From Myxococcus dinghuensis (GTDB lineage: Bacteria > Myxococcota > Myxococcia > Myxococcales > Myxococcaceae): a stretch of 64,000 bases of DNA. Shown in pieces: positions 1 through 64,000 of the stretch. Position numbers and translations under genes: made by a program. The DNA lies in the NCBI RefSeq assembly GCF_024198235.1, contig NZ_JAKCFB010000009.1, positions 124,001-188,000 on the forward strand, written 5' to 3'. The notes beneath the pieces are model-generated. The model searched no databases. It was not told the origin of the DNA and saw only the letters and a program-made list of their open reading frames with translations. Every line of letters begins with the position of its first letter. The first letter of the stretch is position 1.

Positions 1-184
1 TCGCCTGGCGGCACGCGTCCTCCGTCTTCTGCGACGCGCAGAAGCACTCCCAGGCATTGGCGCTCCCACAAATGGCTTCCTGCTCCACCTGCGACAGCGC
101 TCCGGGGGCACCAGGGGTGATGTCTTCGCTTCCACCACACGCGGTCAGTCCGAGCAGTGAGGCCAGCACGAGGATGCGACGCAT
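1..184 (-). CDS. Small lipoprotein, 3' end beyond window
   Basis: The reading frame opens with ATG at 184 and runs off the left edge, giving 61 visible codons. An AGGAG box lies 8 nt upstream of the start. The N-terminus MRRILVLASLLGLTACGG is a lipoprotein signal peptide with lipobox LTAC and the acylated Cys near residue 16. The mature part visible is short and has several further cysteines (CGSANAWECFC), suggesting a small disulfide-stabilised envelope lipoprotein. No family is recognised and the C-terminus is missing. Confidence 0.72.
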   Translation of the reverse strand, partial: MRRILVLASLLGLTACGGSEDITPGAPGALSQVEQEAICGSANAWECFCASQKTEDACRQA

Positions 185-309
185 GATGTCAACTCCTGTT
201 CAGCGAGGAGATGCCTCACGTCGTGTGAGGCGGCGCACCTTGCAACGAGAGGCGACGCGCTGTCGAGGATGCCCTGAGTCATCCCCCCTCAAGCGGATGA
301 CGCTCTCCG

Positions 310-561
310 TCACATGTCAGGGATTGAGCGCGTGGGTGTAACAATCAGGGATGAGGTGTCATCCGGGCGCTCGACCCACAGGAAGTGCGCGGCCCCCTCC
401 ACCCGACAGTGGAGGAGGTGGGGGCCCTGGAAGGCGGGCTGCGACCAGGGCGTCTGCTGGACGATGCGGTCGTCGGCGCCGCTGAGGGTGTCGATCCCCG
501 CGCGGGGGTTCTGGACAGCCTGCCAGCAAACCTGCCTGCTCAGGCTGTCCAGCGCGGGCAC
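310..561 (-). CDS. Possible small ORF or gene remnant
   Basis: An open frame of up to 83 residues starts at a GTG (561) and lies in exactly the same frame as the upstream gene, after its TGA at 589-591. The second half (about ADDRIVQQTPWSQPAFQGPH onward) reads like ordinary protein, the first part less so. There is no good ribosome binding site. It could be a short translated gene, the remains of a C-terminal extension cut off by a stop codon, or a chance frame. No function can be proposed. Confidence 0.3.
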   Translation of the reverse strand: MPALDSLSRQVCWQAVQNPRAGIDTLSGADDRIVQQTPWSQPAFQGPHLLHCRVEGAAHFLWVERPDDTSSLIVTPTRSIPDM

Positions 562-588
562 CTGCCATCCTCGGCCCGAACCGCCCGG

Positions 589-1311
589 TCAGGCAAAGAG
601 CGGTCTACCCTCCTCCATGGCTTCGCGGATGGCACGCGCGTCGATGCCTTCTTCACCCTTGATGAGCGAGGGATGGAGGATGCCCCTGACCGAACTCGCT
701 TCCTTCGGTGAGAAGCCGAAATAGCTCGGCTTCTTCACTTCCGTACCCTCTTCCTGGGCCCGCTTCTCCGCCTCCTCCGCGTACTTCGAGAACGCGTGGT
801 AACTGCTCTTCTCGACGCGGAGCAGCCGCGCCTGGGGCTTCTGGCCAATCTCGAAGAGGCCATCCCCCGAAGCCTCGAGCCAGCTCCCGGCGACCAGCGC
901 CTCCTTGACGGCGAAGTGCGCGGGCTTGCTGAGATGGGTGAAGGGCATCCCCTCGACATTCATCGACTTGCCGACATCGAGCATCGCGTCCATGTCGACG
1001 AAGGCCTGCTGACAGAAGATCGATCCTGTCACGAGGAGCGCACCATAGAAGTCGCCCTGGATGAAGAAGAGCGGACCGTTGACGGTGAGGTCACCGTCGA
1101 TGACATGCAGCGTGACGTCCCCTTCGTCGGCCGCACCGAAGTTCACGGGTCCGTCGATGACCACGTCGCCCTGGCGGACGAGGTAGTGCGGAGGGTCCTC
1201 GGGGAAGACCTCTCCGAGGCCGTCCTCGCTGATGCCGTTGAGCTCGTACTTCGCGCTCGCGTCCTCGAAGGGAATCTCACTCCATTCCAGTTCCTGGTTC
1301 TCGGTGAACAT
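589..1311 (-). CDS. Polymer-forming / beta-helix-like protein
   Basis: This encodes 240 residues. I chose ATG 1311 because it is preceded by a GAGGAAACG box and because the residues upstream of it look random. Residues about 50-130 carry short beta repeats of the type GDVVIDGPVNF, GDLTVNGPLFF and GALLVTGSIFC, the pattern of bactofilin-like or right-handed beta-helix stacks. No signal peptide or membrane segment is seen, so it is probably cytoplasmic. The C-terminal third is charged and helical. It is divergent from the DKNYY gene and shares the 125-bp gap at 1312-1436 as a promoter region. Exact family and role are unknown. Confidence 0.7.
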   Translation of the reverse strand: MFTENQELEWSEIPFEDASAKYELNGISEDGLGEVFPEDPPHYLVRQGDVVIDGPVNFGAADEGDVTLHVIDGDLTVNGPLFFIQGDFYGALLVTGSIFCQQAFVDMDAMLDVGKSMNVEGMPFTHLSKPAHFAVKEALVAGSWLEASGDGLFEIGQKPQARLLRVEKSSYHAFSKYAEEAEKRAQEEGTEVKKPSYFGFSPKEASSVRGILHPSLIKGEEGIDARAIREAMEEGRPLFA

Positions 1312-1436
1312 CGTTTCCTCGTTCAAGACGCGGTCGCGCCGGTATCGAAACTCGCCCGGAAACGTGTCAGTCGGTGTCCGACGCTGTTGAGGAATCAACG
1401 GCGAATGTGCCGTGAGCGGTATGTTCCGTCGAACCC

Positions 1437-2423
1437 ATGGATGACGAGATGCAGCGGACGAGCATGAGTCGTTACACCGAGCGCGATGGCGCCGTGGTCT
1501 GCACCCTCTCAGGCTTCGGAGCGGAGGTCGTCGTCGAGACGACCTTGGATTCGAAGACGTGGAGCGAGCTGGGGGATGGCTACGCCAAGGACGCTACGCG
1601 CGTGCTGTACGACGGCGAGGACATCGACGCGGACGCGGCGTCGTTCGTCGTCCTCCGTCACGGGTACGCGAAGGATGCGGCGACGGTGTTTTCACGGGGG
1701 ACGCCGGAGGAGACGGATGCTTGGGATGCGCCGAGCTTCGTCGCGTTCGGTAGGAGATACGTCGCCGATCGTCGTGGAGTCTTCTGCATCCGCTACACCT
1801 ACGACTGCTACGAAGCTGTCGAGGTCTCTGGCGCGGACCCCCGTGACTTCGAGGAGATCGGGCTCGCACTCGGCCGCGCGCCGCGCGCAGGTGTGGTCTA
1901 CAACAATGGTGTCGTCGAAGCGCGCCTCGAGGCGTCCTCCATCGAGCTTCGCGGCCGGTGTTTCGTCGTCGATCGCAACGGCGTCTACCATCTTCACTCC
2001 GGCGGGAAACACACCGACACGAACACGCTCTCCCGGATCGACGCGGACCCGCGCTCCTTCACCGTGTTGGGTGAGTACTACGCGGCCGATGCAGGGAACG
2101 TCTTCTATTTCCTCGACGACGACGGCGACGCCGACGTGGCGACGCTCCGGCGCATCGTCGGTGTTTCGCCCGTGGGGTTCGAGGTCATCGGGGCGTTGGA
2201 CGGATATGCTCGCGCTGGGCAGCTCATCCTCAATCACGGCGTCGTCGAGACCGAGATCGTCGATCCCGCGAGCTTCGAGGCGCTCGCACCCGGGTGGGCC
2301 CGCGACCGCCTGCACGTCTACGAAATGCGTCCTCAGCTCCGCGCGATGGCCGGCTTCCAATACGAGGTGCTGTCGGCCCGAATCGTCCCCGGCGCGGATC
2401 CCACCACGTTCCGGAACGTGTAA
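1437..2423 (+). CDS. DKNYY-family repeat protein
   Basis: A 328-residue protein built of repeated units of the form 'YAKDATRVLYDGEDI', 'YVADRRGVFCI', 'FVVDRNGVYHL' and 'YAADAGNVFYF'. Each is followed by an 'ADPxSFxVLG' strand. This is the DKNYY repeat described in many bacteria, for which no biochemical activity is established. No signal peptide is seen. ATG 1437 has no clear Shine-Dalgarno sequence; an internal ATG at 1464 is an alternative. It converges on the interrupted membrane-protein gene at 2528. Confidence 0.75.
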   Translation: MDDEMQRTSMSRYTERDGAVVCTLSGFGAEVVVETTLDSKTWSELGDGYAKDATRVLYDGEDIDADAASFVVLRHGYAKDAATVFSRGTPEETDAWDAPSFVAFGRRYVADRRGVFCIRYTYDCYEAVEVSGADPRDFEEIGLALGRAPRAGVVYNNGVVEARLEASSIELRGRCFVVDRNGVYHLHSGGKHTDTNTLSRIDADPRSFTVLGEYYAADAGNVFYFLDDDGDADVATLRRIVGVSPVGFEVIGALDGYARAGQLILNHGVVETEIVDPASFEALAPGWARDRLHVYEMRPQLRAMAGFQYEVLSARIVPGADPTTFRNV

Positions 2424-2527
2424 TCGCTCCGGTCGCGTGCCGAGTCCGCTGTTGCAGGACAGCGCGACCTGGTCCGTCTGTCCGAGCGGGCGCGCCCCCG
2501 CGGCGACTCCGGGCCGCGCGGCGGCGG

Positions 2528-2742
2528 TCAGGAGTTCTCGGGCGTGAGGGGCGGGGTGGGGTGCATGACCGCCACGCGGCGAGGGTCCCTGGGGTCGATG
2601 ACCACATCCAGGGTGGACCCCACGTCTGCCTTGCCCGCGAGGATGAGGGCGGGGAGCAGGGCGCGGGTCTTCGCCTCGTAGGTGTCGTGTCCATGTCGCC
2701 AGACCCGGACGGGCAAGGACGTGACCTGGAGGTTGTTCACCC
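2528..2742 (-). pseudogene. 3' half of split DUF3592-like membrane protein gene
   Basis: The frame reads VNNLQVTSLPVRVW and continues to a stop at 2528, ending with the DVVIDPRDPRRVAV signature common at the end of short DUF3592-like proteins. It has no start of its own beyond the GTG of the VNN codons at 2732-2740. Its 5' half lies about 2.9 kb away at 5636-5836. Joining the two at the shared GGTTGTTCACCC sequence restores one uninterrupted 134-residue frame. The gene has therefore been split by the element described at 2731-5646, and this half is probably not translated into a working protein. Confidence 0.8.
2731..2742. repeat. Left core repeat (attL core)
   Basis: GGTTGTTCACCC, identical to the copy at 5635-5646. 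The flanking bases differ on both sides, so the identity is exactly the core. It encodes the VNN codons on the minus strand, which is why the host reading frame is conserved on excision. Confidence 0.75.
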
Positions 2743-2811
2743 CCCGCTGCTTCTACTGATAAACCAGCAAGTTCAGTTGCTTACTTCACTAGCGGGTGTC
2801 TTCGCCCCTGT

Positions 2812-2833
2812 CGTGTGCCCTCAGTGTGCCCCT
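2812..2833. repeat. Left arm-type direct repeat
   Basis: Twenty-two bases that match 5485-5506 at 21 of 22 positions in the same orientation. Each copy holds GTGTGCCC twice, spaced 11 bp (one helical turn). It overlaps the stop codon of the recombinase remnant. Paired repeats flanking a core, with one overlapping the end of int, resemble arm-type integrase sites; that function is inferred. Confidence 0.55.
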
Positions 2834-3102
2834 TCGGTGACGGACCCCGAAGCGGACGGAGGGAAGGGGTTGGGCCTGTCGAGCTGCTGAACCGCGTTCG
2901 CGCGCGTTTCCGGCGACAGATGGGCGTATCGCTCGGTCATGGCGATGGTCGCGTGTCCCATGAGTTCCTGGATGACCTTCAGAGGGATCCCGCGCATGGC
3001 GAGATGGCTGCCGTAGGTATGGCGTAGATCGTGCCATCCGATGAGCCCTTGCTCGCGACTGATGCCTACCCTCGACCTCGACTTCCTAATGATTCTGATC
3101 AT
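2821..3102 (-). pseudogene. Tyrosine recombinase/integrase, C-terminal fragment
   Basis: Residues after the first ~15 match the end of the phage-type integrase catalytic domain. Box II HDLRHTYGSHL supplies His and Arg, LMGHAT the second His region, and ERYAHL the nucleophilic Tyr. The N-terminal DNA-binding region and the box I Arg are absent, and an in-frame TAG sits directly before the first ATG at 3102. It therefore cannot encode an active recombinase. Its position 80 bp inside the left core is where int normally sits in integrative elements. It stops within the left arm repeat. Confidence 0.82.
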
Positions 3103-3251
3103 CTATGGTGCGGGTGCCCTGCCTGCCAGGGGGAGACCGTCTCGGTTGGTTTCACCGAGGAGCTTCCCTCTTTCCCGCTCGTCCCTGTTCGCCGACTACA
3201 CACTTATAGGGACACAACCACGACTGCGGGGGCCCTGAGGTGAGGACCACA

Positions 3252-3285
3252 ATGACGGGCACCTATGAATCCAGGTGCCCGTCAT
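3252..3285 (-). terminator. Hairpin terminator after exported-protein gene
   Basis: Perfect 13-bp arms ATGACGGGCACCT (3252-3264) and AGGTGCCCGTCAT (3273-3285) enclose an 8-nt loop. It lies about 55 bp past the stop of the minus-strand gene at 3341, so it probably ends that transcript. No clear T-run follows. Confidence 0.6.
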
Positions 3286-3340
3286 CGTGTACAGGACGGG
3301 TGACAATGCATGGCTGGCAATGGCGCGCTGGTGGTGGCAG

Positions 3341-4273
3341 CTAGGGACTCTTCGCGGGCGGCGCTCTCTTCGTGAGTTCTCGCTTGAGTTGATGGCAGCG
3401 CGGTTCGTACTGAGGTTCGCTGATGGTTGCCCTGTTGCCGTTCATCTGGTTCCGCTGAACAGCTTCATCAATCAGCACGCCCTCGGCCCGCGCTGCCTTG
3501 CAATAGGCCTCCATCGAGGCCACCGTATTCCCCGCCTGTTCATAGAGTGCTGCCCGCTCGGCCCAGCAGAGCATCGCGAGTGTTTCAGGCGTCCGCGCAA
3601 GAAACGAATCCAGGACATCAATGGCTTCTCGTGCTGCTCCGGTCGCACGGAGGTACTCGCGTGTCGCGAGCACCTTCTCGCATTCCAGGTTGGCATCCAG
3701 TTCGGAAGGTTGAGCGTTGACTTGGAGTTCCTCGCCCACAAATGCCGTGCCCTTCCAGCTCCCTTCCTGGGTGTCGGAGCGTGAGTCAAAATGCGCGCGG
3801 AAGATGTAGGAGCCTGGAACGAGGGCAAGGGCCGCCGTCTCCTGCTCTGTCAACCCGAAGTGGCCTATGAGGATGCGAGCAGCACCAGGCTGCAGGGAGA
3901 CCTGCCGCGGGGAGCCTCCTAGGTAGCGAAGACGCAGGGGGGTCACCACCCGGCGCTTGAGGGTCTCGTTGAAGCGAGCGAGCTCGAACCGGACCAGTGG
4001 ACTCAGGTTGTCTGTGCGGGAGGTGACGACGAGGCTCCTTGCGACTCCTGGCTTCGCTTCATCCTCCGCACTGGGAAGGAGGCGCAGGTAGACCGTGACG
4101 ACCATCGGCCAACCCGGAAACAGGCGTCCGGGTGTCGTCGAGAAAGAAAGCTTGGCTCGAACCTCCTCCGGAGTCTGGGGAAGCGGAGTGGGCGTGAAGC
4201 GCGGCTGGGCCTGGGCCAGCGAGGCCAGGGCGAGGACCGCAAGAATCAGCGCGAGGGGAAATGTCTTCGTCAT
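3341..4273 (-). CDS. Exported protein with helical repeat tail
   Basis: A 310-residue protein starting at ATG 4273 with AGGA 8 nt upstream. Residues 1-22 form a classical signal peptide ending ASLAQAQ. The middle (about 45-190) looks like a beta-rich domain. Residues about 205-290 contain helix pairs (AREAIDVLDSFLARTP, ALYEQAGNTVASMEAYCKAA) of TPR type, with scattered cysteines. It is probably periplasmic or outer-membrane associated. It is the only intact sizeable gene in the integrated element, so it may be cargo. No specific family is recognised. Confidence 0.75.
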   Translation of the reverse strand: MTKTFPLALILAVLALASLAQAQPRFTPTPLPQTPEEVRAKLSFSTTPGRLFPGWPMVVTVYLRLLPSAEDEAKPGVARSLVVTSRTDNLSPLVRFELARFNETLKRRVVTPLRLRYLGGSPRQVSLQPGAARILIGHFGLTEQETAALALVPGSYIFRAHFDSRSDTQEGSWKGTAFVGEELQVNAQPSELDANLECEKVLATREYLRATGAAREAIDVLDSFLARTPETLAMLCWAERAALYEQAGNTVASMEAYCKAARAEGVLIDEAVQRNQMNGNRATISEPQYEPRCHQLKRELTKRAPPAKSP

Positions 4274-4363
4274 GGCGAGTTCCTGATGGGATGTGGGGAG
4301 CGGTCATTCACGCAAAGGCGATGATTGCAGTTTCCTCGTGTCGGCGCGGCGTTTCCATGCCGG

Positions 4364-4850
4364 TCAGGCCCAGCAGCCGACGCGCGTGCGGCCCTCCGGC
4401 AACGTCACCACGTTGTAGCCCGTGTACCCGTCCACCACGAGCGCACCCGTGGTGCCGCCCAGCACGTCCTTGGGCGTCTTTCCCGCGCGGCCCAGGCTGA
4501 AGCGGTAGCCGATGAGCCACGCGCCCTCGCGTGTCTGGGTGAGAAACGTCCAGAGGTAACCCCGGCGCGTCTTCTTCACGTCCAGCACCCGCAGCGGTGT
4601 CTCGTCCGCCAGCACGACTTCGGCGGACGCGATGCATTGCAGCAGGTGCGTCGACAGAGGCAGCAGCACCGAGGCCGAGTGGTGGAAGAGGTCCGTCAGC
4701 GTGCTGCGACTCATGGGGACGCCGCCTCGCTCCAACCGCTGCGCCAGCCGGTGCAAGGGCATGGCGTCCGCGCACTTGGAGACGACAACGTGCGCGAGCA
4801 GGCCCGGGCCGTACTCGCCCTTGTCCACCACCTTGGGTGGAATCGGATGA
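4364..4850 (-). pseudogene. IS66-type transposase fragment
   Basis: The frame from about 4850 down to 4364 reads IPPKVVDKGEYGPGLLAHV and later ADETPLRVLD and VVDGYTGYN. These are the middle of an IS66 family TnpC transposase, including the first two catalytic Asp residues. It stops at RVGCWA, just before the region with the third acidic residue, and its N-terminus (zinc finger and leucine-rich region) is missing. Both ends are broken and no IS66 inverted repeats are seen, so this is a dead remnant nested in the integrated element. Confidence 0.8.
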
Positions 4851-4852
4851 TC

Positions 4853-4984
4853 ATGGACGCCCTACTCCAGGCTGAGACGAAAGCCGGCCGGATGTTGACG
4901 CGGGATGGGATCTTGAGGGAGGTCGCGAGGCATATGCGGGACTATCGAATCCCTATGAACTTCACTTTTGGGAGGGGACGATGA
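4853..4984 (+). CDS. Short ORF coupled to downstream gene
   Basis: Forty-three residues, MDALLQAETKAGRMLTRDG and on, ending at a TGA that overlaps the ATG of the next frame at 4981. The coupling suggests it was the tail of a real gene whose 5' part was lost at the IS66 breakpoint near 4850. No domain is recognised. It may still be translated, but a truncated remnant is more likely. Confidence 0.4.
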   Translation: MDALLQAETKAGRMLTRDGILREVARHMRDYRIPMNFTFGRGR

Positions 4985-5440
4985 GTGGTGGAGAGACATG
5001 GCGGGGCGACATCAAGGCACGCCTGTCCGAGCGGGTTCGTGAACGCGGCTTCGCCTCACTCCTCGCCTTTGCCGAAGCACGCCCTGCCGTTCCGCTCTAC
5101 GTCCTTGCCGACGAACTGGGCTTCGACGTTGCGGCTGTGCAGATTCTAAGCGGCTTGATGAACGAGGCGGAGCAGCGCAAGCAGGTAACGCGCTTGGTAC
5201 GTGACGTCCTCGTGCGCGAGTTGGCCGAGAGGTTTTCGAATGGCTGGCCGGACGTGCGGGACGATGCAGCCCGTGGAGAGGTTGCGATGGGGCTTGGGTC
5301 GTGGTTCGCCTATACCCCACCGGGAGCGGGTTGACCGGGCAGGGAATGAGCTTCTCTCCAACCCCCCGCCGACCGGCTGGCGCCCTCTCGGACCTGACGA
5401 CGAGCTTCTCCGGATGCTCCTGCCGGACGAGGAAGCCTGA
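4981..5440 (+). pseudogene. Hypothetical protein gene with a single-base frameshift
   Basis: ATG 4981 follows a GGGAGGGGAC box and opens a 117-residue frame ending at 5334. The natural C-terminus (HRERVDRAGNELL to LLRMLLPDEEA, stop at 5440) continues in the +1 frame. Removing one C from the CCCC run at 5315-5318 joins the halves into one 152-residue protein (YTP-HRERV). The protein is helical and charged with no signal peptide. Either the gene is inactivated, the run is a sequencing error, or slippage allows both products. The family is not identified. Confidence 0.6.
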
Positions 5441-5484
5441 CCACCCCTGAAGCAGGTGAGTTGGTGAGTTAGGGACCATGCCGC

Positions 5485-5506
5485 CGTGTGCCCCCAGTGT
5501 GCCCCT
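5485..5506. repeat. Right arm-type direct repeat
   Basis: Same orientation as 2812-2833 and identical at 21 of 22 bases, again two GTGTGCCC units 11 bp apart. It sits 128 bp inside the right core. Unlike the left copy it is not next to recombinase coding sequence, which argues for a site function rather than a leftover of a second int gene. Confidence 0.55.
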
Positions 5507-5575
5507 CCAGCGAGGTTTGAGGTGGCACCTGGGGAAACAACGTGGGACGGGGCGGGATGAACAACCTGAGGAAAT

Positions 5576-5836
5576 TCAAGGCGATAGCGGGTAACAGCGC
5601 GTCCTGCTTAGGGTTTTCCATCGCCCTGCCTGCGGGTTGTTCACCCGCAGCCCCGTGACCTGGCGCTCCAGGAGCTCGGCCTCCGCCCTCTCTCCCGAGG
5701 CGAGGAGGCGGGGGACCTCGACGAGGAACCACCGGGAGTCGAGGGGGCTGCGGATGAAGAACAGGACGCCGAACGCCACGGCGACGACGGCGATTCCCGA
5801 CAGCAGCACCCACCCGGTGGACGTCCCTTGATCCAT
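5576..5836 (-). pseudogene. 5' half of split DUF3592-like membrane protein gene
   Basis: ATG 5836 opens a protein with one membrane helix at residues about 8-28 (VLLSGIAVVAVAFGVLFFI). A cytoplasmic part follows with the family-like string SGERAEAELLERQVTGLRVNN. After residue 67 the frame enters the inserted element and adds an unrelated tail to a stop at 5576. The missing remainder is the frame ending at 2528. A truncated membrane-anchored product could still be made. The gene lies just downstream of the serine-hydrolase gene in the same direction. Confidence 0.78.
5635..5646. repeat. Right core repeat (attR core)
   Basis: GGTTGTTCACCC, a perfect copy of 2731-2742. An inverted core-like sequence GGGATGAACAACC lies 69 bp inside, at 5554-5566, with one extra base. 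Confidence 0.75.
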
Positions 5837-5900
5837 GGCGAGACGCAGTGGAGGGACGGCCACCCGGCAATGAGATGGCCGACCCTGCCGGTCCGCGGGC

Positions 5901-7373
5901 TCAGGGCGCCTTCGGCGCCTTCTTCTCCAGCCGCTCGATGACCTCAACGGCGTTGCGGTTGTCCGGGTCCAGCTCCAGCGAGCGGCGATAGCTGGCCAGG
6001 GCCTTCGCCTCGTCACCGCTGGCCAGGTAGGCCTCGCCCAGGCTGTCGTGCGCGTTGGAGTCCTGGGGATAGGACTCCGCGTTCAGCTTGAACACCTCGA
6101 GGGCGTCCGCCATGCGCTGGTCGCGCAGCAGGATGTAGCCGACGGTGTTGAGCTGTCCGGGGGAGAAGTCGTACTGCGTGGCCTTGTTCGCCTTGAGGTC
6201 GCGATACATCGCGACGACGTCGGCGACGGGGGCCTTCGCCAGTCGCTCCAGCACCACCTCGCCGATGGGGGGCCGGGGGGCGCGGGGCGTCACCCCGTGG
6301 AGGATGCTCAGCAGGCCCCGGGCCAGCTCCTCGACCTTGTCGCCGCGCGAGGTGTTGTCGAGGACGATGACGACCTCCTTGCTCGCGGGGACGCGGACCA
6401 GGAACGTGTTGAAGCCGTTGATGCCGCCGCCGTGGCTCTGCGTCGCCACCTCCGTCTTGCCGTCATCCAGCTTGAGGGACTTCACGCTCCAGCCGAACGC
6501 GTAGTTGCGCAGGCCGGGGGTGAACATGCGCTCCTCGAGCGGCTTGGGCAGCAGCTTGCCCTGGGAGAGGGCGCGGTCCCAGCGATACAGGTCCCCCACC
6601 GTGGAGTAGAGCGAGCCGGCGGCGTAGGGCAGGCCCATGTCGATATAGGGCGCGTTGAGGTAGCCCGTCGGCCGGAGCACGTAGCCGCTCGCGCGCTTGG
6701 GGAGCACCGTCGCCGACACGTCGTAGCCGGAGTCCTTCATTCCCACGGGCGTGAAGATGCGCTCCTGGAGCGCCTTCGCGTAGCTCTTCCCGGTGACCTT
6801 CTCGATGATGGCGCCCAGCAGGAAGTAGCCGGAGTTGTTGTAGGAGAACTGGGTCCCCGGCTCGAAGGCCAGGTCGCCGCTGGCGTGCTGCCGGACGAAG
6901 TCGGAGACGGTGTACGGGTTGCGCGCCACCTTGTCGTTGAAGTCGGGATGCGACGTGTAGCTGGGGATGCCGGAGGTGTGGTTCAGCAGGTGCGTGAGGG
7001 TGACGCGGTCCCCGGTGTCCTTGCGGTAGTCCGGCAGGTAGCGGGTGACGGGGGCATCGAGCTCCAGCTTCCCCTCCGCCACCAACTGCAGGATGACCAT
7101 GGCCGTGAACTGCTTGGTGATGGAGCCGATGCGGAACTTCGTGTCGGGTGTGTTGGGCACCTGCCACTCGAAGTTCGCCGAACCGTAGGCCTTCTCGAGG
7201 ACGATGCCGCCCTCGTTGGCCACCAGCACCGTGCCGTTGAACTGGCGGAGCTTGTGGTACTGCGCGGCCAGCTTGTCCATCGCGGCCTTGCTCGGCGCGG
7301 CGCTGGCGGCGGAGGCCAGCGCGCACGCCATGAGCCCGAATACGACGCCGAGCCGGGCCAGTGTCCTCTGCAT
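5901..7373 (-). CDS. Secreted beta-lactamase/PBP-type serine hydrolase with TPR tail
   Basis: A 490-residue protein. ATG 7373 is chosen because it follows AGGAGAAGG and opens a clean signal peptide (residues 1-26, ending ASAAP). The catalytic domain of class C beta-lactamase/DD-peptidase type shows S84-I-T-K87, Y178-N-N and an SHGGG motif, all three family boxes. Residues about 415-485 form tetratricopeptide-like helices (AHDSLGEAYLASGDEAKAL). Such hydrolases act on D-amino-acid peptides or esters in the periplasm; the substrate cannot be told. A palindrome 25 bp upstream may regulate it. Confidence 0.88.
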   Translation of the reverse strand: MQRTLARLGVVFGLMACALASAASAAPSKAAMDKLAAQYHKLRQFNGTVLVANEGGIVLEKAYGSANFEWQVPNTPDTKFRIGSITKQFTAMVILQLVAEGKLELDAPVTRYLPDYRKDTGDRVTLTHLLNHTSGIPSYTSHPDFNDKVARNPYTVSDFVRQHASGDLAFEPGTQFSYNNSGYFLLGAIIEKVTGKSYAKALQERIFTPVGMKDSGYDVSATVLPKRASGYVLRPTGYLNAPYIDMGLPYAAGSLYSTVGDLYRWDRALSQGKLLPKPLEERMFTPGLRNYAFGWSVKSLKLDDGKTEVATQSHGGGINGFNTFLVRVPASKEVVIVLDNTSRGDKVEELARGLLSILHGVTPRAPRPPIGEVVLERLAKAPVADVVAMYRDLKANKATQYDFSPGQLNTVGYILLRDQRMADALEVFKLNAESYPQDSNAHDSLGEAYLASGDEAKALASYRRSLELDPDNRNAVEVIERLEKKAPKAP

Positions 7374-7397
7374 ACGACCTTCTCCTGGATGGGGGGA

Positions 7398-7421
7398 CAT
7401 GTCGTGGAGGTGTACGACATG
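7398..7421 (-). promoter_or_regulatory. Candidate operator upstream of serine hydrolase
   Basis: Inverted repeat CATGTCGT (7398-7405) and ACGACATG (7414-7421), 8-bp perfect arms with an 8-bp spacer, lies 25 bp before the start codon. The geometry fits a dimeric repressor site. No regulator gene is adjacent, so the binding protein is unknown. Confidence 0.45.
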
Positions 7422-7439
7422 CGGGGTGGGTGATTGCAT

Positions 7440-7461
7440 CCCCCTTCTGTCCAGGAGGGGG
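7440..7461 (-). terminator. Hairpin after LVIVD lipoprotein gene
   Basis: CCCCCT (7440-7445) pairs with AGGGGG (7456-7461) around a 10-nt loop. It starts 5 bp past the stop of the minus-strand gene at 7466 and probably separates it from the hydrolase gene. Confidence 0.4.
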
Positions 7462-7465
7462 CGTC

Positions 7466-9070
7466 TCAGGGCTCGTCGAAGATGAGCAGGCCCCGGGAGG
7501 TGTCCACGACATAGACGCGGCCATCCCCCGGCACGCGGATGCCGATGGCGCCGTCGGTGATGAAGTCGCTCCGGAACGGGTCCGACTCACGGAAGGTGTT
7601 GAAGTAAGCGAGCTCTCGAGGGCGCGTGGGGACGGACACGTCCAGTACGCGCACGCCTTCCTGGTAGTACGAGAGGTAGAGCCGGGTCCCCCGGAGCACC
7701 ATGTTGTGGATGGAGGTGTGCTCGCGCAGTTGGTACCGGCCGATGAGCGGGATGTTCGTGGGGTCGGTGACGTCGAGCACGCGCAGGTGGGTGCCAGGGC
7801 CCTCTCCACCCTCGAAGGCGAGGGTCTTCCCCGCGAAGGTGCCCACCGCGCTCGCGTGGCTGAGCGGGCCGTTGGCCTCCGTGCCGAACGTGTAGCGCCC
7901 CAGCTCCTGGACGTTCATCGGGTCCTTCACGTCGAGCACGACGTAGCCCGTGGAGAACTGGTTGAGGTACAGCCGGCCCTCGTACGCGAAGGAGTCGTGC
8001 GGCGAGGGATAGCCGGAGACCGTGTCCCTGACGACGAAGCGGTTGAGGAGGACCGGCTCGAGCGGCTTGGAGATGTCGAAGATGAGCGTGTCGCCGACGG
8101 GGGCGGGGGACACGGCGTAGAGCCGGTCGCCGTCCACGAAGAGCGTGTGGACGTTGAGCGGGGCGCCGCCGGGGACGCTGCGCACGTAGGTGGGGTCCGC
8201 GGGGCGGGTGATGTCGAAGACGTGGACGCCCGCCTCGCCGCTGGCAATGTAGAGCGCGTCGTCCTTGGACCACGCGGCGTTCCAGTAGCCGTCCCCCGGG
8301 AGGGTGACCTGCTTGCGCAGGACGGGCTTGCGCGGGTTGCTCACGTCGAACACGGACAGGCCGCCCGGCGAGCGCGCGCCCAGCTCCACGGAGACGACGT
8401 AGGCGTGGCCCCGCGTCACGTAGAGGTCCGCGGGCAGGCCCAGGTCGACGGCGTTCTCCGACAGCAGGTCCAGCCCGCCGGAGGACTCGCCCTCGCCGCG
8501 TCCCCACTTCATGCGCGCGGCCTCGAACGTGCCGGTGGCGGTGACCTTGCCGTTGTTGCAGCGCAGGTAGCACCCCGTCACCAGTCCGGACGAAGGCGCG
8601 TCACAGCCGACGAGCGTCGTCTGCCGGGGCGTGTTGGCCTGGGTGTACCGGGAGGAGAGGATGAAGCCCTCCGCGAGCTGCTGTCGCGTCAAGGGACGGT
8701 TGTTGAGCGTGCCGGGCGTGCCGTCCTCGGGGACGCGGATGCCGGCGAAGTCGAGGTAGTTGGCCGTGTCGGGGCGCATCAGCGCCTGGTAGATGCCGTG
8801 GTCCTCCAGTGAGGCGAGCGCCGCGCCGTCACACGACGTCAGGTCGAAGAGCGAGGGCGCGCCGCAGTCGTCCACGACGGTGCCCACGGGGACGGTGAGG
8901 GTGCAGGTCGCGTAGGGGCCCCGGTCCACCCAGTCCGTCGGGTCGACCAGGGGCGTGTACGTCCCGTCCCAGGCCTCCTCCTCGACGTCGTCGTTGGAGT
9001 CGGAGCAGCCGGCTCCGAGCAGGGGAAGGGTGAGGAGCAGCGCGCGGAGACGCGGAGACGCGATGACCAT
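7466..9070 (-). CDS. LVIVD-repeat lipoprotein
   Basis: A 534-residue protein. ATG 9070 follows AGGAG by 10 nt and opens a lipoprotein signal with lipobox LGAGC (acylated Cys about residue 22) and an acidic stretch SNDDVEEE. From about residue 210 to the end there are successive LVIVD-type blades such as SVFDVSNPRKPVLRKQV, HVFDITRPADPTYVRSV, LIFDISKPLEPVLLNR and RVLDVTDPTNIPLIGRY. These fold as a beta-propeller. It is an envelope lipoprotein, probably for binding; the ligand is unknown. Cysteines at about 55-75 and 195-210 could form disulfides. Confidence 0.87.
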   Translation of the reverse strand: MVIASPRLRALLLTLPLLGAGCSDSNDDVEEEAWDGTYTPLVDPTDWVDRGPYATCTLTVPVGTVVDDCGAPSLFDLTSCDGAALASLEDHGIYQALMRPDTANYLDFAGIRVPEDGTPGTLNNRPLTRQQLAEGFILSSRYTQANTPRQTTLVGCDAPSSGLVTGCYLRCNNGKVTATGTFEAARMKWGRGEGESSGGLDLLSENAVDLGLPADLYVTRGHAYVVSVELGARSPGGLSVFDVSNPRKPVLRKQVTLPGDGYWNAAWSKDDALYIASGEAGVHVFDITRPADPTYVRSVPGGAPLNVHTLFVDGDRLYAVSPAPVGDTLIFDISKPLEPVLLNRFVVRDTVSGYPSPHDSFAYEGRLYLNQFSTGYVVLDVKDPMNVQELGRYTFGTEANGPLSHASAVGTFAGKTLAFEGGEGPGTHLRVLDVTDPTNIPLIGRYQLREHTSIHNMVLRGTRLYLSYYQEGVRVLDVSVPTRPRELAYFNTFRESDPFRSDFITDGAIGIRVPGDGRVYVVDTSRGLLIFDEP

Positions 9071-9251
9071 GAGGGTGTGGCTCCTGACGAGGGCGGCTCC
9101 TCGTGCGGACGGGGCGCCGGGGGGGCCGGCCAGCATAGAGGCGCCCACGCGCGGTGGAGCCGGCGTGGCCCGTGTCCGCGCGGATGTCTGTCATTCGCGA
9201 AGCACCGCTTGGCGGGGGCACGACGCGCGTCGTAGCCTGTGCGGTCCGCTT

Positions 9252-9290
9252 CCCCACCTCCCGGGCCTGGAGTGCCTCCGGGAGGTGGGG
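9252..9290 (-). terminator. Strong hairpin terminator
   Basis: CCCCACCTCCCGG (9252-9264) and CCGGGAGGTGGGG (9278-9290) are perfect 13-bp arms with a 13-nt loop. They lie 20 bp past the stop of the minus-strand esterase gene at 9310, separating it from the LVIVD gene at 9070. Confidence 0.65.
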
Positions 9291-9309
9291 CGCGCGTCAC
9301 GTGGGGCGG

Positions 9310-11286
9310 CTACAGCCGGTCGCTGATGCGCTGCTGGAGCAGCCAGTCATACATCGCCGGCGTGGCGTAGGCGGTGTCCCACGTCGCGCCGTTGTGTCCG
9401 CCGTTGGGGTAGACGGTGACGGGGAGCATGGCGCTCGCGCCCGTGCCGCACTTCGTGTCGAGCCAGGTCTTCAGGTTGGCGGGCCGGGCCGGCGTATCCA
9501 ACTGGCCGTGGAAGGCCCAGATGGGCAGGGGCTTGAGGTTGCAGACGTTGGCGTCGTTGGTGGGCGTGGACGTCATCGCGATGGGGACCATGGCGGCCAT
9601 CAGGTTCGGCTGGGCGATGGCCAGCTCCAGGCTCACGTTGGCCCCGCCGCTCAGGCCCGTGAAGTAGATGCGGTCGGTGTCCACGCGGTAGTCCTTCTTC
9701 ACGTCGTCCAGCAGCGCGAGCAGCGCGGCGGGCTGGAACCAGCCCGTGCCTTCATTGGTGAAGGGCGTGCGCTGGTTGGGGGAGATGACGATGGCCTGCA
9801 TCGTCGCCCGGAAGCTGGCCGAGGTGAGCTGGCGGGCCAGGCCCTCCGGCTGTGACAACACCCCGGTGCGGTCGGTGGTGAGCGTGGCGCCGCCCAGGCC
9901 GTGCAGCGCGATGATGAGGGGCCAGCGGGTGGTGCGGTCCGCGTTGTAGGCCGTGGGCAGGAACAGCGCGTAGTCGTAGCGTGGGTTGCGCACGAGCGTC
10001 TGCTCACCGGCGGCGCAACTGGTGGGGCCGGAGGGGAGCAGGGCGGGCCGGCCCGTGAGCTCGAGCTCGCGCAGGCGGCAGTAGGGCTTGTCCTTGCAGA
10101 CCACCCGGACCTTGGTGGTGGTGACGGGCGTGGTGAAGGTGAGGGTCCTCTGGGTGGTGCTCGTGGAGTTGCCCTCCACCACCGTGCCGGGAATCGTCTT
10201 CCAGCAGCCGCCGTCCCACGCTTGCAGCTCGAAGGCCGTCATGGCGTAGGCGGTCGTCGCGGAGATGGACAGGTGCAGCTTCGCGTCGTGGACCTCGTAG
10301 GCGCCCTGGAGGTCCACGTCGAGGTAGCTGTGCGTGTTGTAGACATAGGCGGACTCCCACCGGGTGGTGAGAGAGCCGTCCACCGCGAACGAGGCCGGGA
10401 GGGTGCCGTTGCTCGAGCTGGCGGAGGCGGGCTTGCCGAGCGCCACGTTGGTGAGCACGTCCGGGGCCGGGGCCACCGTCACGCTCACGTCGTCGGAGTG
10501 GGTGGCGCCGTCGTCGTCGGTGGCGGTGAGCCGGAAGGTGGAGGTGCCCAGGGAGAGGTTGCTCACGCTCAGCGTGGCCGTGTTGGCGCCGCTCAGCGTG
10601 GCGGCGGGGCCGGCCACCTGCGTCCAGGCGAAGGAGACGATGGTCCCGTCCGCGTCCGTCGCGCTCCCGCTGAACGTCGTCGCCTGGGTGGGGAGGGTGA
10701 GGCCCTGGTCCGGCCCGGCGTTGGCCACCGGGGGGATGTTGGCCGTGCTCCCGTGCTCCGTGCCGAACACCCACAGCTCCTTCACGCGGCAGTTGTCCGC
10801 CAGCGGGTCCTTGCAGGAGAACCGCACCTTCTTCGCCGTCACCGTCTGGGTGAAGGTCGTCGACACCGCGACGCTGGTGTTGCCCGTCTGGCTGGCGCCG
10901 GGGATGAGCTTCCAGCCCGTGCCGTCGTCGTAGAAGACCTCGTAGCTCTTGATGGCGCGGTCGTCACGGAAGCCCGTGTAGAGCTCCATGCGCACCAGGT
11001 CGAACGTCCCCTGCAGGTCGATGTCGAGCAGGCGCGACTCGTTGTAGATGCCCGGGCACCAGCGGGAGTCGTCGGAGGTGATGTTCCCGTCCACCGCGTA
11101 GGCCGGCTGGAAGGGCGCCTGGGTGACGCTGGCCGTGGCGGGCTTGTTGAGCGTCACGTTGATGAGCGCGTCGAGCGCCTCCGCGCCCTGCCCCAGGGCC
11201 GTGTGCGGCATGCCGGTCTCCGGCCCTCCACAGCCGGCCAGCGCGCAGGCGAGCAACACGCCCGAGAGTGTGTGAATCCGTCGCAA
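9310..11286 (-). CDS. Lipoprotein with discoidin, PKD and PHB-depolymerase-like esterase domains
   Basis: A 658-residue protein. The start is TTG 11286, 7 nt after GAGGAGG; it opens a lipoprotein signal ending in lipobox LAGC (Cys 19). Domains in order: a discoidin (F5/8 type C) domain at about 35-175, beginning NKPATASV and AVDGN; a PKD-like domain at about 180-275; a second discoidin domain at about 280-410 (GKPASASSSN); and a C-terminal alpha/beta hydrolase of the poly(hydroxyalkanoate) depolymerase/feruloyl esterase type. Its nucleophile elbow is GLSGG (Ser546), with HGQLD and GGHNGATW supplying the Asp and His. Likely a surface esterase held to a polymer by the discoidin domains. Confidence 0.85.
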   Translation of the reverse strand: MRRIHTLSGVLLACALAGCGGPETGMPHTALGQGAEALDALINVTLNKPATASVTQAPFQPAYAVDGNITSDDSRWCPGIYNESRLLDIDLQGTFDLVRMELYTGFRDDRAIKSYEVFYDDGTGWKLIPGASQTGNTSVAVSTTFTQTVTAKKVRFSCKDPLADNCRVKELWVFGTEHGSTANIPPVANAGPDQGLTLPTQATTFSGSATDADGTIVSFAWTQVAGPAATLSGANTATLSVSNLSLGTSTFRLTATDDDGATHSDDVSVTVAPAPDVLTNVALGKPASASSSNGTLPASFAVDGSLTTRWESAYVYNTHSYLDVDLQGAYEVHDAKLHLSISATTAYAMTAFELQAWDGGCWKTIPGTVVEGNSTSTTQRTLTFTTPVTTTKVRVVCKDKPYCRLRELELTGRPALLPSGPTSCAAGEQTLVRNPRYDYALFLPTAYNADRTTRWPLIIALHGLGGATLTTDRTGVLSQPEGLARQLTSASFRATMQAIVISPNQRTPFTNEGTGWFQPAALLALLDDVKKDYRVDTDRIYFTGLSGGANVSLELAIAQPNLMAAMVPIAMTSTPTNDANVCNLKPLPIWAFHGQLDTPARPANLKTWLDTKCGTGASAMLPVTVYPNGGHNGATWDTAYATPAMYDWLLQQRISDRL

Positions 11287-11653
11287 GGTGGACCTCCTCG
11301 AAGATGTGAGGTCCCCACGATGCTCCGGGCGCGGGCTTCGTCGGAAGTCGAATTTCGGTAATTTCGATGTCGAGTGGTACTTGCACTTCGATTTCAATAG
11401 CAGCGGATCGGCTTCGGGCTTGGGGTCGGGCTCCTCGATGATTTCAAGCTCACCCTCGGCTTCGGCGGGAGGCGGTGGGCACGGAGCGGCTGTGTGGAGG
11501 CCACGCGAGCCTCCGGAGCCGTCCGAGGGGGTTCTCGACAGCTTGATAGACCCCGGTGCCCCCTCCGTCCGTTCCATCCCGCCGGAGCAGTTCCCGCGTG
11601 CTGGAAGCGGCAAGGCGTACAGTCCCAGCGCGCCGTCCCTCGAGAGGAGTTCC
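11287..11653. other. 367-bp divergent intergenic region with AT-rich core
   Basis: It separates two divergent starts. The part at about 11340-11400 is clearly less GC-rich than its surroundings and contains AATTTCG twice (11351-11357 and 11360-11366, 9-bp period) plus related TTCGATTTC. A minus-strand frame through about 11330-11470 has gene-like acidic codons (GELEIIEEPDPKPEADPL) but runs without a stop into the lipoprotein signal, so I do not call it a gene. It probably holds the promoters for both neighbours. Confidence 0.4.
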
Positions 11654-13414
11654 GTGCCGAGAGCATTCGTGAGCTGGCTGCTGGGGTCCCTTCTCCTGCT
11701 GGTCGCCGGCCCCGCGGCGGCGGATGACGTGACGTGGGGGAGCCCGGTCAAGGGCGTGCGGCTCGGGCTGGCCATCGTCCCGAGCAGCGGGCCGCTTCCC
11801 ACCGAGTTGGAGCTGGAGGCCGTCGCACACAACGTGACCTCCGCCCACCAACAGCTCCCCGTCCAGGTCTGCGGCACCGTGAACTGGACGGCCTTCATCC
11901 GGCTCCATGTGCGCACCTCCAAGGGACGCGTCTTCAGCTACCCCGTCGACGCGCTCGTCGATGTCGACAACCTCCATCCCCATGGGCCCGCGAACCTCGC
12001 GCCCGGCGAAACACTCCGCGAGCGCTTCTCCCTGAAGCGCGTCGTCAGGATGCCGACGGAGAACCCGGGGGACGCGGAGCTGTGGACCCTCCTGGAGACG
12101 CCGCAACGGGTGGAGCTGTGGATGGACCTCGTGGACGACACGGGCGTGTCTCGCATTCGCAGCGGTCACCTGAAGCACCGCCTGGGGTTGCCCACCACGG
12201 CGGCCCCCGTGCAGGCACGGGGTTGCGTGTCCCGGATCGCCGCGGGGGGCCGTGCGGCCTGTGCGCTGCTCCACGACGGCACGCCCTGGTGTTGGGGCTC
12301 CAACCCACCTGGAGCGTCCGGCACCGCGGAGTCTTCCCAGGCCCCGAGCGGGTCTTCGCCGTCACCGTTGCGCCTGCTTACGGGGGCCGTCGTCGAGTTG
12401 GGCATGGAACACGGCATCGCTTGCATGAGGACCTCCTCGGGCGCGGGGTACTGCGCGGGGGGCAACCTGGACGCCTCCGAGGCGGGCTCAGGGGCGCGGG
12501 GCGGACATCCCGTGCGAGTCCAGCGTCTGGAGGACGCGGCGGAGTTGTATGGCGCGCAGTGCGCTCGGGTGAGAGATGGCGCGCTGACGTGTTGGAGCCT
12601 GCTCGGGCCGCCCGCCCCGACCTCCGACGGACCCCTCACGACCCGGTGGGCGGAGTCCGCTCCGGGCGTGGCGCAGGTGGCCAGGGGCGGCGATTTCACC
12701 TGTGCGCTCCGACGGGACGGGACGCTGTGGTGCTGGGGCGCCAACGCCAGTGGTCAGCTCGGCGCCGGAGATGTCGCGCCACATCCGGGACCGGTGCGGG
12801 TCTCCACGCTCCCACGGGAGGTGGTCTCCGTCGCCGCGGGGACGAGCCACGCGTGCGCCGCCCTGCGCGATGGCTCCTTGTGGTGTTGGGGGCGCAGCGA
12901 GTACGGCGCCCTGGGCCTGGGAGACGTCCACGCCAGCTCCGCGCCCGCCCCCGTCGTCGGAATGAGCGAGGTGGTGCGTGTGGCGGCGGGTTTCCAGAAG
13001 ACCTGTGTCTGGAAGAAGGATGGCTCGCTCTGGTGCGCGGGAGATTTGTTGAAGGACACGCCTTCTCAGGCGCTCGCGAAGGTGCCGGTGGCAATGAAGG
13101 AGCTGGGCCACGCCATCGAGGAGGTGGTGTTCGGCTTCCGCCACACCTGCGCGCGCACCACGGGCGAAGCAGGGGGGACGGGGAACGTCTTCTGCTGGGG
13201 CGAGAACACGGAGGGGCAGAGCGGGAGCCCCCAGCGCGCGTCCGGTCTGCCGGGACAGGCCATCGCGCTGACCGCCGGAGACGCCTTCACCTGCGCCATC
13301 ACCACCGAAGGCTCGGCCTGGTGCTGGGGCGATGGCACCGAGGGACAGTTGGGCACGGGGCGAGACAGCTCCAGCGCGCGTCCCGTGCGCGTCCGGCTGC
13401 CTTGCCCCGAATGA
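11654..13414 (+). CDS. Secreted RCC1-repeat beta-propeller protein
   Basis: A 586-residue protein starting at GTG 11654, 3 nt after GAGAGGAGTTCC. Residues 1-23 form a signal peptide ending GPAAAD. Residues about 25-180 form a separate beta domain. From about 190 to the end come RCC1-like units, each with a 'CALxxDGTxWCWGxN' core (CALRRDGTLWCWGANASGQL, CAALRDGSLWCWGRSEYGAL and others), typical of seven-bladed propellers. Paired Cys in each blade suggest disulfides outside the cytoplasm. Probably a binding or adhesion scaffold; the ligand is unknown. It is convergent with the outer-membrane protein at 13541. Confidence 0.85.
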   Translation: MPRAFVSWLLGSLLLLVAGPAAADDVTWGSPVKGVRLGLAIVPSSGPLPTELELEAVAHNVTSAHQQLPVQVCGTVNWTAFIRLHVRTSKGRVFSYPVDALVDVDNLHPHGPANLAPGETLRERFSLKRVVRMPTENPGDAELWTLLETPQRVELWMDLVDDTGVSRIRSGHLKHRLGLPTTAAPVQARGCVSRIAAGGRAACALLHDGTPWCWGSNPPGASGTAESSQAPSGSSPSPLRLLTGAVVELGMEHGIACMRTSSGAGYCAGGNLDASEAGSGARGGHPVRVQRLEDAAELYGAQCARVRDGALTCWSLLGPPAPTSDGPLTTRWAESAPGVAQVARGGDFTCALRRDGTLWCWGANASGQLGAGDVAPHPGPVRVSTLPREVVSVAAGTSHACAALRDGSLWCWGRSEYGALGLGDVHASSAPAPVVGMSEVVRVAAGFQKTCVWKKDGSLWCAGDLLKDTPSQALAKVPVAMKELGHAIEEVVFGFRHTCARTTGEAGGTGNVFCWGENTEGQSGSPQRASGLPGQAIALTAGDAFTCAITTEGSAWCWGDGTEGQLGTGRDSSSARPVRVRLPCPE

Positions 13415-13540
13415 CCCGCGCACCCGGAGCAGGGGCTTCCCACCTGGAGCCGGTGTCGAACACTTCCATCGAAACACCCCTGAGCGGGCGAGACAGCGCG
13501 TGCTGGATGTCGCTCCCGCGGAGGGGGTCTCGACAGCCCG

Positions 13541-14227
13541 CTAGAGCCGGACCTGGACCCGCACGCCGGGCTGGAACCAGAAGTGCACCGTCTTCTGCTC
13601 GATGCTCCCGGAGCGGAGCTCCTGGCCGTTCCGCTCCAGCGTGGCCCGGAGGAACCTCCCCGCGGACCCGGAGAAGTAGGGGCCGACCCGCACGACGTCG
13701 AAGAGCTTGAAGTCGATGCCCGCCTGGAGGTTCAGGAGCTCGAACCCCGTGGCCGTCGCGATGAGCCGCCCGGCCTGGTCGTCGGTCGTCGTCTTCAACC
13801 GCTCGAGGCCGACGCCCGCGCCCACCCAGGGGGACCCGTTGGAGTCCGAGAGGGCGTGATAGCTGAGGCCGAGCCCCAGCCGCAGGACGCTCCCGCGGCG
13901 GGTGTCCTCGGTGGCGCTCCCCGAGTACTGGCCGATGCCGTATTGCCCCTGGAGGTTCAAGGCGAGGCGGGGCGTGAAGAAATAGGAGAGGTCGACCTGG
14001 GGCGCGATGACGGCGTCGGTGTGGCCGGCCATGGGGCTCTGCTTGAATGCATCACCCCGGGCAATGCCGTACGCGAGCCGGGCGCCCACGGCGAAGCCCG
14101 TGGCCTTCGGCGCGGTTTCTGGGAGAGGTGTCTCCTGGGCGGCGGCCGGCAGGGCCAGCAGCGCGAGCAGCGGAGTCAGGAGACGAAAGGGACTCGGATG
14201 CGAGGGATTCGGGAGAAGGGCAGTCAT
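13541..14227 (-). CDS. Outer-membrane beta-barrel protein, tandem copy 1
   Basis: A 228-residue protein starting at ATG 14227. The signal peptide is residues 1-31 (LLTPLLALLALPAAAQ). The mature chain alternates hydrophobic and polar residues in barrel-like strands (GFAVGARLAYG, QVDLSYFFTP, LQGQYGIG, GSVLRLGLGLSYH) and ends VHFWFQPGVRVQVRL, an outer-membrane-type terminal strand. It is a close paralogue of the next gene upstream (14356-15045), so the pair arose by tandem duplication. Function unknown. Confidence 0.8.
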   Translation of the reverse strand: MTALLPNPSHPSPFRLLTPLLALLALPAAAQETPLPETAPKATGFAVGARLAYGIARGDAFKQSPMAGHTDAVIAPQVDLSYFFTPRLALNLQGQYGIGQYSGSATEDTRRGSVLRLGLGLSYHALSDSNGSPWVGAGVGLERLKTTTDDQAGRLIATATGFELLNLQAGIDFKLFDVVRVGPYFSGSAGRFLRATLERNGQELRSGSIEQKTVHFWFQPGVRVQVRL

Positions 14228-14355
14228 GGTTTGTGGTTGCGCAACACGGTGCCCCCGACCAGGCAGTCCGGATGTGAGCCTATTCCACGGCCGTGCGCAA
14301 GATGGACGTGGGGATGAGCGCGAGCGCGGGCGTCGCCCGTCGACTCGCGGACGCG

Positions 14356-15045
14356 TTACAGCCGGACCTGCAGCCGCACGCCGGGCTGGAGCCAGAAGTG
14401 CACCGCCTTCTGGTCGATGCTCGTGGAGCTGGGCTCCTGGCCATCCAGATGCGTCGAGTGCTGGAGATAGGTTCCCAGGGTCCCCGCGACGTAGGGGCCG
14501 ATCCGCAGGGCGTCGAGGACCTTGAAGTCGATGCCCATCTGGAGGTTGAGGAACTCGAGCCCCCAATTGACCTGGGTCGATTTCCCGATGAGGGGGCTGT
14601 CCTCCGTGGTCGCGAACCGCTCGACACCCACGCCCGCGCCCAGCCAATGGTTCCAGAAGGAGTTCGAGGGGAAGTGGTAGCTGAGACCGACTCCCAGCCG
14701 CAGGACGCTACCTCGGCACGTCTCGTCGCCGCAGATGAGCGGATACCGGGCGATGCCGTACTGGCCCTGGAGGTCCACGGCTGCGTGGGGCGTGAAGAAA
14801 TAGGACACGTCCACCTGGGACGCGATGGCTCCGTCGACCTCGAGGGGCAGGGGCCGCTCGGCGGCGGAGTCGCCGAAGGGCAGGCCATACGCCAGCCGGG
14901 CGCCCACGGCGAAGCCCGGGGGCTTCGGTGTGGCTTCAGGGGGCGGTGTCTCCTGTGCGCTGGCTGGCAGGGCCAGGAGCGCGAGCAACGGGGCCAGGAG
15001 CCGAGAGGGCGGGAGCAGCGGGGGAGTCCGGGGCGGGCGTGGCAT
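14356..15045 (-). CDS. Outer-membrane beta-barrel protein, tandem copy 2
   Basis: A 229-residue paralogue of the 13541 gene, transcribed first of the two. I used ATG 15045; ATG 15063 would add six residues. The signal peptide ends LLALPASAQ. It shares GFAVGARLAYG, QVDVSYFFTP, LQGQYGIARY, RGSVLRLGVGLSYH and a C-terminal VHFWLQPGVRLQVRL with its neighbour. Unlike the neighbour it carries a Cys pair (ICGDETC, residues about 115-121) that could form a surface-loop disulfide. Function unknown. Confidence 0.8.
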   Translation of the reverse strand: MPRPPRTPPLLPPSRLLAPLLALLALPASAQETPPPEATPKPPGFAVGARLAYGLPFGDSAAERPLPLEVDGAIASQVDVSYFFTPHAAVDLQGQYGIARYPLICGDETCRGSVLRLGVGLSYHFPSNSFWNHWLGAGVGVERFATTEDSPLIGKSTQVNWGLEFLNLQMGIDFKVLDALRIGPYVAGTLGTYLQHSTHLDGQEPSSTSIDQKAVHFWLQPGVRLQVRL

Positions 15046-15127
15046 GGCTTGGTGTCTCGACACAGCGGCCCCCGACCGGGCGGTGCCGCATGTCAGCGCA
15101 TTCCACGACGACTCGCAAGACGAAGGT

Positions 15128-15157
15128 GGGGCCGGGAGCGAAGCTGCTCCCGGCCCC
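15128..15157 (-). terminator. Strong hairpin terminator after VWA gene
   Basis: GGGGCCGGGAGC (15128-15139) and GCTCCCGGCCCC (15146-15157) are perfect 12-bp arms with a 6-nt loop. They lie 45 bp past the stop of the minus-strand gene at 15203, before the next gene's start at 15045. Confidence 0.65.
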
Positions 15158-15202
15158 GGGCTTCCGAGGGGGTGAGGCCTTGGAAGCGACGTCTGGGGAC
15201 GG

Positions 15203-17143
15203 CTAGTTCTCCAGCGAGTCGGGCGTCACGAAGTCACTGAACGTCGAGCCGCCGCCGCTGATGCTCTCCACCGAGTAGTAGAAGCGCTTGCCCGCCGCCG
15301 AGTCCTTGTCGAAGAACCGCAGCGCCGTCGTCTCGGTGGTCGCCGCGTCGACCTCGAACCCGCCGATGGCCTCGCCGCGGGTGCCGTCGAGCTTGTCCGT
15401 CCGGTAGATGCGGTACGCCTTGTGGTGGACCGCGTGCGGCCAGGTCAGCGCCACCACGCCGGCCTCACGGTCGAGCCGCGCCGCGAGGTCCACGGGGAAG
15501 GGCGCGGTGTCGGGGCTGAGGACGTTGACGTCGTAGCGCACGCCACCCAGCTCCTGGCCCTTGTCGTCGGTCTCGAACACGTTCACCGGGAACTCACCCG
15601 CCTCGCCCTTGGACGTGAAGGTCAGGTGGATCCGCTCGTCCATCTTCTCCTGCGTGCGGAAGGTCAGCGAGCCGCCGCCGCCGCCGAAGCGCAGGCGGGT
15701 GCCCTCGACGCCCTCCAGGCCCTCGGCCTTGCCGCCCGCGGCCTTCCAGAGGGCGTAGAGCCGCTCGCCCAGGTCCAGGGCGACGGCGCCCGGGAACACC
15801 GTCTTGGTCGGCTTGATGTGCAGCGTCAGCGCGCGGCCGATGGGAGGACGCACGTCGTACGTGGTGGTGCCCGTGCCGCCCGTCAGGATGCGGATGACGT
15901 CCACGTTGCGCCAGGCGATGTTGTTGTTGGCCTGGGTGTTGGTGACGGTGTTGGAGCCGATGAGCTCGGGGTACGTCATGGGGTCGCCCGGAGACACCCA
16001 CCGCGCCAGGAGGCAGTAGTGGCCCGGCACCGGGACGTTCGGCCACGGGATGCGGATGTCACGCGTCTCGCCGGCGTCCAGGAAGATGCCGTGCTCGGCC
16101 TTGATGAGGTTCCAGCTCCCGCTGCCCCAGGCCACGTTGCCGCCCGCGGACAGGTAGTAGAGCATCAGCGTGCCACCGATGGGGCCCGTGGCGCGGTTGG
16201 GGCCGTAGTTGCGCAGGGTGACGAAGACGTAGTTGTTCGGCGAGCCGTAAACAGGGTTGGTGGACGTGCCGCAGCCGTTGACGTTGTTGCAGACCTTGAT
16301 GTCGGGGCTCATGTAGATGGAGCCGGTGCTGGGCTCGTAGCCGTTGTCCGCGGGCGTGTCGCGAATGAACACGTCGGAAGGCTGACGGCAGTCGCTCAGG
16401 AAGTCCTGCACGGCCAGGGCCGCGTCGGAGCCGTTGGGCGCCGTCTGACGGAACAGGCCGTTGGACGCGGTGGCGTAGCCCTGCATGATGCTCACCGCGG
16501 TGGGGTCCGGCGTGCCGGAGGTGGGGACGTAGACGGCGTGGATCTTGATGCCGTTGGCGCCCGCGGCGGCGCCCACCGCGTTGGCCAGCGCCGGGCCGGT
16601 GTAGTTGTCGTTGAAGCCGCCGGGCAGGTTGTCGGTGATGAGGATGACCACGCGGCGGGCGCCCGTGCGCCAGTAGCCGAAGAAGTTCCCCGTCTGGCCC
16701 GCGCGCGCGCCCAGGTTGTTGACGACGGTGTTGAGCGCCTCGTCGGAGGCCTCGGGCGCGCCCCAGCCGCCGTTGGCGAACAGCGTGGAGATGGAGGTGG
16801 AGACCGCGACGTCGTTGCCCGCGGCCAGGTCGTGAACCACCGTGACGTCGTCCTTGAAGGTGACGAGGCCCAGCCGGTAGTCGCCGTTGGAGGAGATCTG
16901 GATCTGCGACAGCAGCGTGCTGAAGCCCGCCTGGAAGGAGGCCAGCGACCCGCCCATGCTGCCGGTGTCGTCGATGGCGAACACGACGTCGAGCGGGCCA
17001 CACTCGCACCGGTCGACGTAGGGCGGCTCGCCGCGAGCGGGCGCCTTGGCCGCCGCGGCGGCCTGGGTGGCTACGAGCAGACAGAGCAGTGCGGTCCCGA
17101 ACCATGGCGTGGTGCGGGCGCCGAGGGTGCCTCTCTTTGACAT
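15203..17143 (-). CDS. Secreted VWA-domain protein
   Basis: A 646-residue protein. ATG 17143 follows AAGGAAC and opens a signal peptide ending TQAAAAAKAP. A von Willebrand factor A domain spans about residues 50-245, with the metal-ion (MIDAS) motif D58-D-T-G-S62, a TFKDD segment and VVILITDNLPGG. A cysteine-containing linker with CNNVNGCGT follows, then beta-sandwich regions at about 290-430. Near the end is a fibronectin-like segment (VVALTWPHAVHHKAYRIYR). Such proteins bind partners through a divalent metal. It probably acts outside the cell membrane. A strong hairpin ends the transcript. Confidence 0.85.
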   Translation of the reverse strand: MSKRGTLGARTTPWFGTALLCLLVATQAAAAAKAPARGEPPYVDRCECGPLDVVFAIDDTGSMGGSLASFQAGFSTLLSQIQISSNGDYRLGLVTFKDDVTVVHDLAAGNDVAVSTSISTLFANGGWGAPEASDEALNTVVNNLGARAGQTGNFFGYWRTGARRVVILITDNLPGGFNDNYTGPALANAVGAAAGANGIKIHAVYVPTSGTPDPTAVSIMQGYATASNGLFRQTAPNGSDAALAVQDFLSDCRQPSDVFIRDTPADNGYEPSTGSIYMSPDIKVCNNVNGCGTSTNPVYGSPNNYVFVTLRNYGPNRATGPIGGTLMLYYLSAGGNVAWGSGSWNLIKAEHGIFLDAGETRDIRIPWPNVPVPGHYCLLARWVSPGDPMTYPELIGSNTVTNTQANNNIAWRNVDVIRILTGGTGTTTYDVRPPIGRALTLHIKPTKTVFPGAVALDLGERLYALWKAAGGKAEGLEGVEGTRLRFGGGGGSLTFRTQEKMDERIHLTFTSKGEAGEFPVNVFETDDKGQELGGVRYDVNVLSPDTAPFPVDLAARLDREAGVVALTWPHAVHHKAYRIYRTDKLDGTRGEAIGGFEVDAATTETTALRFFDKDSAAGKRFYYSVESISGGGSTFSDFVTPDSLEN

Positions 17144-17253
17144 GGGGTGTTCCTTTTAAGGGGTTTCCACCATGGCGCGGTGTCTTGCATTCCAGGGTGG
17201 CGCTCCCGGATGAGCACGAAGCAGGCCACGTCTGGATGGCTCGTAATCACAGG

Positions 17254-17268
17254 CATACTTGAAGTATG
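17254..17268. promoter_or_regulatory. Palindromic candidate operator
   Basis: CATACTT (17254-17260), one central G, and AAGTATG (17262-17268) make a perfect 15-bp palindrome. CACA and TGTG a little further out extend the symmetry. It is an AT-rich island in a GC-rich gap between the divergent VWA and lipoprotein genes, so it may control one or both. Confidence 0.45.
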
Positions 17269-17328
17269 TGTGGCGGAATCCGTTACGTGACCCGACGGGT
17301 TTGTGATGTCCGCTGCTACAGTCGGTGG

Positions 17329-18174
17329 GTGCGCGCCCGAATCCTCGCCGTGACTCCGGGGTGGCTCCTCGCCTCGTGTCTGTCCGTGTCATCTCCGTCA
17401 CCGTCGAGTGTCGCCTCGGAGGCGGTGTCCCACTGTGGATCACCCGGGACGCTGTGCTGGGACTTCGAGGAGGGGAGGGTGCCGCCCGGATGGACGCCGC
17501 ACCGCGACGAGTTCGAGGGCCAGCTCCAGGTCGATGACACGCGCACCCACAGTGGGCGTTACGCGTTGCATGCCAAGGCGTTGCTGGGTGGAAGAGAGGG
17601 ATTGCAGGGTGGGCCGAAAAAGACGCTGCGATTCAATCTTCCAGTGAACTTCGGGCCCGTGCTGTGGGGCCGGGTCTTCGTCTACACATCCCCGGCGAGG
17701 CCCATGTCACACGCGGGGCTCTTCAACGCGCGTTATCCGCGGCCCGGGCGGGAGGGGGGCGCCTTCGACACGCTGGACTGGTACGAGGTGGCCTCGTTCC
17801 AGGAGCGCTACATGGCCATCTGGCATCCGCCGGAGCCGCCGGGCTTCCCGGAGTGGGTGCAGGTGTCGGACACGCCGGTGGTGCTCGACGCGTGGGCCTG
17901 TCTGGAGTGGCACTTCGACGCGGCCCCTGGCGGAGAGGCGCAGGCCGCGGAGCCGCGCGTCTGGGTGGACGGGGTGGAGTTGGCGTGGCCGCGCCGGTTC
18001 GTCTTCTCCGACCCGCCCGTCTCCGCGCCGGTGGTGCGGGAGAAGGGCCGCGACTTCACCGTGCTGGAGGTGGGGGTCTTCCTCTACCAGGGCCTGTCGG
18101 TGCCGACGGACTGGTGGCTGGACGACCTGGCGGTGGGCCCGCGCCGCATCGGCTGCGCGGGGCCCTCGCGCTGA
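17329..18174 (+). CDS. Lipoprotein of unknown function
   Basis: A 281-residue protein. GTG 17329 is chosen because it gives a compact lipoprotein signal with lipobox LASC (Cys 17), although no clear Shine-Dalgarno precedes it; an in-frame ATG at 17266 overlaps the palindrome and is less likely. The mature part is a beta-rich domain starting CWDFEEGRVPPGWTP and containing HSGRYALHAKA and WLDDLAVGPRRIGC. This layout is typical of carbohydrate-binding or lyase-like jelly-roll domains in secreted proteins. Two N- and C-terminal cysteines may pair. Enzymatic activity is not demonstrated. Convergent with the WD40 gene, 8 bp apart. Confidence 0.7.
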   Translation: MRARILAVTPGWLLASCLSVSSPSPSSVASEAVSHCGSPGTLCWDFEEGRVPPGWTPHRDEFEGQLQVDDTRTHSGRYALHAKALLGGREGLQGGPKKTLRFNLPVNFGPVLWGRVFVYTSPARPMSHAGLFNARYPRPGREGGAFDTLDWYEVASFQERYMAIWHPPEPPGFPEWVQVSDTPVVLDAWACLEWHFDAAPGGEAQAAEPRVWVDGVELAWPRRFVFSDPPVSAPVVREKGRDFTVLEVGVFLYQGLSVPTDWWLDDLAVGPRRIGCAGPSR

Positions 18175-18182
18175 ATGAGGCC

Positions 18183-20684
18183 TCAGGCCGGGTGGAGCCT
18201 CAGGACGTAGAGGAAGTCCTTCACCGTCTGGCCACGGCCCACGACGAGGCCGTCCTGGAGGATGAGGACCTCCTCCAGCGAGTCCTCGAACCAGGTCAGC
18301 GGCGTGGTCGGGTCGAGCTTCGAGTGGAAGCTCACGGGCCCGTCGCTCAGCAGCTCCCAGAAGCGCCCGCGGGTGACGTCGTCCGGTTCGGAGCCGCCGT
18401 CCAGGTCGGCCCGGAGCGCCCCGGTCTCGAGGTCGAAGATTCGGGTGTGGAGGTCGTTGGCCCGCGTCACCAGCAGGCCGTCGCGCAGGGCCACGGCGAA
18501 GGCGAGCGAGGGGTGGGGCAGCTCGTGCAGGAGCGCGCCCGTGCGGGTGTCGAAGACGCGCACGCGCCAGTCCATCGCGCACGCGGCCACGCGCGTGCCG
18601 TCGTCGGTGAAGCCGAGCCCGATGATGGGGCTGTCCCCTCCGCGGAGCGTGCGGCCCTGGCCGGTGGAGAGGTCGAACAGCTCGAGCGCGCCTTCGTCCT
18701 GGCCCACCGCGAGGAGGGGCGCCGCGCGCGCCGCGGCCCAGGCGGGGGTGGGGTTGCTGATGACATGGGTGTCGAGCACGCGCGCGCCGCTCGCCAGGGA
18801 GAACACCAGCAGGCGCGACTCCTCCGGGAAGCTCGCCACCACGTGCGCGCCGTCCGGCGTGAAGTCCACCAGGTCGATGGGGCCCCTGGGCCCGCGCAGC
18901 GTGTGCGCGAGCGCGCCGCCGGGAAGGTGCCACACCCGCACCGCGCCGGGCTCGAGGACCGCGGCCACCCGCCGTCCATCCGGGGAGAAGGCCACGGGCC
19001 GCTCGTCCAGGGGCGGCGCGTGGCCGGTGCCCGACGCGGCGAGCGGCGGCGCGGTCAGGTCGAGCGCGGGCACGAGCTGCTCCATGTCGAGCACCCGCAC
19101 GCCCAGGAGGGGCGGGCGCCCGAACTTGCGCGTGGGATAGGCCATCCGCGCGCCGTCCGGGCTGTCGCGCCACGGCTGGCCGAAGGCCTCCTCCGGGTCC
19201 ACGGGGAAGGGGCGGACCCGTCCGCCGCTGTCGATGGCGACGGACTCGCGGAGTGCTCGCGCGACCACCACGCGCCCTCCCGGGTGTCCCCAGAGGCCCT
19301 GGACGCGCCGCTGGCCGGCGCGGAGCGTGGGGGGCGGCGGTGCGGTGAGGTCGCTCACGCAGGCCCGACCATCCGCGCCGCTGAGCGCGAAGCGCGTGCC
19401 GCCCGGTTGGAAGCTCGCGGTGCGCTGATGGCTGTCGGATTCGTAGGGGTGGGTGTGGAGGACGTCGCCGCCGCGCGCGTCCAGGACCTCGACCCGGTTG
19501 AAGGACAGCAGGCCCAGGCGGTGGGCATCGAGCCACGTCACCGAGGAATAGCGGCCCTGTCCCCGGAGCGGGCCCTGGCGCGTCCAGCCCCGCGTCTCCG
19601 CGAGCGCGATGCCGTCGAAGTCCGTGAACGCCAGCCACTCGCCATCCGGGCTGAAGGCGACGGAGTCGACGGACGTCTCCGCCTCCAGGCGCGCCACCTC
19701 CGCGCCGGTCTCCACGTCCCAGACGCGCACCGTGTTGTCGGAGGAGCCACTCGCCAGCCAGCGGCCGGAGGGATGGAAGGCCAGCGTGAGCACGGACTGC
19801 ATGTGTCCGGAGAACGTGCGCTCCTTCTCGCCGGAGGCCACGTCGAACAGGCGCACCTTCCACCCGAGGTTCCCGGTGGCGAGCACCTGCCCGTCCGGGC
19901 TGAAGGCCACCGCGGTCACCTGGCCCTCCTGCCCCGTCATCGCGTGCAGCAGCTCCCCCGTGCGCGCGTCCCAGAGGCGCGCGTCGTGGTCCCTCGAGCC
20001 GGAGGCGAGCCGCGCGCCGTCCGGGCTCCAGGCCAGGGCGCGGATTTCGCCCTCGTGGCCGTCCAGCGCCAGGAGCCGCTCGCCCGTGGCCGCGTCCCAC
20101 ACGAGGACGTTCCGCTCGTCCGCCCAGCTCCCCGTGGCCAGCCGGTCCCCCGTGGGGCTGTAGGCGACCTGGAGCACCTGGGCCTCGTGGCGCAGGGCCA
20201 GCTCCACGCCCTCCAGCTCGTCGCGGAGCGGCAGCAACGACTCCAGCCAGGGGCGGCCCGTCCCCTGCGCCGCGCGCTCCCGGCGCCAGTGCTCCGCGAG
20301 CGCGTGCAGGTGCGCGTCCGGACGGCTCCAGGGGCCTTGCTCCTCCTGGAAGTGCGCGGCGGCGTCCGGCGCGTCGAACCAGCGCAGCCGGTTGTAGAGG
20401 CCCTGGAAGAGCGTCTCCGGATGGTCGCGGAGCAGCCCGGCGTCGCGCTGGAGGGCCGTGCGCAGGATGCGCAGCGTCCGGGGGCTCACCTCGGGGCCGT
20501 CGCCGTCGCCGCCGCGCGCGCGGGCCTCGGCCGGCAGGCGCGCGAGCGCGTCGTCGAGGGCGGCGAGGAGCCCGTCCAGGCCTTCGTCGCGCAGCAGGTC
20601 CTCGAGCGTGGGCAGGTGCGTCAGGGTGTGGAGGTCGTGGGCCATGGCCCGCGCATCGTGGTCGTGGAGGTGGGAGGACGGCAA
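18183..20684 (-). CDS. WD40-repeat protein
   Basis: An 833-residue protein. TTG 20684 has GGAGG 10 nt upstream; ATG 20645 (13 residues shorter) is the alternative. Residues about 14-165 are helical. From about 170 to 480 there are regular WD40 units with the 'HxxxVxxVAFSPDGxxLATGSxDxxVRxWD' pattern (SGHMQSVLTLAFHPSGRWL, SSDNTVRVWDVETG). More degenerate blades continue to about 820. No signal peptide is seen, so it is a cytoplasmic scaffold. The helical N-terminal region resembles the effector-associated regions seen on bacterial WD40 sensors, but no kinase, NTPase or protease domain is present. Partners unknown. Confidence 0.85.
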   Translation of the reverse strand: MPSSHLHDHDARAMAHDLHTLTHLPTLEDLLRDEGLDGLLAALDDALARLPAEARARGGDGDGPEVSPRTLRILRTALQRDAGLLRDHPETLFQGLYNRLRWFDAPDAAAHFQEEQGPWSRPDAHLHALAEHWRRERAAQGTGRPWLESLLPLRDELEGVELALRHEAQVLQVAYSPTGDRLATGSWADERNVLVWDAATGERLLALDGHEGEIRALAWSPDGARLASGSRDHDARLWDARTGELLHAMTGQEGQVTAVAFSPDGQVLATGNLGWKVRLFDVASGEKERTFSGHMQSVLTLAFHPSGRWLASGSSDNTVRVWDVETGAEVARLEAETSVDSVAFSPDGEWLAFTDFDGIALAETRGWTRQGPLRGQGRYSSVTWLDAHRLGLLSFNRVEVLDARGGDVLHTHPYESDSHQRTASFQPGGTRFALSGADGRACVSDLTAPPPPTLRAGQRRVQGLWGHPGGRVVVARALRESVAIDSGGRVRPFPVDPEEAFGQPWRDSPDGARMAYPTRKFGRPPLLGVRVLDMEQLVPALDLTAPPLAASGTGHAPPLDERPVAFSPDGRRVAAVLEPGAVRVWHLPGGALAHTLRGPRGPIDLVDFTPDGAHVVASFPEESRLLVFSLASGARVLDTHVISNPTPAWAAARAAPLLAVGQDEGALELFDLSTGQGRTLRGGDSPIIGLGFTDDGTRVAACAMDWRVRVFDTRTGALLHELPHPSLAFAVALRDGLLVTRANDLHTRIFDLETGALRADLDGGSEPDDVTRGRFWELLSDGPVSFHSKLDPTTPLTWFEDSLEEVLILQDGLVVGRGQTVKDFLYVLRLHPA

Positions 20685-20723
20685 GCGCGCACCGCCTCCA
20701 CGACCCCGGTGTGCCCGGACGCG

Positions 20724-22634
20724 TCAGACGCTGGGGTGCTGCTCCCAGTCGCGCTCGCCGCCCTCCTCGGGGCTCCACGTCCCGGGGCGCAGCGCCGCGT
20801 CCATGGCGGTGACGGCCTGGACGATGTGCTCCGCGTCGATGCCCGCCGCGCTCATCAGCTCCCCGGGCTTGCCGGAGCCGGGGAGCTTGCGCACCGCGAG
20901 CCGCACCACGTGGGGCGGGGCCTGGCGCTCGTCGGCGGAGAAGGCCTCGAGCACCGCGTCGGCGAGGCCGCCCTCGGCCCAGTGGTCCTCGACGACGACG
21001 AGCCGCCCCTGCGTCTCGCGCGCGGCCTGCCGCAGCGTCTTCGCGTCCACGGGCTTCACCGAGTAGAGGTCGATGACCCGCACCGGCAGGCCCTTCGCCA
21101 ACAGCCGCTCGTGGGCCTTCAGCGCCTCGTGCAGGGTGATGCCGGCGGCCACCACCGTGGCCACGTCCCGCTCCGAGCGGCGCAACACCTTGCTGCCGCC
21201 CAGGGGGAACTCCTCCTTCGCGGAGTAGATGAGCGGCGTCTTCGCGCGCGTGGTGCGCAGGTAGGTGACGCCCGGGCAGTCCACCAGCCGGGCCATGAGC
21301 TTCACCGTCTGGTTCGCGTCGCACGGGTAGAGCACGGTGCTGCCGTTCACCGCGCGCATCATGGCCAGGTCCTCCAGGCCCATCTGGGAGGGGCCGTCCT
21401 CGCCGATGGAGCACCCCGCGTGGCTGCCGCAGACGTGCAGCGTCGCGTTGGAGACGGCGGCCATGCGCAACTGGTCATAGGCGCGCGTGAGGAAGGCCGC
21501 GAACGTGCTGAGGAAGACGCGCTTGCCCAGCACCGCCATGCCCACGCCGCTGGAGACCATGTTCTGCTCCGCGATGAACATCTCGAAGAACCGCTTGGGG
21601 TGGTGCTCGCGCAGCTCCTGCGAATACGTGGAGTTGGACACCTCCGCGTCCAGCGCCACCACGTCCGGATACGCGTCGCCGAGCGCCGCGAGCGCGTCGC
21701 CGTAGGCCTTGCGCGTGGCGACCGGCTCGTCGGCCGCGTAGGTCGGCGGCTTCCAGGGGGTGGTGCGCTCCGGGGCCGCGGGCTTGCGCGCCGGGGGCTT
21801 GTGCACCTGGATGCGGAGGTTCCGCTCTCCACCGAGCTCGCGGATGGCCTCGCGGGCCTGCTGCTCGGAGAAGGGCTTGCCGTGCCAGCCTTCCTTGTTG
21901 GCGACGGCGGAGTAGCCCCGCCCCTTCTCCGTCTTGAAGATGAGGCAGGTGGGCTTGCCCGTCGTCTCCTGGGCCTCCGCGAAGGCGCGGTCGATGGCGC
22001 CCAGGTCGTGGCCATCCAGCGCGAGCGCGTGCCACCCGAAGGCCCGGGCGCGGGCGACATAGGCCTCCGCGTACCAGCCCAGCTCCGTGGGGCCGCTCTG
22101 TCCCAGCCGGTTCATGTCGATGAGCGCGCAGAGGTTGTCGAGCTGGTAGTGGCTGGCCTTGTCGAAGGCCTCCCACACGGAGCCCTCGGCCGTCTCGCTG
22201 TCACCCATCAGCACGTAGGTGCGGAAGGGCAGCTCGTCCAGCCGGGCGGTGAGCGCCATGCCCACGCCCACCGCGAGCCCCTGCCCGAGCGAGCCGGTGG
22301 CCACGTCCACGAGCGGCAGCACATGCGGGTTGGGGTGTCCCTCGAGCCGGCTGCCGAACTTGCGCAGTGACAGCAGCTCCGCGTCGTCGATGGCCCCCGC
22401 GGCCTTGAACGCCGCGTAGAGGACCGGGCAGGCGTGGCCCTTGGAGAGGATGAAGCGGTCGTTGTCCGGCGCCCGCGGATGCGCGAAGTCGAACCGCAGG
22501 TACTTCTGGAACAGCACCGCCATGATGTCCGCCGCGGACATGGAGGAGGTCGGGTGTCCCGAGCCCGCCGCCGTGGTGGCGCGGATGCTGTCGACCCGAA
22601 GCTGGGCCGCGAGCTCTGCCAGTGCGTCTGCCAT
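20724..22634 (-). CDS. tkt: Transketolase
   Basis: A 636-residue protein. ATG 22634 follows GGGAGAG. It is a complete thiamine-diphosphate enzyme of the non-oxidative pentose phosphate pathway that moves two-carbon units between sugar phosphates. Visible features are GHPTSSMSAADIMAVLF and SKGHACPVLYAAF near the N-terminus, the ThDP-binding GDSETAEGSVWEAFDKASHY to IDMN segment (about residues 145-180), and a pyrimidine-binding second half starting about 320 with AEQNMVSSGVGMA. The length fits the shorter animal/archaeal-type transketolases. It is divergent from transaldolase across a 248-bp gap, so the two may be co-regulated. Confidence 0.93.
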   Translation of the reverse strand: MADALAELAAQLRVDSIRATTAAGSGHPTSSMSAADIMAVLFQKYLRFDFAHPRAPDNDRFILSKGHACPVLYAAFKAAGAIDDAELLSLRKFGSRLEGHPNPHVLPLVDVATGSLGQGLAVGVGMALTARLDELPFRTYVLMGDSETAEGSVWEAFDKASHYQLDNLCALIDMNRLGQSGPTELGWYAEAYVARARAFGWHALALDGHDLGAIDRAFAEAQETTGKPTCLIFKTEKGRGYSAVANKEGWHGKPFSEQQAREAIRELGGERNLRIQVHKPPARKPAAPERTTPWKPPTYAADEPVATRKAYGDALAALGDAYPDVVALDAEVSNSTYSQELREHHPKRFFEMFIAEQNMVSSGVGMAVLGKRVFLSTFAAFLTRAYDQLRMAAVSNATLHVCGSHAGCSIGEDGPSQMGLEDLAMMRAVNGSTVLYPCDANQTVKLMARLVDCPGVTYLRTTRAKTPLIYSAKEEFPLGGSKVLRRSERDVATVVAAGITLHEALKAHERLLAKGLPVRVIDLYSVKPVDAKTLRQAARETQGRLVVVEDHWAEGGLADAVLEAFSADERQAPPHVVRLAVRKLPGSGKPGELMSAAGIDAEHIVQAVTAMDAALRPGTWSPEEGGERDWEQHPSV

Positions 22635-22882
22635 CGTTGCTCTCCCGGGAGGTCGTGTCCCCCAAGGGTGTTGATGGGCGACATCCGAGAGAAGCGGCGG
22701 CCCCCGCTCGGCGGCCTGGAGGGCGGCCGGGTGGTGCTGCCCCGGACGCGTGCCGGCGCTCGCGCCCGCTGGCGGTGACGGCGGGCGCTCGGGTGCCTGC
22801 TCCTTCCAGGGGGAGCGTCCATGGTCACCTTGAGGGCAGGGCCGAGGCACCAGGGTCCACGCCATACCTCCAGGGAGCACCG

Positions 22883-24004
22883 ATGAATCCGCTGCGTCAG
22901 CTCGCCGACTTCGGTCAGGCCGTCTGGGTGGACAACCTCCAGCGCGCCTACATCACCCAGGGCACGCTCGAGAAGTACATCCAGGAGGATGGCCTCCGGG
23001 GCCTCACCTCCAACCCGACCATCTTCCAGAAGGCGGTGGCGGGCAGCGAGGACTACCAGGACCTCTTCGACGCCGCGCGGGGGACGGGGCTGTCCGCGGG
23101 AGACGTGTACGAGCAGTTGGCGGTGCGGGACGTGCAGGGCGCGGCGGACATCCTGCGCCCCGTCTTCGACTCGCTGAAGGGGCGCGACGGGTTCGCGTCG
23201 CTGGAGGTGTCGCCGGCAATCGCCCACCAGACGCAGGCCACGCTGGAGGAGGCGCGGCGGCTGTGGGCGACGCTGGCCCGGCCCAACGTCATGGTGAAGG
23301 TCCCCGCGACGGAGGCCGGTGTCTCCGCCTTCGAGCAGCTCACGGCGGAGGGGCTCAACATCAACGTGACGCTGCTCTTCAGCCAGGAGCGCTACCGGCA
23401 GATCGCCCACGCGTACATGACGGGCCTGGAGCGCCTGGCCTCCAAGGGCGGGGACCTGGGCAGGGTGGCGAGCGTGGCGTCGTTCTTCGTCAGCCGCATC
23501 GACGTGATGGTGGACCAGGAGGTCGCGAAGCGGGTGAAGGCGGGCGTCACCGCGGAGCAGAAGAAGGCGCTGGAGTCTCTCGGTGGCAAGGTGGCCATCG
23601 CCAACGCGAAGCTCGCCTACCGCATCTACCAGGAGCTGTTCACCAGCCCGCGGTGGAAGGCGCTCGCGGCCAAGGGGGCGAAGCCCCAGCGGGTGTTGTG
23701 GGCGAGCACCAGCACGAAGAACCCCCAGTTGCGCGACGTGCTCTACATCGAGGAGCTCATCGGGCCGGACACCGTCAACACCATGCCCCCGGCGACCCTC
23801 GAGGCGTTCCGGGACCATGGCAAGGTGCGCACCAGCCTGGTGGAGGACGTGGCCGGGGCGCAGGCCACGCTGCGCACGTTGGATGCCCAGGGCATCTCGC
23901 TGAAGTCCATCACGGACCGGCTCGTCGTCGACGGCGTGAAGCTCTTCGAGGACTCCTTCACGCAACTGTTGAACGCGGTGGGGCAGAAGCTCGCGGGCAC
24001 GTAG
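22883..24004 (+). CDS. tal: Transaldolase
   Basis: A 373-residue protein. ATG 22883 follows AGGGAG. The family signatures are LTSNPTIFQKAV near residue 43, NVMVKVPAT with the Schiff-base Lys (about residue 138), and INVTLLFS. The late WASTSTKNPQLRDVLY and NTMPPATLEAF segments are typical of the long (TalB-distinct, cyanobacterial/actinobacterial) transaldolase class. It transfers dihydroxyacetone units between sugar phosphates in the pentose phosphate pathway, the partner step to the divergent transketolase. Confidence 0.93.
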   Translation: MNPLRQLADFGQAVWVDNLQRAYITQGTLEKYIQEDGLRGLTSNPTIFQKAVAGSEDYQDLFDAARGTGLSAGDVYEQLAVRDVQGAADILRPVFDSLKGRDGFASLEVSPAIAHQTQATLEEARRLWATLARPNVMVKVPATEAGVSAFEQLTAEGLNINVTLLFSQERYRQIAHAYMTGLERLASKGGDLGRVASVASFFVSRIDVMVDQEVAKRVKAGVTAEQKKALESLGGKVAIANAKLAYRIYQELFTSPRWKALAAKGAKPQRVLWASTSTKNPQLRDVLYIEELIGPDTVNTMPPATLEAFRDHGKVRTSLVEDVAGAQATLRTLDAQGISLKSITDRLVVDGVKLFEDSFTQLLNAVGQKLAGT

Positions 24005-24083
24005 GCGGCAATCGGAAGGGGGCTGCCGCGTAGGGGCTCGGGTGGCATCCTCCCGGCCCAGTCCCCCTTCGCGTGCCCCCTCC

Positions 24084-25388
24084 ATGAACCGACTCGCCGC
24101 GCTCGTCCTCTGTGTGCTTCCGTCCCTGGTGTCCGCGCAGCCCGCCACGCCGGAGCAGTGGGTGGTGACCACCGACCGGTGGGGCAACCTCCTCCACCAG
24201 TCCCTCTCCTGGACCCAGGAGGGGAAGAAGCTGTCGGGCGAGCTGGAGGGGGACCGGCTCGAGGGGGAGCGCCAGGGCGCGGAGGTGCGCTTCGTCGTCA
24301 CGGACTCGAGACAGGCGACGTCCGTGTTCACCGGCCGACGGTCTGGGGACACGCTGAAGGGCACGGTGGAGCTGCCCGACCCCAACGACGCGAAGGCGCG
24401 GGCGCGCCATGGCTTCACCGCGCGGCGCGTCCCGCCGCGTCCGTCCGGGCCGCCGCGCGTCCTCGACTTCAAGCCCACCACGTACTCGAACGAGTTCTCC
24501 GCGAATCGGGAGCCCGTGCTCACGCTGTGGTCGGGCGACACGGTGCGCACGACGACGCTGGATTCGGGCGGCATGGACGAGAAGGGCGTCACGCGCGCGC
24601 TCTACGGCAACCCGCAGACGGGGCCCTTCTTCATCGCGGACGCGCGGGTGGGGGACACGCTGGCCATCCGCCTGGTGCGGCTGCGGTTGAGCCGCGACTC
24701 GGCGGACAGCCTGGACGCCATCGTGGGACGCGCGCTCACGCCGCGGCTGGCGTCGCGGTCCGGGGAGCTGGGCAAGCCCGTGCGCTGGAGGCTGGACGTG
24801 GCGCGTGGGGTGGCGAGCCCGGAGTCACCCTCCGAGCGGCTGAAGGGCTTCTCCATCCCCTTGAGGCCCATGCTGGGGGGACTCGCGGTGGCGCCGGACT
24901 TCGGGATGCCGCCGATGTCCACCGGCGACACCGGCCGCTTCGGCGGCAACATGGACTTCAACGAGGTGGTGGCGGGCAACACCGTCTACCTTCCCGTGGG
25001 CCAGCCCGGAGCGCTGCTCTACCTGGGCGACGGGCATGCGGGGCAGGGGGACGGTGAGACGTCGCAGTTCGCGCTGGAGACGTCGCTGGAGGTGGAGTTC
25101 ACCGTGGAGGTCATCCGCGGGAAGGCGCCCTCGATGCCGCGCGTGGAGTCCCCCACGCACCTCATGGTGCTGGGGCAGGCGGGCTCGCTGGACGACGCGC
25201 TCCGCCTGGCGACCAGCGGCCTGACGCAGTGGCTGGAGCAGGACTACGGGCTCGGCCTGTCGGAGTGCGCCCAGGTGCTGGGCAGCAGCGTGCAATACAG
25301 CGTGGCCAACCTCGCGGGCCGCAGCGTGGGCGTGGCCGCGAAGCTGGAGAAGGCGCGGCTCGAGGGGCTTCGACGGACGCGCGAGTAG
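24084..25388 (+). CDS. Secreted acetamidase/formamidase-family protein
   Basis: A 434-residue protein. ATG 24084 opens a signal peptide (residues 1-18, ending LVSAQP). Residues about 20-115 form an extra N-terminal beta domain. From about 125 on it matches the FmdA/AmdA family: THYxxx-like 'FKPTTYSNEFS', 'SGDTVRTTTLDSGG' and the very conserved GGNMDFNEVVAGNTVYLP followed by LGDGHAGQGDGE. Family members hydrolyse short amides to ammonia and acid with metal ligands in these motifs. A secreted form with an added domain is less usual. It lies 79 bp downstream of tal and in the same direction. Confidence 0.83.
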   Translation: MNRLAALVLCVLPSLVSAQPATPEQWVVTTDRWGNLLHQSLSWTQEGKKLSGELEGDRLEGERQGAEVRFVVTDSRQATSVFTGRRSGDTLKGTVELPDPNDAKARARHGFTARRVPPRPSGPPRVLDFKPTTYSNEFSANREPVLTLWSGDTVRTTTLDSGGMDEKGVTRALYGNPQTGPFFIADARVGDTLAIRLVRLRLSRDSADSLDAIVGRALTPRLASRSGELGKPVRWRLDVARGVASPESPSERLKGFSIPLRPMLGGLAVAPDFGMPPMSTGDTGRFGGNMDFNEVVAGNTVYLPVGQPGALLYLGDGHAGQGDGETSQFALETSLEVEFTVEVIRGKAPSMPRVESPTHLMVLGQAGSLDDALRLATSGLTQWLEQDYGLGLSECAQVLGSSVQYSVANLAGRSVGVAAKLEKARLEGLRRTRE

Positions 25389-25967
25389 TCGGTGGTCGGG
25401 TCGGGGTGGTCCGTCGTGAGGCGGGTGGCCGCTGCTTCGACCCAGCTCGTGGCGGGCACCGCGCCCTCGACGAGGCTCCGCGCGGGGAAGCCAGCTCCAA
25501 CGGCCCCCTACCCCCCGGGGCCTGGGTAGGAGGGAGAGGTGCGTGCCCAGGTGCCGGCCGTCGCGTGCAATCCGGGGGGGCCTGCTGGAGCGGCACCTCG
25601 ATTTCGAGCGTGCCGGAGCTGGCTCGGGCCACGGGCGCTCGACAGGTCAGGACGCTGGCGAGTCCGACCCGGTGCCGAGGAGAGGCACGGCGGAAGCAGC
25701 GCGGTTCTCGGGGGTGTGGGTTTTCTCGTGACATGGGCGAGTCGGCATCGCCCTCGTGGGTCCGGTGGTTTCGAGGTCGGCGCATCCCAGTTCCGGGCGT
25801 GCCTTGCGCGGTTGTGGGAATGACGGGGCGGGTCCAGGCGTGGGTCGCGGGCGCTCTCCAGAGTGGGGGGCGGGGCCGCGCGGCGTGGCATCCACCTTGC
25901 TCGAAGAAGCCCCGCGCCCGTGCACCCGCGGGCACCGTCACGGGATGACGGCCTGGAGGACCACACG
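25389..25967. other. 579-bp non-coding region
   Basis: No convincing gene is seen: the open frames here have poor codon position bias and low-complexity Arg/Pro products. The 3' end holds a sigma-54 type promoter (25886-25901) and the GGAGG ribosome site of the permease. The rest may contain enhancer sites for that promoter. Confidence 0.5.
25886..25901 (+). promoter_or_regulatory. Sigma-54 (-24/-12) promoter
   Basis: TGGCATCCACCTTGCT matches the TGGCAY-N5-TTGCT consensus, with GG (25887-25888) and GC (25899-25900) exactly 10 bp apart as sigma-54 requires. Transcription would start near 25912, about 55 bp before the permease ATG at 25968. Sigma-54 promoters need an enhancer-binding activator, which are abundant in myxobacteria. 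Confidence 0.6.
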
Positions 25968-28391
25968 ATGAGTCTCGCTCAGGACTTCCGCCTCGCGCTG
26001 CGCAAGCTGCGCGGCAGCCCGGGATTCACCCTGGTCGCCGTGCTGACGCTGGCGCTCGGGGTGGGCGCGAACAGCGCCATCTTCAGCGTGGTGGACGCGG
26101 TGCTCCTCCGCCCGCTGCCCATGGATGACGCCGAGCGGTTGGTGCGGCTGTACAGCCCGGAGGGCGAGGCGAAGGAGATGCCCACGTCGTCCCCGGACTT
26201 CATGGACTTCCAGGAGCGCAGCCGCAGCTTCTCCGGCATGACGGCGGTGCGTCACCACCAGCAGAGCCTGGGCAGCCCCGGCGTGGAGCCGGAGCGGCTG
26301 TCGGGCGCGTGGACCACGCCGGGGTTCTTCGAGGTGCTGGGCGCGCCGGTGCGGCTGGGGCGGGGGCTGACGCCAGCGGACTCCCAGCCGGGCGCCGAGC
26401 GCGTCATCGTGCTGTCCCACGGCCTGTGGCAGCGGCGCTTCGACGCGGACCCGGGCATCCTCGGCCGCACCGTCCAACTGGGCGGCGAGAACCGCACCGT
26501 GGTGGGCGTGGGGCGCGAGGGCTTCGACTTCCCCCAGGGCTCCCAGCTCTGGGCGCCGGTCGTCATCGACGCGGACTTCTCCAGCGAGGACAGCCGTGGC
26601 GCCCACGGCTGGCGCACCTACGCCCGGCTCCGGCCCGGCGTGACGTTGGAGGCGGCGTACGCGGACGTGGTGGCGGTTGCCCGGCAGTTGGAGGCCGAGC
26701 ACCCCACCACCAACACCGGTGTCTCCGCCAGCCTGGTGCCGCTGCGGGACGCGCTGGTGGGCAACGTGCGCCCGGCGCTGTTCGTGCTGCTGGGGGCGGT
26801 GGGGCTGGTGCTGCTCATCGCCTGCGCCAACCTGTCCAACCTGCTGCTGGCGCGCGCGGTGGGGCGCCGGGGCGAGCTGTCGGTGCGCATGGCGCTGGGG
26901 GCCAGCCGGGGCCAGGTCGTGCGCCAGTTGCTCGTCGAGAGTGGCGTGCTCGCGGGGCTGGGGGCGCTGCTCGGCATGCTGTTCGCCGGGTGGCTGCTGG
27001 ACGTGCTCCTGGCGCTGGCGCCGCGCAACATCCCCGGCCTGGAGCGGGTGTCCATCGACGGGCGCGTGCTCCTCTTCACCTGCGCGCTGGGGCTCTTCAC
27101 CGCGCTGCTCTTCGGCCTGCTGCCGGCGCTCCAGGCGTCGCGGGAGAACCCGGCCACCAGCCTGCGCGAGGTGGGCGCCAAGGGCAGCACGCGCGGCGGC
27201 GGACGCGCGCGCCACGTGCTCATCGTCGCGGAGACGGCGCTGGCGGTGGTGCTGCTCGTGGGCGGCGGGCTGCTGCTCAAGAGCTTCCAGAAGCTGAAGG
27301 ATTCGGACCCGGGCTTCCGCGCGGACGGGGTGCTGTCGTTCGAGCTGGAGCTGCCGGAGTCCACCTACCCGTGGGCGGGACCCGCGACGGAGCAGTTCTA
27401 CGCGACCCTGCTGGAGCGGCTGGGCGCGCTGCCCGGCGTGGAGGCGGTGGGGGCCGTCCAGGGGTTGCCGCTGAGCGGCAGCAACATGACGTCGGGCCTG
27501 CGCGACCTGGCCCTGCCGGAGCCCGCGCTGGGCGAGGGCTGGCTGTCCCAGGTCCACATCGTCACGCCCGGCTACGCCCAGACGCTGCGCATGCGGCTGG
27601 TGCGCGGGCGGCTGCTGGAGGCGGGGGACTCGGCCGCGCCGGGGCACCGCGCCGTGGTCATCAGCGAGGAGGCGGCCCGGCGCTACTGGCCCGGCGAGGA
27701 CCCGCTGGGGCGCGAGGTGGAGATCAGCGCGAGCTACGGCAAGGGCCGCTTCGGCGGTCGCGTCGTCGGCATCGTCGGCGACGTGCGCCACGAGGGCATC
27801 GAGAAGGACGCGTTCCCCCAGGTCTACGTGCCCTTCGCGCAGGCGCTCGGCAGCCGGATGACGGTGGTGCTGCGCACCCAGGACGACCCGCTGCGGTTGG
27901 CCGGACAGGTGCGCGAGGAGGTGAAGGCGCTGGACTCGAGCCTGCCGCTGGGCAACGTGCGCACCCTGGAGGCGCTGGTGGGCGGGGCGCTGGCGCAGCC
28001 GCGCTTCTTCATGCTGGTGACCACCAGCTTCGCGGTGCTGGCGCTCTTGCTGGCGGCGGTGGGGCTGTCGGGCGTCATCGCCCACGCGGTGAGCCACCGC
28101 ACGCGCGAGTTCGGCATCCGCATGGCGCTGGGCGCGCGCACCGGGGAGCTGATGCTCCTGGTGATGCGGCAGTACCTGCGGCTGACGTCCTACGGGCTCG
28201 TCATTGGGCTGGTGCTGGCGCTCGGGGTCAGCCGGATGCTGACCGGCATGGTGTACGGCATCGTCCCGTCCGACCCGCTGACCTACCTGGGCGTGGCGGC
28301 GCTGCTCGGCGCGGTGGCGCTGGTCGCCAGCTACGTGCCGGCGCTGCGCGTGGCGCGCGTGGACCCCATCGTCGCGCTGCGACAGGAGTGA
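25968..28391 (+). CDS. ADOP-type duplicated orphan ABC permease
   Basis: An 807-residue protein. ATG 25968 is preceded by GGAGG 8 nt upstream. The N-terminal segment with [21 protein letters not shown] and [18 protein letters not shown] is the hallmark of the MacB/FtsX-like orphan permeases. A periplasmic core (about 45-260), an FtsX block (about 270-400), a second periplasmic core (about 430-670) and a second FtsX block (about 680-800) follow, giving eight membrane spans. No ATPase gene lies nearby, which is normal for this family. It probably couples ATP hydrolysis by an unlinked partner to envelope work or export. Confidence 0.88.
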
Positions 28392-28413
28392 GCCCACGCG
28401 CGCGGGCGCCCCG

Positions 28414-29064
28414 CTAGAAGATGGAGTCCTTCTCCGTGAGGTTGTAGACCTCCTGGACGTCGCGCAGCAGCTTGGGGAAGTCCAGCTCCAGGTCCTCGAG
28501 CAGGCCCGTGCGCATGTCGAAGACCCAGCCGTGCACCGTGGGGAAGCCCTTGTCCACGTAGCTGCGCTGCACGGCCGCCGTCTTGATGATGCTGATGCAC
28601 TGCTCGGTGACGTTGAGCTCCACCAGCCGGGCGTAGCGCGCCTCCGGGTCCGTGAGCGCGTCCAGCTCCGCCTTGTGCAGGCGGTACACGTCGCGCACGT
28701 TGCGCAGCCACGGGTTGAGGATGCCCAGGTCCCGGGGCTGCATGGCGGCCTTCACGCCCTGACAGCCGTAGTGGCCGCAGACGATGATGCGCTTCACCGC
28801 GAGGTGGCGCACGGCGTAGTTGATGACCGACATGACGTTCAGGTCGACGTTGTTGACCAGGTTCGCCACGTTGCGGTGGACGAAGACGTCCCCGGGCTCC
28901 ACGCCCATGATTTCGTTCGCGGGCACCCGGCTGTCCGAACAGCCGATGTAGAGGTACTCCGGGTTGTGCTCCGCGGACAGGCGCTCGAAGTAGCGGGGAT
29001 CGCCTTGGGTCTTCTCGGCGGCCCAGCGGCGATTGTTCTCGAAAATCTTCGCGTAGGATGGCAC
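28414..29064 (-). CDS. can: Beta-class carbonic anhydrase
   Basis: A 216-residue protein that interconverts CO2 and bicarbonate. GTG 29064 is the start that gives the normal N-terminus (PSYAKIFENNRRWAAEK). The zinc and catalytic residues are C42, D44 and R46 in GCSDSRVPANE, and H98 and C101 in CGHYGCQGV. This is the same numbering as E. coli Can. Length and the C-terminal helical region are typical of the plant-type beta class. It is convergent with the ABC permease, 22 bp apart. Confidence 0.93.
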   Translation of the reverse strand: MPSYAKIFENNRRWAAEKTQGDPRYFERLSAEHNPEYLYIGCSDSRVPANEIMGVEPGDVFVHRNVANLVNNVDLNVMSVINYAVRHLAVKRIIVCGHYGCQGVKAAMQPRDLGILNPWLRNVRDVYRLHKAELDALTDPEARYARLVELNVTEQCISIIKTAAVQRSYVDKGFPTVHGWVFDMRTGLLEDLELDFPKLLRDVQEVYNLTEKDSIF

Positions 29065-29156
29065 GGACCGAGTGCATGCCCGGCCTTGCTCCCCGCCGTC
29101 AACGGGGAACACCGTTTCAGCGCCCCCGGGGTGACAGCCTGCCCGCGCGCGGCGTG

Positions 29157-30722
29157 CTAGCGGGCGAGCTGGATGGGGCGTGACGGGGCGGGCCGCTGCT
29201 GGCGCATGTCGACGAGCACGTCGTAGGCGCGCCGCTCCGGCAGGACGGGCCCGGCGGCGAAGCGGTAGAAGCGGCGCACGTCCCGCTCCTGGGGGAAGCG
29301 CTCGCGCACCAGGGCCTGGAACAGCTCCTTGGCCACCCACTCCGTGTCCACGGAGACGGAGCCGAACTCGTCCAGGTAGCGCTGGGACGCGGAGGAGTCC
29401 GCCTGCCGGGCGGTGAGGACGAACACGCGCGACTGGCGGGACGGGACGACGGCGTCAGCGCCCTCGCGCATCAGCGCCAGCTCCCGCAGCTGCGGCTGGA
29501 CGAACAGCTCCTGGGATTGCTGGTGGGCCAGCAGCGCGCCCAGGGCCACGAACGACGTGAGCAGCACCGCCGCCACGCGGGGACCGGTCCGGGGCCAGGT
29601 GTCCCCCAGGCGCACCGCCGCCGCGACGAAGAACACGCACCACACGCCGGTGAGCGCGTAGAGGGTGCGGTAGGTGGGCCAGCGCTCCCCGGCGAGGAAG
29701 CTGACGCAGAAGGCGGCGGCGGACAGTCCACCCAGGGCCCCCAGCCAGGTGAGGAGCCCCACGCGCCCGGCGCGCCGCCACTCGACGAAGAGCCCCGCGG
29801 CCACCAGCAGCAGCGTGAAGCCCACCATGGGCCAGTAGCCGCCGGAGGGCGCCGCGTCCGTGTCGTTGAGCTCGATGAGCGCCAGCGCGTTGGGCAGCAC
29901 GCGGGTGACGAACCAGTCCGTCTTGTCCAGCAGGTGCCGCTCGAACGCCATGCGCGGCGAGGGCGTGAACACGCCCAGCGCGAAGGTCAGCCGGGTGACG
30001 GCGTAGGCGAGCCCCAGGCCGCCGCCCATGACGAGGAGGTAGCGCAGCCCCGTGCGCGCCACCGCGCGCGGGTCCGGGAACACACGCGCCACCAGCGCCG
30101 CCGCCAGCAGCACCACGAAGAACGGCGCGCTGGCCTGATAGATGAGCGTGGACGCGCCCAGCGCCACCACGCCGCCCAGGCACCACGCCCGGCGCCGCCA
30201 CGCGGCCTCCTCCGGCGCCGCCTCCAGGCCCCGCCGCGCGAGCGCGAACGCGGCCACGGCGCACAGCATGGCCACCGGCTGCGGCCAGCAGATGCTCCAA
30301 CTGGCGACGACCTGCGCGGAGGGAATCACGCCCAGCAGCGCCGCGAGCAGCGTGGCGGGCAGGCCCCGCCAGCCCTCGCGCCGCAGCACCAGGAACACCG
30401 CCACGGACAGCAGCCCCAGGCCCGCCACCGACATCGCCCGCATGCCGGACAGCCCCTGGATGTCCTCCGCCTCGCGCGTGGAGCGCTCCAGGAGCCAGCC
30501 GTACAGCGGGCGGCCCATGGCCCCACAGACGCGGAGGATCTTCCCCGGCTCCTCCCGCGCCTCGCGCAGGATGGAGTAGTCGTCACGCAGGCCATAGTGA
30601 TGGGAGATGGCGCCCGCGTAGATGGCCCAGGGCAACAGGAAGAGCAGGGCAGCCGAACCCAGGGCTCCGAGGGTGTGTCTCGTGAAACGTGTCCGCAGGG
30701 GAGACCTCTGAAGGCCCGGCAC
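29157..30722 (-). CDS. Polytopic membrane protein (glycosyltransferase-like)
   Basis: About 521 residues from GTG 30722; the start is uncertain (ATG 30788 is in frame but has no ribosome site). The protein has roughly ten hydrophobic segments between residues about 15 and 395, for example ALLFLLPWAIYAGAI and FFVVLLAAALVARVF. A soluble C-terminal part of about 125 residues follows. A short DYSILRE motif after the first span recalls the acidic loop of membrane glycosyltransferases of the GT-C fold. That assignment is tentative. It lies 93 bp upstream of the carbonic anhydrase start on the same strand. Confidence 0.7.
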   Translation of the reverse strand: MPGLQRSPLRTRFTRHTLGALGSAALLFLLPWAIYAGAISHHYGLRDDYSILREAREEPGKILRVCGAMGRPLYGWLLERSTREAEDIQGLSGMRAMSVAGLGLLSVAVFLVLRREGWRGLPATLLAALLGVIPSAQVVASWSICWPQPVAMLCAVAAFALARRGLEAAPEEAAWRRRAWCLGGVVALGASTLIYQASAPFFVVLLAAALVARVFPDPRAVARTGLRYLLVMGGGLGLAYAVTRLTFALGVFTPSPRMAFERHLLDKTDWFVTRVLPNALALIELNDTDAAPSGGYWPMVGFTLLLVAAGLFVEWRRAGRVGLLTWLGALGGLSAAAFCVSFLAGERWPTYRTLYALTGVWCVFFVAAAVRLGDTWPRTGPRVAAVLLTSFVALGALLAHQQSQELFVQPQLRELALMREGADAVVPSRQSRVFVLTARQADSSASQRYLDEFGSVSVDTEWVAKELFQALVRERFPQERDVRRFYRFAAGPVLPERRAYDVLVDMRQQRPAPSRPIQLAR

Positions 30723-30904
30723 TCTAGCAGAGCCCCATGACGCGTCTCGGCATGCGAGCGGGCGGCGGATATGTGCAACGCCAAACATGTGCGGAGGGTC
30801 CCTCCTCCCGGCCGGGGCGGGCCTCGGGACACACGCCTTGTCCGGGCCCCGCGGCGCCCCGAGACGAGGCTCCCTGCATGTGGGGACGGGGGCGGCGGGC
30901 TACC

Positions 30905-31303
30905 ATGGCGCGACCCGCCCGGACTGGAGTGCTCCCGTTGACCGTGTCCTCGCCCGAAGTGCAGTGCCCTCGCGACCCCGGGAACCCGGCGGGCGCGCCG
31001 TGCCCGCGGTGTGGCACGTTCACCTGTGGGGTCTGCGCGTCGCCGTGGGAGGGGCAGTGGCTGTGCCCGGACTGCGTGGGACGGGTGGCGCGGGGCGACG
31101 GGTCGTGGCTGGCGGTGGGCGCGGGCATCCTGGGCTTCCTGTCCCTGGCGTGCGTGCCGCTGGCGCTGGTGGCCATCGTCCTGGCGGGCATCGACCTGGC
31201 GAAGGGGGCGTCGCGAGGCCGCGCGGCGCGGCGGCTGGACGTGGTGGCCATCCTCGTGGCGCTGGCGGCCCTCGGCTTCTGGGGCGTCTTCCTGTTCGCG
31301 TGA
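30905..31303 (+). CDS. Small zinc-ribbon/two-helix membrane protein
   Basis: A 132-residue protein starting at ATG 30905. The first half has a cysteine-rich region (CPRCGTFTCGVCASPWEGQWLCPDC) that looks like a B-box-type or zinc-ribbon metal site. The second half has two hydrophobic spans (GILGFLSLACVPLALVAIVLAG and VVAILVALAALGFWGVFLF) of the DUF4190 kind. Probably an inner-membrane protein with a cytoplasmic zinc module. Function unknown. It converges on the 90-residue membrane protein 12 bp away. Confidence 0.68.
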   Translation: MARPARTGVLPLTVSSPEVQCPRDPGNPAGAPCPRCGTFTCGVCASPWEGQWLCPDCVGRVARGDGSWLAVGAGILGFLSLACVPLALVAIVLAGIDLAKGASRGRAARRLDVVAILVALAALGFWGVFLFA

Positions 31304-31315
31304 GCCGCCGCGCGG

Positions 31316-31588
31316 TCAGCCGGCGGGCGGAGGTGGCGGCGCCACCTGTCCCATGGGGAGCGCCTGGACGATGGCGTAGGCCATGAAGGCGCCCGTGCCC
31401 GCGACGGCGATTCCGAGCAGGTAGGCGCCGAAGCCCAGCTCGAACAGCGAGCCCATGACGGAGCCCGTCAGCTCGCCGAAGAACCAGAACGCCACGCCGA
31501 GCGCCGCCCAGCCGCGGCCGCGCTGTCGCTGCTGCGCGAGCTCCGCGAGCTTCTTGAAGAGGGCGATGACGGCGGCGATTTCGAGCAT
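31316..31588 (-). CDS. Small two-helix membrane protein
   Basis: A 90-residue protein, ATG 31588. Residues about 25-50 and 52-75 are hydrophobic, glycine-rich spans, and the C-terminus is a proline run. No conserved motif is recognised. Divergent from the ELWxxDGT lipoprotein across 155 bp. Confidence 0.6.
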   Translation of the reverse strand: MLEIAAVIALFKKLAELAQQRQRGRGWAALGVAFWFFGELTGSVMGSLFELGFGAYLLGIAVAGTGAFMAYAIVQALPMGQVAPPPPPAG

Positions 31589-31743
31589 GGGGCGACTCCA
31601 TCATGCCCGGGCGACGCGACGGAAGGGCCCGTCCGGGCGCGTCCGCCGCTGTCCGTCCAGCCATCCCTCTCACTGGCCCCCAGGGCGGGTGGTCCGCGAG
31701 GGAGGCGCTTCCTACCCTGGCGCGAAGCTCTTCGGCGGGGTGC

Positions 31744-33243
31744 ATGTTGATGCGGGGACTGGCGTGGCTGGCAATGGCGTGGGTGGGGGGGCTGGTGGCG
31801 GGGTGTGGAGAGGCTCCCATGGACGAGGCCCCGCACCCGGAGGCGGGACCGGCCCGCTCGGGGCATCCGGCGCTGCGGCCGGGGTCGCCTCGCAGGGTCA
31901 AGGCGTTCTTTCCCCAGACGCAGCTTCCGCCGCGTCTCGCGCCGGGGCCCGCGGAGCTGACGCCCTTCCAGGGGCGGCTGCTCTTCGCGGCCAACTTCGA
32001 GATTGGCGCCCGGGCGATCTGGACGAGTGACGGGACGTCCGTGGGGACGTACTCGTTGAAGACCTTCCCCGCGGGGCAACTGCCCGGGGCGGATGCCCGG
32101 GTGACCCAGTTGGCCAGCACCGGCTCGCAATTGTTCTTCACCGCGGGGGACGCGCCGGCGGGCAACGAGCTGTGGGTGACGGACGGCACCCGCGAGGGGA
32201 CCCGGCGGGTGGCGGACCTGACGCCGGGGCCGGCGAGCTCCAACCTGACGGGCCTCACCGTCCTGGGAGACTCGCTGGTGTTCTTCCGTCAAATCCCCGC
32301 GGCGCCTCCGGAGGTGGCCCACACGGAGCTGTGGCGCAGCGACGGCTCGACGGCGGGGACGCAGCGCGTGGTGCCCCTGGTGCCGGGTGGGGCCGTGGAG
32401 TGGCGCACGGTGCGGGTGGGCGGGGGGCTGCTCTTCTTCGTGGTGGACACCGATGGGAGCGTCCAGGCGTGGCGCACGGACGGCACCCTCACGGGCACGC
32501 GCGTCGTCGCCTCCTTCCCGTCGGAGGACGGCGGCTACGTCCCGATGGAGATGGGGGAGGCGGGGGACATGGCCTTCTTCAGCATGTTCGACGCGGAGGG
32601 CACGACGTCCATCTGGGGGACGGATGGCTCCAGCGACGGGACGCGCAACCTGTTCACCCTCCCCGCGGATGGCCGCCAGCCCCGGCTGCTGACCGCGGTG
32701 GGCGACAAGCTCTACTTCTCGCTCGTCGAGCCGGTGACGCAGCTGCTGACGCTCTACACGCTGCGCATGGATGGCCTGTCCACGCCGGTCGAGGTCGCCA
32801 CGCTGCCCAATCCCTACGCGAGCATGGGCGAGGCCGCTCCGCTCATCGCCACCACGGCGCGCGCCGGCGCCCGGCTCTTCTTCGAGTTGTACATCGGCAG
32901 CTCCGGCGCCACGCCGCGCGACACGCAGTTGTGGGTGACGGACGGCACGGGGGCGGGGACGAAGATGCTGCGCCGGCCCCTGAGCGTCTCCGACGAGTAC
33001 GCCTCGCCGCTGGTCGCCGCGGACGAGCAGTACGTGTTCTTCGCCTCGCACTCCGACGAGACGGGCGTCGAGCCCTGGGTGACGGATGGGACGACGACGG
33101 GCACCCGCCTCTTGAGGGACCTGCGCCCCGGCGTGCCCAACACCTATCCCCTCCACTACACGCGCGTGGGGGACCGGATGTACTTCACGGCCTTCGACGA
33201 CACGGTGGCCTACCAGCTGTGGATGGTGCCGCTGAACCCCTGA
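31744..33243 (+). CDS. ELWxxDGT-repeat lipoprotein
   Basis: A 499-residue protein. ATG 31744 (or 31750) opens a lipoprotein signal with lipobox LVAGC (Cys about 21). The mature protein is made of units such as ELWVTDGTREGTRRVADL, ELWRSDGSTAGTQRVVPL and QLWVTDGTGAGTKM alternating with LFFTA-type strands. This is the ELWxxDGT repeat, predicted to form beta-propellers and common in large myxobacterial surface proteins. A binding role on the cell surface is likely; the ligand is unknown. Confidence 0.85.
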   Translation: MLMRGLAWLAMAWVGGLVAGCGEAPMDEAPHPEAGPARSGHPALRPGSPRRVKAFFPQTQLPPRLAPGPAELTPFQGRLLFAANFEIGARAIWTSDGTSVGTYSLKTFPAGQLPGADARVTQLASTGSQLFFTAGDAPAGNELWVTDGTREGTRRVADLTPGPASSNLTGLTVLGDSLVFFRQIPAAPPEVAHTELWRSDGSTAGTQRVVPLVPGGAVEWRTVRVGGGLLFFVVDTDGSVQAWRTDGTLTGTRVVASFPSEDGGYVPMEMGEAGDMAFFSMFDAEGTTSIWGTDGSSDGTRNLFTLPADGRQPRLLTAVGDKLYFSLVEPVTQLLTLYTLRMDGLSTPVEVATLPNPYASMGEAAPLIATTARAGARLFFELYIGSSGATPRDTQLWVTDGTGAGTKMLRRPLSVSDEYASPLVAADEQYVFFASHSDETGVEPWVTDGTTTGTRLLRDLRPGVPNTYPLHYTRVGDRMYFTAFDDTVAYQLWMVPLNP

Positions 33244-33433
33244 AGTGTCCTTCCGCCGTCGTCCGACCCGGACGTGGGGCCAGCCCGAACGTCGTCGGCC
33301 GGACCGCGTCCGGGCATGCGCGTTGTCCCGTACACGTCCGGGCGCGGGCGGCTCGGGCCCCTTCGTTGACGCCGCGATTCCCCGCGGACACCTACTACGT
33401 CCCTGGACGGGCTCGAGTGCCGGGACGGATGGC

Positions 33434-35125
33434 GTGAACTCCAAACGCGACGAGCGGGACGTACCGGGTGAGGGCCTGACGCGCCTCACGTCGGCGCTGT
33501 CCGACGCGCGCATGCCCGCCCATCCCGAGGCCATCGAGGAGTGGGTGGTGGAGTGGTTGGCGGACTTCTGGCGACGGCCGCCCCACGCCATCGACGCGCG
33601 CCGGCCCCTGGTGGAGCAGGGGCTCGACTCGCTGGGCGCGGTGGCCCTGGCCCATGACCTGGCGCAGTGGCTGGGCCTGTCGCTGGACGCCGCCGCGCTC
33701 TGGCACCAGCGCACCATCTCCGCCCTGGCGCGGAGGCTGGCCGTGGAGGGGGGCCTGCTGTCCGCAGCGGCCCTCTCCCGGGAGGAGTGGAGCGGGCTTC
33801 CACGTGACGGGGACCCGCCCGCGTCGCGCGAGCAGTGGCGGCTGTGGCGCGCCGAGCAGCGGTTCCCGGGGCGCGCGCTCCACCATGTCCACTTCCGCCT
33901 GCGCTTCGACGGCCCGCTCGACGTGGAGGCGCTGCGGCGCGCCCTCCACGAGGTCGTCCGCCGCCACGAGGCGCTACGGACGACCTTCGACGAGCGCGAG
34001 GGCCGCCTGGTGCAGCGCGTGTCGCCCTCGCTCCAGCCCGAGGTGCCGCTCGTCGACCTGCGCCCCGCCGGGAGCGGGGGCGCGCCCGCGTCCGAGGCGT
34101 TCCGCCGGCTGGACGAGGCGCTGGCGCGAACGCCCTTCGACCCGCGGCGGGGGCCCCTCCTGCGCACGACGCTCGTGCGCGTGGGGGCGCAGGCGCACGT
34201 CCTCCTGGTGACGCAGCACCGGCTCGTCACGGACGACACGTCGCGGGCGGTGTTCGCCCGGGAGGTGGCGCTGCTGTACCGCGTCTTCCGCGCGGGCATC
34301 CCTCCCCCCCTGGCCGCGCCCGGGTGCCAGCCGGGCGACGTGGCCCGACACCAGCAAGCCTGGCTCGCGAGCGAGGCCGCGACGCTGCAGCGCGCGTACT
34401 GGCGTCGGCGCCTCGTGGGCGCGCGGCCCCTGACGCTGTCCTCCCGGGGAGGTCGCGCGGCCCCGTCGCCCGAGGGAGGCACGGTCGGCTTCGAGCTGCC
34501 CGCGGAGCTGGTCGCCGCCGCGCGGACCGTGGCGACGCGCGCGGACGCGACGCTGTTCGTCGTCCTGTCGACCGTGTTCGCCGCGCTGCTGTACCGCCGC
34601 TGCGGTCAATCCGACCTGGTGCTGGGCGCGGGCGTGGCCAACCGCGAGCGGCGCGCGGTGCGCGACGTGGTGGGCCTGCTCTCCAACCTGGTGGCGCTGC
34701 GGTGTGACCTGTCCGGCAACCCGTCGTTCCACGAGCTCCTGTCGCGCCAGCTCGTCACGACGTTGGAGGCCCTGGGGCACCAGCGGTTGCCTTTCGACGA
34801 GGTGGTCGACGGGGTGACGGGCACGTGGGCCGGGGGCGCGCCCCTGGTCCAGGCCGCGTGCCTGTTCGAGCGCTCGGCCACGCCCGACCTGTCCATCCCC
34901 GGCTTGTCCTGCGTGCTGGAGACGGACACGCCGGATGCGTCGTTGCCCGGCGCCGCGCGCTTCGACCTGTCGCTGCTGCTGCGGGAGGAGCCCGGATGTG
35001 TCCGGGGGGCCTTCGAGTACGCGTCCGCGCTCTTCGGCCGCGAGGAGGTGGAGCACCTGGCGCGCGACTTCCTCTCGCTGCTCCGGGAGCTGGCGTCCCG
35101 GCCGGAGGCGCGCGTGGCGGGGTGA
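33434..35125 (+). CDS. Orphan NRPS carrier-condensation didomain protein
   Basis: A 563-residue protein from GTG 33434 (ATG 33512 is an alternative). Residues about 28-100 form a peptidyl carrier domain with the phosphopantetheine Ser66 in GLDSLGAV. Residues about 130-555 form a condensation domain (HHVHFRLRFDGPLDVEALRRAL; AGVANRERRAVRDVVGLLSN; HQRLPFDEVVDGV). Its active-site motif reads H262-R-L-V-T-D-D268 instead of HHxxxDG: the catalytic second His is Arg263 and the Gly is Asp268. No adenylation or thioesterase domain or other NRPS gene is near. It may act as a scaffold, a non-catalytic partner or a decayed acyltransferase. Convergent with the kinase gene, 15 bp apart. Confidence 0.83.
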   Translation: MNSKRDERDVPGEGLTRLTSALSDARMPAHPEAIEEWVVEWLADFWRRPPHAIDARRPLVEQGLDSLGAVALAHDLAQWLGLSLDAAALWHQRTISALARRLAVEGGLLSAAALSREEWSGLPRDGDPPASREQWRLWRAEQRFPGRALHHVHFRLRFDGPLDVEALRRALHEVVRRHEALRTTFDEREGRLVQRVSPSLQPEVPLVDLRPAGSGGAPASEAFRRLDEALARTPFDPRRGPLLRTTLVRVGAQAHVLLVTQHRLVTDDTSRAVFAREVALLYRVFRAGIPPPLAAPGCQPGDVARHQQAWLASEAATLQRAYWRRRLVGARPLTLSSRGGRAAPSPEGGTVGFELPAELVAAARTVATRADATLFVVLSTVFAALLYRRCGQSDLVLGAGVANRERRAVRDVVGLLSNLVALRCDLSGNPSFHELLSRQLVTTLEALGHQRLPFDEVVDGVTGTWAGGAPLVQAACLFERSATPDLSIPGLSCVLETDTPDASLPGAARFDLSLLLREEPGCVRGAFEYASALFGREEVEHLARDFLSLLRELASRPEARVAG

Positions 35126-35140
35126 GGGGAGCGGCGGCCT

Positions 35141-37656
<2,516 letters not shown>

Positions 37657-37660
<4 letters not shown>

Positions 37661-38460
37661 GATGCCGTGAGTGCCCTGGCGAGGATAGCGTTGATTTCGT
37701 CCGGAGCCGTCACGTGGGGCAGGTGGCCCTGGTTGGGCACGTACTCGATGCTCCCGTGGCGGAGCGTCCTCGCCAGGTACTCGCCCACGCTGGTGGGGAC
37801 CGCGAAGTCGTCCAGGGGCTGGACGACGCACGTGGGGACGGTGAGCCGGGGGACCTGCTCGCGGAAGTCGGACTCGAAGAGGATCCGCACCAGCCCGCTG
37901 GCGATGTCGGGCCGCAGGGCCATGAGCGACTCGGCGAAGGTGTCCGCGTGCTCACGCGCGGCGGACGGGCCCGCCGCCGCCTTGGCGAAGCCGCTCGCCC
38001 AGGCCTCGAAGTGCTGCTCCACCGTCTCGTACAGCGCGTCGATTTCGTGCCGGTCGAAGCCGCCCCGGTAGTTGGGGGCGTTCATGTACCGGGGCGAGGC
38101 GCTGATGAACACCATCGTGCGGAACAGCTCCGGCCGCAGGACGCCGGCGACCAGGCCAATCATCGCGCTCATGGAGTGCCCGACATAGGACACGTCCCGC
38201 GCGTCGACCGCCTCCAGCACCTCGACCAGGTCCAGCGCGTAGCTCTCCAGGCTCGCGTAGCGGTGGGGGCTGTAGGACTCCAGGTCGGAGCCCGTCGCGC
38301 CCACGTGGTCGAACAGGATGATGCGGTGCGTGGACTCGAACGCGCGCACCTGGTTCTTCCACACCTTCTGGTTGGCGCCGAAGCCGTGGGCGAGCACGAG
38401 GACGTCCTCCCCGTTGCCGACGACCTGCACATTGTTTCGGTTGAGAACCGTCCGGGTCAT
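37657..38460 (-). CDS. rsbQ: RsbQ-like alpha/beta hydrolase
   Basis: A 267-residue protein, ATG 38460. The catalytic triad is S96 in GHSMSAM, an Asp at 217/218 (QPLDDFA) and H246 in NQGHLPH. These are nearly the same positions as S96, D219 and H247 of Bacillus subtilis Rsb[13 protein letters not shown] and [11 protein letters not shown] are further RsbQ/KAI2-family signatures. RsbQ works with the PAS-containing phosphatase RsbP in energy-stress signalling. Here the partner, translated from an overlapping start, is a PAS-bearing hybrid kinase. It likely processes a small hydrophobic ligand for that kinase. Confidence 0.88.
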
Positions 38461-38857
38461 GACTTGGTCTCGCGATGGCGTGGTGCGCCCCCGACTGCTC
38501 CACGTGAGCCCCGAGTCTAGTGCATCGTCCACGCGATATCAGTCGAACCGCCCGGCTGCCCGGGAAGCGACCGGAATCCGTCACACACGCCGGACCACTC
38601 TCGCGCACACGCGGGCCGTGTCCGACCCGGGGCTGTCGTGGAGAACCCGTGGGTGGAAGGACGCCGCGCGCCTCGCGGCCCAGGCACCGGGCGATGGACG
38701 ACATCGAGGGTGTTCCCTGCGTCACGGAGTGGGCGTGGGTCTGTCGAGCGCCGCCCAATTCGTGCCGGCGCGTGGTGAAGGTCGCCTCGCCGTCCATGAC
38801 AACGTCCGGGGAGGACATCCACATGGGCAGGTCGGTCATCCTGACGAGGGGCGGGGC
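38461..38857. other. 397-bp divergent non-coding region
   Basis: Lies between the rsbQ-kinase operon (minus) and the dimethylformamidase-like gene (plus). The frames present give Arg/Pro-rich products with no bias, so no gene is called. GAGGGGCGGGGC just before 38858 is the plus-strand ribosome site. No clear promoter consensus or strong inverted repeat was found by eye. Confidence 0.4.
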
Positions 38858-41554
38858 ATGATGGGCGCCAACCCGGTCGCGAGCGAGAACGGACACCCGG
38901 GCACGTCCGAGTGGCGGTTGAGCCAGCCCGCGGTCTCACCCCAGTTGGAAGGGTACGCCGGCCAGGCGAGCATCCAGCACGGGGAGTCCATCGACATCCA
39001 CGTGCGGACGGACAGCGTCCGGCCCGTGCGTTGGGAGCTGTACCGCATGGGCTACTACGGCGGGACGGGCTCCCGGAAGATGGCGTCGGGAGGGCCCGTC
39101 TCCATCGGGCCGCAGCCCACGCCGGTGGCGGACCGGACGACGGGGCGGGTGGAGTGCCGCTGGCCCACGAGCTTCACCGTCGCGACGCAGGCGTCGTGGC
39201 CCAGCGGCGTGTACCTGGTGAAGCTGATTCGCGACGACGGGCGCCAGGCCTACGTGCTCTTCGTGTTGCGCGCCGACGAGCGCAAGGGCGTGGCGGTGGT
39301 GCAGCTCTCCGTCACCACCTTCCAGGCCTACAACGACTGGGGCGGGGAGAGCCTCTACACGACCTCGCTGGGCCTGTCCGGCGGGCACGCGAAGGTCGTC
39401 TCGTTCGACCGGCCCTATTCGGACGGCAACGGCGCGGGCGAGTACTTCTACTACCCGCACTACTTCGTGATGTGGGCGGAGGCGAAGGGCTACGACCTGA
39501 CGTACGTCACCAACGTCGACGTGGACCGCGACCCCTCGCTGCTGACGGGGCAGAAGCTGTTCGTCGCGGTGGGCCATGACGAGTACTGGTCGCGCCCGGC
39601 GCGCGACGCGGTGGAGGCGGCGCTCGCGTCGGGGGTGAACCTGGCGTTCTTCGCGGGGGACACGAGCTGCTGGCTCATCCGGCTGGAGTCCTCGGGGACG
39701 GGCGCGGCGCGGCGGCGGCAGGTCTGCTTCAAGGACGAGGCGCCCCGGGAGGACCCGCGCGCGGGCACGCCCTTGATGACGGTGCGCTGGCGCAACGCGC
39801 TGATGGACGAGCCGGAGAACGCGCTCGCCGGGGTGATGTCCGACGCGTGGGGCATCATCAACCAGCCCTTCGTGGTGCGCAGCCCCACCGCCTGGCCCTT
39901 CGAGGGGACGGGGCTCGCGGAGGGGGACTCCCTCCTCTCCATCGTGGGCTATGAAATCGACCGCGCGTGGACGAACGGGCGCACGCCTCCGGGCTTCGTC
40001 GCGCTCGCGCAGTCTCCGGCCATCAGCAACAAGGGCGAGCCGAACTGGCACACCGCGGGGCTGTACACCGCGCCCTCCGGCGCGTTCGTGTTCTCCAGCG
40101 GGGGCATCGCCTGGTCCTTCGGCCTGTCCCACCCCCAGTTCGCGGACCTGCGCGTGCAGCGCATCGCCGACAACGTGATGAAGAAGGCGGGGCTGACGCC
40201 GACCGGCGCGGGCGACACCTTCGGGGCGGAGGTGCCTCGCCCCGTGGACCGCGCGGGACAGGCCGGCGGCGTCTCCACCATCGCGGGCCGCGCGTTCCAG
40301 GAGGGACTCCAGAACGGGCCGGCGACGGCCGCGCGGTTCCGCCGGCCGGTGGGCGTGGCGGTGGACGCGGCGGGGAACGTCTTCATCACCGACACGGGCA
40401 ATCACGTGGTGCGGATGATGGCCAACGACGCGGCGCGCACCGTCACCACCGTCGCGGGGACGGGCGCGGCGGGCGTGGGCGAGGGGCCCGGCGCGACGAC
40501 GCCGCTGCGCTCGCCGCAGGGAATCGCCATCGCGCCGGACGGCACCCTCTTCGTGGCGGACACGGGCAACCACCGCGTCGTGCGCATCGCCCGGGACGGA
40601 CGGTGGACCGTCTCCACGTTCGCCGGCTCGCGGGAGGGGCGCCAGGGCCGGGCGGACGGGGCGGGCACGGCGGCGCGCTTCCAGACGCCCTCGGGGCTCG
40701 CCTTCCAGGGGGCGGACCTGTACGTGGCGGACACGTTCAACCACCGGCTGGCGCGCATCGCTCCGCAGGGGCAGGTGTCCACGCTCATCGGCGCGAACGG
40801 CGCGGGCAGCACCAACGGACCGGCGAGCCAGGCGCGGCTCAAGCGGCCCACGGCGGTGGCGGCGGGCGGCGGGGCGCTGTGGGTGGTGGACACGGGCAAC
40901 CGCCTCATCCGCCGGGTGGCGCTGGACGCGGCCTCCACCACCTCCACGGTGGCGGGCGGGACGACGGGCGGGTCCTCGGATGGCAGCGGCGGCGGCGCGC
41001 TCTTCATGCCCGTGCTGGGGGCGGCGTATGTCGACGGGCGGCTGCTCGTCGCGGACACGGGAAACGAGCGCATCCGCGCCGTCGTCGGAGGACAGGTGCG
41101 CACGTACGCGGGCGCGGGTGTGCACGGCGCGAGGGACGGCGCGGCGGAGCAGGCCACCTTCAGTCTGCCCACGGGCGTGGCCGCGCTCGCCAACGGCGAC
41201 GTGCTCGTCGTGGACCAGGGCGCTTCGACGGTGCGGCTGTTGCGCGGACCCTCGGAGGGCGAGGGCTCCCGGCTGGTGCCGCGCATCACCGGCGGGCCCT
41301 TCGTGGGGGAGCAGGCCCCGCACGACGTCTTCCTCGACGGGACGACCAGCACCACCACCGAACCGGGTGGGTGGATTCAACGCTTCCGGTGGGACCTGGG
41401 TGACGGCACGACGGTGGAGGCGGGCTACCTGGAGCACCGCTACCTGGACCCGGGGCGCTACACCGTCACGCTCACCGCGACGGATGCCCGGGGCGTGAGC
41501 GCGTCCACGACCCAGGTCATCGCGGTGGGCGCCCCTGGAGCGCGGGCGCCCTGA
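38858..41554 (+). CDS. Dimethylformamidase large-subunit-like protein with NHL and PKD domains
   Basis: An 898-residue protein; the start is ATG 38858 or the next ATG. Residues about 20-460 match the N,N-dimethylformamidase beta-subunit-like fold: YRMGYYGGTGSRK, VQLSVTTFQAYNDWGGESLY and VAVGHDEYWSRPARDAV. Residues about 470-805 are NHL-type propeller repeats (PVGVAVDAAGNVFITDTGNH and similar, each with 'VADTGNHR'). Residues about 810-895 form a PKD-like domain with WDLGDGT and YTVTLTATD. No signal peptide is apparent. The fusion of amidase-like, propeller and PKD modules suggests a surface or secreted binding enzyme. The substrate is unknown. Confidence 0.8.
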   Translation: MMGANPVASENGHPGTSEWRLSQPAVSPQLEGYAGQASIQHGESIDIHVRTDSVRPVRWELYRMGYYGGTGSRKMASGGPVSIGPQPTPVADRTTGRVECRWPTSFTVATQASWPSGVYLVKLIRDDGRQAYVLFVLRADERKGVAVVQLSVTTFQAYNDWGGESLYTTSLGLSGGHAKVVSFDRPYSDGNGAGEYFYYPHYFVMWAEAKGYDLTYVTNVDVDRDPSLLTGQKLFVAVGHDEYWSRPARDAVEAALASGVNLAFFAGDTSCWLIRLESSGTGAARRRQVCFKDEAPREDPRAGTPLMTVRWRNALMDEPENALAGVMSDAWGIINQPFVVRSPTAWPFEGTGLAEGDSLLSIVGYEIDRAWTNGRTPPGFVALAQSPAISNKGEPNWHTAGLYTAPSGAFVFSSGGIAWSFGLSHPQFADLRVQRIADNVMKKAGLTPTGAGDTFGAEVPRPVDRAGQAGGVSTIAGRAFQEGLQNGPATAARFRRPVGVAVDAAGNVFITDTGNHVVRMMANDAARTVTTVAGTGAAGVGEGPGATTPLRSPQGIAIAPDGTLFVADTGNHRVVRIARDGRWTVSTFAGSREGRQGRADGAGTAARFQTPSGLAFQGADLYVADTFNHRLARIAPQGQVSTLIGANGAGSTNGPASQARLKRPTAVAAGGGALWVVDTGNRLIRRVALDAASTTSTVAGGTTGGSSDGSGGGALFMPVLGAAYVDGRLLVADTGNERIRAVVGGQVRTYAGAGVHGARDGAAEQATFSLPTGVAALANGDVLVVDQGASTVRLLRGPSEGEGSRLVPRITGGPFVGEQAPHDVFLDGTTSTTTEPGGWIQRFRWDLGDGTTVEAGYLEHRYLDPGRYTVTLTATDARGVSASTTQVIAVGAPGARAP

Positions 41555-41573
41555 CGACGGAGACGGCGGCGGC

Positions 41574-42395
41574 TCAGGCCTTCAGGAACGCGAGCAGGTC
41601 CGCGTTGAACTGCTCGCGGTGCGTGACGGTGAGGCCGTGCGGCGCGCCGGGGTACACCTTCAGCGTGGCGTCCTTGACGAGCTTCGCGGCCTGCTGGCCG
41701 GCGGCGCCGATGGGGACGATCTGGTCGTCGTCGCCGTGGATGATGAGCGTGGGGACGTCGAACTTCTTCAGGTCCTCCGTCTGGTCCGTGGCGGAGAAGG
41801 CCTGGATGCAGTCGTAGGCGGCCTTCAGGCCCACCTGCATGCCGGAGTACCAGAACGCGTCGCGGGCGCCCTGGGACACCTTCGCGCCCTCGCGGTTGGC
41901 GCCGAAGAAGGGCGTGGTCAGCTCCTGGAAGAACTGCGAGCGGTCCGCCAGCACGCCGGCGCGGATGCCGTCGAACACCTCGACGGGCAGGCCGCCGGGG
42001 TTGGACGCCGTCTTGAGCATCAGCGGCGTCACGGCGCCCACGAGCACCGCCTTGGCCACGCGCTTGGAGCCGTGCCGGGCGAGGTAGCGGGCCACCTCGC
42101 CTCCGCCGGTGGAGAAGCCGACCAGCACGGCGTTCTTCAGGTCCAGCGCGTCCATCACCGCGGCCAGGTCGTCCGCGTAGGTGTCCATGTCGTGCCCGTT
42201 CCACGGCTGGCTGGAGCGGCCGTGGCCGCGACGGTCGTGGGCGATGGCGCGGTAGCCCCGGGAGGCGAGGAAGTAGAGCTGCTCGTCCCAGCTGTCCGAG
42301 CTCAGCGGCCAGCCGTGGCTGAAGACCACGGGCTGTCCGGAGCCCCAGTCCTTGTAGAAGATGCGCGTGCCGTCCTTGGTCGTGACGATGCTCAT
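41574..42395 (-). CDS. Alpha/beta hydrolase, non-heme chloroperoxidase type
   Basis: A 273-residue protein. ATG 42395 has GGAG upstream. The family motifs are [12 protein letters not shown] (oxyanion loop), [12 protein letters not shown], nucleophile elbow GFSTGGGE (Ser near residue 98), [10 protein letters not shown] (Asp) and [10 protein letters not shown] (His near 251). This matches the cofactor-free haloperoxidase/perhydrolase branch of esterases. The true substrate is probably an ester or lactone rather than halide. Divergent from the Mrp operon. Confidence 0.87.
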
Positions 42396-42618
42396 GGTCC
42401 TCGGCTCCAGGTGAGGTGCTGCGTGCCGAGCCAAGGTAGCGGTGCGCGCCATGCCGGCTGAACCCCCGGTGGGGGTCCATGCGCCTCCCCAAGTCGAGGG
42501 AGGTTCGCCTTGAATCCAACCGTCGCTCGCGGCGCGGGGCGGGCAAGCGTCCGCTGAAGAACGCGGGCCCGCACGGCGCGGAGGCCGGGGTGGCGCTCGG
42601 GCACTAGGGTCCTCGCGC

Positions 42619-43173
42619 GTGGAACAACGGGAACGCGGCACAGCGCGAGAGGGTGGGGCGGGGCCGAGGCCCGGGGCGTGGCGGAGCGCGTGGGTGAGGG
42701 TCGTGCTCCTGGGGCTGGCGTGGTGGGCCCTGTGTGACGGCGACCCGTCCAGCTACGTGTTCGGCGTGCCCGTCGTGGCGGTGGTGGCGACGGTGAGCTT
42801 CATCCTGAGTCCCCCGCGCCAGGGCGGGTGGTCCCTGGTGGAGGTGCTGCGCTTCGCCCTCTTCTTCTTCTCCGGCTCGGTGCAGGGCGGGGTGGACGTG
42901 GCCCGGCGCGCGCTCCTGCCGAGCATGCCCATCTCCCCGGTCTTCATCCGCTACCGCATGCGGCTGCCGGCGGGGACGCCGCAGACGTTGTTCCGCATCA
43001 CCCTCAGCCTGATGCCCGGGACGCTCAACGCGGACGTGCTCGGGGACGAGCTGGTGGTCCACGCCCTGGTGGACCGGGGCGAGGGGCTCCATCGCGAGCT
43101 GGACGACCTGGAGCTGCGCGTCTCGCGCCTGTTCGGGCTGAGGCTGCCTCCCCGGGAGGCCGCCCATGCCTGA
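42619..43173 (+). CDS. mrpE: Mrp-type antiporter subunit E
   Basis: A 184-residue protein starting at GTG 42619, the first gene of an eight-gene operon. Two or three membrane spans ([29 protein letters not shown]) precede the family core ([35 protein letters not shown]), which is diagnostic for MrpE/MnhE. It overlaps the next gene by 8 bp. In Mrp complexes it is a membrane subunit of the multi-part Na+(K+)/H+ antiporter. Confidence 0.9.
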
Positions 43174-43447
43174 GCTGCGGATGGCGCTGGCGTTCTTCCT
43201 GCTCCTCAACATCCTCGCGGGGCTGGTGCGTGTCGTCCGGGGCCCCACGCTCACCGACCGCTTCATCGTGGCGCAGTTGTTCGGCACGACGGGGGTGGGC
43301 GTCCTCGTGCTGCTCGCCGCGGACCCAGGGCAGGCCGCGCTGCGCGACGTCGCGCTGGTGTTCGCGCTGCTGGCGCCCGTCACCGTCGTGGCCTTCGTGC
43401 GCTTCGCGGTGGGGAGCGGCCCCTCCCCGGAGCAGGAGCGGCGATGA
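43166..43447 (+). CDS. mrpF: Mrp-type antiporter subunit F
   Basis: A 93-residue protein with three hydrophobic spans. The conserved VRVVRGPTLTDRFIVAQLFGT segment is split by the family's Asp in TDR, and the last span VFALLAPVTVVAFVRF is typical of MrpF/MnhF (PhaF). The start overlaps the end of mrpE by 8 bp and the end overlaps mrpG by 4 bp, so the genes are translationally coupled. Confidence 0.9.
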   Translation: MPELRMALAFFLLLNILAGLVRVVRGPTLTDRFIVAQLFGTTGVGVLVLLAADPGQAALRDVALVFALLAPVTVVAFVRFAVGSGPSPEQERR

Positions 43448-43755
43448 GCCTCTGGGATGGGGTCTGCGCGGTGTTCATGGTCGCCGGGGCCTTCTTCTGC
43501 CTGGCGGGCACGGTGGGCGTGCTGCGCTTCCCGGACGTCTACTGTCGGCTGCACGCCCTCACCAAGGTGGACAACCTGGGCCTGGGGTTGGTGGTGGTGG
43601 GGCTGGCGCTCCAGTCGGGCTCCTGGGCGACGGCGCTCGAGCTGCTGCTCGTCTGGCTCTTCGTGCTCATCTCCAGCGCCTTCACCTGCCAGCTCATCGC
43701 GCGCGCGGCGCTGCGCCGTGGCGCCGCGCCGTGGACGGGGCGCCGCGAGCCATGA
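43444..43755 (+). CDS. mrpG: Mrp-type antiporter subunit G
   Basis: A 103-residue protein with three spans. GTVGVLRFPDVYCRLHALTK and VDNLGLGLVVVGLAL are the signatures of MrpG/MnhG (PhaG). ATG overlaps the mrpF stop by 4 bp. Confidence 0.9.
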   Translation: MSLWDGVCAVFMVAGAFFCLAGTVGVLRFPDVYCRLHALTKVDNLGLGLVVVGLALQSGSWATALELLLVWLFVLISSAFTCQLIARAALRRGAAPWTGRREP

Positions 43756-44690
43756 CGGCGGCCCTCCTCGACGCGTGCCTGGCCCTGTGCCTGCCCCTGC
43801 TGGCGTGGCTCGTGCTGCGCACGGAGTCGCTGTCCCAGTCGGTCGTGCTCTTCGTGGCGATGGGCCTGCTGTCCGCGCTCGCGTGGGCGCGGCTGGACGC
43901 GCCCGACATCTCGTTGGTCGAGGCGGCGGTGGGCACGGGCCTCACCGGCGCCTTGTTGATGCACACGCTGAGCTGGACGGACGAGCGGCCACCGGACGTC
44001 GCCGCGCGCGCCCGGCACAGGCCCTGGGCGGTGGTGGCGATGGCCGCGCTGACGGGGATGCTGGGCTGGGCGGTGCTCTCGTTACCCTCGGACGACCCGG
44101 GGCTCACCCGCGAGGTGGACGCGCACCTGGCGGAGAGTGGGGTGGAGCACCCGGTCACCGCGGTGCTCCTCAACTACCGGGGCTACGACACGTTGCTGGA
44201 GATCGCCGTCCTGCTGGTGGCGGTGCTGGGGGCCCGCGCGGTGAATCCGCGCAGCGAGCGGACGACGCCGGAGCCCTCGCGCGACCCGCTGACGGGAGAG
44301 CTGTTCCGGATGATGACCCCCGCGCTGCTGCTGGTCGCCGGCTACCTCGTGTGGGTGGGCGAGCACGGGCCGGGAGGCGCGTTCCAGGCCGGCGCCATCC
44401 TGGCGGGGGGCGGCGTGGTGGCCCTGCTCACCACGCGGCTGGGGACACCCCGGATGTCCTCGTGGCGCGTGCGGTGGGCGCTGCTCACCGGGCCCCTCCT
44501 GTTCATCGGCGCGGCGGTGGCCCCGCTCTTCTCCGGGAGGGCGCTGCTGGAGTACCGGGAGGCGCAGGCGGGCACGGTCATCTTCGTCGTCGAGCTGGCG
44601 CTGACGGTCTCCATCGCCATGGTGCTGTGGATGTTCTTCCCCGGCATGCGGCCGGCGCGGGCGGAGCGCTCGGGGAAGGAGCCGTCATGA
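43752..44690 (+). CDS. mrpB: Fused MbhD/MbhE-MnhB-like antiporter subunit
   Basis: A 312-residue membrane protein. Residues about 20-80 (LLSALAWARLDAPDISLVEA, GLTGALL) are the MbhD/DUF4040 piece that in standard Mrp systems belongs to the C-terminus of MrpA. Residues about 90-170 (NYRGYDTLLEIAVLLVAV) match MbhE. Residues about 185-300 (RMMTPALLLVAGYLVWVGEH, GGAFQAGAILAGG) are MnhB. Thus the MrpA tail is fused to MrpB here and there is no long MrpA in the operon. It overlaps both neighbours by 4 bp. Confidence 0.85.
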   Translation: MTAALLDACLALCLPLLAWLVLRTESLSQSVVLFVAMGLLSALAWARLDAPDISLVEAAVGTGLTGALLMHTLSWTDERPPDVAARARHRPWAVVAMAALTGMLGWAVLSLPSDDPGLTREVDAHLAESGVEHPVTAVLLNYRGYDTLLEIAVLLVAVLGARAVNPRSERTTPEPSRDPLTGELFRMMTPALLLVAGYLVWVGEHGPGGAFQAGAILAGGGVVALLTTRLGTPRMSSWRVRWALLTGPLLFIGAAVAPLFSGRALLEYREAQAGTVIFVVELALTVSIAMVLWMFFPGMRPARAERSGKEPS

Positions 44691-45022
44691 ACCCGTGGGC
44701 CGTGTACGCGCTGTCGGGCGTGGCGATGTTCAGCGTCGGGCTGGTGGGGCTGTTCTCCCACGAGCATCCGGTCAAACGCATCCTCGCCTCGAACATCGCG
44801 GGCTCCGGCGTGCTGCTGGTGCTGGTGGCGCTGGCGCGGCGGGAGCCCACCGGCGCGCCGGACCCGGTGCCCCACGCGCTGGTGCTCACGGGCATCGTGG
44901 TGTCGGTCAGCGCCACGGCCCTGGGCGTGGCCCTGGCCCGGAGGATTGCCCGCATCGACGCGACGGCGAAGGCGGAGTCGACCGGGGCCTCCGACCCGGA
45001 GGCGGGAGGCGGCTCCGCATGA
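44687..45022 (+). CDS. mrpC: Mrp-type antiporter subunit C (NuoK-like)
   Basis: A 111-residue protein with three spans, related to NuoK of complex I. HPVKRILASNIAGSGVLLVLV and PHALVLTGIVVSVSATALGV (with the conserved VLTGIVVS) identify MrpC/MnhC. It begins with an ATGA overlap with mrpB and ends with one into the first large subunit. Confidence 0.9.
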   Translation: MNPWAVYALSGVAMFSVGLVGLFSHEHPVKRILASNIAGSGVLLVLVALARREPTGAPDPVPHALVLTGIVVSVSATALGVALARRIARIDATAKAESTGASDPEAGGGSA

Positions 45023-46443
45023 GCCCCACGGCCTGGATGGCGTGGCCGGTCATCCTTCCCCTGCTGGGCGCGGTGCTCGCGCTGCTGGTGGGGCGCAAGG
45101 GCGTGCGCGTCGTGGCCGGCGTCGCGTCGGTGGCGACGTTCACCGCGTCCGCGGTGCTCACCTGGGAGGTGGCCACCCGAGGCGTGCTCCGCCAGGCCAT
45201 CGGGGGCTGGGGACCGCCGTTGGGCATCGAGTGGCGCGCGGACGGGCTGGCCGTGCTGATGCTGCTCACCATCGGCGTGGTGGGACCGCTCATCAGCGTC
45301 CACGCCCTGGACCACCTGGGGGACCGGGAGGACCGCGAGTTCCTGCCGCTGTGGCTCTTCGTCTGGTGCGCGCTCAACGCGCTGGTGCTGTCCGCGGACG
45401 CCTTCAACCTCTACGTCACGTTGGAGCTGGTGACGCTGGCCTCCGTGGCCCTCATCGCGGTGCGACGCGACCGGCCGGGGCTCGACGCGGGGCTGCGCTA
45501 CCTGCTCTTCGCGCTGCCCGGCTCGCTGCTGTACCTGCTGGGCGTGGCGCTCCTGTATGGCCTCTACTCCGCGTTGGACCTGGGGCTGTTGGGGCAACGC
45601 ATCACCCCGGGGCCGGTGGCGTGGGTGGCGGCGGGCGTCATGACGCTGGGGCTGTGTCTCAAGACGCCGCTGTTCCCGCTCCACGTCTGGTTGCCGCCGA
45701 CGTACACGGGCGCGCCCACGCCCGTCACGGCGCTCCTGTCCGCGCTCATCTCCAAGGGCTCGTACTACGTGCTGTTGAGGCTGTGGCTGGAGGTCTTCAC
45801 GCCCATCCTCGACTGGCAGGTGGGCCAGTTCCTGGGCGTGCTGGGCGCGGCGGCGGTGCTGTGGGGCTCCCTGCTGGCGCTGAGCCAGTCGCAGCTCAAG
45901 CGCGTCGTCGCGTACTCGAGCGTGGCGCAGATTGGTTACATGTTCCTGCTCTTCCCCATGGCCACGCTGGGGGCGCGCACCGGGGCGGTGTACCTGGTCG
46001 TCTCCCACGCCGCCGCGAAGGCCTCCATGTTCGTGGCGGTGGGCAACATCCACCAGGCGGTGGGCATCACCGAGCTGGGGGGCGTGCAGGGGCTGGCGTA
46101 CCGGATGCCCTTCACCTTCCTCGCCATGGCGTTGGGGGGCATCAGCCTCATCGGCATGCCGCCCAGCGGGGGGTTCATCGCCAAGTGGATCCTCCTGGAG
46201 GAGTCCATCTGGACGGGGCAGTGGTGGTGGGGGCTGGTGCTCCTGTTGGGGGGGCTGCTGGCGTCGGCCTATGTCTTCCGCATCCTCCGGGGCTCGTTCC
46301 TCCCGTTGCCGCCGGGAGTGACGGTCCGCTCCATCCCGCTGGGCAACGAGCTGGCCCCCCTGGCGCTGGCGCTCATCGCGCTGGTGTTGGGGCTGGTGCC
46401 GTGGTTTCCGCTGGAGCTGCTGGCGGTGGGGACGGCGCGATGA
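45019..46443 (+). CDS. mrpD: Proton-translocating antiporter subunit D, copy 1
   Basis: A 474-residue protein with about 14 membrane spans of the NuoL/M/N (proton_antipo_M) family. KTPLFPLHVWLPPTYTGAPTPVTALLSALISKGSYY carries the key Lys and the broken helix, split here by family position; YSSVAQIGYM and MALGGISLIGMPPSGGFIAKW are further signatures. It looks most like MrpD/MnhD. It conducts protons in exchange for Na+ or K+. It is the first of three consecutive large subunits. Confidence 0.88.
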   Translation: MSPTAWMAWPVILPLLGAVLALLVGRKGVRVVAGVASVATFTASAVLTWEVATRGVLRQAIGGWGPPLGIEWRADGLAVLMLLTIGVVGPLISVHALDHLGDREDREFLPLWLFVWCALNALVLSADAFNLYVTLELVTLASVALIAVRRDRPGLDAGLRYLLFALPGSLLYLLGVALLYGLYSALDLGLLGQRITPGPVAWVAAGVMTLGLCLKTPLFPLHVWLPPTYTGAPTPVTALLSALISKGSYYVLLRLWLEVFTPILDWQVGQFLGVLGAAAVLWGSLLALSQSQLKRVVAYSSVAQIGYMFLLFPMATLGARTGAVYLVVSHAAAKASMFVAVGNIHQAVGITELGGVQGLAYRMPFTFLAMALGGISLIGMPPSGGFIAKWILLEESIWTGQWWWGLVLLLGGLLASAYVFRILRGSFLPLPPGVTVRSIPLGNELAPLALALIALVLGLVPWFPLELLAVGTAR

Positions 46444-47924
46444 ACACGTGGCTGCCGCTGGCGGTGTTGCTCAGCTCGCTGTTGCCGGGGCTGGTCATCT
46501 TCCTGCTCGCCGAGGAGCAGCGCGTCCTGCGCACCACGCTCAACCTCACCGCCGCGGGGACGAAGCTGCTGTTCACCGCCGCCATGGCGTGGGGCGTGTT
46601 CCGGGGGCGGCACTACGAGACGCGCCTGCCCTTCCTGCCCAAGGCGGACCTGGTGTTGCGCGCGGACACCTTCAGCCTGCTCTTCATCATCCTGTCCGCG
46701 GTGCTGTGGTTCGTCACCACCATCTACGCGGTGGGCTACCTGGAGGGCACGCCGCACCGCAGCCGCTTCTTCGGCTTCTTCTCGCTGTGTGTCGCGTCGA
46801 CGATGGGCATCGCGATGGCGGGCAACCTCGTCACCTTCTTCCTGTTCTACGAGATGCTCACGCTGTCGACGTACCCGCTGGTCATCCACCGCGGGACGCC
46901 GGAGGCCCTGCGGGCCGGGAACGTCTACCTGCGCTACACGCTGAGCGGCGCCACGCTGCTCCTGGCGGGCGTGGCGTTGCTCTACACGCTCGCGGGCTCG
47001 GTGGAGTTCACGGAGGGCGGCGCGCTGGACGGGGTGGTGGGGCACTCCGTGGAGCTGACGGTGGCCTTCGCGCTGCTCATCGGCGGGCTCGCGGTGAAGG
47101 CGGCGCTGGTGCCGTTGCACGGGTGGTTGCCGGTGGCCATGGTGGCGCCCGCGCCGGTCAGCGCGCTCCTGCACGCGGTCGCGGTGGTGAAGGCGGGCGC
47201 CTTCGGCATCACCCGCGTCATCTACGACGTGTTCGGCGTGTACCGGGTCCACGACCTGGGCGTGCTGCATCCGCTCGCGGTGGTGGCGGCGGTCACCATC
47301 CTGTACGGCTCGCTGCGCGCGCTCCAGCAGGGGGACTTGAAGCGGCGTCTGGCCTACTCCACGGTGAGCCAGGTGGCGTACATCGTCGTCGGCGTCTCCA
47401 TCTTCGGCACCGTGTCCACCATCGGGGGGCTGGTGCACCTGGTGCACCAGGGGTTGATGAAGATCACCCTGTTCTTCTGCGCGGGGAACCTCGCGGAGGA
47501 GCTGCACGTGCATCGCGTGGCGGAGCTGCGTGGGGTGGGGCGCAGGATGCCGCTCACCATGGCGGCCTTCACCATCGGCGCGCTGGGGATGATCGGCATT
47601 CCGCCCGTCGCGGGCTTCATCACCAAGTGGTACCTGGGCATCGGCGCGCTGGAGGCCCGTGAGCCGTGGCTGGTGGGGGTGCTGTTGTTGAGCACGCTGC
47701 TCAACGCGGGCTACTTCCTGCCCATCCTCTACACCGCGTGGTTCCAGGCGCCGGTCGAGCCCTGGGCGCCGCGGAGGTCGCGGCGTTGGGAGGTGGGGCC
47801 CGCGCTGCTGCTCCCCACGGTGGCGACGGCCGTGCTGTCGCTGGCGGCGGGCGTGTTCGCGGGCGCGGACCTGAGCCCGTTGGGGTGGACGAAGCTCATC
47901 ACCGAGCGTGAGTTCCGTCCGTGA
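46440..47924 (+). CDS. Proton-translocating antiporter subunit, copy 2 (NuoL/M-like)
   Basis: A 494-residue polytopic protein of the same superfamily as the previous gene but clearly different in sequence. It has FFLFYEMLTLSTYPLVIHRG with the conserved Glu of TM5, LVPLHGWLPVAMVAPAPVSALLH with the Lys-containing preceding span, and MAAFTIGALGMIGIPPVAGF. The N-terminal part (LRADTFSLLFIILSAVLW, TIYAVGYL) resembles NuoL/MrpA N-domains. It may replace the N-terminal part of the missing MrpA. 4-bp overlaps on both sides. Confidence 0.87.
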   Translation: MNTWLPLAVLLSSLLPGLVIFLLAEEQRVLRTTLNLTAAGTKLLFTAAMAWGVFRGRHYETRLPFLPKADLVLRADTFSLLFIILSAVLWFVTTIYAVGYLEGTPHRSRFFGFFSLCVASTMGIAMAGNLVTFFLFYEMLTLSTYPLVIHRGTPEALRAGNVYLRYTLSGATLLLAGVALLYTLAGSVEFTEGGALDGVVGHSVELTVAFALLIGGLAVKAALVPLHGWLPVAMVAPAPVSALLHAVAVVKAGAFGITRVIYDVFGVYRVHDLGVLHPLAVVAAVTILYGSLRALQQGDLKRRLAYSTVSQVAYIVVGVSIFGTVSTIGGLVHLVHQGLMKITLFFCAGNLAEELHVHRVAELRGVGRRMPLTMAAFTIGALGMIGIPPVAGFITKWYLGIGALEAREPWLVGVLLLSTLLNAGYFLPILYTAWFQAPVEPWAPRRSRRWEVGPALLLPTVATAVLSLAAGVFAGADLSPLGWTKLITEREFRP

Positions 47925-49684
47925 GCCCCTTCGAGGTCGCGCAGTTGCCGGTCATCGCGGCGCTCGGCGTGCCGTGTGTGTTGCTGCTCGCGGTGGTGGT
48001 GCCGGGGTGGCGGGGGTGGGCGATGCGGCTGGCGCCGTGGGCCGCGCTGCCCACGGTGGGGTTGGCGCTCGCGTCGGGCGCGCCGGTCCACTGGAAGTCC
48101 ATCCTGCTCGGGATGCGGCTGTACGCGCCGGATGAAGTCACCCGGACGTTCCTGCTCTTCACGGGCGTGCTGTGGTCGCTGTCGGGGCTCTTCGCCGGGG
48201 GCTACCTGCGGGAGTCCCCTCACCGCGCGTCCTTCTGGGGGTTCTTTCTCTCGACGTTGGTGGGGAACGTGGGCGCGGTGCTGGCCCAGGACATCGCGAG
48301 CTTCTACCTGTTCTTCGCGCTGATGACGTTCTGCGCCTACGGGCTCGTCGTCCACGAGCGCACGTCGGAGGCCGCCCGCGCGGGCCGTGTCTACCTGGTC
48401 ATGGCGCTGTTGGGCGAGGCGCTGCTGCTCGCGGCGTTCTTCCTCATCGCGGGGACGAGCATCGACCTGCCGCTGCGGGAGGTGCCGCGCGTGGTGGCGG
48501 AGTCGCGTCATCGCGACCTCATCTCGGTCCTGGTCCTGGTGGGCTTCGGGGTGAAGGTGGGCGTGGTGCCGTTGCACCTGTGGTTGCCATTGGCCCATCC
48601 GGTGGCGCCCACGCCCGCGAGCGCGGTGCTCAGCGGGTCCATCATTAAGGTGGGCGTGCTGGGCTGGCTGCGCTTCCTCCCCCTGGGCCACGCGAGCCTG
48701 GGAGGTGTGGGCGGGGTCTGGGCGACGCTGGGGCTGGTGTCCGCCTTCTACGGTGTCGCGGTGGGGCTCACGCAGCGACAGGCGAAGTCCGTGCTGGCCT
48801 ATTCGAGCGTCAGCCAGATGGGGTTCCTCACGCTCGCCGTCGGGTTGGCGCTGGGGGCTCCCGAGGCCGCGCCCGCGCTCGTCGTCGCGGTGCTCGTCTA
48901 CGCGACGCACCACTCGCTGGCGAAGGGGTTGTTGTTCCTCGGTGCTGGGGTGCTGCCGGCGACGGGGAGGGGAGGTTGGCGCGGAGTGGTGGTCCTGGTG
49001 GGCCTTGCGTGGGCCGCGCTCGAAATCGCGGGGGCGCCGCTGACGAGCGGGGCGTGGGCGAAGCTGACGCTCAAGTCGGCGGAGTCCGCCGCGCACGCCG
49101 CGGAGTCCTTGCCGACGTGGCTGTCGGTGGCCGCGGTGGGGAGCACGCTCATCATGGCGCGGTTCCTGGTGTGCATCGTCCCCGGGGCCTCGAAGGAGGG
49201 GAAGCCCGGGTGGGGCGTGTTGCTGCTGTCCTGGCTCCTGCTGCTGGTGGCGGACACGGTGGTGTTCCTGCGGCCCCCCGTGGGTGCGGAGGAGCTGCCG
49301 GAGCTGGTGGTGGCGAAGAACGTGGTGTCCGCGGCCTGGCCCGTCCTGCTCGGAGTGTCGCTGAGCGCGGTCGCGCTGGCGTCGCGCAGGTGGCGCGCGT
49401 GGCGCGTGCCGGAGCTACCGCCTGGGGACCTGCTCTGGTTCGTGGAGCGACTGGTGCACCCGGTGTGGGCCTTCATGACGCGAGAGGTGGACGAGGAGGA
49501 GCCGGGGCCGGAGGAGGAGACGTGGGGGGACCGGCTGCTCGGGCGCTTCGCCCGGCTGCGGTCGACGCTGCTGCACGAGGCCGACGACGGCGAGGCCAAC
49601 CTGCGCCAACTCAGCCACGTGGGACTCGCGCTGCTCCTGTTCCTCGGCGTCTTCCTGTACCTCGTGACGCGCCCTCCTGGGTGA
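47921..49684 (+). CDS. Proton-translocating antiporter subunit, copy 3
   Basis: A 587-residue polytopic protein starting at GTG 47921. FYLFFALMTFCAYGLVVHER aligns with the TM5 region but has Ala-Leu where the other copies have Tyr-Glu, so the conserved acidic residue seems absent. VVPLHLWLPLAHPVAPTPAS and YSSVSQMGFLTLAV are kept. A soluble acidic stretch (about 515-545, REVDEEEPGPEEE) precedes a final span, an unusual C-terminal extension. It is probably a divergent, perhaps non-pumping, member of the set. Last gene of the operon. Confidence 0.82.
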   Translation: MSPFEVAQLPVIAALGVPCVLLLAVVVPGWRGWAMRLAPWAALPTVGLALASGAPVHWKSILLGMRLYAPDEVTRTFLLFTGVLWSLSGLFAGGYLRESPHRASFWGFFLSTLVGNVGAVLAQDIASFYLFFALMTFCAYGLVVHERTSEAARAGRVYLVMALLGEALLLAAFFLIAGTSIDLPLREVPRVVAESRHRDLISVLVLVGFGVKVGVVPLHLWLPLAHPVAPTPASAVLSGSIIKVGVLGWLRFLPLGHASLGGVGGVWATLGLVSAFYGVAVGLTQRQAKSVLAYSSVSQMGFLTLAVGLALGAPEAAPALVVAVLVYATHHSLAKGLLFLGAGVLPATGRGGWRGVVVLVGLAWAALEIAGAPLTSGAWAKLTLKSAESAAHAAESLPTWLSVAAVGSTLIMARFLVCIVPGASKEGKPGWGVLLLSWLLLLVADTVVFLRPPVGAEELPELVVAKNVVSAAWPVLLGVSLSAVALASRRWRAWRVPELPPGDLLWFVERLVHPVWAFMTREVDEEEPGPEEETWGDRLLGRFARLRSTLLHEADDGEANLRQLSHVGLALLLFLGVFLYLVTRPPG

Positions 49685-49762
49685 GGAGGTTGGGACCGTC
49701 ATGGCTTGACGAGGTACGGCCCGGGCATCGGAGGTCCTGGGCGCTGTTGGCTGAGCTCGTCT

Positions 49763-50503
49763 CTATGATTGGACCTGGAGCGACTTCAGCAGTCCTTCCC
49801 GGTCCAGCCGTTCGCGCACTCGCTCGGCCAATGTCACGTGCTCCGACTTGCTGGCGGTGAAGCGCTCGCGAGTCAGGACGATGAGTGTTCCCTTGTCCTC
49901 CACGGACTCGATGCTGACGGGGGCGGGGAGGGGAGGCACCGTGCCGCGATGTCGTGACAGGTAGATGAGCCACCCTGGCCATATCTCCGCAGGGTCGTTG
50001 TCCCTCAGCATCCGAAGGTGTGTGGAGGACATGACCACGGCGAAGTCGGGCTCCCAGGCTGTCGCCATGCTCTTCATCAGGCCGCGAAGCACTGGCTCTG
50101 TGAGCACCCGAGCTGCATTGGGGCCTCGACTCGGCAGCTCGAGCACACATGAGTTGGAGACGCGCGGAGAGCTTCCGCCACATGTCAGCTTGAGGGAACA
50201 ACCATCCTCGTCGTCAGTGGCGCCATTCCATGCGCCGACACGATATCCGAGTTCCTCGACGACCCGGTCCTTCCCTCGGCGGATGAGCTTCTCCAGGTCC
50301 ACCAACGTCGCATCGATGGGGTGTTTCAAGGCGTCTGCGCGTGATTTGCCTTGTCGAAACCACCGAGCGAACGCGGGGTCGAGGTGAGCAATCCGCCTGA
50401 AGAACGCTTCGAGACGTGCCGCGCACTCTTCCGACGATTCCTTGCGAGCCCCCCAATACGCTCCGGCGAAGTACGACTCTTCCTCTTCGATAGGGTCGGT
50501 CAT
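49763..50503 (-). CDS. Immunity protein, Imm52 family
   Basis: A 246-residue protein with no signal peptide. ATG 50503 has AGGG 7 nt upstream; TTG 50509 is possible. The sequence (YFAGAYWGARKESSEECAARL near the start, then LAHLDPAFARWFRQG-like and WLIYLSRHRG) fits the Imm52 family found next to Tox-REase-5 nucleases. It starts 15 bp after the end of the toxin gene. It should bind and neutralise that toxin in the cytoplasm of the producer and kin. Confidence 0.78.
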   Translation of the reverse strand: MTDPIEEEESYFAGAYWGARKESSEECAARLEAFFRRIAHLDPAFARWFRQGKSRADALKHPIDATLVDLEKLIRRGKDRVVEELGYRVGAWNGATDDEDGCSLKLTCGGSSPRVSNSCVLELPSRGPNAARVLTEPVLRGLMKSMATAWEPDFAVVMSSTHLRMLRDNDPAEIWPGWLIYLSRHRGTVPPLPAPVSIESVEDKGTLIVLTRERFTASKSEHVTLAERVRERLDREGLLKSLQVQS

Positions 50504-50518
50504 GGGCAACCCTGCCCT

Positions 50519-51982
50519 CTACAGAGGGGGAACGTGGAGCACCTTGATTCCGACGATCCGTTCTTTCTGAAAGAGCGTGCGGATTGCCTCGGCCGTCTTC
50601 TCCTCGGCGATGAACCACTCGATGGGGACTCCCGGAGGAGCCTTGGCCAACTGCCGCTGCGCCTGCTCAACGAGGGCTCTGGCACCTGAGTTCTCGAACC
50701 AGATTCTCGGCTTGAGGTTGTCGAGGAATTTGTTCGCGTATCCCGGACCCTTTGCCTCTTGCAGCACCCCGTCCTTGAATCCATCGAACTTCACTCCTCC
50801 TCTATCCGTGCCGACACCTCCGACCCAGGATGCCTCGTCGGCGGAGTGGCCCGTGATTTGTTCCTGGTAACGGCGCGCACGATCGGACATCCCCTCCTGT
50901 GCCGGTCCCCATTGCCCGGGTTCCTTGGATGGGGCACCTCCAGTCGTCCCCGAGACAGCCCGTTGGAGGATGATGACCGCGCCAGGTCCTCCTCCCAGCA
51001 CCGAGGCCGCTCGCCCCATGGGCACCGCCACGCGCTCGAGCGTCACGACTCCCGATGAGGAGAGCGCAAGCCTTGGAACCATCGCCTCCGCGCCAGCCAG
51101 TGCGCCGGTCACCGTGCGTGTCGTGGCCCCAGCGGTCCCCGTCGTGAAGAGGAGGTTCGTGGCCAACTCGGCCACTGCTTGAATCTGCTCCCCGCGAGTC
51201 ATGTACCGGAAGCGCTCGAAGTAGGCTGGAGACGACTCGATGAGCGCGGCCACGCCAGCAGGCACTTTTTCGAGGGCGGTGATGCTGTCCAACGGGTACG
51301 TGAAGAACTGGCCGATGGAGAGCGCCAGTTTCACACCCGCCGACCCTGCTCCATCCAAGACCCGGCCCACATAGTCCGCATCGTCGTAGACCTCCGCCAC
51401 CGGGCGCCCGTCCACCTCGCGCAGGTCGTCATCCAGCAACCGGTAGACACCCGAGCGACCTTCGTAGAAACGGCCCAGCACGAAACCATGCGCGCGAAAG
51501 CCCCCGTCCCGCCACTCCACGGGCCCGGCCCGCTGTTGCGTCCTCCCGTCGCGTGCCCACGCGATGCATCCGTCGGGACGGAGCACCGCTACTCCAGTGA
51601 ATCGCTCGACCTGATGTACCAGTTCGGCGCGCGAGGTCTCCCCCCTTCCCATCACCGAGCGGAGCACATGTCCCACGGCGAGCCGTGAAGGGAACTGGCC
51701 CAACGTCACGGGCTTCGCCAACAGCACCTTCATCAGACGTGCCGCTTGAGTTGGAGTGAGTGCGCCTCCCTCGAGCGGCTGCGCGTCGCGCTCGTCCAGT
51801 CCCGCGGCGCGGAGCAGTGCGTCGAATGCGTCACCCGGAGCACGGCGCTCCACGCCCTGGAAGCCCTGTTCCCTGAACAGATGGCGCCGGTGGAGAGGTT
51901 GTCTGGACGAGCCCGTCGCCTCGACTCCAGCACACCCGGTGACGAGCAGGGCGATGCCGAGCACCCAATGGACAGCACGCAT
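50519..51982 (-). CDS. Lipoprotein toxin with C-terminal Tox-REase-5 nuclease
   Basis: A 487-residue protein. ATG 51982 follows GGGGTGAAG and opens a lipoprotein signal with lipobox VTGC (Cys 17). The long middle part has a hydrophobic region at about 205-310. Residues about 385-485 form a restriction-endonuclease-fold toxin domain: VKFDGFKDGVLQEAKGPGY with Asp and Glu-x-Lys catalytic residues, then ARALVEQAQRQL and PIEWFIAEEKTAEA. A lipoprotein carrying a nuclease toxin with an immunity gene directly downstream is the layout of myxobacterial SitA/SitI toxins passed between kin by outer-membrane exchange. Identity with a specific SitA class is inferred. Confidence 0.82.
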   Translation of the reverse strand: MRAVHWVLGIALLVTGCAGVEATGSSRQPLHRRHLFREQGFQGVERRAPGDAFDALLRAAGLDERDAQPLEGGALTPTQAARLMKVLLAKPVTLGQFPSRLAVGHVLRSVMGRGETSRAELVHQVERFTGVAVLRPDGCIAWARDGRTQQRAGPVEWRDGGFRAHGFVLGRFYEGRSGVYRLLDDDLREVDGRPVAEVYDDADYVGRVLDGAGSAGVKLALSIGQFFTYPLDSITALEKVPAGVAALIESSPAYFERFRYMTRGEQIQAVAELATNLLFTTGTAGATTRTVTGALAGAEAMVPRLALSSSGVVTLERVAVPMGRAASVLGGGPGAVIILQRAVSGTTGGAPSKEPGQWGPAQEGMSDRARRYQEQITGHSADEASWVGGVGTDRGGVKFDGFKDGVLQEAKGPGYANKFLDNLKPRIWFENSGARALVEQAQRQLAKAPPGVPIEWFIAEEKTAEAIRTLFQKERIVGIKVLHVPPL

Positions 51983-52094
51983 TCTTCACCCCGGGTCTCC
52001 CTCTGGAGAGAGCAGGTGGTGGAAATGCTGGCACCGAGGGCTGACAGGCGGACGAAATCCTACATCGGTCCGCCTGCCCGCCTCTTCACGCCGC

Positions 52095-52119
52095 GCCAGG
52101 GATTGACTCAATCCCTGGC
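52095..52119 (-). terminator. 25-nt palindrome between ileS and toxin gene
   Basis: Arms GCCAGGGATTGA (52095-52106) and TCAATCCCTGGC (52108-52119) are a perfect 12-bp inverted repeat around one base. It starts 11 bp after the ileS stop and lies 113 bp upstream of the toxin ATG. It may be the ileS terminator (no T-run follows) or an operator for the toxin-immunity pair. Confidence 0.5.
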
Positions 52120-52130
52120 ACGGTCCGTCG

Positions 52131-55100
52131 TCAGACGCGCTCCACCCGGATGCGCGCGGGCAGACCGTTGAGCTGGACCTCCTCCTCCTGGCCGGTGAGG
52201 CCCTCGGGGCCGACGTGGATTTCGGAGGCGAGCGTCTCGCGGCCGATGAGCTCGCGGCCCTCGTCCGTCACGCGCTTCACGCGCGCGTCGCCGTCCACCC
52301 ACAGGCGGATGCGGTCGGTGTAGCCCAGCTCCAGGTCCTTGCGCGCGCCCTGCACGCGGGCCAGCAGCTCGTTGACGAGCCCCTCGTCGACCAGCGCCTC
52401 GGTCAGCTCGGTGTGCAGCACCACCACGCCGGAGCCCGTGCCCGCCGCCGCGTAGCCGGGGTTGGCCTCCACCAGCGTCTCCAACTCCTCGCCGGTGAAC
52501 GCCAGCGCCTCGCCGGCGATGGTCATCACCACCTTGCCCGTCTGGAGCAGCTCGCGGTGCAGCGCGCGACCGTCACCGGAGTCGAACGCCTTGCGCACCG
52601 GCGCCAGCTTGGGCCCCAGCCGCCCGCCCACCGCGCGCAGGTTGGGCCGCACCCGGAAGCGCACCACGTCCGCGTCCTTGCTGCCCGGCTCCACGAAGCG
52701 CACCGCGTGGACGTTCAGCTCGTCCGCGAGCAGGCCCTGGTAGCCCGCCAGCCGCTGCGCCATGTCCTGACGCGCGAGGATGATGTCCGCGCGGGCCAGG
52801 GGCTGACGGCCCTTGAGCTTGTTGTCCGTGCGCACCTTGTGGCCCGCGGACACGAGGTCGCGCACCGCGGCCATGTCCGTCGCCAGCTCCACGTCGATGA
52901 GCGACTCGTCCACGCGCGGGAAGTCCGCCAGGTGCACGCTCTCCGGCTGCGTCGCCGGCCAGGGCTTGCGCACCAGGTTGCCCCACATCTCGTCGGCGAA
53001 GAACGGGATGAAGGGCGCCGCCATCGCGGTGATGGTCGTGAGCGCCTCGTAGAGCGTGTAGTAGGCGTCGCGCTTGTCCTGCTCGAAGCCCGGCGTCCAG
53101 TAACGCTCGCGGCTGCGGCGCAGGAACCAGTTGGAGAGCGCGTCCACCAGGGCCACCAGCCGCTGGGCGGCGTCATAGACCTGGTAGGTGTCCAGCGCCT
53201 TCTCCACGTCGCGCAGCGCCAGCTGCACCTCCGACAACATCCACTGGTCCAGCATGGGGCGCGCCTTCACCTCGCGCCAACCCTTGCTCCCACGCACGGC
53301 CCGCCACGGCGCGTCCTTCGCGTCCGGGTTGCCCTCCGCCGGGCTGAACCCGTCGATGTTCGCGTAGATGGTGAAGAACGAGTAGACGTTGCGCAGCTTG
53401 ATCTGGAAGTCCTTCTGCAACAGCCGCACGTTCGCCAGCGAGTGGCGCGTGTTGGACCACGTGGGGCTCGCCGCGTAGAAGAACCACCGGAACGCGTCCG
53501 CGCCGGGCGCCTTGGCGGACGGGTCCTTCACCACCACGCGCTCGGAGGGCGCCAGCCGGGGCACCTCCACCGGCATGACGCCCGCGCCCTTGGCGGACGG
53601 CGCCACGTCCAGCGTCTTCAGCGTCTGGGCGTCCAGCAGCACCACGCGGCGCTTGAGCTTCTTGTGCACCTTGAGCGGCAGGGTGATGGCCACGTCCGGG
53701 CGGTCCGGACGGAACAGCCGCACCTTCGTGCCCTCGGTCAGGTCCAGGCCCTCCAGGTCCTCGCGGGCGATGAGCGCCGCGCCGGCCTCCGCGGGCACGC
53801 CCGCCTCCGCGGCGGACAGCACCGCGAAGTCCATGCGCACCTCGTCGAGGATGATTTCGGGCGGCGTGTAGTTGCCCTTGGACTTGGACTCCTTGCGGCC
53901 CTCCTTGTCGGAGACGTGGCCCAGCACGATGCAGCTCTTGTACGGGTGCGGCCAGCCGCGCTCGGGCTTCAGGCCCATGCGCGCCTGCGTCTCCTCGTCG
54001 AAGACGAGCGTGCTCACCATCAGCAGCGAGTAGAACCAGCCGCGCGTCTGGTCGATGGCCTCGGAGATGAAGTCGGCGGGGAACGCCTTGTTGAAGATGT
54101 CGTGCGAGCCCGGCGCGTGCGGGAAGCCCCACTGCGCGAAGGGCATGCAGCCGGAGTCGAACCACACGTCCACCACCTCCGGCACGCGCTGGAAGCGGCC
54201 CGGGGTGCCCGGCTTCTCGTACGTCACCTTGTCGATCCACGGCTTGTGGACGATGAGGTGCCGCGCGTTGGACTCGTGCGGCTTGCCGGCGAGGAACACC
54301 GCCAGCTCCGCCTCCACCGCGGCCAGGTTGCTGCCGGGCTTCTCGCGCAGCGCCTGGAGCGAGGGGATGGCCTCCACCTCGCCCGTCTCCGAGTGGACCC
54401 ACAGCGGCAGCGGCGTGCCCCAGTAGCGCTCGCGGGACAGGGCCCAGTCCACGTTGTTGTCCAGGAAGTCGCCGAAGCGGCCCTCCTTGATGTGCTCCGG
54501 CACCCAGTTGACCGCGCGGTTGTTGGCGATGGCGCGGTCCTTCACCGCCGTGGTGCGGATGTACCAGGCGGGGCGGGCGAACTGGATGAGCGGGTCGTCA
54601 TCCGCGCGCCAGCAGAACGGGTACTCGTGCTTGTACTGCTCGGTGACGAGCAGCAGGCCGCGCTCCTTGAGGTTGCGCTGGATGTCCTTGTCCGCGTCCT
54701 TCACGAACCTGCCCGCGACCAGGGGCACCTCGTCGGAGAAGGTGCCGTCCGACCGGACCGCGCAGAACAGCTCCGCCTCCTCCGGCTTCGCGAAGCGCGC
54801 GCGGTCCTTGCGGAAGGCCTCGTAGTCGTCCTCGCCGAAGGCGGGCGCGATGTGGACGATGCCCGTGCCGCTGGAGAGCGTGACGAAGTCCGCGCTCAGC
54901 ACGCGCCAGGCCCGGGCGTCGTCGCCCCCGTCCTTCAGCGCCAGCCGCGTGTCGCCCTCGCGGCCGAAGTACGTGTCGAACGGCGGCGTGTAGCGCAGTC
55001 CCACCAGCTCCCGGCCCTTGCGCGTGGCCAGCACGGGCAGGTCCTTCTTCAGCTTCTTCGCCAGCTCCTCGCGCAGCGCCGCGGCCACGACGAGCTTGCG

Positions 55101-55874
55101 GTCCCCGGCGTCCACGGTGACGTAGTCCACGTCCGGGTTGACGGCGGCGAACATGTTGGACGGCAGCGTCCAGGGCGTCGTCGTCCAGATGAGGAGCGAG
55201 GTGTCCGGCGTGTCCCGCAGCGGGAAGGCGACGAAGACGCTCGGGTCGTCCACCGTCTTGTAGCCCAGGCCCACCTCGGCGGCGCTCAGCGCCGTGCCGC
55301 CCTGCGGCCACCACCACACCACCTTGTGGCCCTGGTACAGCAGGCCCTTGCGGTGCAGCTCCGCCAGCGCCCACCACACGCTCTCCACGAAGCCACGGTG
55401 ATAGGTGACGTAGGCGTCCTTCAGGTCCACCCAGAAGCCGATGCGCTCGGTGAGCCGCTCCCACTCGGAGGTGTAGCGGAAGACGGACTCGATGCAGCGC
55501 TCGGTGAACGGCTCCACGCCGTAGCGCTCGATCTCCGCCTTGCCGTGGATGCGCAGCTCCTTCTCCACCTCCACCTCCACGGGCAGGCCGTGGGTGTCCC
55601 AGCCGGCCTTGCGGGGGACGAAGCGGCCGCGCATGGACTGGTAGCGGGGGAAGAGGTCCTTGATGACGCGGGTGAGGACGTGGCCGTTGTGGGGCAGGCC
55701 GTTGGCGGTGGGCGGGCCCTCGTAGAAGACGAAGCTGGGCGCCCCCTCACGGGCCTCGAGCGAGCGCTCGAAGATTCGACGGTCCTTCCAGAAGGCGAGG
55801 ATGCGGCGCTCCTCGGCCGGAAAGTCCATCTCCGCGGGGACCGGGTCGAACAGGGAAGGGGGCGTCTGGGGCAT
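52131..55874 (-). CDS. ileS: Isoleucyl-tRNA synthetase, long eukaryote-like type
   Basis: A 1,247-residue class I synthetase that charges tRNA-Ile. The HIGH motif is PHNGH at 61-65, followed by GWDTHGLPVEVEVEKEL. An editing domain follows (about 190-400). The KMSKS-like loop is K661-E-S-K-S-K-G-N. An insertion of about 105 residues then separates the loop from GADAFRWFFY (from 791), where the usual gap is under 20. The anticodon-binding and C-terminal domains follow. Overall sequence fits the type-2 (eukaryote-like, often mupirocin-insensitive) IleRS. ATG 55874 lacks a strong ribosome site. It may be the only or a second ileS copy; the window cannot tell. Confidence 0.92.
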   Translation of the reverse strand: MPQTPPSLFDPVPAEMDFPAEERRILAFWKDRRIFERSLEAREGAPSFVFYEGPPTANGLPHNGHVLTRVIKDLFPRYQSMRGRFVPRKAGWDTHGLPVEVEVEKELRIHGKAEIERYGVEPFTERCIESVFRYTSEWERLTERIGFWVDLKDAYVTYHRGFVESVWWALAELHRKGLLYQGHKVVWWWPQGGTALSAAEVGLGYKTVDDPSVFVAFPLRDTPDTSLLIWTTTPWTLPSNMFAAVNPDVDYVTVDAGDRKLVVAAALREELAKKLKKDLPVLATRKGRELVGLRYTPPFDTYFGREGDTRLALKDGGDDARAWRVLSADFVTLSSGTGIVHIAPAFGEDDYEAFRKDRARFAKPEEAELFCAVRSDGTFSDEVPLVAGRFVKDADKDIQRNLKERGLLLVTEQYKHEYPFCWRADDDPLIQFARPAWYIRTTAVKDRAIANNRAVNWVPEHIKEGRFGDFLDNNVDWALSRERYWGTPLPLWVHSETGEVEAIPSLQALREKPGSNLAAVEAELAVFLAGKPHESNARHLIVHKPWIDKVTYEKPGTPGRFQRVPEVVDVWFDSGCMPFAQWGFPHAPGSHDIFNKAFPADFISEAIDQTRGWFYSLLMVSTLVFDEETQARMGLKPERGWPHPYKSCIVLGHVSDKEGRKESKSKGNYTPPEIILDEVRMDFAVLSAAEAGVPAEAGAALIAREDLEGLDLTEGTKVRLFRPDRPDVAITLPLKVHKKLKRRVVLLDAQTLKTLDVAPSAKGAGVMPVEVPRLAPSERVVVKDPSAKAPGADAFRWFFYAASPTWSNTRHSLANVRLLQKDFQIKLRNVYSFFTIYANIDGFSPAEGNPDAKDAPWRAVRGSKGWREVKARPMLDQWMLSEVQLALRDVEKALDTYQVYDAAQRLVALVDALSNWFLRRSRERYWTPGFEQDKRDAYYTLYEALTTITAMAAPFIPFFADEMWGNLVRKPWPATQPESVHLADFPRVDESLIDVELATDMAAVRDLVSAGHKVRTDNKLKGRQPLARADIILARQDMAQRLAGYQGLLADELNVHAVRFVEPGSKDADVVRFRVRPNLRAVGGRLGPKLAPVRKAFDSGDGRALHRELLQTGKVVMTIAGEALAFTGEELETLVEANPGYAAAGTGSGVVVLHTELTEALVDEGLVNELLARVQGARKDLELGYTDRIRLWVDGDARVKRVTDEGRELIGRETLASEIHVGPEGLTGQEEEVQLNGLPARIRVERV

Positions 55875-55914
55875 GGTGCCGTGCTTGATAGCACCGCCCG
55901 GACGGGAGGGAAGA

Positions 55915-55931
55915 GCCCGGATGTCCCGGGC
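55915..55931 (-). terminator. Short GC hairpin after outer-membrane protein gene
   Basis: GCCCGG (55915-55920) pairs with CCGGGC (55926-55931) around ATGTC. It lies 11 bp past the stop at 55942 and before the ileS start. A short stem, so only a weak terminator candidate. Confidence 0.35.
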
Positions 55932-55941
55932 GCCACCCTGC

Positions 55942-56430
55942 TCACAGCTCGAAGGGGAACTTTCGCGTCAGGACGACTCCCACCTCGTACCCCCGGGGCC
56001 CCCGGGACGCCGCGTCCGAGTCCCCCTCCGGCCTCCGGGTGAGGGGGACCGAGACACGCACGCCGATGGCGCCGTACCCGAAGAAGGAGACGTGGGGGGC
56101 GAGGTGCAGCCCCGCCGTGGGGAGGTAGGCCTTCGTCCCCGTCTCGTACGTGGCCCCCGCCTCGAGCCCGAGGATGACGTACGTGGCCTGCAGTCCCCCC
56201 GTCAGGCGGAAGTGGCCGTCGTTCATCACCTGCGCCTGCTGGAAGAAGCCCAGCGCGTGGTGTCGCTGGACCCGGTATTGCGACATCTCCACCCCCAGCC
56301 CCGCGGAGATGGCCTGGTCCTGGGCACCCACGCTGACCAGCGGTCCCACGCCGAAGAACCCTTTCGCCTCCGCCCGAGCGGACAGCGGGGCGAGGAGCAG
56401 GAGCAGGGCGAGCGGGAGGTGGCGGGGCAT
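55942..56430 (-). CDS. Small outer-membrane beta-barrel-like protein
   Basis: A 162-residue protein starting at ATG 56430. The signal peptide is residues 1-20 (LALLLLLAPLSARA). The mature chain has alternating, aromatic-rich strands (GFFGVGPLVSVGA, ISAGLGVEMSQY, FFGYGAIGVRVSVPL) and ends VVLTRKFPFEL with a terminal aromatic-leucine, as in outer-membrane barrels. Function unknown. Same strand as ileS, 67 bp upstream of its start. Confidence 0.72.
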   Translation of the reverse strand: MPRHLPLALLLLLAPLSARAEAKGFFGVGPLVSVGAQDQAISAGLGVEMSQYRVQRHHALGFFQQAQVMNDGHFRLTGGLQATYVILGLEAGATYETGTKAYLPTAGLHLAPHVSFFGYGAIGVRVSVPLTRRPEGDSDAASRGPRGYEVGVVLTRKFPFEL

Positions 56431-56601
56431 GGTCGGAGTATTTGCAACGCGGATACCAATTGGCCCCGGCCCGAGTCCGGGTCCGGCGGTGTGCAGCCGG
56501 TTTCACGGTGCGCGCACTCCGCGACACGGCCGACCGGGGGCGCGGGTGGAGAGGTCGGCGGGCCGCCTCCCCACCCACGGGTCAGGTGACGGGACGTGTC
56601 G

Positions 56602-59600
56602 TCACAGCTCCGTGCTGGCGTACAGGGCGTCCACGCCGACCTCCATGCGCTGACGCCAGGTACCCCGGTAGGTGCCACCGGCGAAGTCCCAGGTCAGCCC
56701 GCCGACGAGGGTGGTGGGCGAGGCCTCCGTCGACGACGCGCCGCTCTGGAACGCGCCGGTGCCCGAGGCGTAGGACAGCTCCAGGTTCACCGGCAGGGTG
56801 TAGGCCGCCCCGGACGCGAGGGCGCAGCCCTTCGGGTCGCACCGCATGAGGCCGGCCGTCTGGGCGCGGCCGACGTGGGTCGCCTCCTTCAGCCAGGTCG
56901 TCCCGCTCCACCGCCACCAACTGTTCCCCGAGTGGAGGCGAATCCCCTGGGGCGAGGTGGCCATCAGGGCCGGGCTCTCCCCGGGCGTGGGGGTGGTGTT
57001 CTGCGCGGACCACGCGATGCCGTTGTGGAAGATGTAGCGGAACTCGTTGGTGAAGGACGACATCAACATGGTGGTGCCGCCGTCCGCGATGAAGTCGTAG
57101 GTGGAGCTGGGCATGACCTGCTCGGACGGGGTCTGCCAGACGCCCGAGGTGTGCATGCGCACGCCGAGGGAGTAGGAGCCGTCGCGCTGGGCCGCGAGCG
57201 CGAAGGAGGGCCCCATCACCGCGAGCCGGACGTTCTTCAAGCGGACCTCCGGATAGGAGCGGACGAGGGCCACCACGGGGGCCGTCCACGTCCGTCCCTG
57301 CGCGCTCTGGGCCGCGCGAATCTCGACCTCGCCCCACGCGGCCATGTAGCCGCTGGGCCCCTGGACCAGCAGGAGGTCCGGGTCGGTGGCCGTCACCGAG
57401 TCCAGCTTGAACGGCGCCGTCGCGACGCCGGCCTCGTAGCGCACCGTCCACACGTCCACCTTGCCGCTGGTGGAGGACGGCAGCAGGTACGTGAGGACCG
57501 CGGCGCCGGACGCGTCCATCGCCACGCGGTGCTTGTTCCCACCGGCCGCCACGCGGACGGGCTCCAGCCAGGACTGACCGTCGAACTCGGCGACGTAGAG
57601 GCCCCACGCGCCGGAGTCGAACTGCTCCCACGCGGCCACCCCGCGCCCGTCGTCGAGGAAGTGGACGGCCGTGTTGCGCACGCTGCCCACGCGCTCCGGC
57701 GTCACCAGCGGGCGCGCCGGCGCCCACTGGCCGGCGCCCAGGTAGTCGCGCGCGGAGAGCTGACCCGGCGCCACGAAGACGGCGGCCTGGCCTGCGCCCC
57801 CGGGCAGGAGCTGCGCGAGGGCATCCTCCTTGGCGCGCAGCAGGACGCCCGGCTGCCACCCCAGGGAGGTGAGCGCGGTGCCCCAGAGGTCGGTGGCGGA
57901 GGAGTACAGGTCGTCCTTCTGGGAGAGCACGAGCAGGTCGTCGCCGGAGGCGCGCGCGTCGAGCACCCGGTTGACGCCGGTGGTCGCCACCACCTTGGTG
58001 GCGGAGCTCCACGACCCACCCGCCTGCGAGACGGCGCGCAGTTGCGTGGAGGTGGCGTTGGTGGTCCACAGCGCGAGGAAGTTGCCCCGGTGGGACAGCA
58101 GCGCCCAGAGGTCGCGCACGGAGGCGGTGTCCAGCGTCACCGCGGGCTGCCAGGTGCCGTTGACGCGCGTGGAGGCGAACAGGCCGGTGCTGGCGCCGAA
58201 GACGGCGGTGAGGACGTTGCCGTCCGTGGCGATGCGCAGGTCGGTCGCGACGGTCGAGGAGACCAGCTCCGGGGCGCCCCACTGGCGCGTGTCGCGGTTG
58301 AAGAGGGCGAACTCCGTGCCGCGCGAGGAGACCCAGGCCCGGGCGAAGCCGTCACCCACGGCGAGGTACTGCGCGTCCTGCGAGGACGTGACGGAGGTCT
58401 CCAGCCACTGCACGCCGTCGAAGACGACGGAGACCTCGCTGGTGGTGTTGTACCCCGACGACATCAGCACGCGGTCTCCGTTCTGGAGGAGGGTGGCGGG
58501 GGAGCCCAGGTACGTCGCGCGGAACGTGGTGGCCCACTGCTCGCCGTTGAGGATGCGGAAGGTCTTCCCGTCGGAGTCGAGGTTGTAGAGGTTCGCGCCC
58601 ACGCCGAACACCTTGCCGTACGTGGCCGGCACGGGCGTGAACGACGTCCCGTCGAAGACGACGACGCGGTTGGGTGAGTATTGCGCGTCCGACCAGCTCA
58701 CGACGAAGCGGTCTCCCCAGGTCGCGACCAGGGGCTGCACGGTCATCGCGCGGCCCGGCCCCACCAGCACCGAGTCCGGGAAGCCCGCGCCGGTATCGAG
58801 GGCGGCGCGCACCTGCACGCCGGTGCCGGTGTCCACGTTCCACACGGCCAGGGTGCCCCGGGGGCCGGTGGCGACCACGGGCAGGGCGGGCTGGCCGGTC
58901 GTCTCCTGGCTCAACCGCGTGCGCGGCGCCACCGTGCGGACGCCGTACGTGAACGGCGCGGCGAGCACCTGGCCCTGCGGCGTGCGCACCCCCTGCACCG
59001 TCACCGTGTAGTCCGTGGCGGGCTGGAAGGGGGGCACCGGGCGGAACACCACCGTGTTCGTGGAGGCCTCGTAGTTGACGAGCCCGCTGACGCCCGCGAC
59101 GGAGACGGTCGTCGCGTCGACGGAGGCCGGGTCCAACGGGCGGTCGAAGCTCACGCGCAGCGGACCGCCGAGCGGCACGAAGCGCATGTCCGGCGCGGGC
59201 GTGGCGCCCAGGACGAGCGGCGGGGTGGGCGGCAGCTCGGTGATGAAGTCGAAGCCGCCGTACAGCGACTGCGAGTTGCCGGCCAGGTCCACCACGTCGC
59301 GGGAGCGGCCCCGGTAGCGCGTCTGGTACTTCAAGGGCTCCAGCGGGGTGAAGGCGGCCTGCAGGAAGACGTCGTCATAGCGCACGGTGCCCGGGACGCG
59401 CCGGACCACCTGGGTGCCCTCCGCGTTGAGCTCCTCGAGGTAGACGCGGTCCGTCGTCACGGAGTCCGGGCGCAGCGGCTCGGTGTAGGTCACGAGCAGG
59501 GGCGCGGCGCGCGTGGACACGCCCAGCGTCTGGTGGGTGGGCGCGGTCGCCTTCACGCGGGGCACCTCGTTGTCCAGGTACTGCGCCACGGTGAAGGCGA

Positions 59601-60474
59601 AGGTGAAGGGCGCGGCCAGCGCGTTGCCGGCCAGGTCCTTCGCCTGCGTGGAGAGCGTCCCGGTGACGCGGGCCCCCGGCGCGGGCAGGGGGTTGGGGCG
59701 GAAGAACAGGGAGCGGCTCGCCCCGTCGTAGGTGAGCGCGCCCGCGAGCGGCGCCGCGGGGCCGGAGCCGAACACCTGCTGGAACTGGAGCGTCGCGGAG
59801 GTGAGCGTCCGTGGATCCATGGCCTCCTGGAAGGTGAGGACATAGACGGGACGGGAGAAGAAGACGTTCACCTCGTTGGTGGTCGGCTGGGTCGACAGCA
59901 CGGTGGGCGCGGTGGTGTCCGCCTGCATGCCCACGGAGAAGGAGAAGGACCGGGGCGTGGGGAGGCTTCGGCCGGACACCGTCCGCACCGCGGTGCCCAC
60001 CGTCGCCGTCGCCAGCGCGTCCGGGGTGAACGGGCGCGACGGCGTGAAGGTGAGCGTCCGGTTGGCCGCGTCGTGGCTCACGGCGCCCGTCAGCGGCACG
60101 CCGTTCTCCTTCACGGAGAGGCTGCTGGGGCCCAGGGAGGCGACGTCGAGCGGCTCGACGAAGCCCACGACGACGCGCGTGTTGGTGCCCGCGGCCTCCG
60201 ACTCCGGGGCGGGCAGCACGTAGCCGATGATGCTCGGGTCCTCGCTGGGGGCGCCGCCATCGCCGCTGCCGCCGTCCTCCGGGACGCCGCCGTCGCTCGT
60301 GCCCGCGTCCGTGGGGTCTCCGCAGCCCTCGGTCAGGTCCGAGGCGGGCGCCAGGGGAACGGCCTTCGAGGGCGCCCGGCCCTCGTCTCCGTCGGGGTTG
60401 GCACAGCCAGGGGTGAAGGCCCAGAGGCCACACAGGGCCAGGGCGAAGCTCATCCAGGAAGTCTTCGAGGTCAT
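56602..60474 (-). CDS. Giant lipoprotein with bacterial Ig-like (Big_5) domains
   Basis: A 1,290-residue protein. ATG 60474 is chosen because it gives a proper lipoprotein signal ending TPGC (Cys 24); the ATG at 60540 would bury it. An Asp/Gly/Ser linker (TDAGTSDGG) follows. At least four Big_5 domains span about 75-490: SIIGYVLPAPESEA, APTVLSTQPTTNEVNV, TFQEAMDPRTLTSATLQF and VSFDRPLDPASVDATTVSV. The C-terminal two thirds (about 510-1290) repeat short strands of the kind WSDAQYSPNRVVVFDGTSF, likely a large propeller. A surface protein of unknown ligand, divergent from the TetR gene. Confidence 0.82.
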   Translation of the reverse strand: MTSKTSWMSFALALCGLWAFTPGCANPDGDEGRAPSKAVPLAPASDLTEGCGDPTDAGTSDGGVPEDGGSGDGGAPSEDPSIIGYVLPAPESEAAGTNTRVVVGFVEPLDVASLGPSSLSVKENGVPLTGAVSHDAANRTLTFTPSRPFTPDALATATVGTAVRTVSGRSLPTPRSFSFSVGMQADTTAPTVLSTQPTTNEVNVFFSRPVYVLTFQEAMDPRTLTSATLQFQQVFGSGPAAPLAGALTYDGASRSLFFRPNPLPAPGARVTGTLSTQAKDLAGNALAAPFTFAFTVAQYLDNEVPRVKATAPTHQTLGVSTRAAPLLVTYTEPLRPDSVTTDRVYLEELNAEGTQVVRRVPGTVRYDDVFLQAAFTPLEPLKYQTRYRGRSRDVVDLAGNSQSLYGGFDFITELPPTPPLVLGATPAPDMRFVPLGGPLRVSFDRPLDPASVDATTVSVAGVSGLVNYEASTNTVVFRPVPPFQPATDYTVTVQGVRTPQGQVLAAPFTYGVRTVAPRTRLSQETTGQPALPVVATGPRGTLAVWNVDTGTGVQVRAALDTGAGFPDSVLVGPGRAMTVQPLVATWGDRFVVSWSDAQYSPNRVVVFDGTSFTPVPATYGKVFGVGANLYNLDSDGKTFRILNGEQWATTFRATYLGSPATLLQNGDRVLMSSGYNTTSEVSVVFDGVQWLETSVTSSQDAQYLAVGDGFARAWVSSRGTEFALFNRDTRQWGAPELVSSTVATDLRIATDGNVLTAVFGASTGLFASTRVNGTWQPAVTLDTASVRDLWALLSHRGNFLALWTTNATSTQLRAVSQAGGSWSSATKVVATTGVNRVLDARASGDDLLVLSQKDDLYSSATDLWGTALTSLGWQPGVLLRAKEDALAQLLPGGAGQAAVFVAPGQLSARDYLGAGQWAPARPLVTPERVGSVRNTAVHFLDDGRGVAAWEQFDSGAWGLYVAEFDGQSWLEPVRVAAGGNKHRVAMDASGAAVLTYLLPSSTSGKVDVWTVRYEAGVATAPFKLDSVTATDPDLLLVQGPSGYMAAWGEVEIRAAQSAQGRTWTAPVVALVRSYPEVRLKNVRLAVMGPSFALAAQRDGSYSLGVRMHTSGVWQTPSEQVMPSSTYDFIADGGTTMLMSSFTNEFRYIFHNGIAWSAQNTTPTPGESPALMATSPQGIRLHSGNSWWRWSGTTWLKEATHVGRAQTAGLMRCDPKGCALASGAAYTLPVNLELSYASGTGAFQSGASSTEASPTTLVGGLTWDFAGGTYRGTWRQRMEVGVDALYASTEL

Positions 60475-60918
60475 AAGGGAAGGGCGTGACGGGCGTCGCG
60501 AGTCGCGGCGCCGGTTCGGAAATCGAGTTGCTGATGTCATAACGACAGGCGGGCGCGAGGTCGCACGGCTCGCGCGGATTCACGTCCTCTCGTCAGCCGA
60601 GAGGACGCCGTCGGTGAAGTCCCACCGCGAGTGGCGGGGCGTGCGCTCCCGCCATCGCGGATGTCGCGGACACGAGGAGCGGGGGCGACCGGTGGCCCCG
60701 CACGGGTATCCATCGAGCACATGCAGCGGAGTAACGGATGTCGCGACGACGAGGGATGTACCGTGGGTGTCTGACGTTTCGTCGGCTTGCGCGGGTGGGA
60801 CCCGCGCCGCGTCGTGGCGACAGACCTCGTCGGTCGGGTGCGCCTGGGCTACTGTCCCCCGGAGCCCGTCCGTGGGAGGTCCGGAGGACGGGCTTCGTGG
60901 CATCAGGGAGTCGAGGGA
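60475..60918. other. 444-bp divergent non-coding region
   Basis: No gene is evident. CGGATGTCGCG occurs twice in direct orientation (60658-60668 and 60735-60745), 77 bp or about seven helical turns apart; the second copy is part of GTCGCGAC, an 8-bp palindrome. These could be sites for the adjacent TetR protein. GAGGGA just before 60919 is the tetR ribosome site. Confidence 0.35.
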
Positions 60919-61518
60919 ATGGGCACCAAGGAGCAGGACGCACGCGAGCGCATCCTCCGCGCGACCATCGTCTGCATCGAGCGAGACGGGCTGGACGCCA
61001 CGGGCATCCGGGAGATTGCCCGCGAGGCGCAGGTGAACAGCGCCGCCATCAGCTACTACTTCCGGAGCAAGGAGAAGCTCATCGCCCAGGCGTTGGAGGA
61101 GACGCTCGAGCAGGCGTTCGGGAACGTCCTGGTGGACTTCGACCGGCTGCGGTCGGAGGGCCTGGGCGTACGCGAGGCCTTCGAGACGCTGATGGAGGAC
61201 GTCATGGGCAACACGGGGCGCTATCCGCGCATCGCGCACGCGCACTTCCATGACGTGCTGGTGCACCAGCGCTACGACGGCGCGGCCATCCAGCGTCTCA
61301 ACGACTTCCTCGCGGAGCTGGCGACGCGGCTGGCGCCGGCGGCGCCGAACCAGTCCGCGCAGCGGCTGCGCATGGCGCTGGCGCAGGTCTGGTCGGGCGT
61401 GGCGCTGCTGGCGATGATGCCCCGGGTGTTCGACCAGTTGTTGCTGCTCGACTTCCACACGCTGGAGACACGCCGGGCGTGGGTGAAGCAGACCGCTCGC
61501 CTGGTCTTCGGGGGCTGA
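60919..61518 (+). CDS. TetR/AcrR-family transcriptional regulator
   Basis: A 199-residue protein. ATG 60919 has GAGG 5 nt upstream. Residues about 8-58 are the DNA-binding domain: RERILRATIVCIERDGLDAT, IREIAREAQVNSAAISYYF and RSKEKLIAQALEET, a clear TetR helix-turn-helix. The rest is the helical ligand-binding and dimerisation domain; the inducer is unknown. It is divergent from the giant lipoprotein gene and upstream of the metalloprotease. TetR proteins usually repress their own promoter and neighbours. Confidence 0.9.
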   Translation: MGTKEQDARERILRATIVCIERDGLDATGIREIAREAQVNSAAISYYFRSKEKLIAQALEETLEQAFGNVLVDFDRLRSEGLGVREAFETLMEDVMGNTGRYPRIAHAHFHDVLVHQRYDGAAIQRLNDFLAELATRLAPAAPNQSAQRLRMALAQVWSGVALLAMMPRVFDQLLLLDFHTLETRRAWVKQTARLVFGG

Positions 61519-61741
61519 GCGCGCGCGCCTGCTCGCCCTCGAAACGTCCACGGCGGTTCATACCCGCAGGCCGCTCCCCAGTCGGGTCCTGGACGGGACG
61601 ACGGGCGGACGAGGCAGGTGCGCCAGTGGGCAGGACAGTTGGAGCAGGATGCGGTTTCCCGCTGCTCGGGGCGCGGGTTCGACTGCGGCCGCGCTCCTCC
61701 GCGAAGGAGGACGCGCTTCCAACCGTTTCCGGGGGGACCGC

Positions 61742-64000
61742 ATGCGTGTCGCGTCGAAGTGGATCGCCTGTCTCGTCTTGTGTGGCAGCGCGCTGGGGTG
61801 GGCGCTGCAGCCCACCCAGTCGAGCCCGTTGACGAGTCAGGCCTTCTTCAAGCCAGAGCTGTATCTCCCCGTCTCCAACGTCCCGTTGGATGACGCGCGC
61901 GGCAAGCTGGACGGTCTGGCGCAAGGGGCGTGGGAGGCCTTCTTCGCGCGCCACGGCCATGACGTCCATGTGTACCTGGACCCGCTCACGGGGACACCCT
62001 CCGCCATCCAGGGGGCGATTCCGCTCATCCCGGGTTCGGGTGTGGGCAACCACGTGACGCTGGCCTCGCTCCAGCAGCAGTTGGGGCGCTCGGCGGAGAA
62101 GGTGGACGAGGCCGTCGTGGCGGACGCGCTGCTGGGCTTCATCGCGGACAACCGCGACGCGCTCGGCGTGGACCTGCTCCAACTGGGCGAGCCCCGCGTG
62201 ACGCGCGTCACGGACGTGCTCTGGCACGTCTTCATCCCCCAGCAGGTGGAGGGGGTCGCGGTCCGGCACGCCCGGCTGGTGGCCACCATCAACCACGGCA
62301 ACCTGGTGCTCCTGGGCACGGAGGCCTGGAGCAACGTCACCGCGTCCCCCCGGCCCGACCTGGACGAGGAAGGCGCGCTCCTGGCGGGCGGTGAGCGCTT
62401 CGGTCTCCTGGAGACGCCGGCGGACCTGTGGCAGCAGCCCACGCTGGAGTTCGCGCCCATGGCGGGAGCGGACGCGGCGTTCGGCGCGGGCTACCAGCAC
62501 CGGCTGGTGTGGACCTATGGCTTCCAGGACGCGGGCGAGGCGGAGCGCTGGAAGGTGACGGTGGACGCGCGCACCGGCGAGGTGCTGGCGCTGGAGGACG
62601 ACAACCACTACCTGGACGCCACGGTGAAGGGGGGCATCTACCCGCTGAGCAGCACGGAGGTGTGCCCCTCCAACGAGACGTGCGGCAGCATGCAACTGGA
62701 CACGCCCATGCCGTGGGCGAACACCGGCATGCCCGCGCCCGACAACTACACGGACAGCGCCGGTCGCTTCGAGCACGGCTCCGGCGCCGCCACCACCACC
62801 CTGTCCGGCAAGTACGTGCGCATCAGCGACAGTTGCGGCGCGGTCAGCTTCAGCGCCCCCGCCGGTGACCTCCAGATGGGGGGCGCCAATGGTCAGCACA
62901 ACTGCACGACGGGGGGCGGCGGGGCGGGCAACACGCCCGCGGCGCGCTCGGCCTTCTACGAGCTGAACCGCATCGCCGAGCTGGCGCGCGGCTGGCTGCC
63001 GGACAACTCCTGGCTCAAGGGGCAGCTCACCGCCAACGTCAACATCAACAACACCTGCAACGCCTACTGGAACGGCTCCACCGTCAACTTCTACCGCAGC
63101 GGCGGTGGCTGCCGGAACACGGGGGAGATCGCCGCCGTGTTCGACCACGAGTGGGGCCACGGCATGGATGACTACGACTCGGGCGGCGCGCTCAGCAACT
63201 CGAGCGAGGCGTACGCGGACATCGCGTCCATCTACCGGTTGCAGGCCTCGTGCGTGGGTTATGGCTTCTTCGCCACGAGCGACCAGGGCTGCGGCAAGAC
63301 GCCGGACGGCACGGGATTCAACGTGAACGAGGCGCTCACGGGGGGCAAGTGGTGCAGCACGCGCTGCTCCGGCGTGCGCGACGCGGACTACATGGGGCAC
63401 GAGAGCCAGACGCCCGCCACGCCGCAGAACTTCGTGTGCACGCGGTGCACCTCCGGCACGGGCCCCTGCGGTCGGCAGGTCCACTGCGCCGCGGCGCCCG
63501 TCCGACAGGCGGCGTGGGACCTGGTGGCCCGCGACCTGAGGGCCGCGCCGTTCAACTACGACTCCAACACGGCCTTCATCATCGGCAACAAGCTGTTCTA
63601 CCAGGGCAGCGGCGCCGTCGGCACCTGGCATGGCTGCAACTGCACGGCGGGCACGTCCGACGGCTGCGGCGCGAGCAATGGCTACATGCAGTGGCTGGCC
63701 GCGGATGACGACAACGGCAACCTCAACGACGGCACGCCGCACATGGCGGCCATCCACGCCGCCTTCAGCCGCCACGGCATCGCCTGCAACACGCCGGCGC
63801 CCACCAACGCGGGCTGTGGCGCGGGGCCGAAGACGGCGCCCACGCTGACCGCCACCCCGAGCGACGGCCAGGTGGCCCTGAGCTGGAACCCGGTGTCGGG
63901 CGCGAGCGAGTACTGGGTGATGAAGACGGAGGGGCATGCCGCCTGCGACTTCGGCAAGGTGCGCGTCGCCACGGTGACGGGCGGCAACTACACGGACACG
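61742..64000 (+). CDS. Secreted zinc metalloprotease (FTP/gluzincin type), 3' end beyond window
   Basis: An open frame of 753 codons continues past the window. ATG 61742 follows GGGGGGACC. Residues 1-21 are a signal peptide (CLVLCGSALGWA). Residues about 35-280 look like a fungalysin/thermolysin-type propeptide. The catalytic zinc site is H469-E-W-G-H473 with the third ligand E489 in SEAYAD, typical of gluzincin peptidases. Many Cys after about 510 (CSTRCSG, CTRCTSGTGPCGRQVHC) suggest disulfides. A fibronectin-like domain begins near residue 700. Probably an extracellular protease. The C-terminus is not visible. Confidence 0.87.
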   Translation, partial: MRVASKWIACLVLCGSALGWALQPTQSSPLTSQAFFKPELYLPVSNVPLDDARGKLDGLAQGAWEAFFARHGHDVHVYLDPLTGTPSAIQGAIPLIPGSGVGNHVTLASLQQQLGRSAEKVDEAVVADALLGFIADNRDALGVDLLQLGEPRVTRVTDVLWHVFIPQQVEGVAVRHARLVATINHGNLVLLGTEAWSNVTASPRPDLDEEGALLAGGERFGLLETPADLWQQPTLEFAPMAGADAAFGAGYQHRLVWTYGFQDAGEAERWKVTVDARTGEVLALEDDNHYLDATVKGGIYPLSSTEVCPSNETCGSMQLDTPMPWANTGMPAPDNYTDSAGRFEHGSGAATTTLSGKYVRISDSCGAVSFSAPAGDLQMGGANGQHNCTTGGGGAGNTPAARSAFYELNRIAELARGWLPDNSWLKGQLTANVNINNTCNAYWNGSTVNFYRSGGGCRNTGEIAAVFDHEWGHGMDDYDSGGALSNSSEAYADIASIYRLQASCVGYGFFATSDQGCGKTPDGTGFNVNEALTGGKWCSTRCSGVRDADYMGHESQTPATPQNFVCTRCTSGTGPCGRQVHCAAAPVRQAAWDLVARDLRAAPFNYDSNTAFIIGNKLFYQGSGAVGTWHGCNCTAGTSDGCGASNGYMQWLAADDDNGNLNDGTPHMAAIHAAFSRHGIACNTPAPTNAGCGAGPKTAPTLTATPSDGQVALSWNPVSGASEYWVMKTEGHAACDFGKVRVATVTGGNYTDT

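What the first reader, a model, noticed from the sequence alone, without database searches (positions are those of the whole stretch)
2528..5836. An integrated element splits a membrane-protein gene exactly in frame
Two perfect 12-bp copies of GGTTGTTCACCC flank 2,904 bp. The minus-strand codons before the right copy (QVTGLRVNN) join directly to those after the left copy (LQVTSLPVRVW), giving one 134-residue DUF3592-like protein. Insertion inside a coding core that is restored on excision is like the skin element of sporulating bacteria. It raises the possibility of excision in some cells of a developing bacterium, although the element's own recombinase is truncated.
Basis: partly seen in the sequence, partly recalled or inferred. 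Interest (0 to 1): 0.72.

Follow-up and report, generated by a model that had tools for sequence, protein, structure and literature searches.

The report
Decayed toxin-immunity element splits a gene
A worn-down piece of mobile DNA, which still carries a gene likely to protect against a rival's toxin, has landed in the middle of a small membrane-protein gene of a social soil bacterium; it belongs to a widespread family of such elements and looks stuck rather than switched.

Summary
The 2,904-bp insert (2731-5646) is a decayed member of a genus-wide family of tyrosine-integrase elements. Its right end (5487-5638) is a conserved block with matches in 26 of 27 genomes of the genus, own included. 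In 6 of 6 elements with both ends in the fetched stretch, core repeats sit at the predicted places. Most relatives use tRNA or tmRNA T-arm sites; the seven integrase places nearest to this one do not. Relatives carry a DUF2380, SitA6-like toxin and, overlapping its stop codon, a homologue of the insert's 117-aa protein. Here only the toxin's end and the intact 117-aa gene remain: by inference an orphan immunity gene. The integrase is a C-terminal fragment and transposase remnants are present, so self-excision is very unlikely. The joined 134-aa gene is credible: a same-genome homologue aligns without a gap across the junction, and G011 has an unsplit, distant homologue at the syntenic place. 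A better test case surfaced: in G013 a 40.75-kb relative with a full-length integrase splits a LysR gene, unsplit in 14 of the other 26 genomes.

The parts
2528..2742 (-). C-terminal half of the split host gene (VNNLQVTSLPVRVW... to stop)
2731..2742 (.). core repeat at the integrase side (attL); likely 7-bp exchange region TGAACAA inside it on the minus strand (inferred)
2812..2840 (.). arm-type repeat next to the integrase stop, 86% identical to 5485-5513
   Evidence: part of it recurs beside the integrase in four relatives' loci
2821..3102 (-). C-terminal fragment of a tyrosine integrase (PF00589 profile positions 113-170 of 172)
3135..3219 (.). stretch 92% identical to DNA on own contig C112 next to a transposase ORF (PF00665 rve); probable insertion-sequence remnant where the integrase was cut
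3341..4273 (-). 310-aa protein without a Pfam match; homologues in 10 other same-genus genomes
4364..4831 (-). IS66 transposase fragment (PF03050 positions 2-154 of 284)
4838..4984 (+). 3' remnant of a DUF2380, SitA6-like toxin gene, 67% identical over 46 aa (4838-4975) to the toxin of L099
4981..5334 (+). intact 117-aa gene overlapping the toxin stop; probable orphan immunity gene
5485..5513 (.). arm-type repeat at the right end
5487..5638 (-). conserved right-end block of the element family
5635..5646 (.). core repeat at the right end (attR)
5635..5836 (-). N-terminal half of the split host gene (MDQG...QVTGLRVNN)

Best explanation
An integrative element of a genus-wide family entered the middle of a small host membrane-protein gene by tyrosine-integrase recombination between a core in the element and a like sequence in the gene (12 bp identical; 7-bp exchange region TGAACAA between short arms, inferred from the tRNA T-arm cores of relatives, GCGGG-7 bp-CCCGC). 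Shown: conserved right end, like repeats at both ends, core repeats at the predicted places, integrase C-terminus at the expected end. After insertion it decayed: the integrase was cut beside an insertion-sequence-like stretch and the toxin gene beside an IS66 fragment. What is left whole is, besides a 310-aa gene of unknown role, the 117-aa gene that in relatives overlaps the stop of a DUF2380, SitA6-like toxin gene. Inferred: it is an immunity gene, kept because it protects the cell from toxin of kin that carry an intact relative. The host gene is split and, without its own integrase, the insertion is effectively fixed.
For: Right-end block matched in 26 of 27 genomes of the genus, many matches starting at the core. 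Core repeats of 12-36 bp at both predicted places in 6 of 6 two-ended elements. Arm-like repeat at both ends. Full-length integrases of 418 aa in relatives; the seven best matches to the fragment in other genomes are 71-77% identical. Toxin remnant, and the toxin stop overlapped by a 117-aa-type gene in 7 of 7 loci where the toxin was found. Gap-free junction in homologues. Syntenic unsplit homologue in G011 between the PF00144 protein (77%) and a small lipoprotein (74%).
Against: No empty site of this exact gene was found: 0 stretches in genome contigs, and no relative of the joined protein confirmed there; records very near the window may be left out. The G011 gene at the syntenic place is only 38% identical while its neighbours are 74-79%, and it is 81% identical to the C37 homologue, so orthology with the split gene is unsure. 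The toxin of L099 matches NCBIfam SitA6 far below its cut-off (24.8 against 85.75 bits), though Pfam DUF2380 passes. The 117-aa protein has no Pfam or NCBIfam match; immunity is by position only. Own C61 carries the block without a clean core pair: its flanks share 925 bp.
Confidence: 0.88

Rival explanations
1. A skin-like element: excised in some cells during development, by a recombinase acting in trans, to restore the membrane-protein gene.
For: Core repeats, arm-like repeats and both gene halves are still open. Other integrases of the wider family exist in the genome: C70 (409-aa frame) and C112 (343-aa frame).
Against: Own integrase is a C-terminal fragment. C70, C112 and C35 integrases lie beside tRNA genes, and the whole own genome holds only two copies of the right-end block, this one and C61, so their arm sites probably differ. 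No link of the gene to development was seen. A gene this short can stay open by chance.
Confidence: 0.04
2. Chance: a coincidental 12-bp repeat and unrelated ORF pieces.
For: 12-bp repeats 1-5 kb apart are common here (179).
Against: Gap-free alignment of the joined protein, conserved block, arm-like repeats and six concordant two-ended elements.
Confidence: 0.01
3. The insertion is real, but the split gene was already a failing, fast-changing duplicate, so the insertion was neutral and the junction says nothing about function. (Compatible with the best explanation; it concerns the host gene.)
For: Only 38% identity to the syntenic G011 gene while neighbours are 74-79%; no SHOCT tail; a homologue remains at C37.
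Against: Both halves still align and hold no stop; no direct test.
Confidence: 0.35

Closest known systems
sitAI-bearing mobile elements of myxobacteria (PMC5562445, PMC8546572, PMC10047993: passages read)
   Same: Toxin gene followed by a small gene on mobile DNA; SitA6 is one of six described families; the passages say sitAI loci often lie on prophage-like or other mobile elements.
   Different: The toxin here is SitA6-like only by a weak NCBIfam score plus DUF2380, and the window copy has lost it. The passages do not describe the attachment anatomy; the word integrase has 0 occurrences in the main texts of these three papers.
tRNA/tmRNA-targeting integrative islands (Islander, PMC4383910: abstract start seen)
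   Same: Tyrosine integrase, core direct repeats, T-arm sites in most relatives (31 of 43 integrase loci).
   Different: The window copy lies mid-gene in a protein gene, and its seven nearest integrase places have no T-arm site.
skin, SP-beta/spsM and gin elements of endospore formers (PMC5025042, PMC4191935, PMC5595907: abstract starts)
   Same: Element splits a coding gene; frame restored on joining the flanks.
   Different: No complete recombinase, no directionality factor recognised, no developmental link seen.
Phages Mx8 and Mx9 of Myxococcus xanthus (PMC6070905: passages)
   Same: Site-specific integration in a myxobacterial chromosome.
   Different: In Mx8 attP lies inside int; here the core lies 79 bp beyond the integrase stop.

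Membership tests
tyrosine-integrase integrative element | core direct repeats at both ends | tested here: met
tyrosine-integrase integrative element | integrase gene at one end | tested here: met
   C-terminal fragment only
tyrosine-integrase integrative element | complete catalytic integrase (mobility) | tested here: not met
   93 of about 418 residues; PF00589 113-170 of 172. Hence filed as a decayed relic of such an element, not as a mobile one
tyrosine-integrase integrative element | arm-type sites at both ends | tested here: inconclusive
   29-nt repeat at 2812 and 5485, recurring beside integrases of relatives; binding not tested
SitAI cassette | toxin lipoprotein gene | tested here: not met
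   only the last ~46 codons remain in the window; whole in relatives. So the window is not filed as a SitAI cassette but as the remnant of a SitA6-like one
SitAI cassette | small immunity gene directly after the toxin | tested here: inconclusive
   position met; protection not testable here
SitAI cassette | TraAB-dependent delivery | not testable with these tools
   none
skin-like developmental element | element splits a gene that is restored in frame | tested here: met
skin-like developmental element | functional element-encoded recombinase | tested here: not met
skin-like developmental element | excision in developing cells | not testable with these tools
   needs reads or PCR

The most novel reading that the evidence does not exclude
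A branch of a kin-killing element family in this genus has moved from tRNA sites into host protein genes, and full-length members such as the 40.75-kb element in the G013 LysR gene act as reversible switches: the regulator is off while the element is in and is restored when it leaves, possibly in a cell-type-dependent way.
Probability: 0.08. Interest if true: 0.78.

Novelty: new member of a known kind. Interest (0 to 1): 0.4.

Why it matters
It places one puzzling insert in a definable family: conserved right end, core rule and cargo. That gives element ends for SitA6-like toxin-immunity elements in this genus, shows integrases that left tRNA sites for protein genes, and names a testable gene-splitting case (G013) with a full-length integrase. 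The window copy shows how such an element can decay to an apparent orphan immunity gene.

Tried and rejected
Chance repeat: rejected (against 9, 16, 27). Own-genome element on C61 as a second gene-splitting case: rejected, because its flanks share a 925-bp direct repeat that holds an intact gene copy on the left. Joined protein and a degenerate empty-site pattern in genome contigs: nothing confirmed. A close phage source: 713 phage records match the integrase fragment, all under 60% identity; 13 IMG/VR loci match a full-length relative's integrase, most at 65-71%, but were not examined further. G008 as a syntenic empty site: its homologue of the 1437-2423 gene lies without the other neighbours. 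PMC7490427 (ISME J 2020) is not held.

Limits of the counts. The integrase tree does not resolve the window's place; 22 of 43 rows fill under half of the columns and long branches meet. The upstream parts of the L022 and L023 rows do not look like integrase by eye, and L042, counted as non-tRNA, has a near-T-arm sequence by eye. Of 79 right-end matches listed, some short pieces, 27 were not classified; four rows (L068, L072, L136, L137) align only from deep in the block. The 43 integrase loci are a part of the places: weaker ones and other genera were left out. L096 was cut short of its integrase and L099 showed none, so neither counted as two-ended.
Full report
Setting. The window lies in G000, contig C114, 124001-188000, of a 10.4-Mb genome in 124 contigs.

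Observation. Both 12-bp copies are exact and 2,904 bp apart. The minus-strand halves join to 134 aa. A same-genome homologue (C37:53117) and one in G011 align through the junction without a gap, at 41% and 38%. Matches were found in 13 of 61 genomes, all of one genus, own included. In G011 the order is LVIVD-repeat protein (79%), PF00144 serine hydrolase (77%), the unsplit 171-aa homologue, small lipoprotein (74%); the window has the same order with at least two further ORFs between host gene and lipoprotein. Caveat: that homologue is 81% identical to the C37 copy and only 38% to the split gene, so true orthology is unsure.

Chance. Exact direct repeats of at least 12 nt, 1-5 kb apart, number 179 in this window; between stretches of the size of the two expected attachment places a 12-nt match occurs in 4 of 1,987 random placements. 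The repeat needs the anatomy to count.

Anatomy. The right end, 5487-5638, is a conserved block with 79 matches, some of them short pieces, in 26 of 27 genomes of the genus; many begin at the same base at the core and end at the same base. A 29-nt repeat, 86% identical, marks both ends of the insert, and part of it recurs beside the integrase in L094, L095, L097 and L098 (not reported in L093). In 6 of 6 two-ended elements (window; G014; G009 twice; G021; G022) the two ends share a core at the predicted place, 12, 19, 36, 20, 33 and 30 bp long; the spans from block to integrase match are 2.8, 13.0, 13.1, 14.9, 4.2 and 10.5 kb. The core fits short arms around 7 bp: tRNA type GCGGG-AATCGAA-CCCGC, window right end GCGGG-TGAACAA-CCCGC, while at the other window end both arms differ from this (read; the 7-bp exchange region is inferred).

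Targets. Of 43 same-genus integrase loci, own included, 31 have a T-arm motif within 330 bp downstream, 23 a tRNA or tmRNA gene called by ARAGORN within 700 bp, 12 neither. Of 52 right ends examined (of 79 matches), 34 have the strict T-arm motif; of the other 18, by eye, 4 are near variants, 4 unreliable and 10 not tRNA-like, the window's among them. The seven best matches to the fragment outside the own genome (in G009, G013, G014, G025 twice, G023, G021) are all from loci without a T-arm. On a tree of 43 integrases the target label needs 3 changes against 10.7 on shuffling, 0 of 500 shuffles as low; the window row falls in an unresolved cluster that holds 11 of the 12 non-tRNA rows and also 12 tRNA rows. 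Joined flanks put the core 5-12 residues from the end of a frame in G014, G009 and G021, with APP1 and SIMPL genes identified in G014 and G021, but mid-gene in the window and in G013. In G025 two integrase contigs share 22-bp and 18-bp cores with right ends on other contigs.

G013. A 40.75-kb stretch (cores at 247871 and 288622) with one right-end block and an integrase aligned over 417 of 418 residues splits a LysR gene. The joined 294-aa protein has full-length matches at 73-91%, without stops, in 14 of the other 26 genomes at E up to 1e-60; the other 12 had no match at that limit. The element shows no SitA6-like toxin or 117-aa gene and a kinase match of 38%. It is a stronger case of a gene split by a possibly active element than the window.

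Cargo. Seven other element loci and own C61 were compared with the L099 cassette (L099 is one of the seven). The toxin is found in L093, L094, L095, L096, L097, L099 and C61, not in L098; the kinase in all but L097; the 464-aa protein of unknown function in all but L098, in two pieces in L097. The toxin frames are open. In these 7 of 7 loci a homologue of the 117-aa protein starts in the toxin's stop. That homologue is found in 26 of 27 genomes of the genus, often in tandem. In the window 4838-4975 matches the toxin's last residues at 67% over 46 aa, and the 117-aa gene follows with its ATG overlapping the stop. PMC8546572 (passages) says sitAI genes lie together in an operon, often on mobile DNA, and that the tested SitA6 alleles hold AHH nucleases. 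Our match to the SitA6 model is weak, so the name is a likeness.

Decay. The integrase keeps 93 residues; beside it 3135-3219 matches own C112 at 92% next to a transposase ORF. An IS66 fragment abuts the toxin remnant. The 310-aa gene has homologues in 10 other same-genus genomes, whose contexts I did not examine.

Mechanism. Insertion by integrase, then decay, is well supported. Excision by another integrase is possible in principle, but C70, C112 and C35 sit by tRNA genes, and the own genome holds only two right-end blocks, the window's and C61's. Retention of the immunity gene by selection is inference.

Literature. Seven searches of the open library: none of the listings or of the passages read in six papers showed this attachment anatomy. 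Subscription papers are mostly missing, and the ISME J 2020 paper on toxin-immunity loci on mobile elements (PMC7490427), seen only as a reference, is not held.

Noticed in passing
G013:C113:247871-288622 (L171, L172, L192-L194): A 40.75-kb element with full-length integrase splits a conserved LysR regulator gene at a 12-bp core; unsplit in 14 of the other 26 genomes.
   Followed up: partly
own genome C61:63244-71194 (L102, L173): Another family element with open toxin, kinase and 464-aa-type frames and an integrase remnant is flanked by a 925-bp direct repeat of chromosomal DNA; origin unclear, possibly duplication or assembly.
   Followed up: partly
window 5555-5566: A near-copy of the core (1 mismatch) in inverted orientation lies inside the conserved right-end block; many relatives have a T-arm-like inverted sequence at the same place, by eye.
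   Followed up: no
genus-wide, e.g. G002:C1:6064042-6065244: Homologues of the 117-aa protein occur in tandem runs, as expected for stacked immunity genes.
   Followed up: no
G009, G021, G023, G007, G015 (L018, L023, L022, L132, L149): What looks by eye like the same SIMPL-gene 3' end serves as integration site in five genomes; the gene was identified by Pfam in G021 only.
   Followed up: partly
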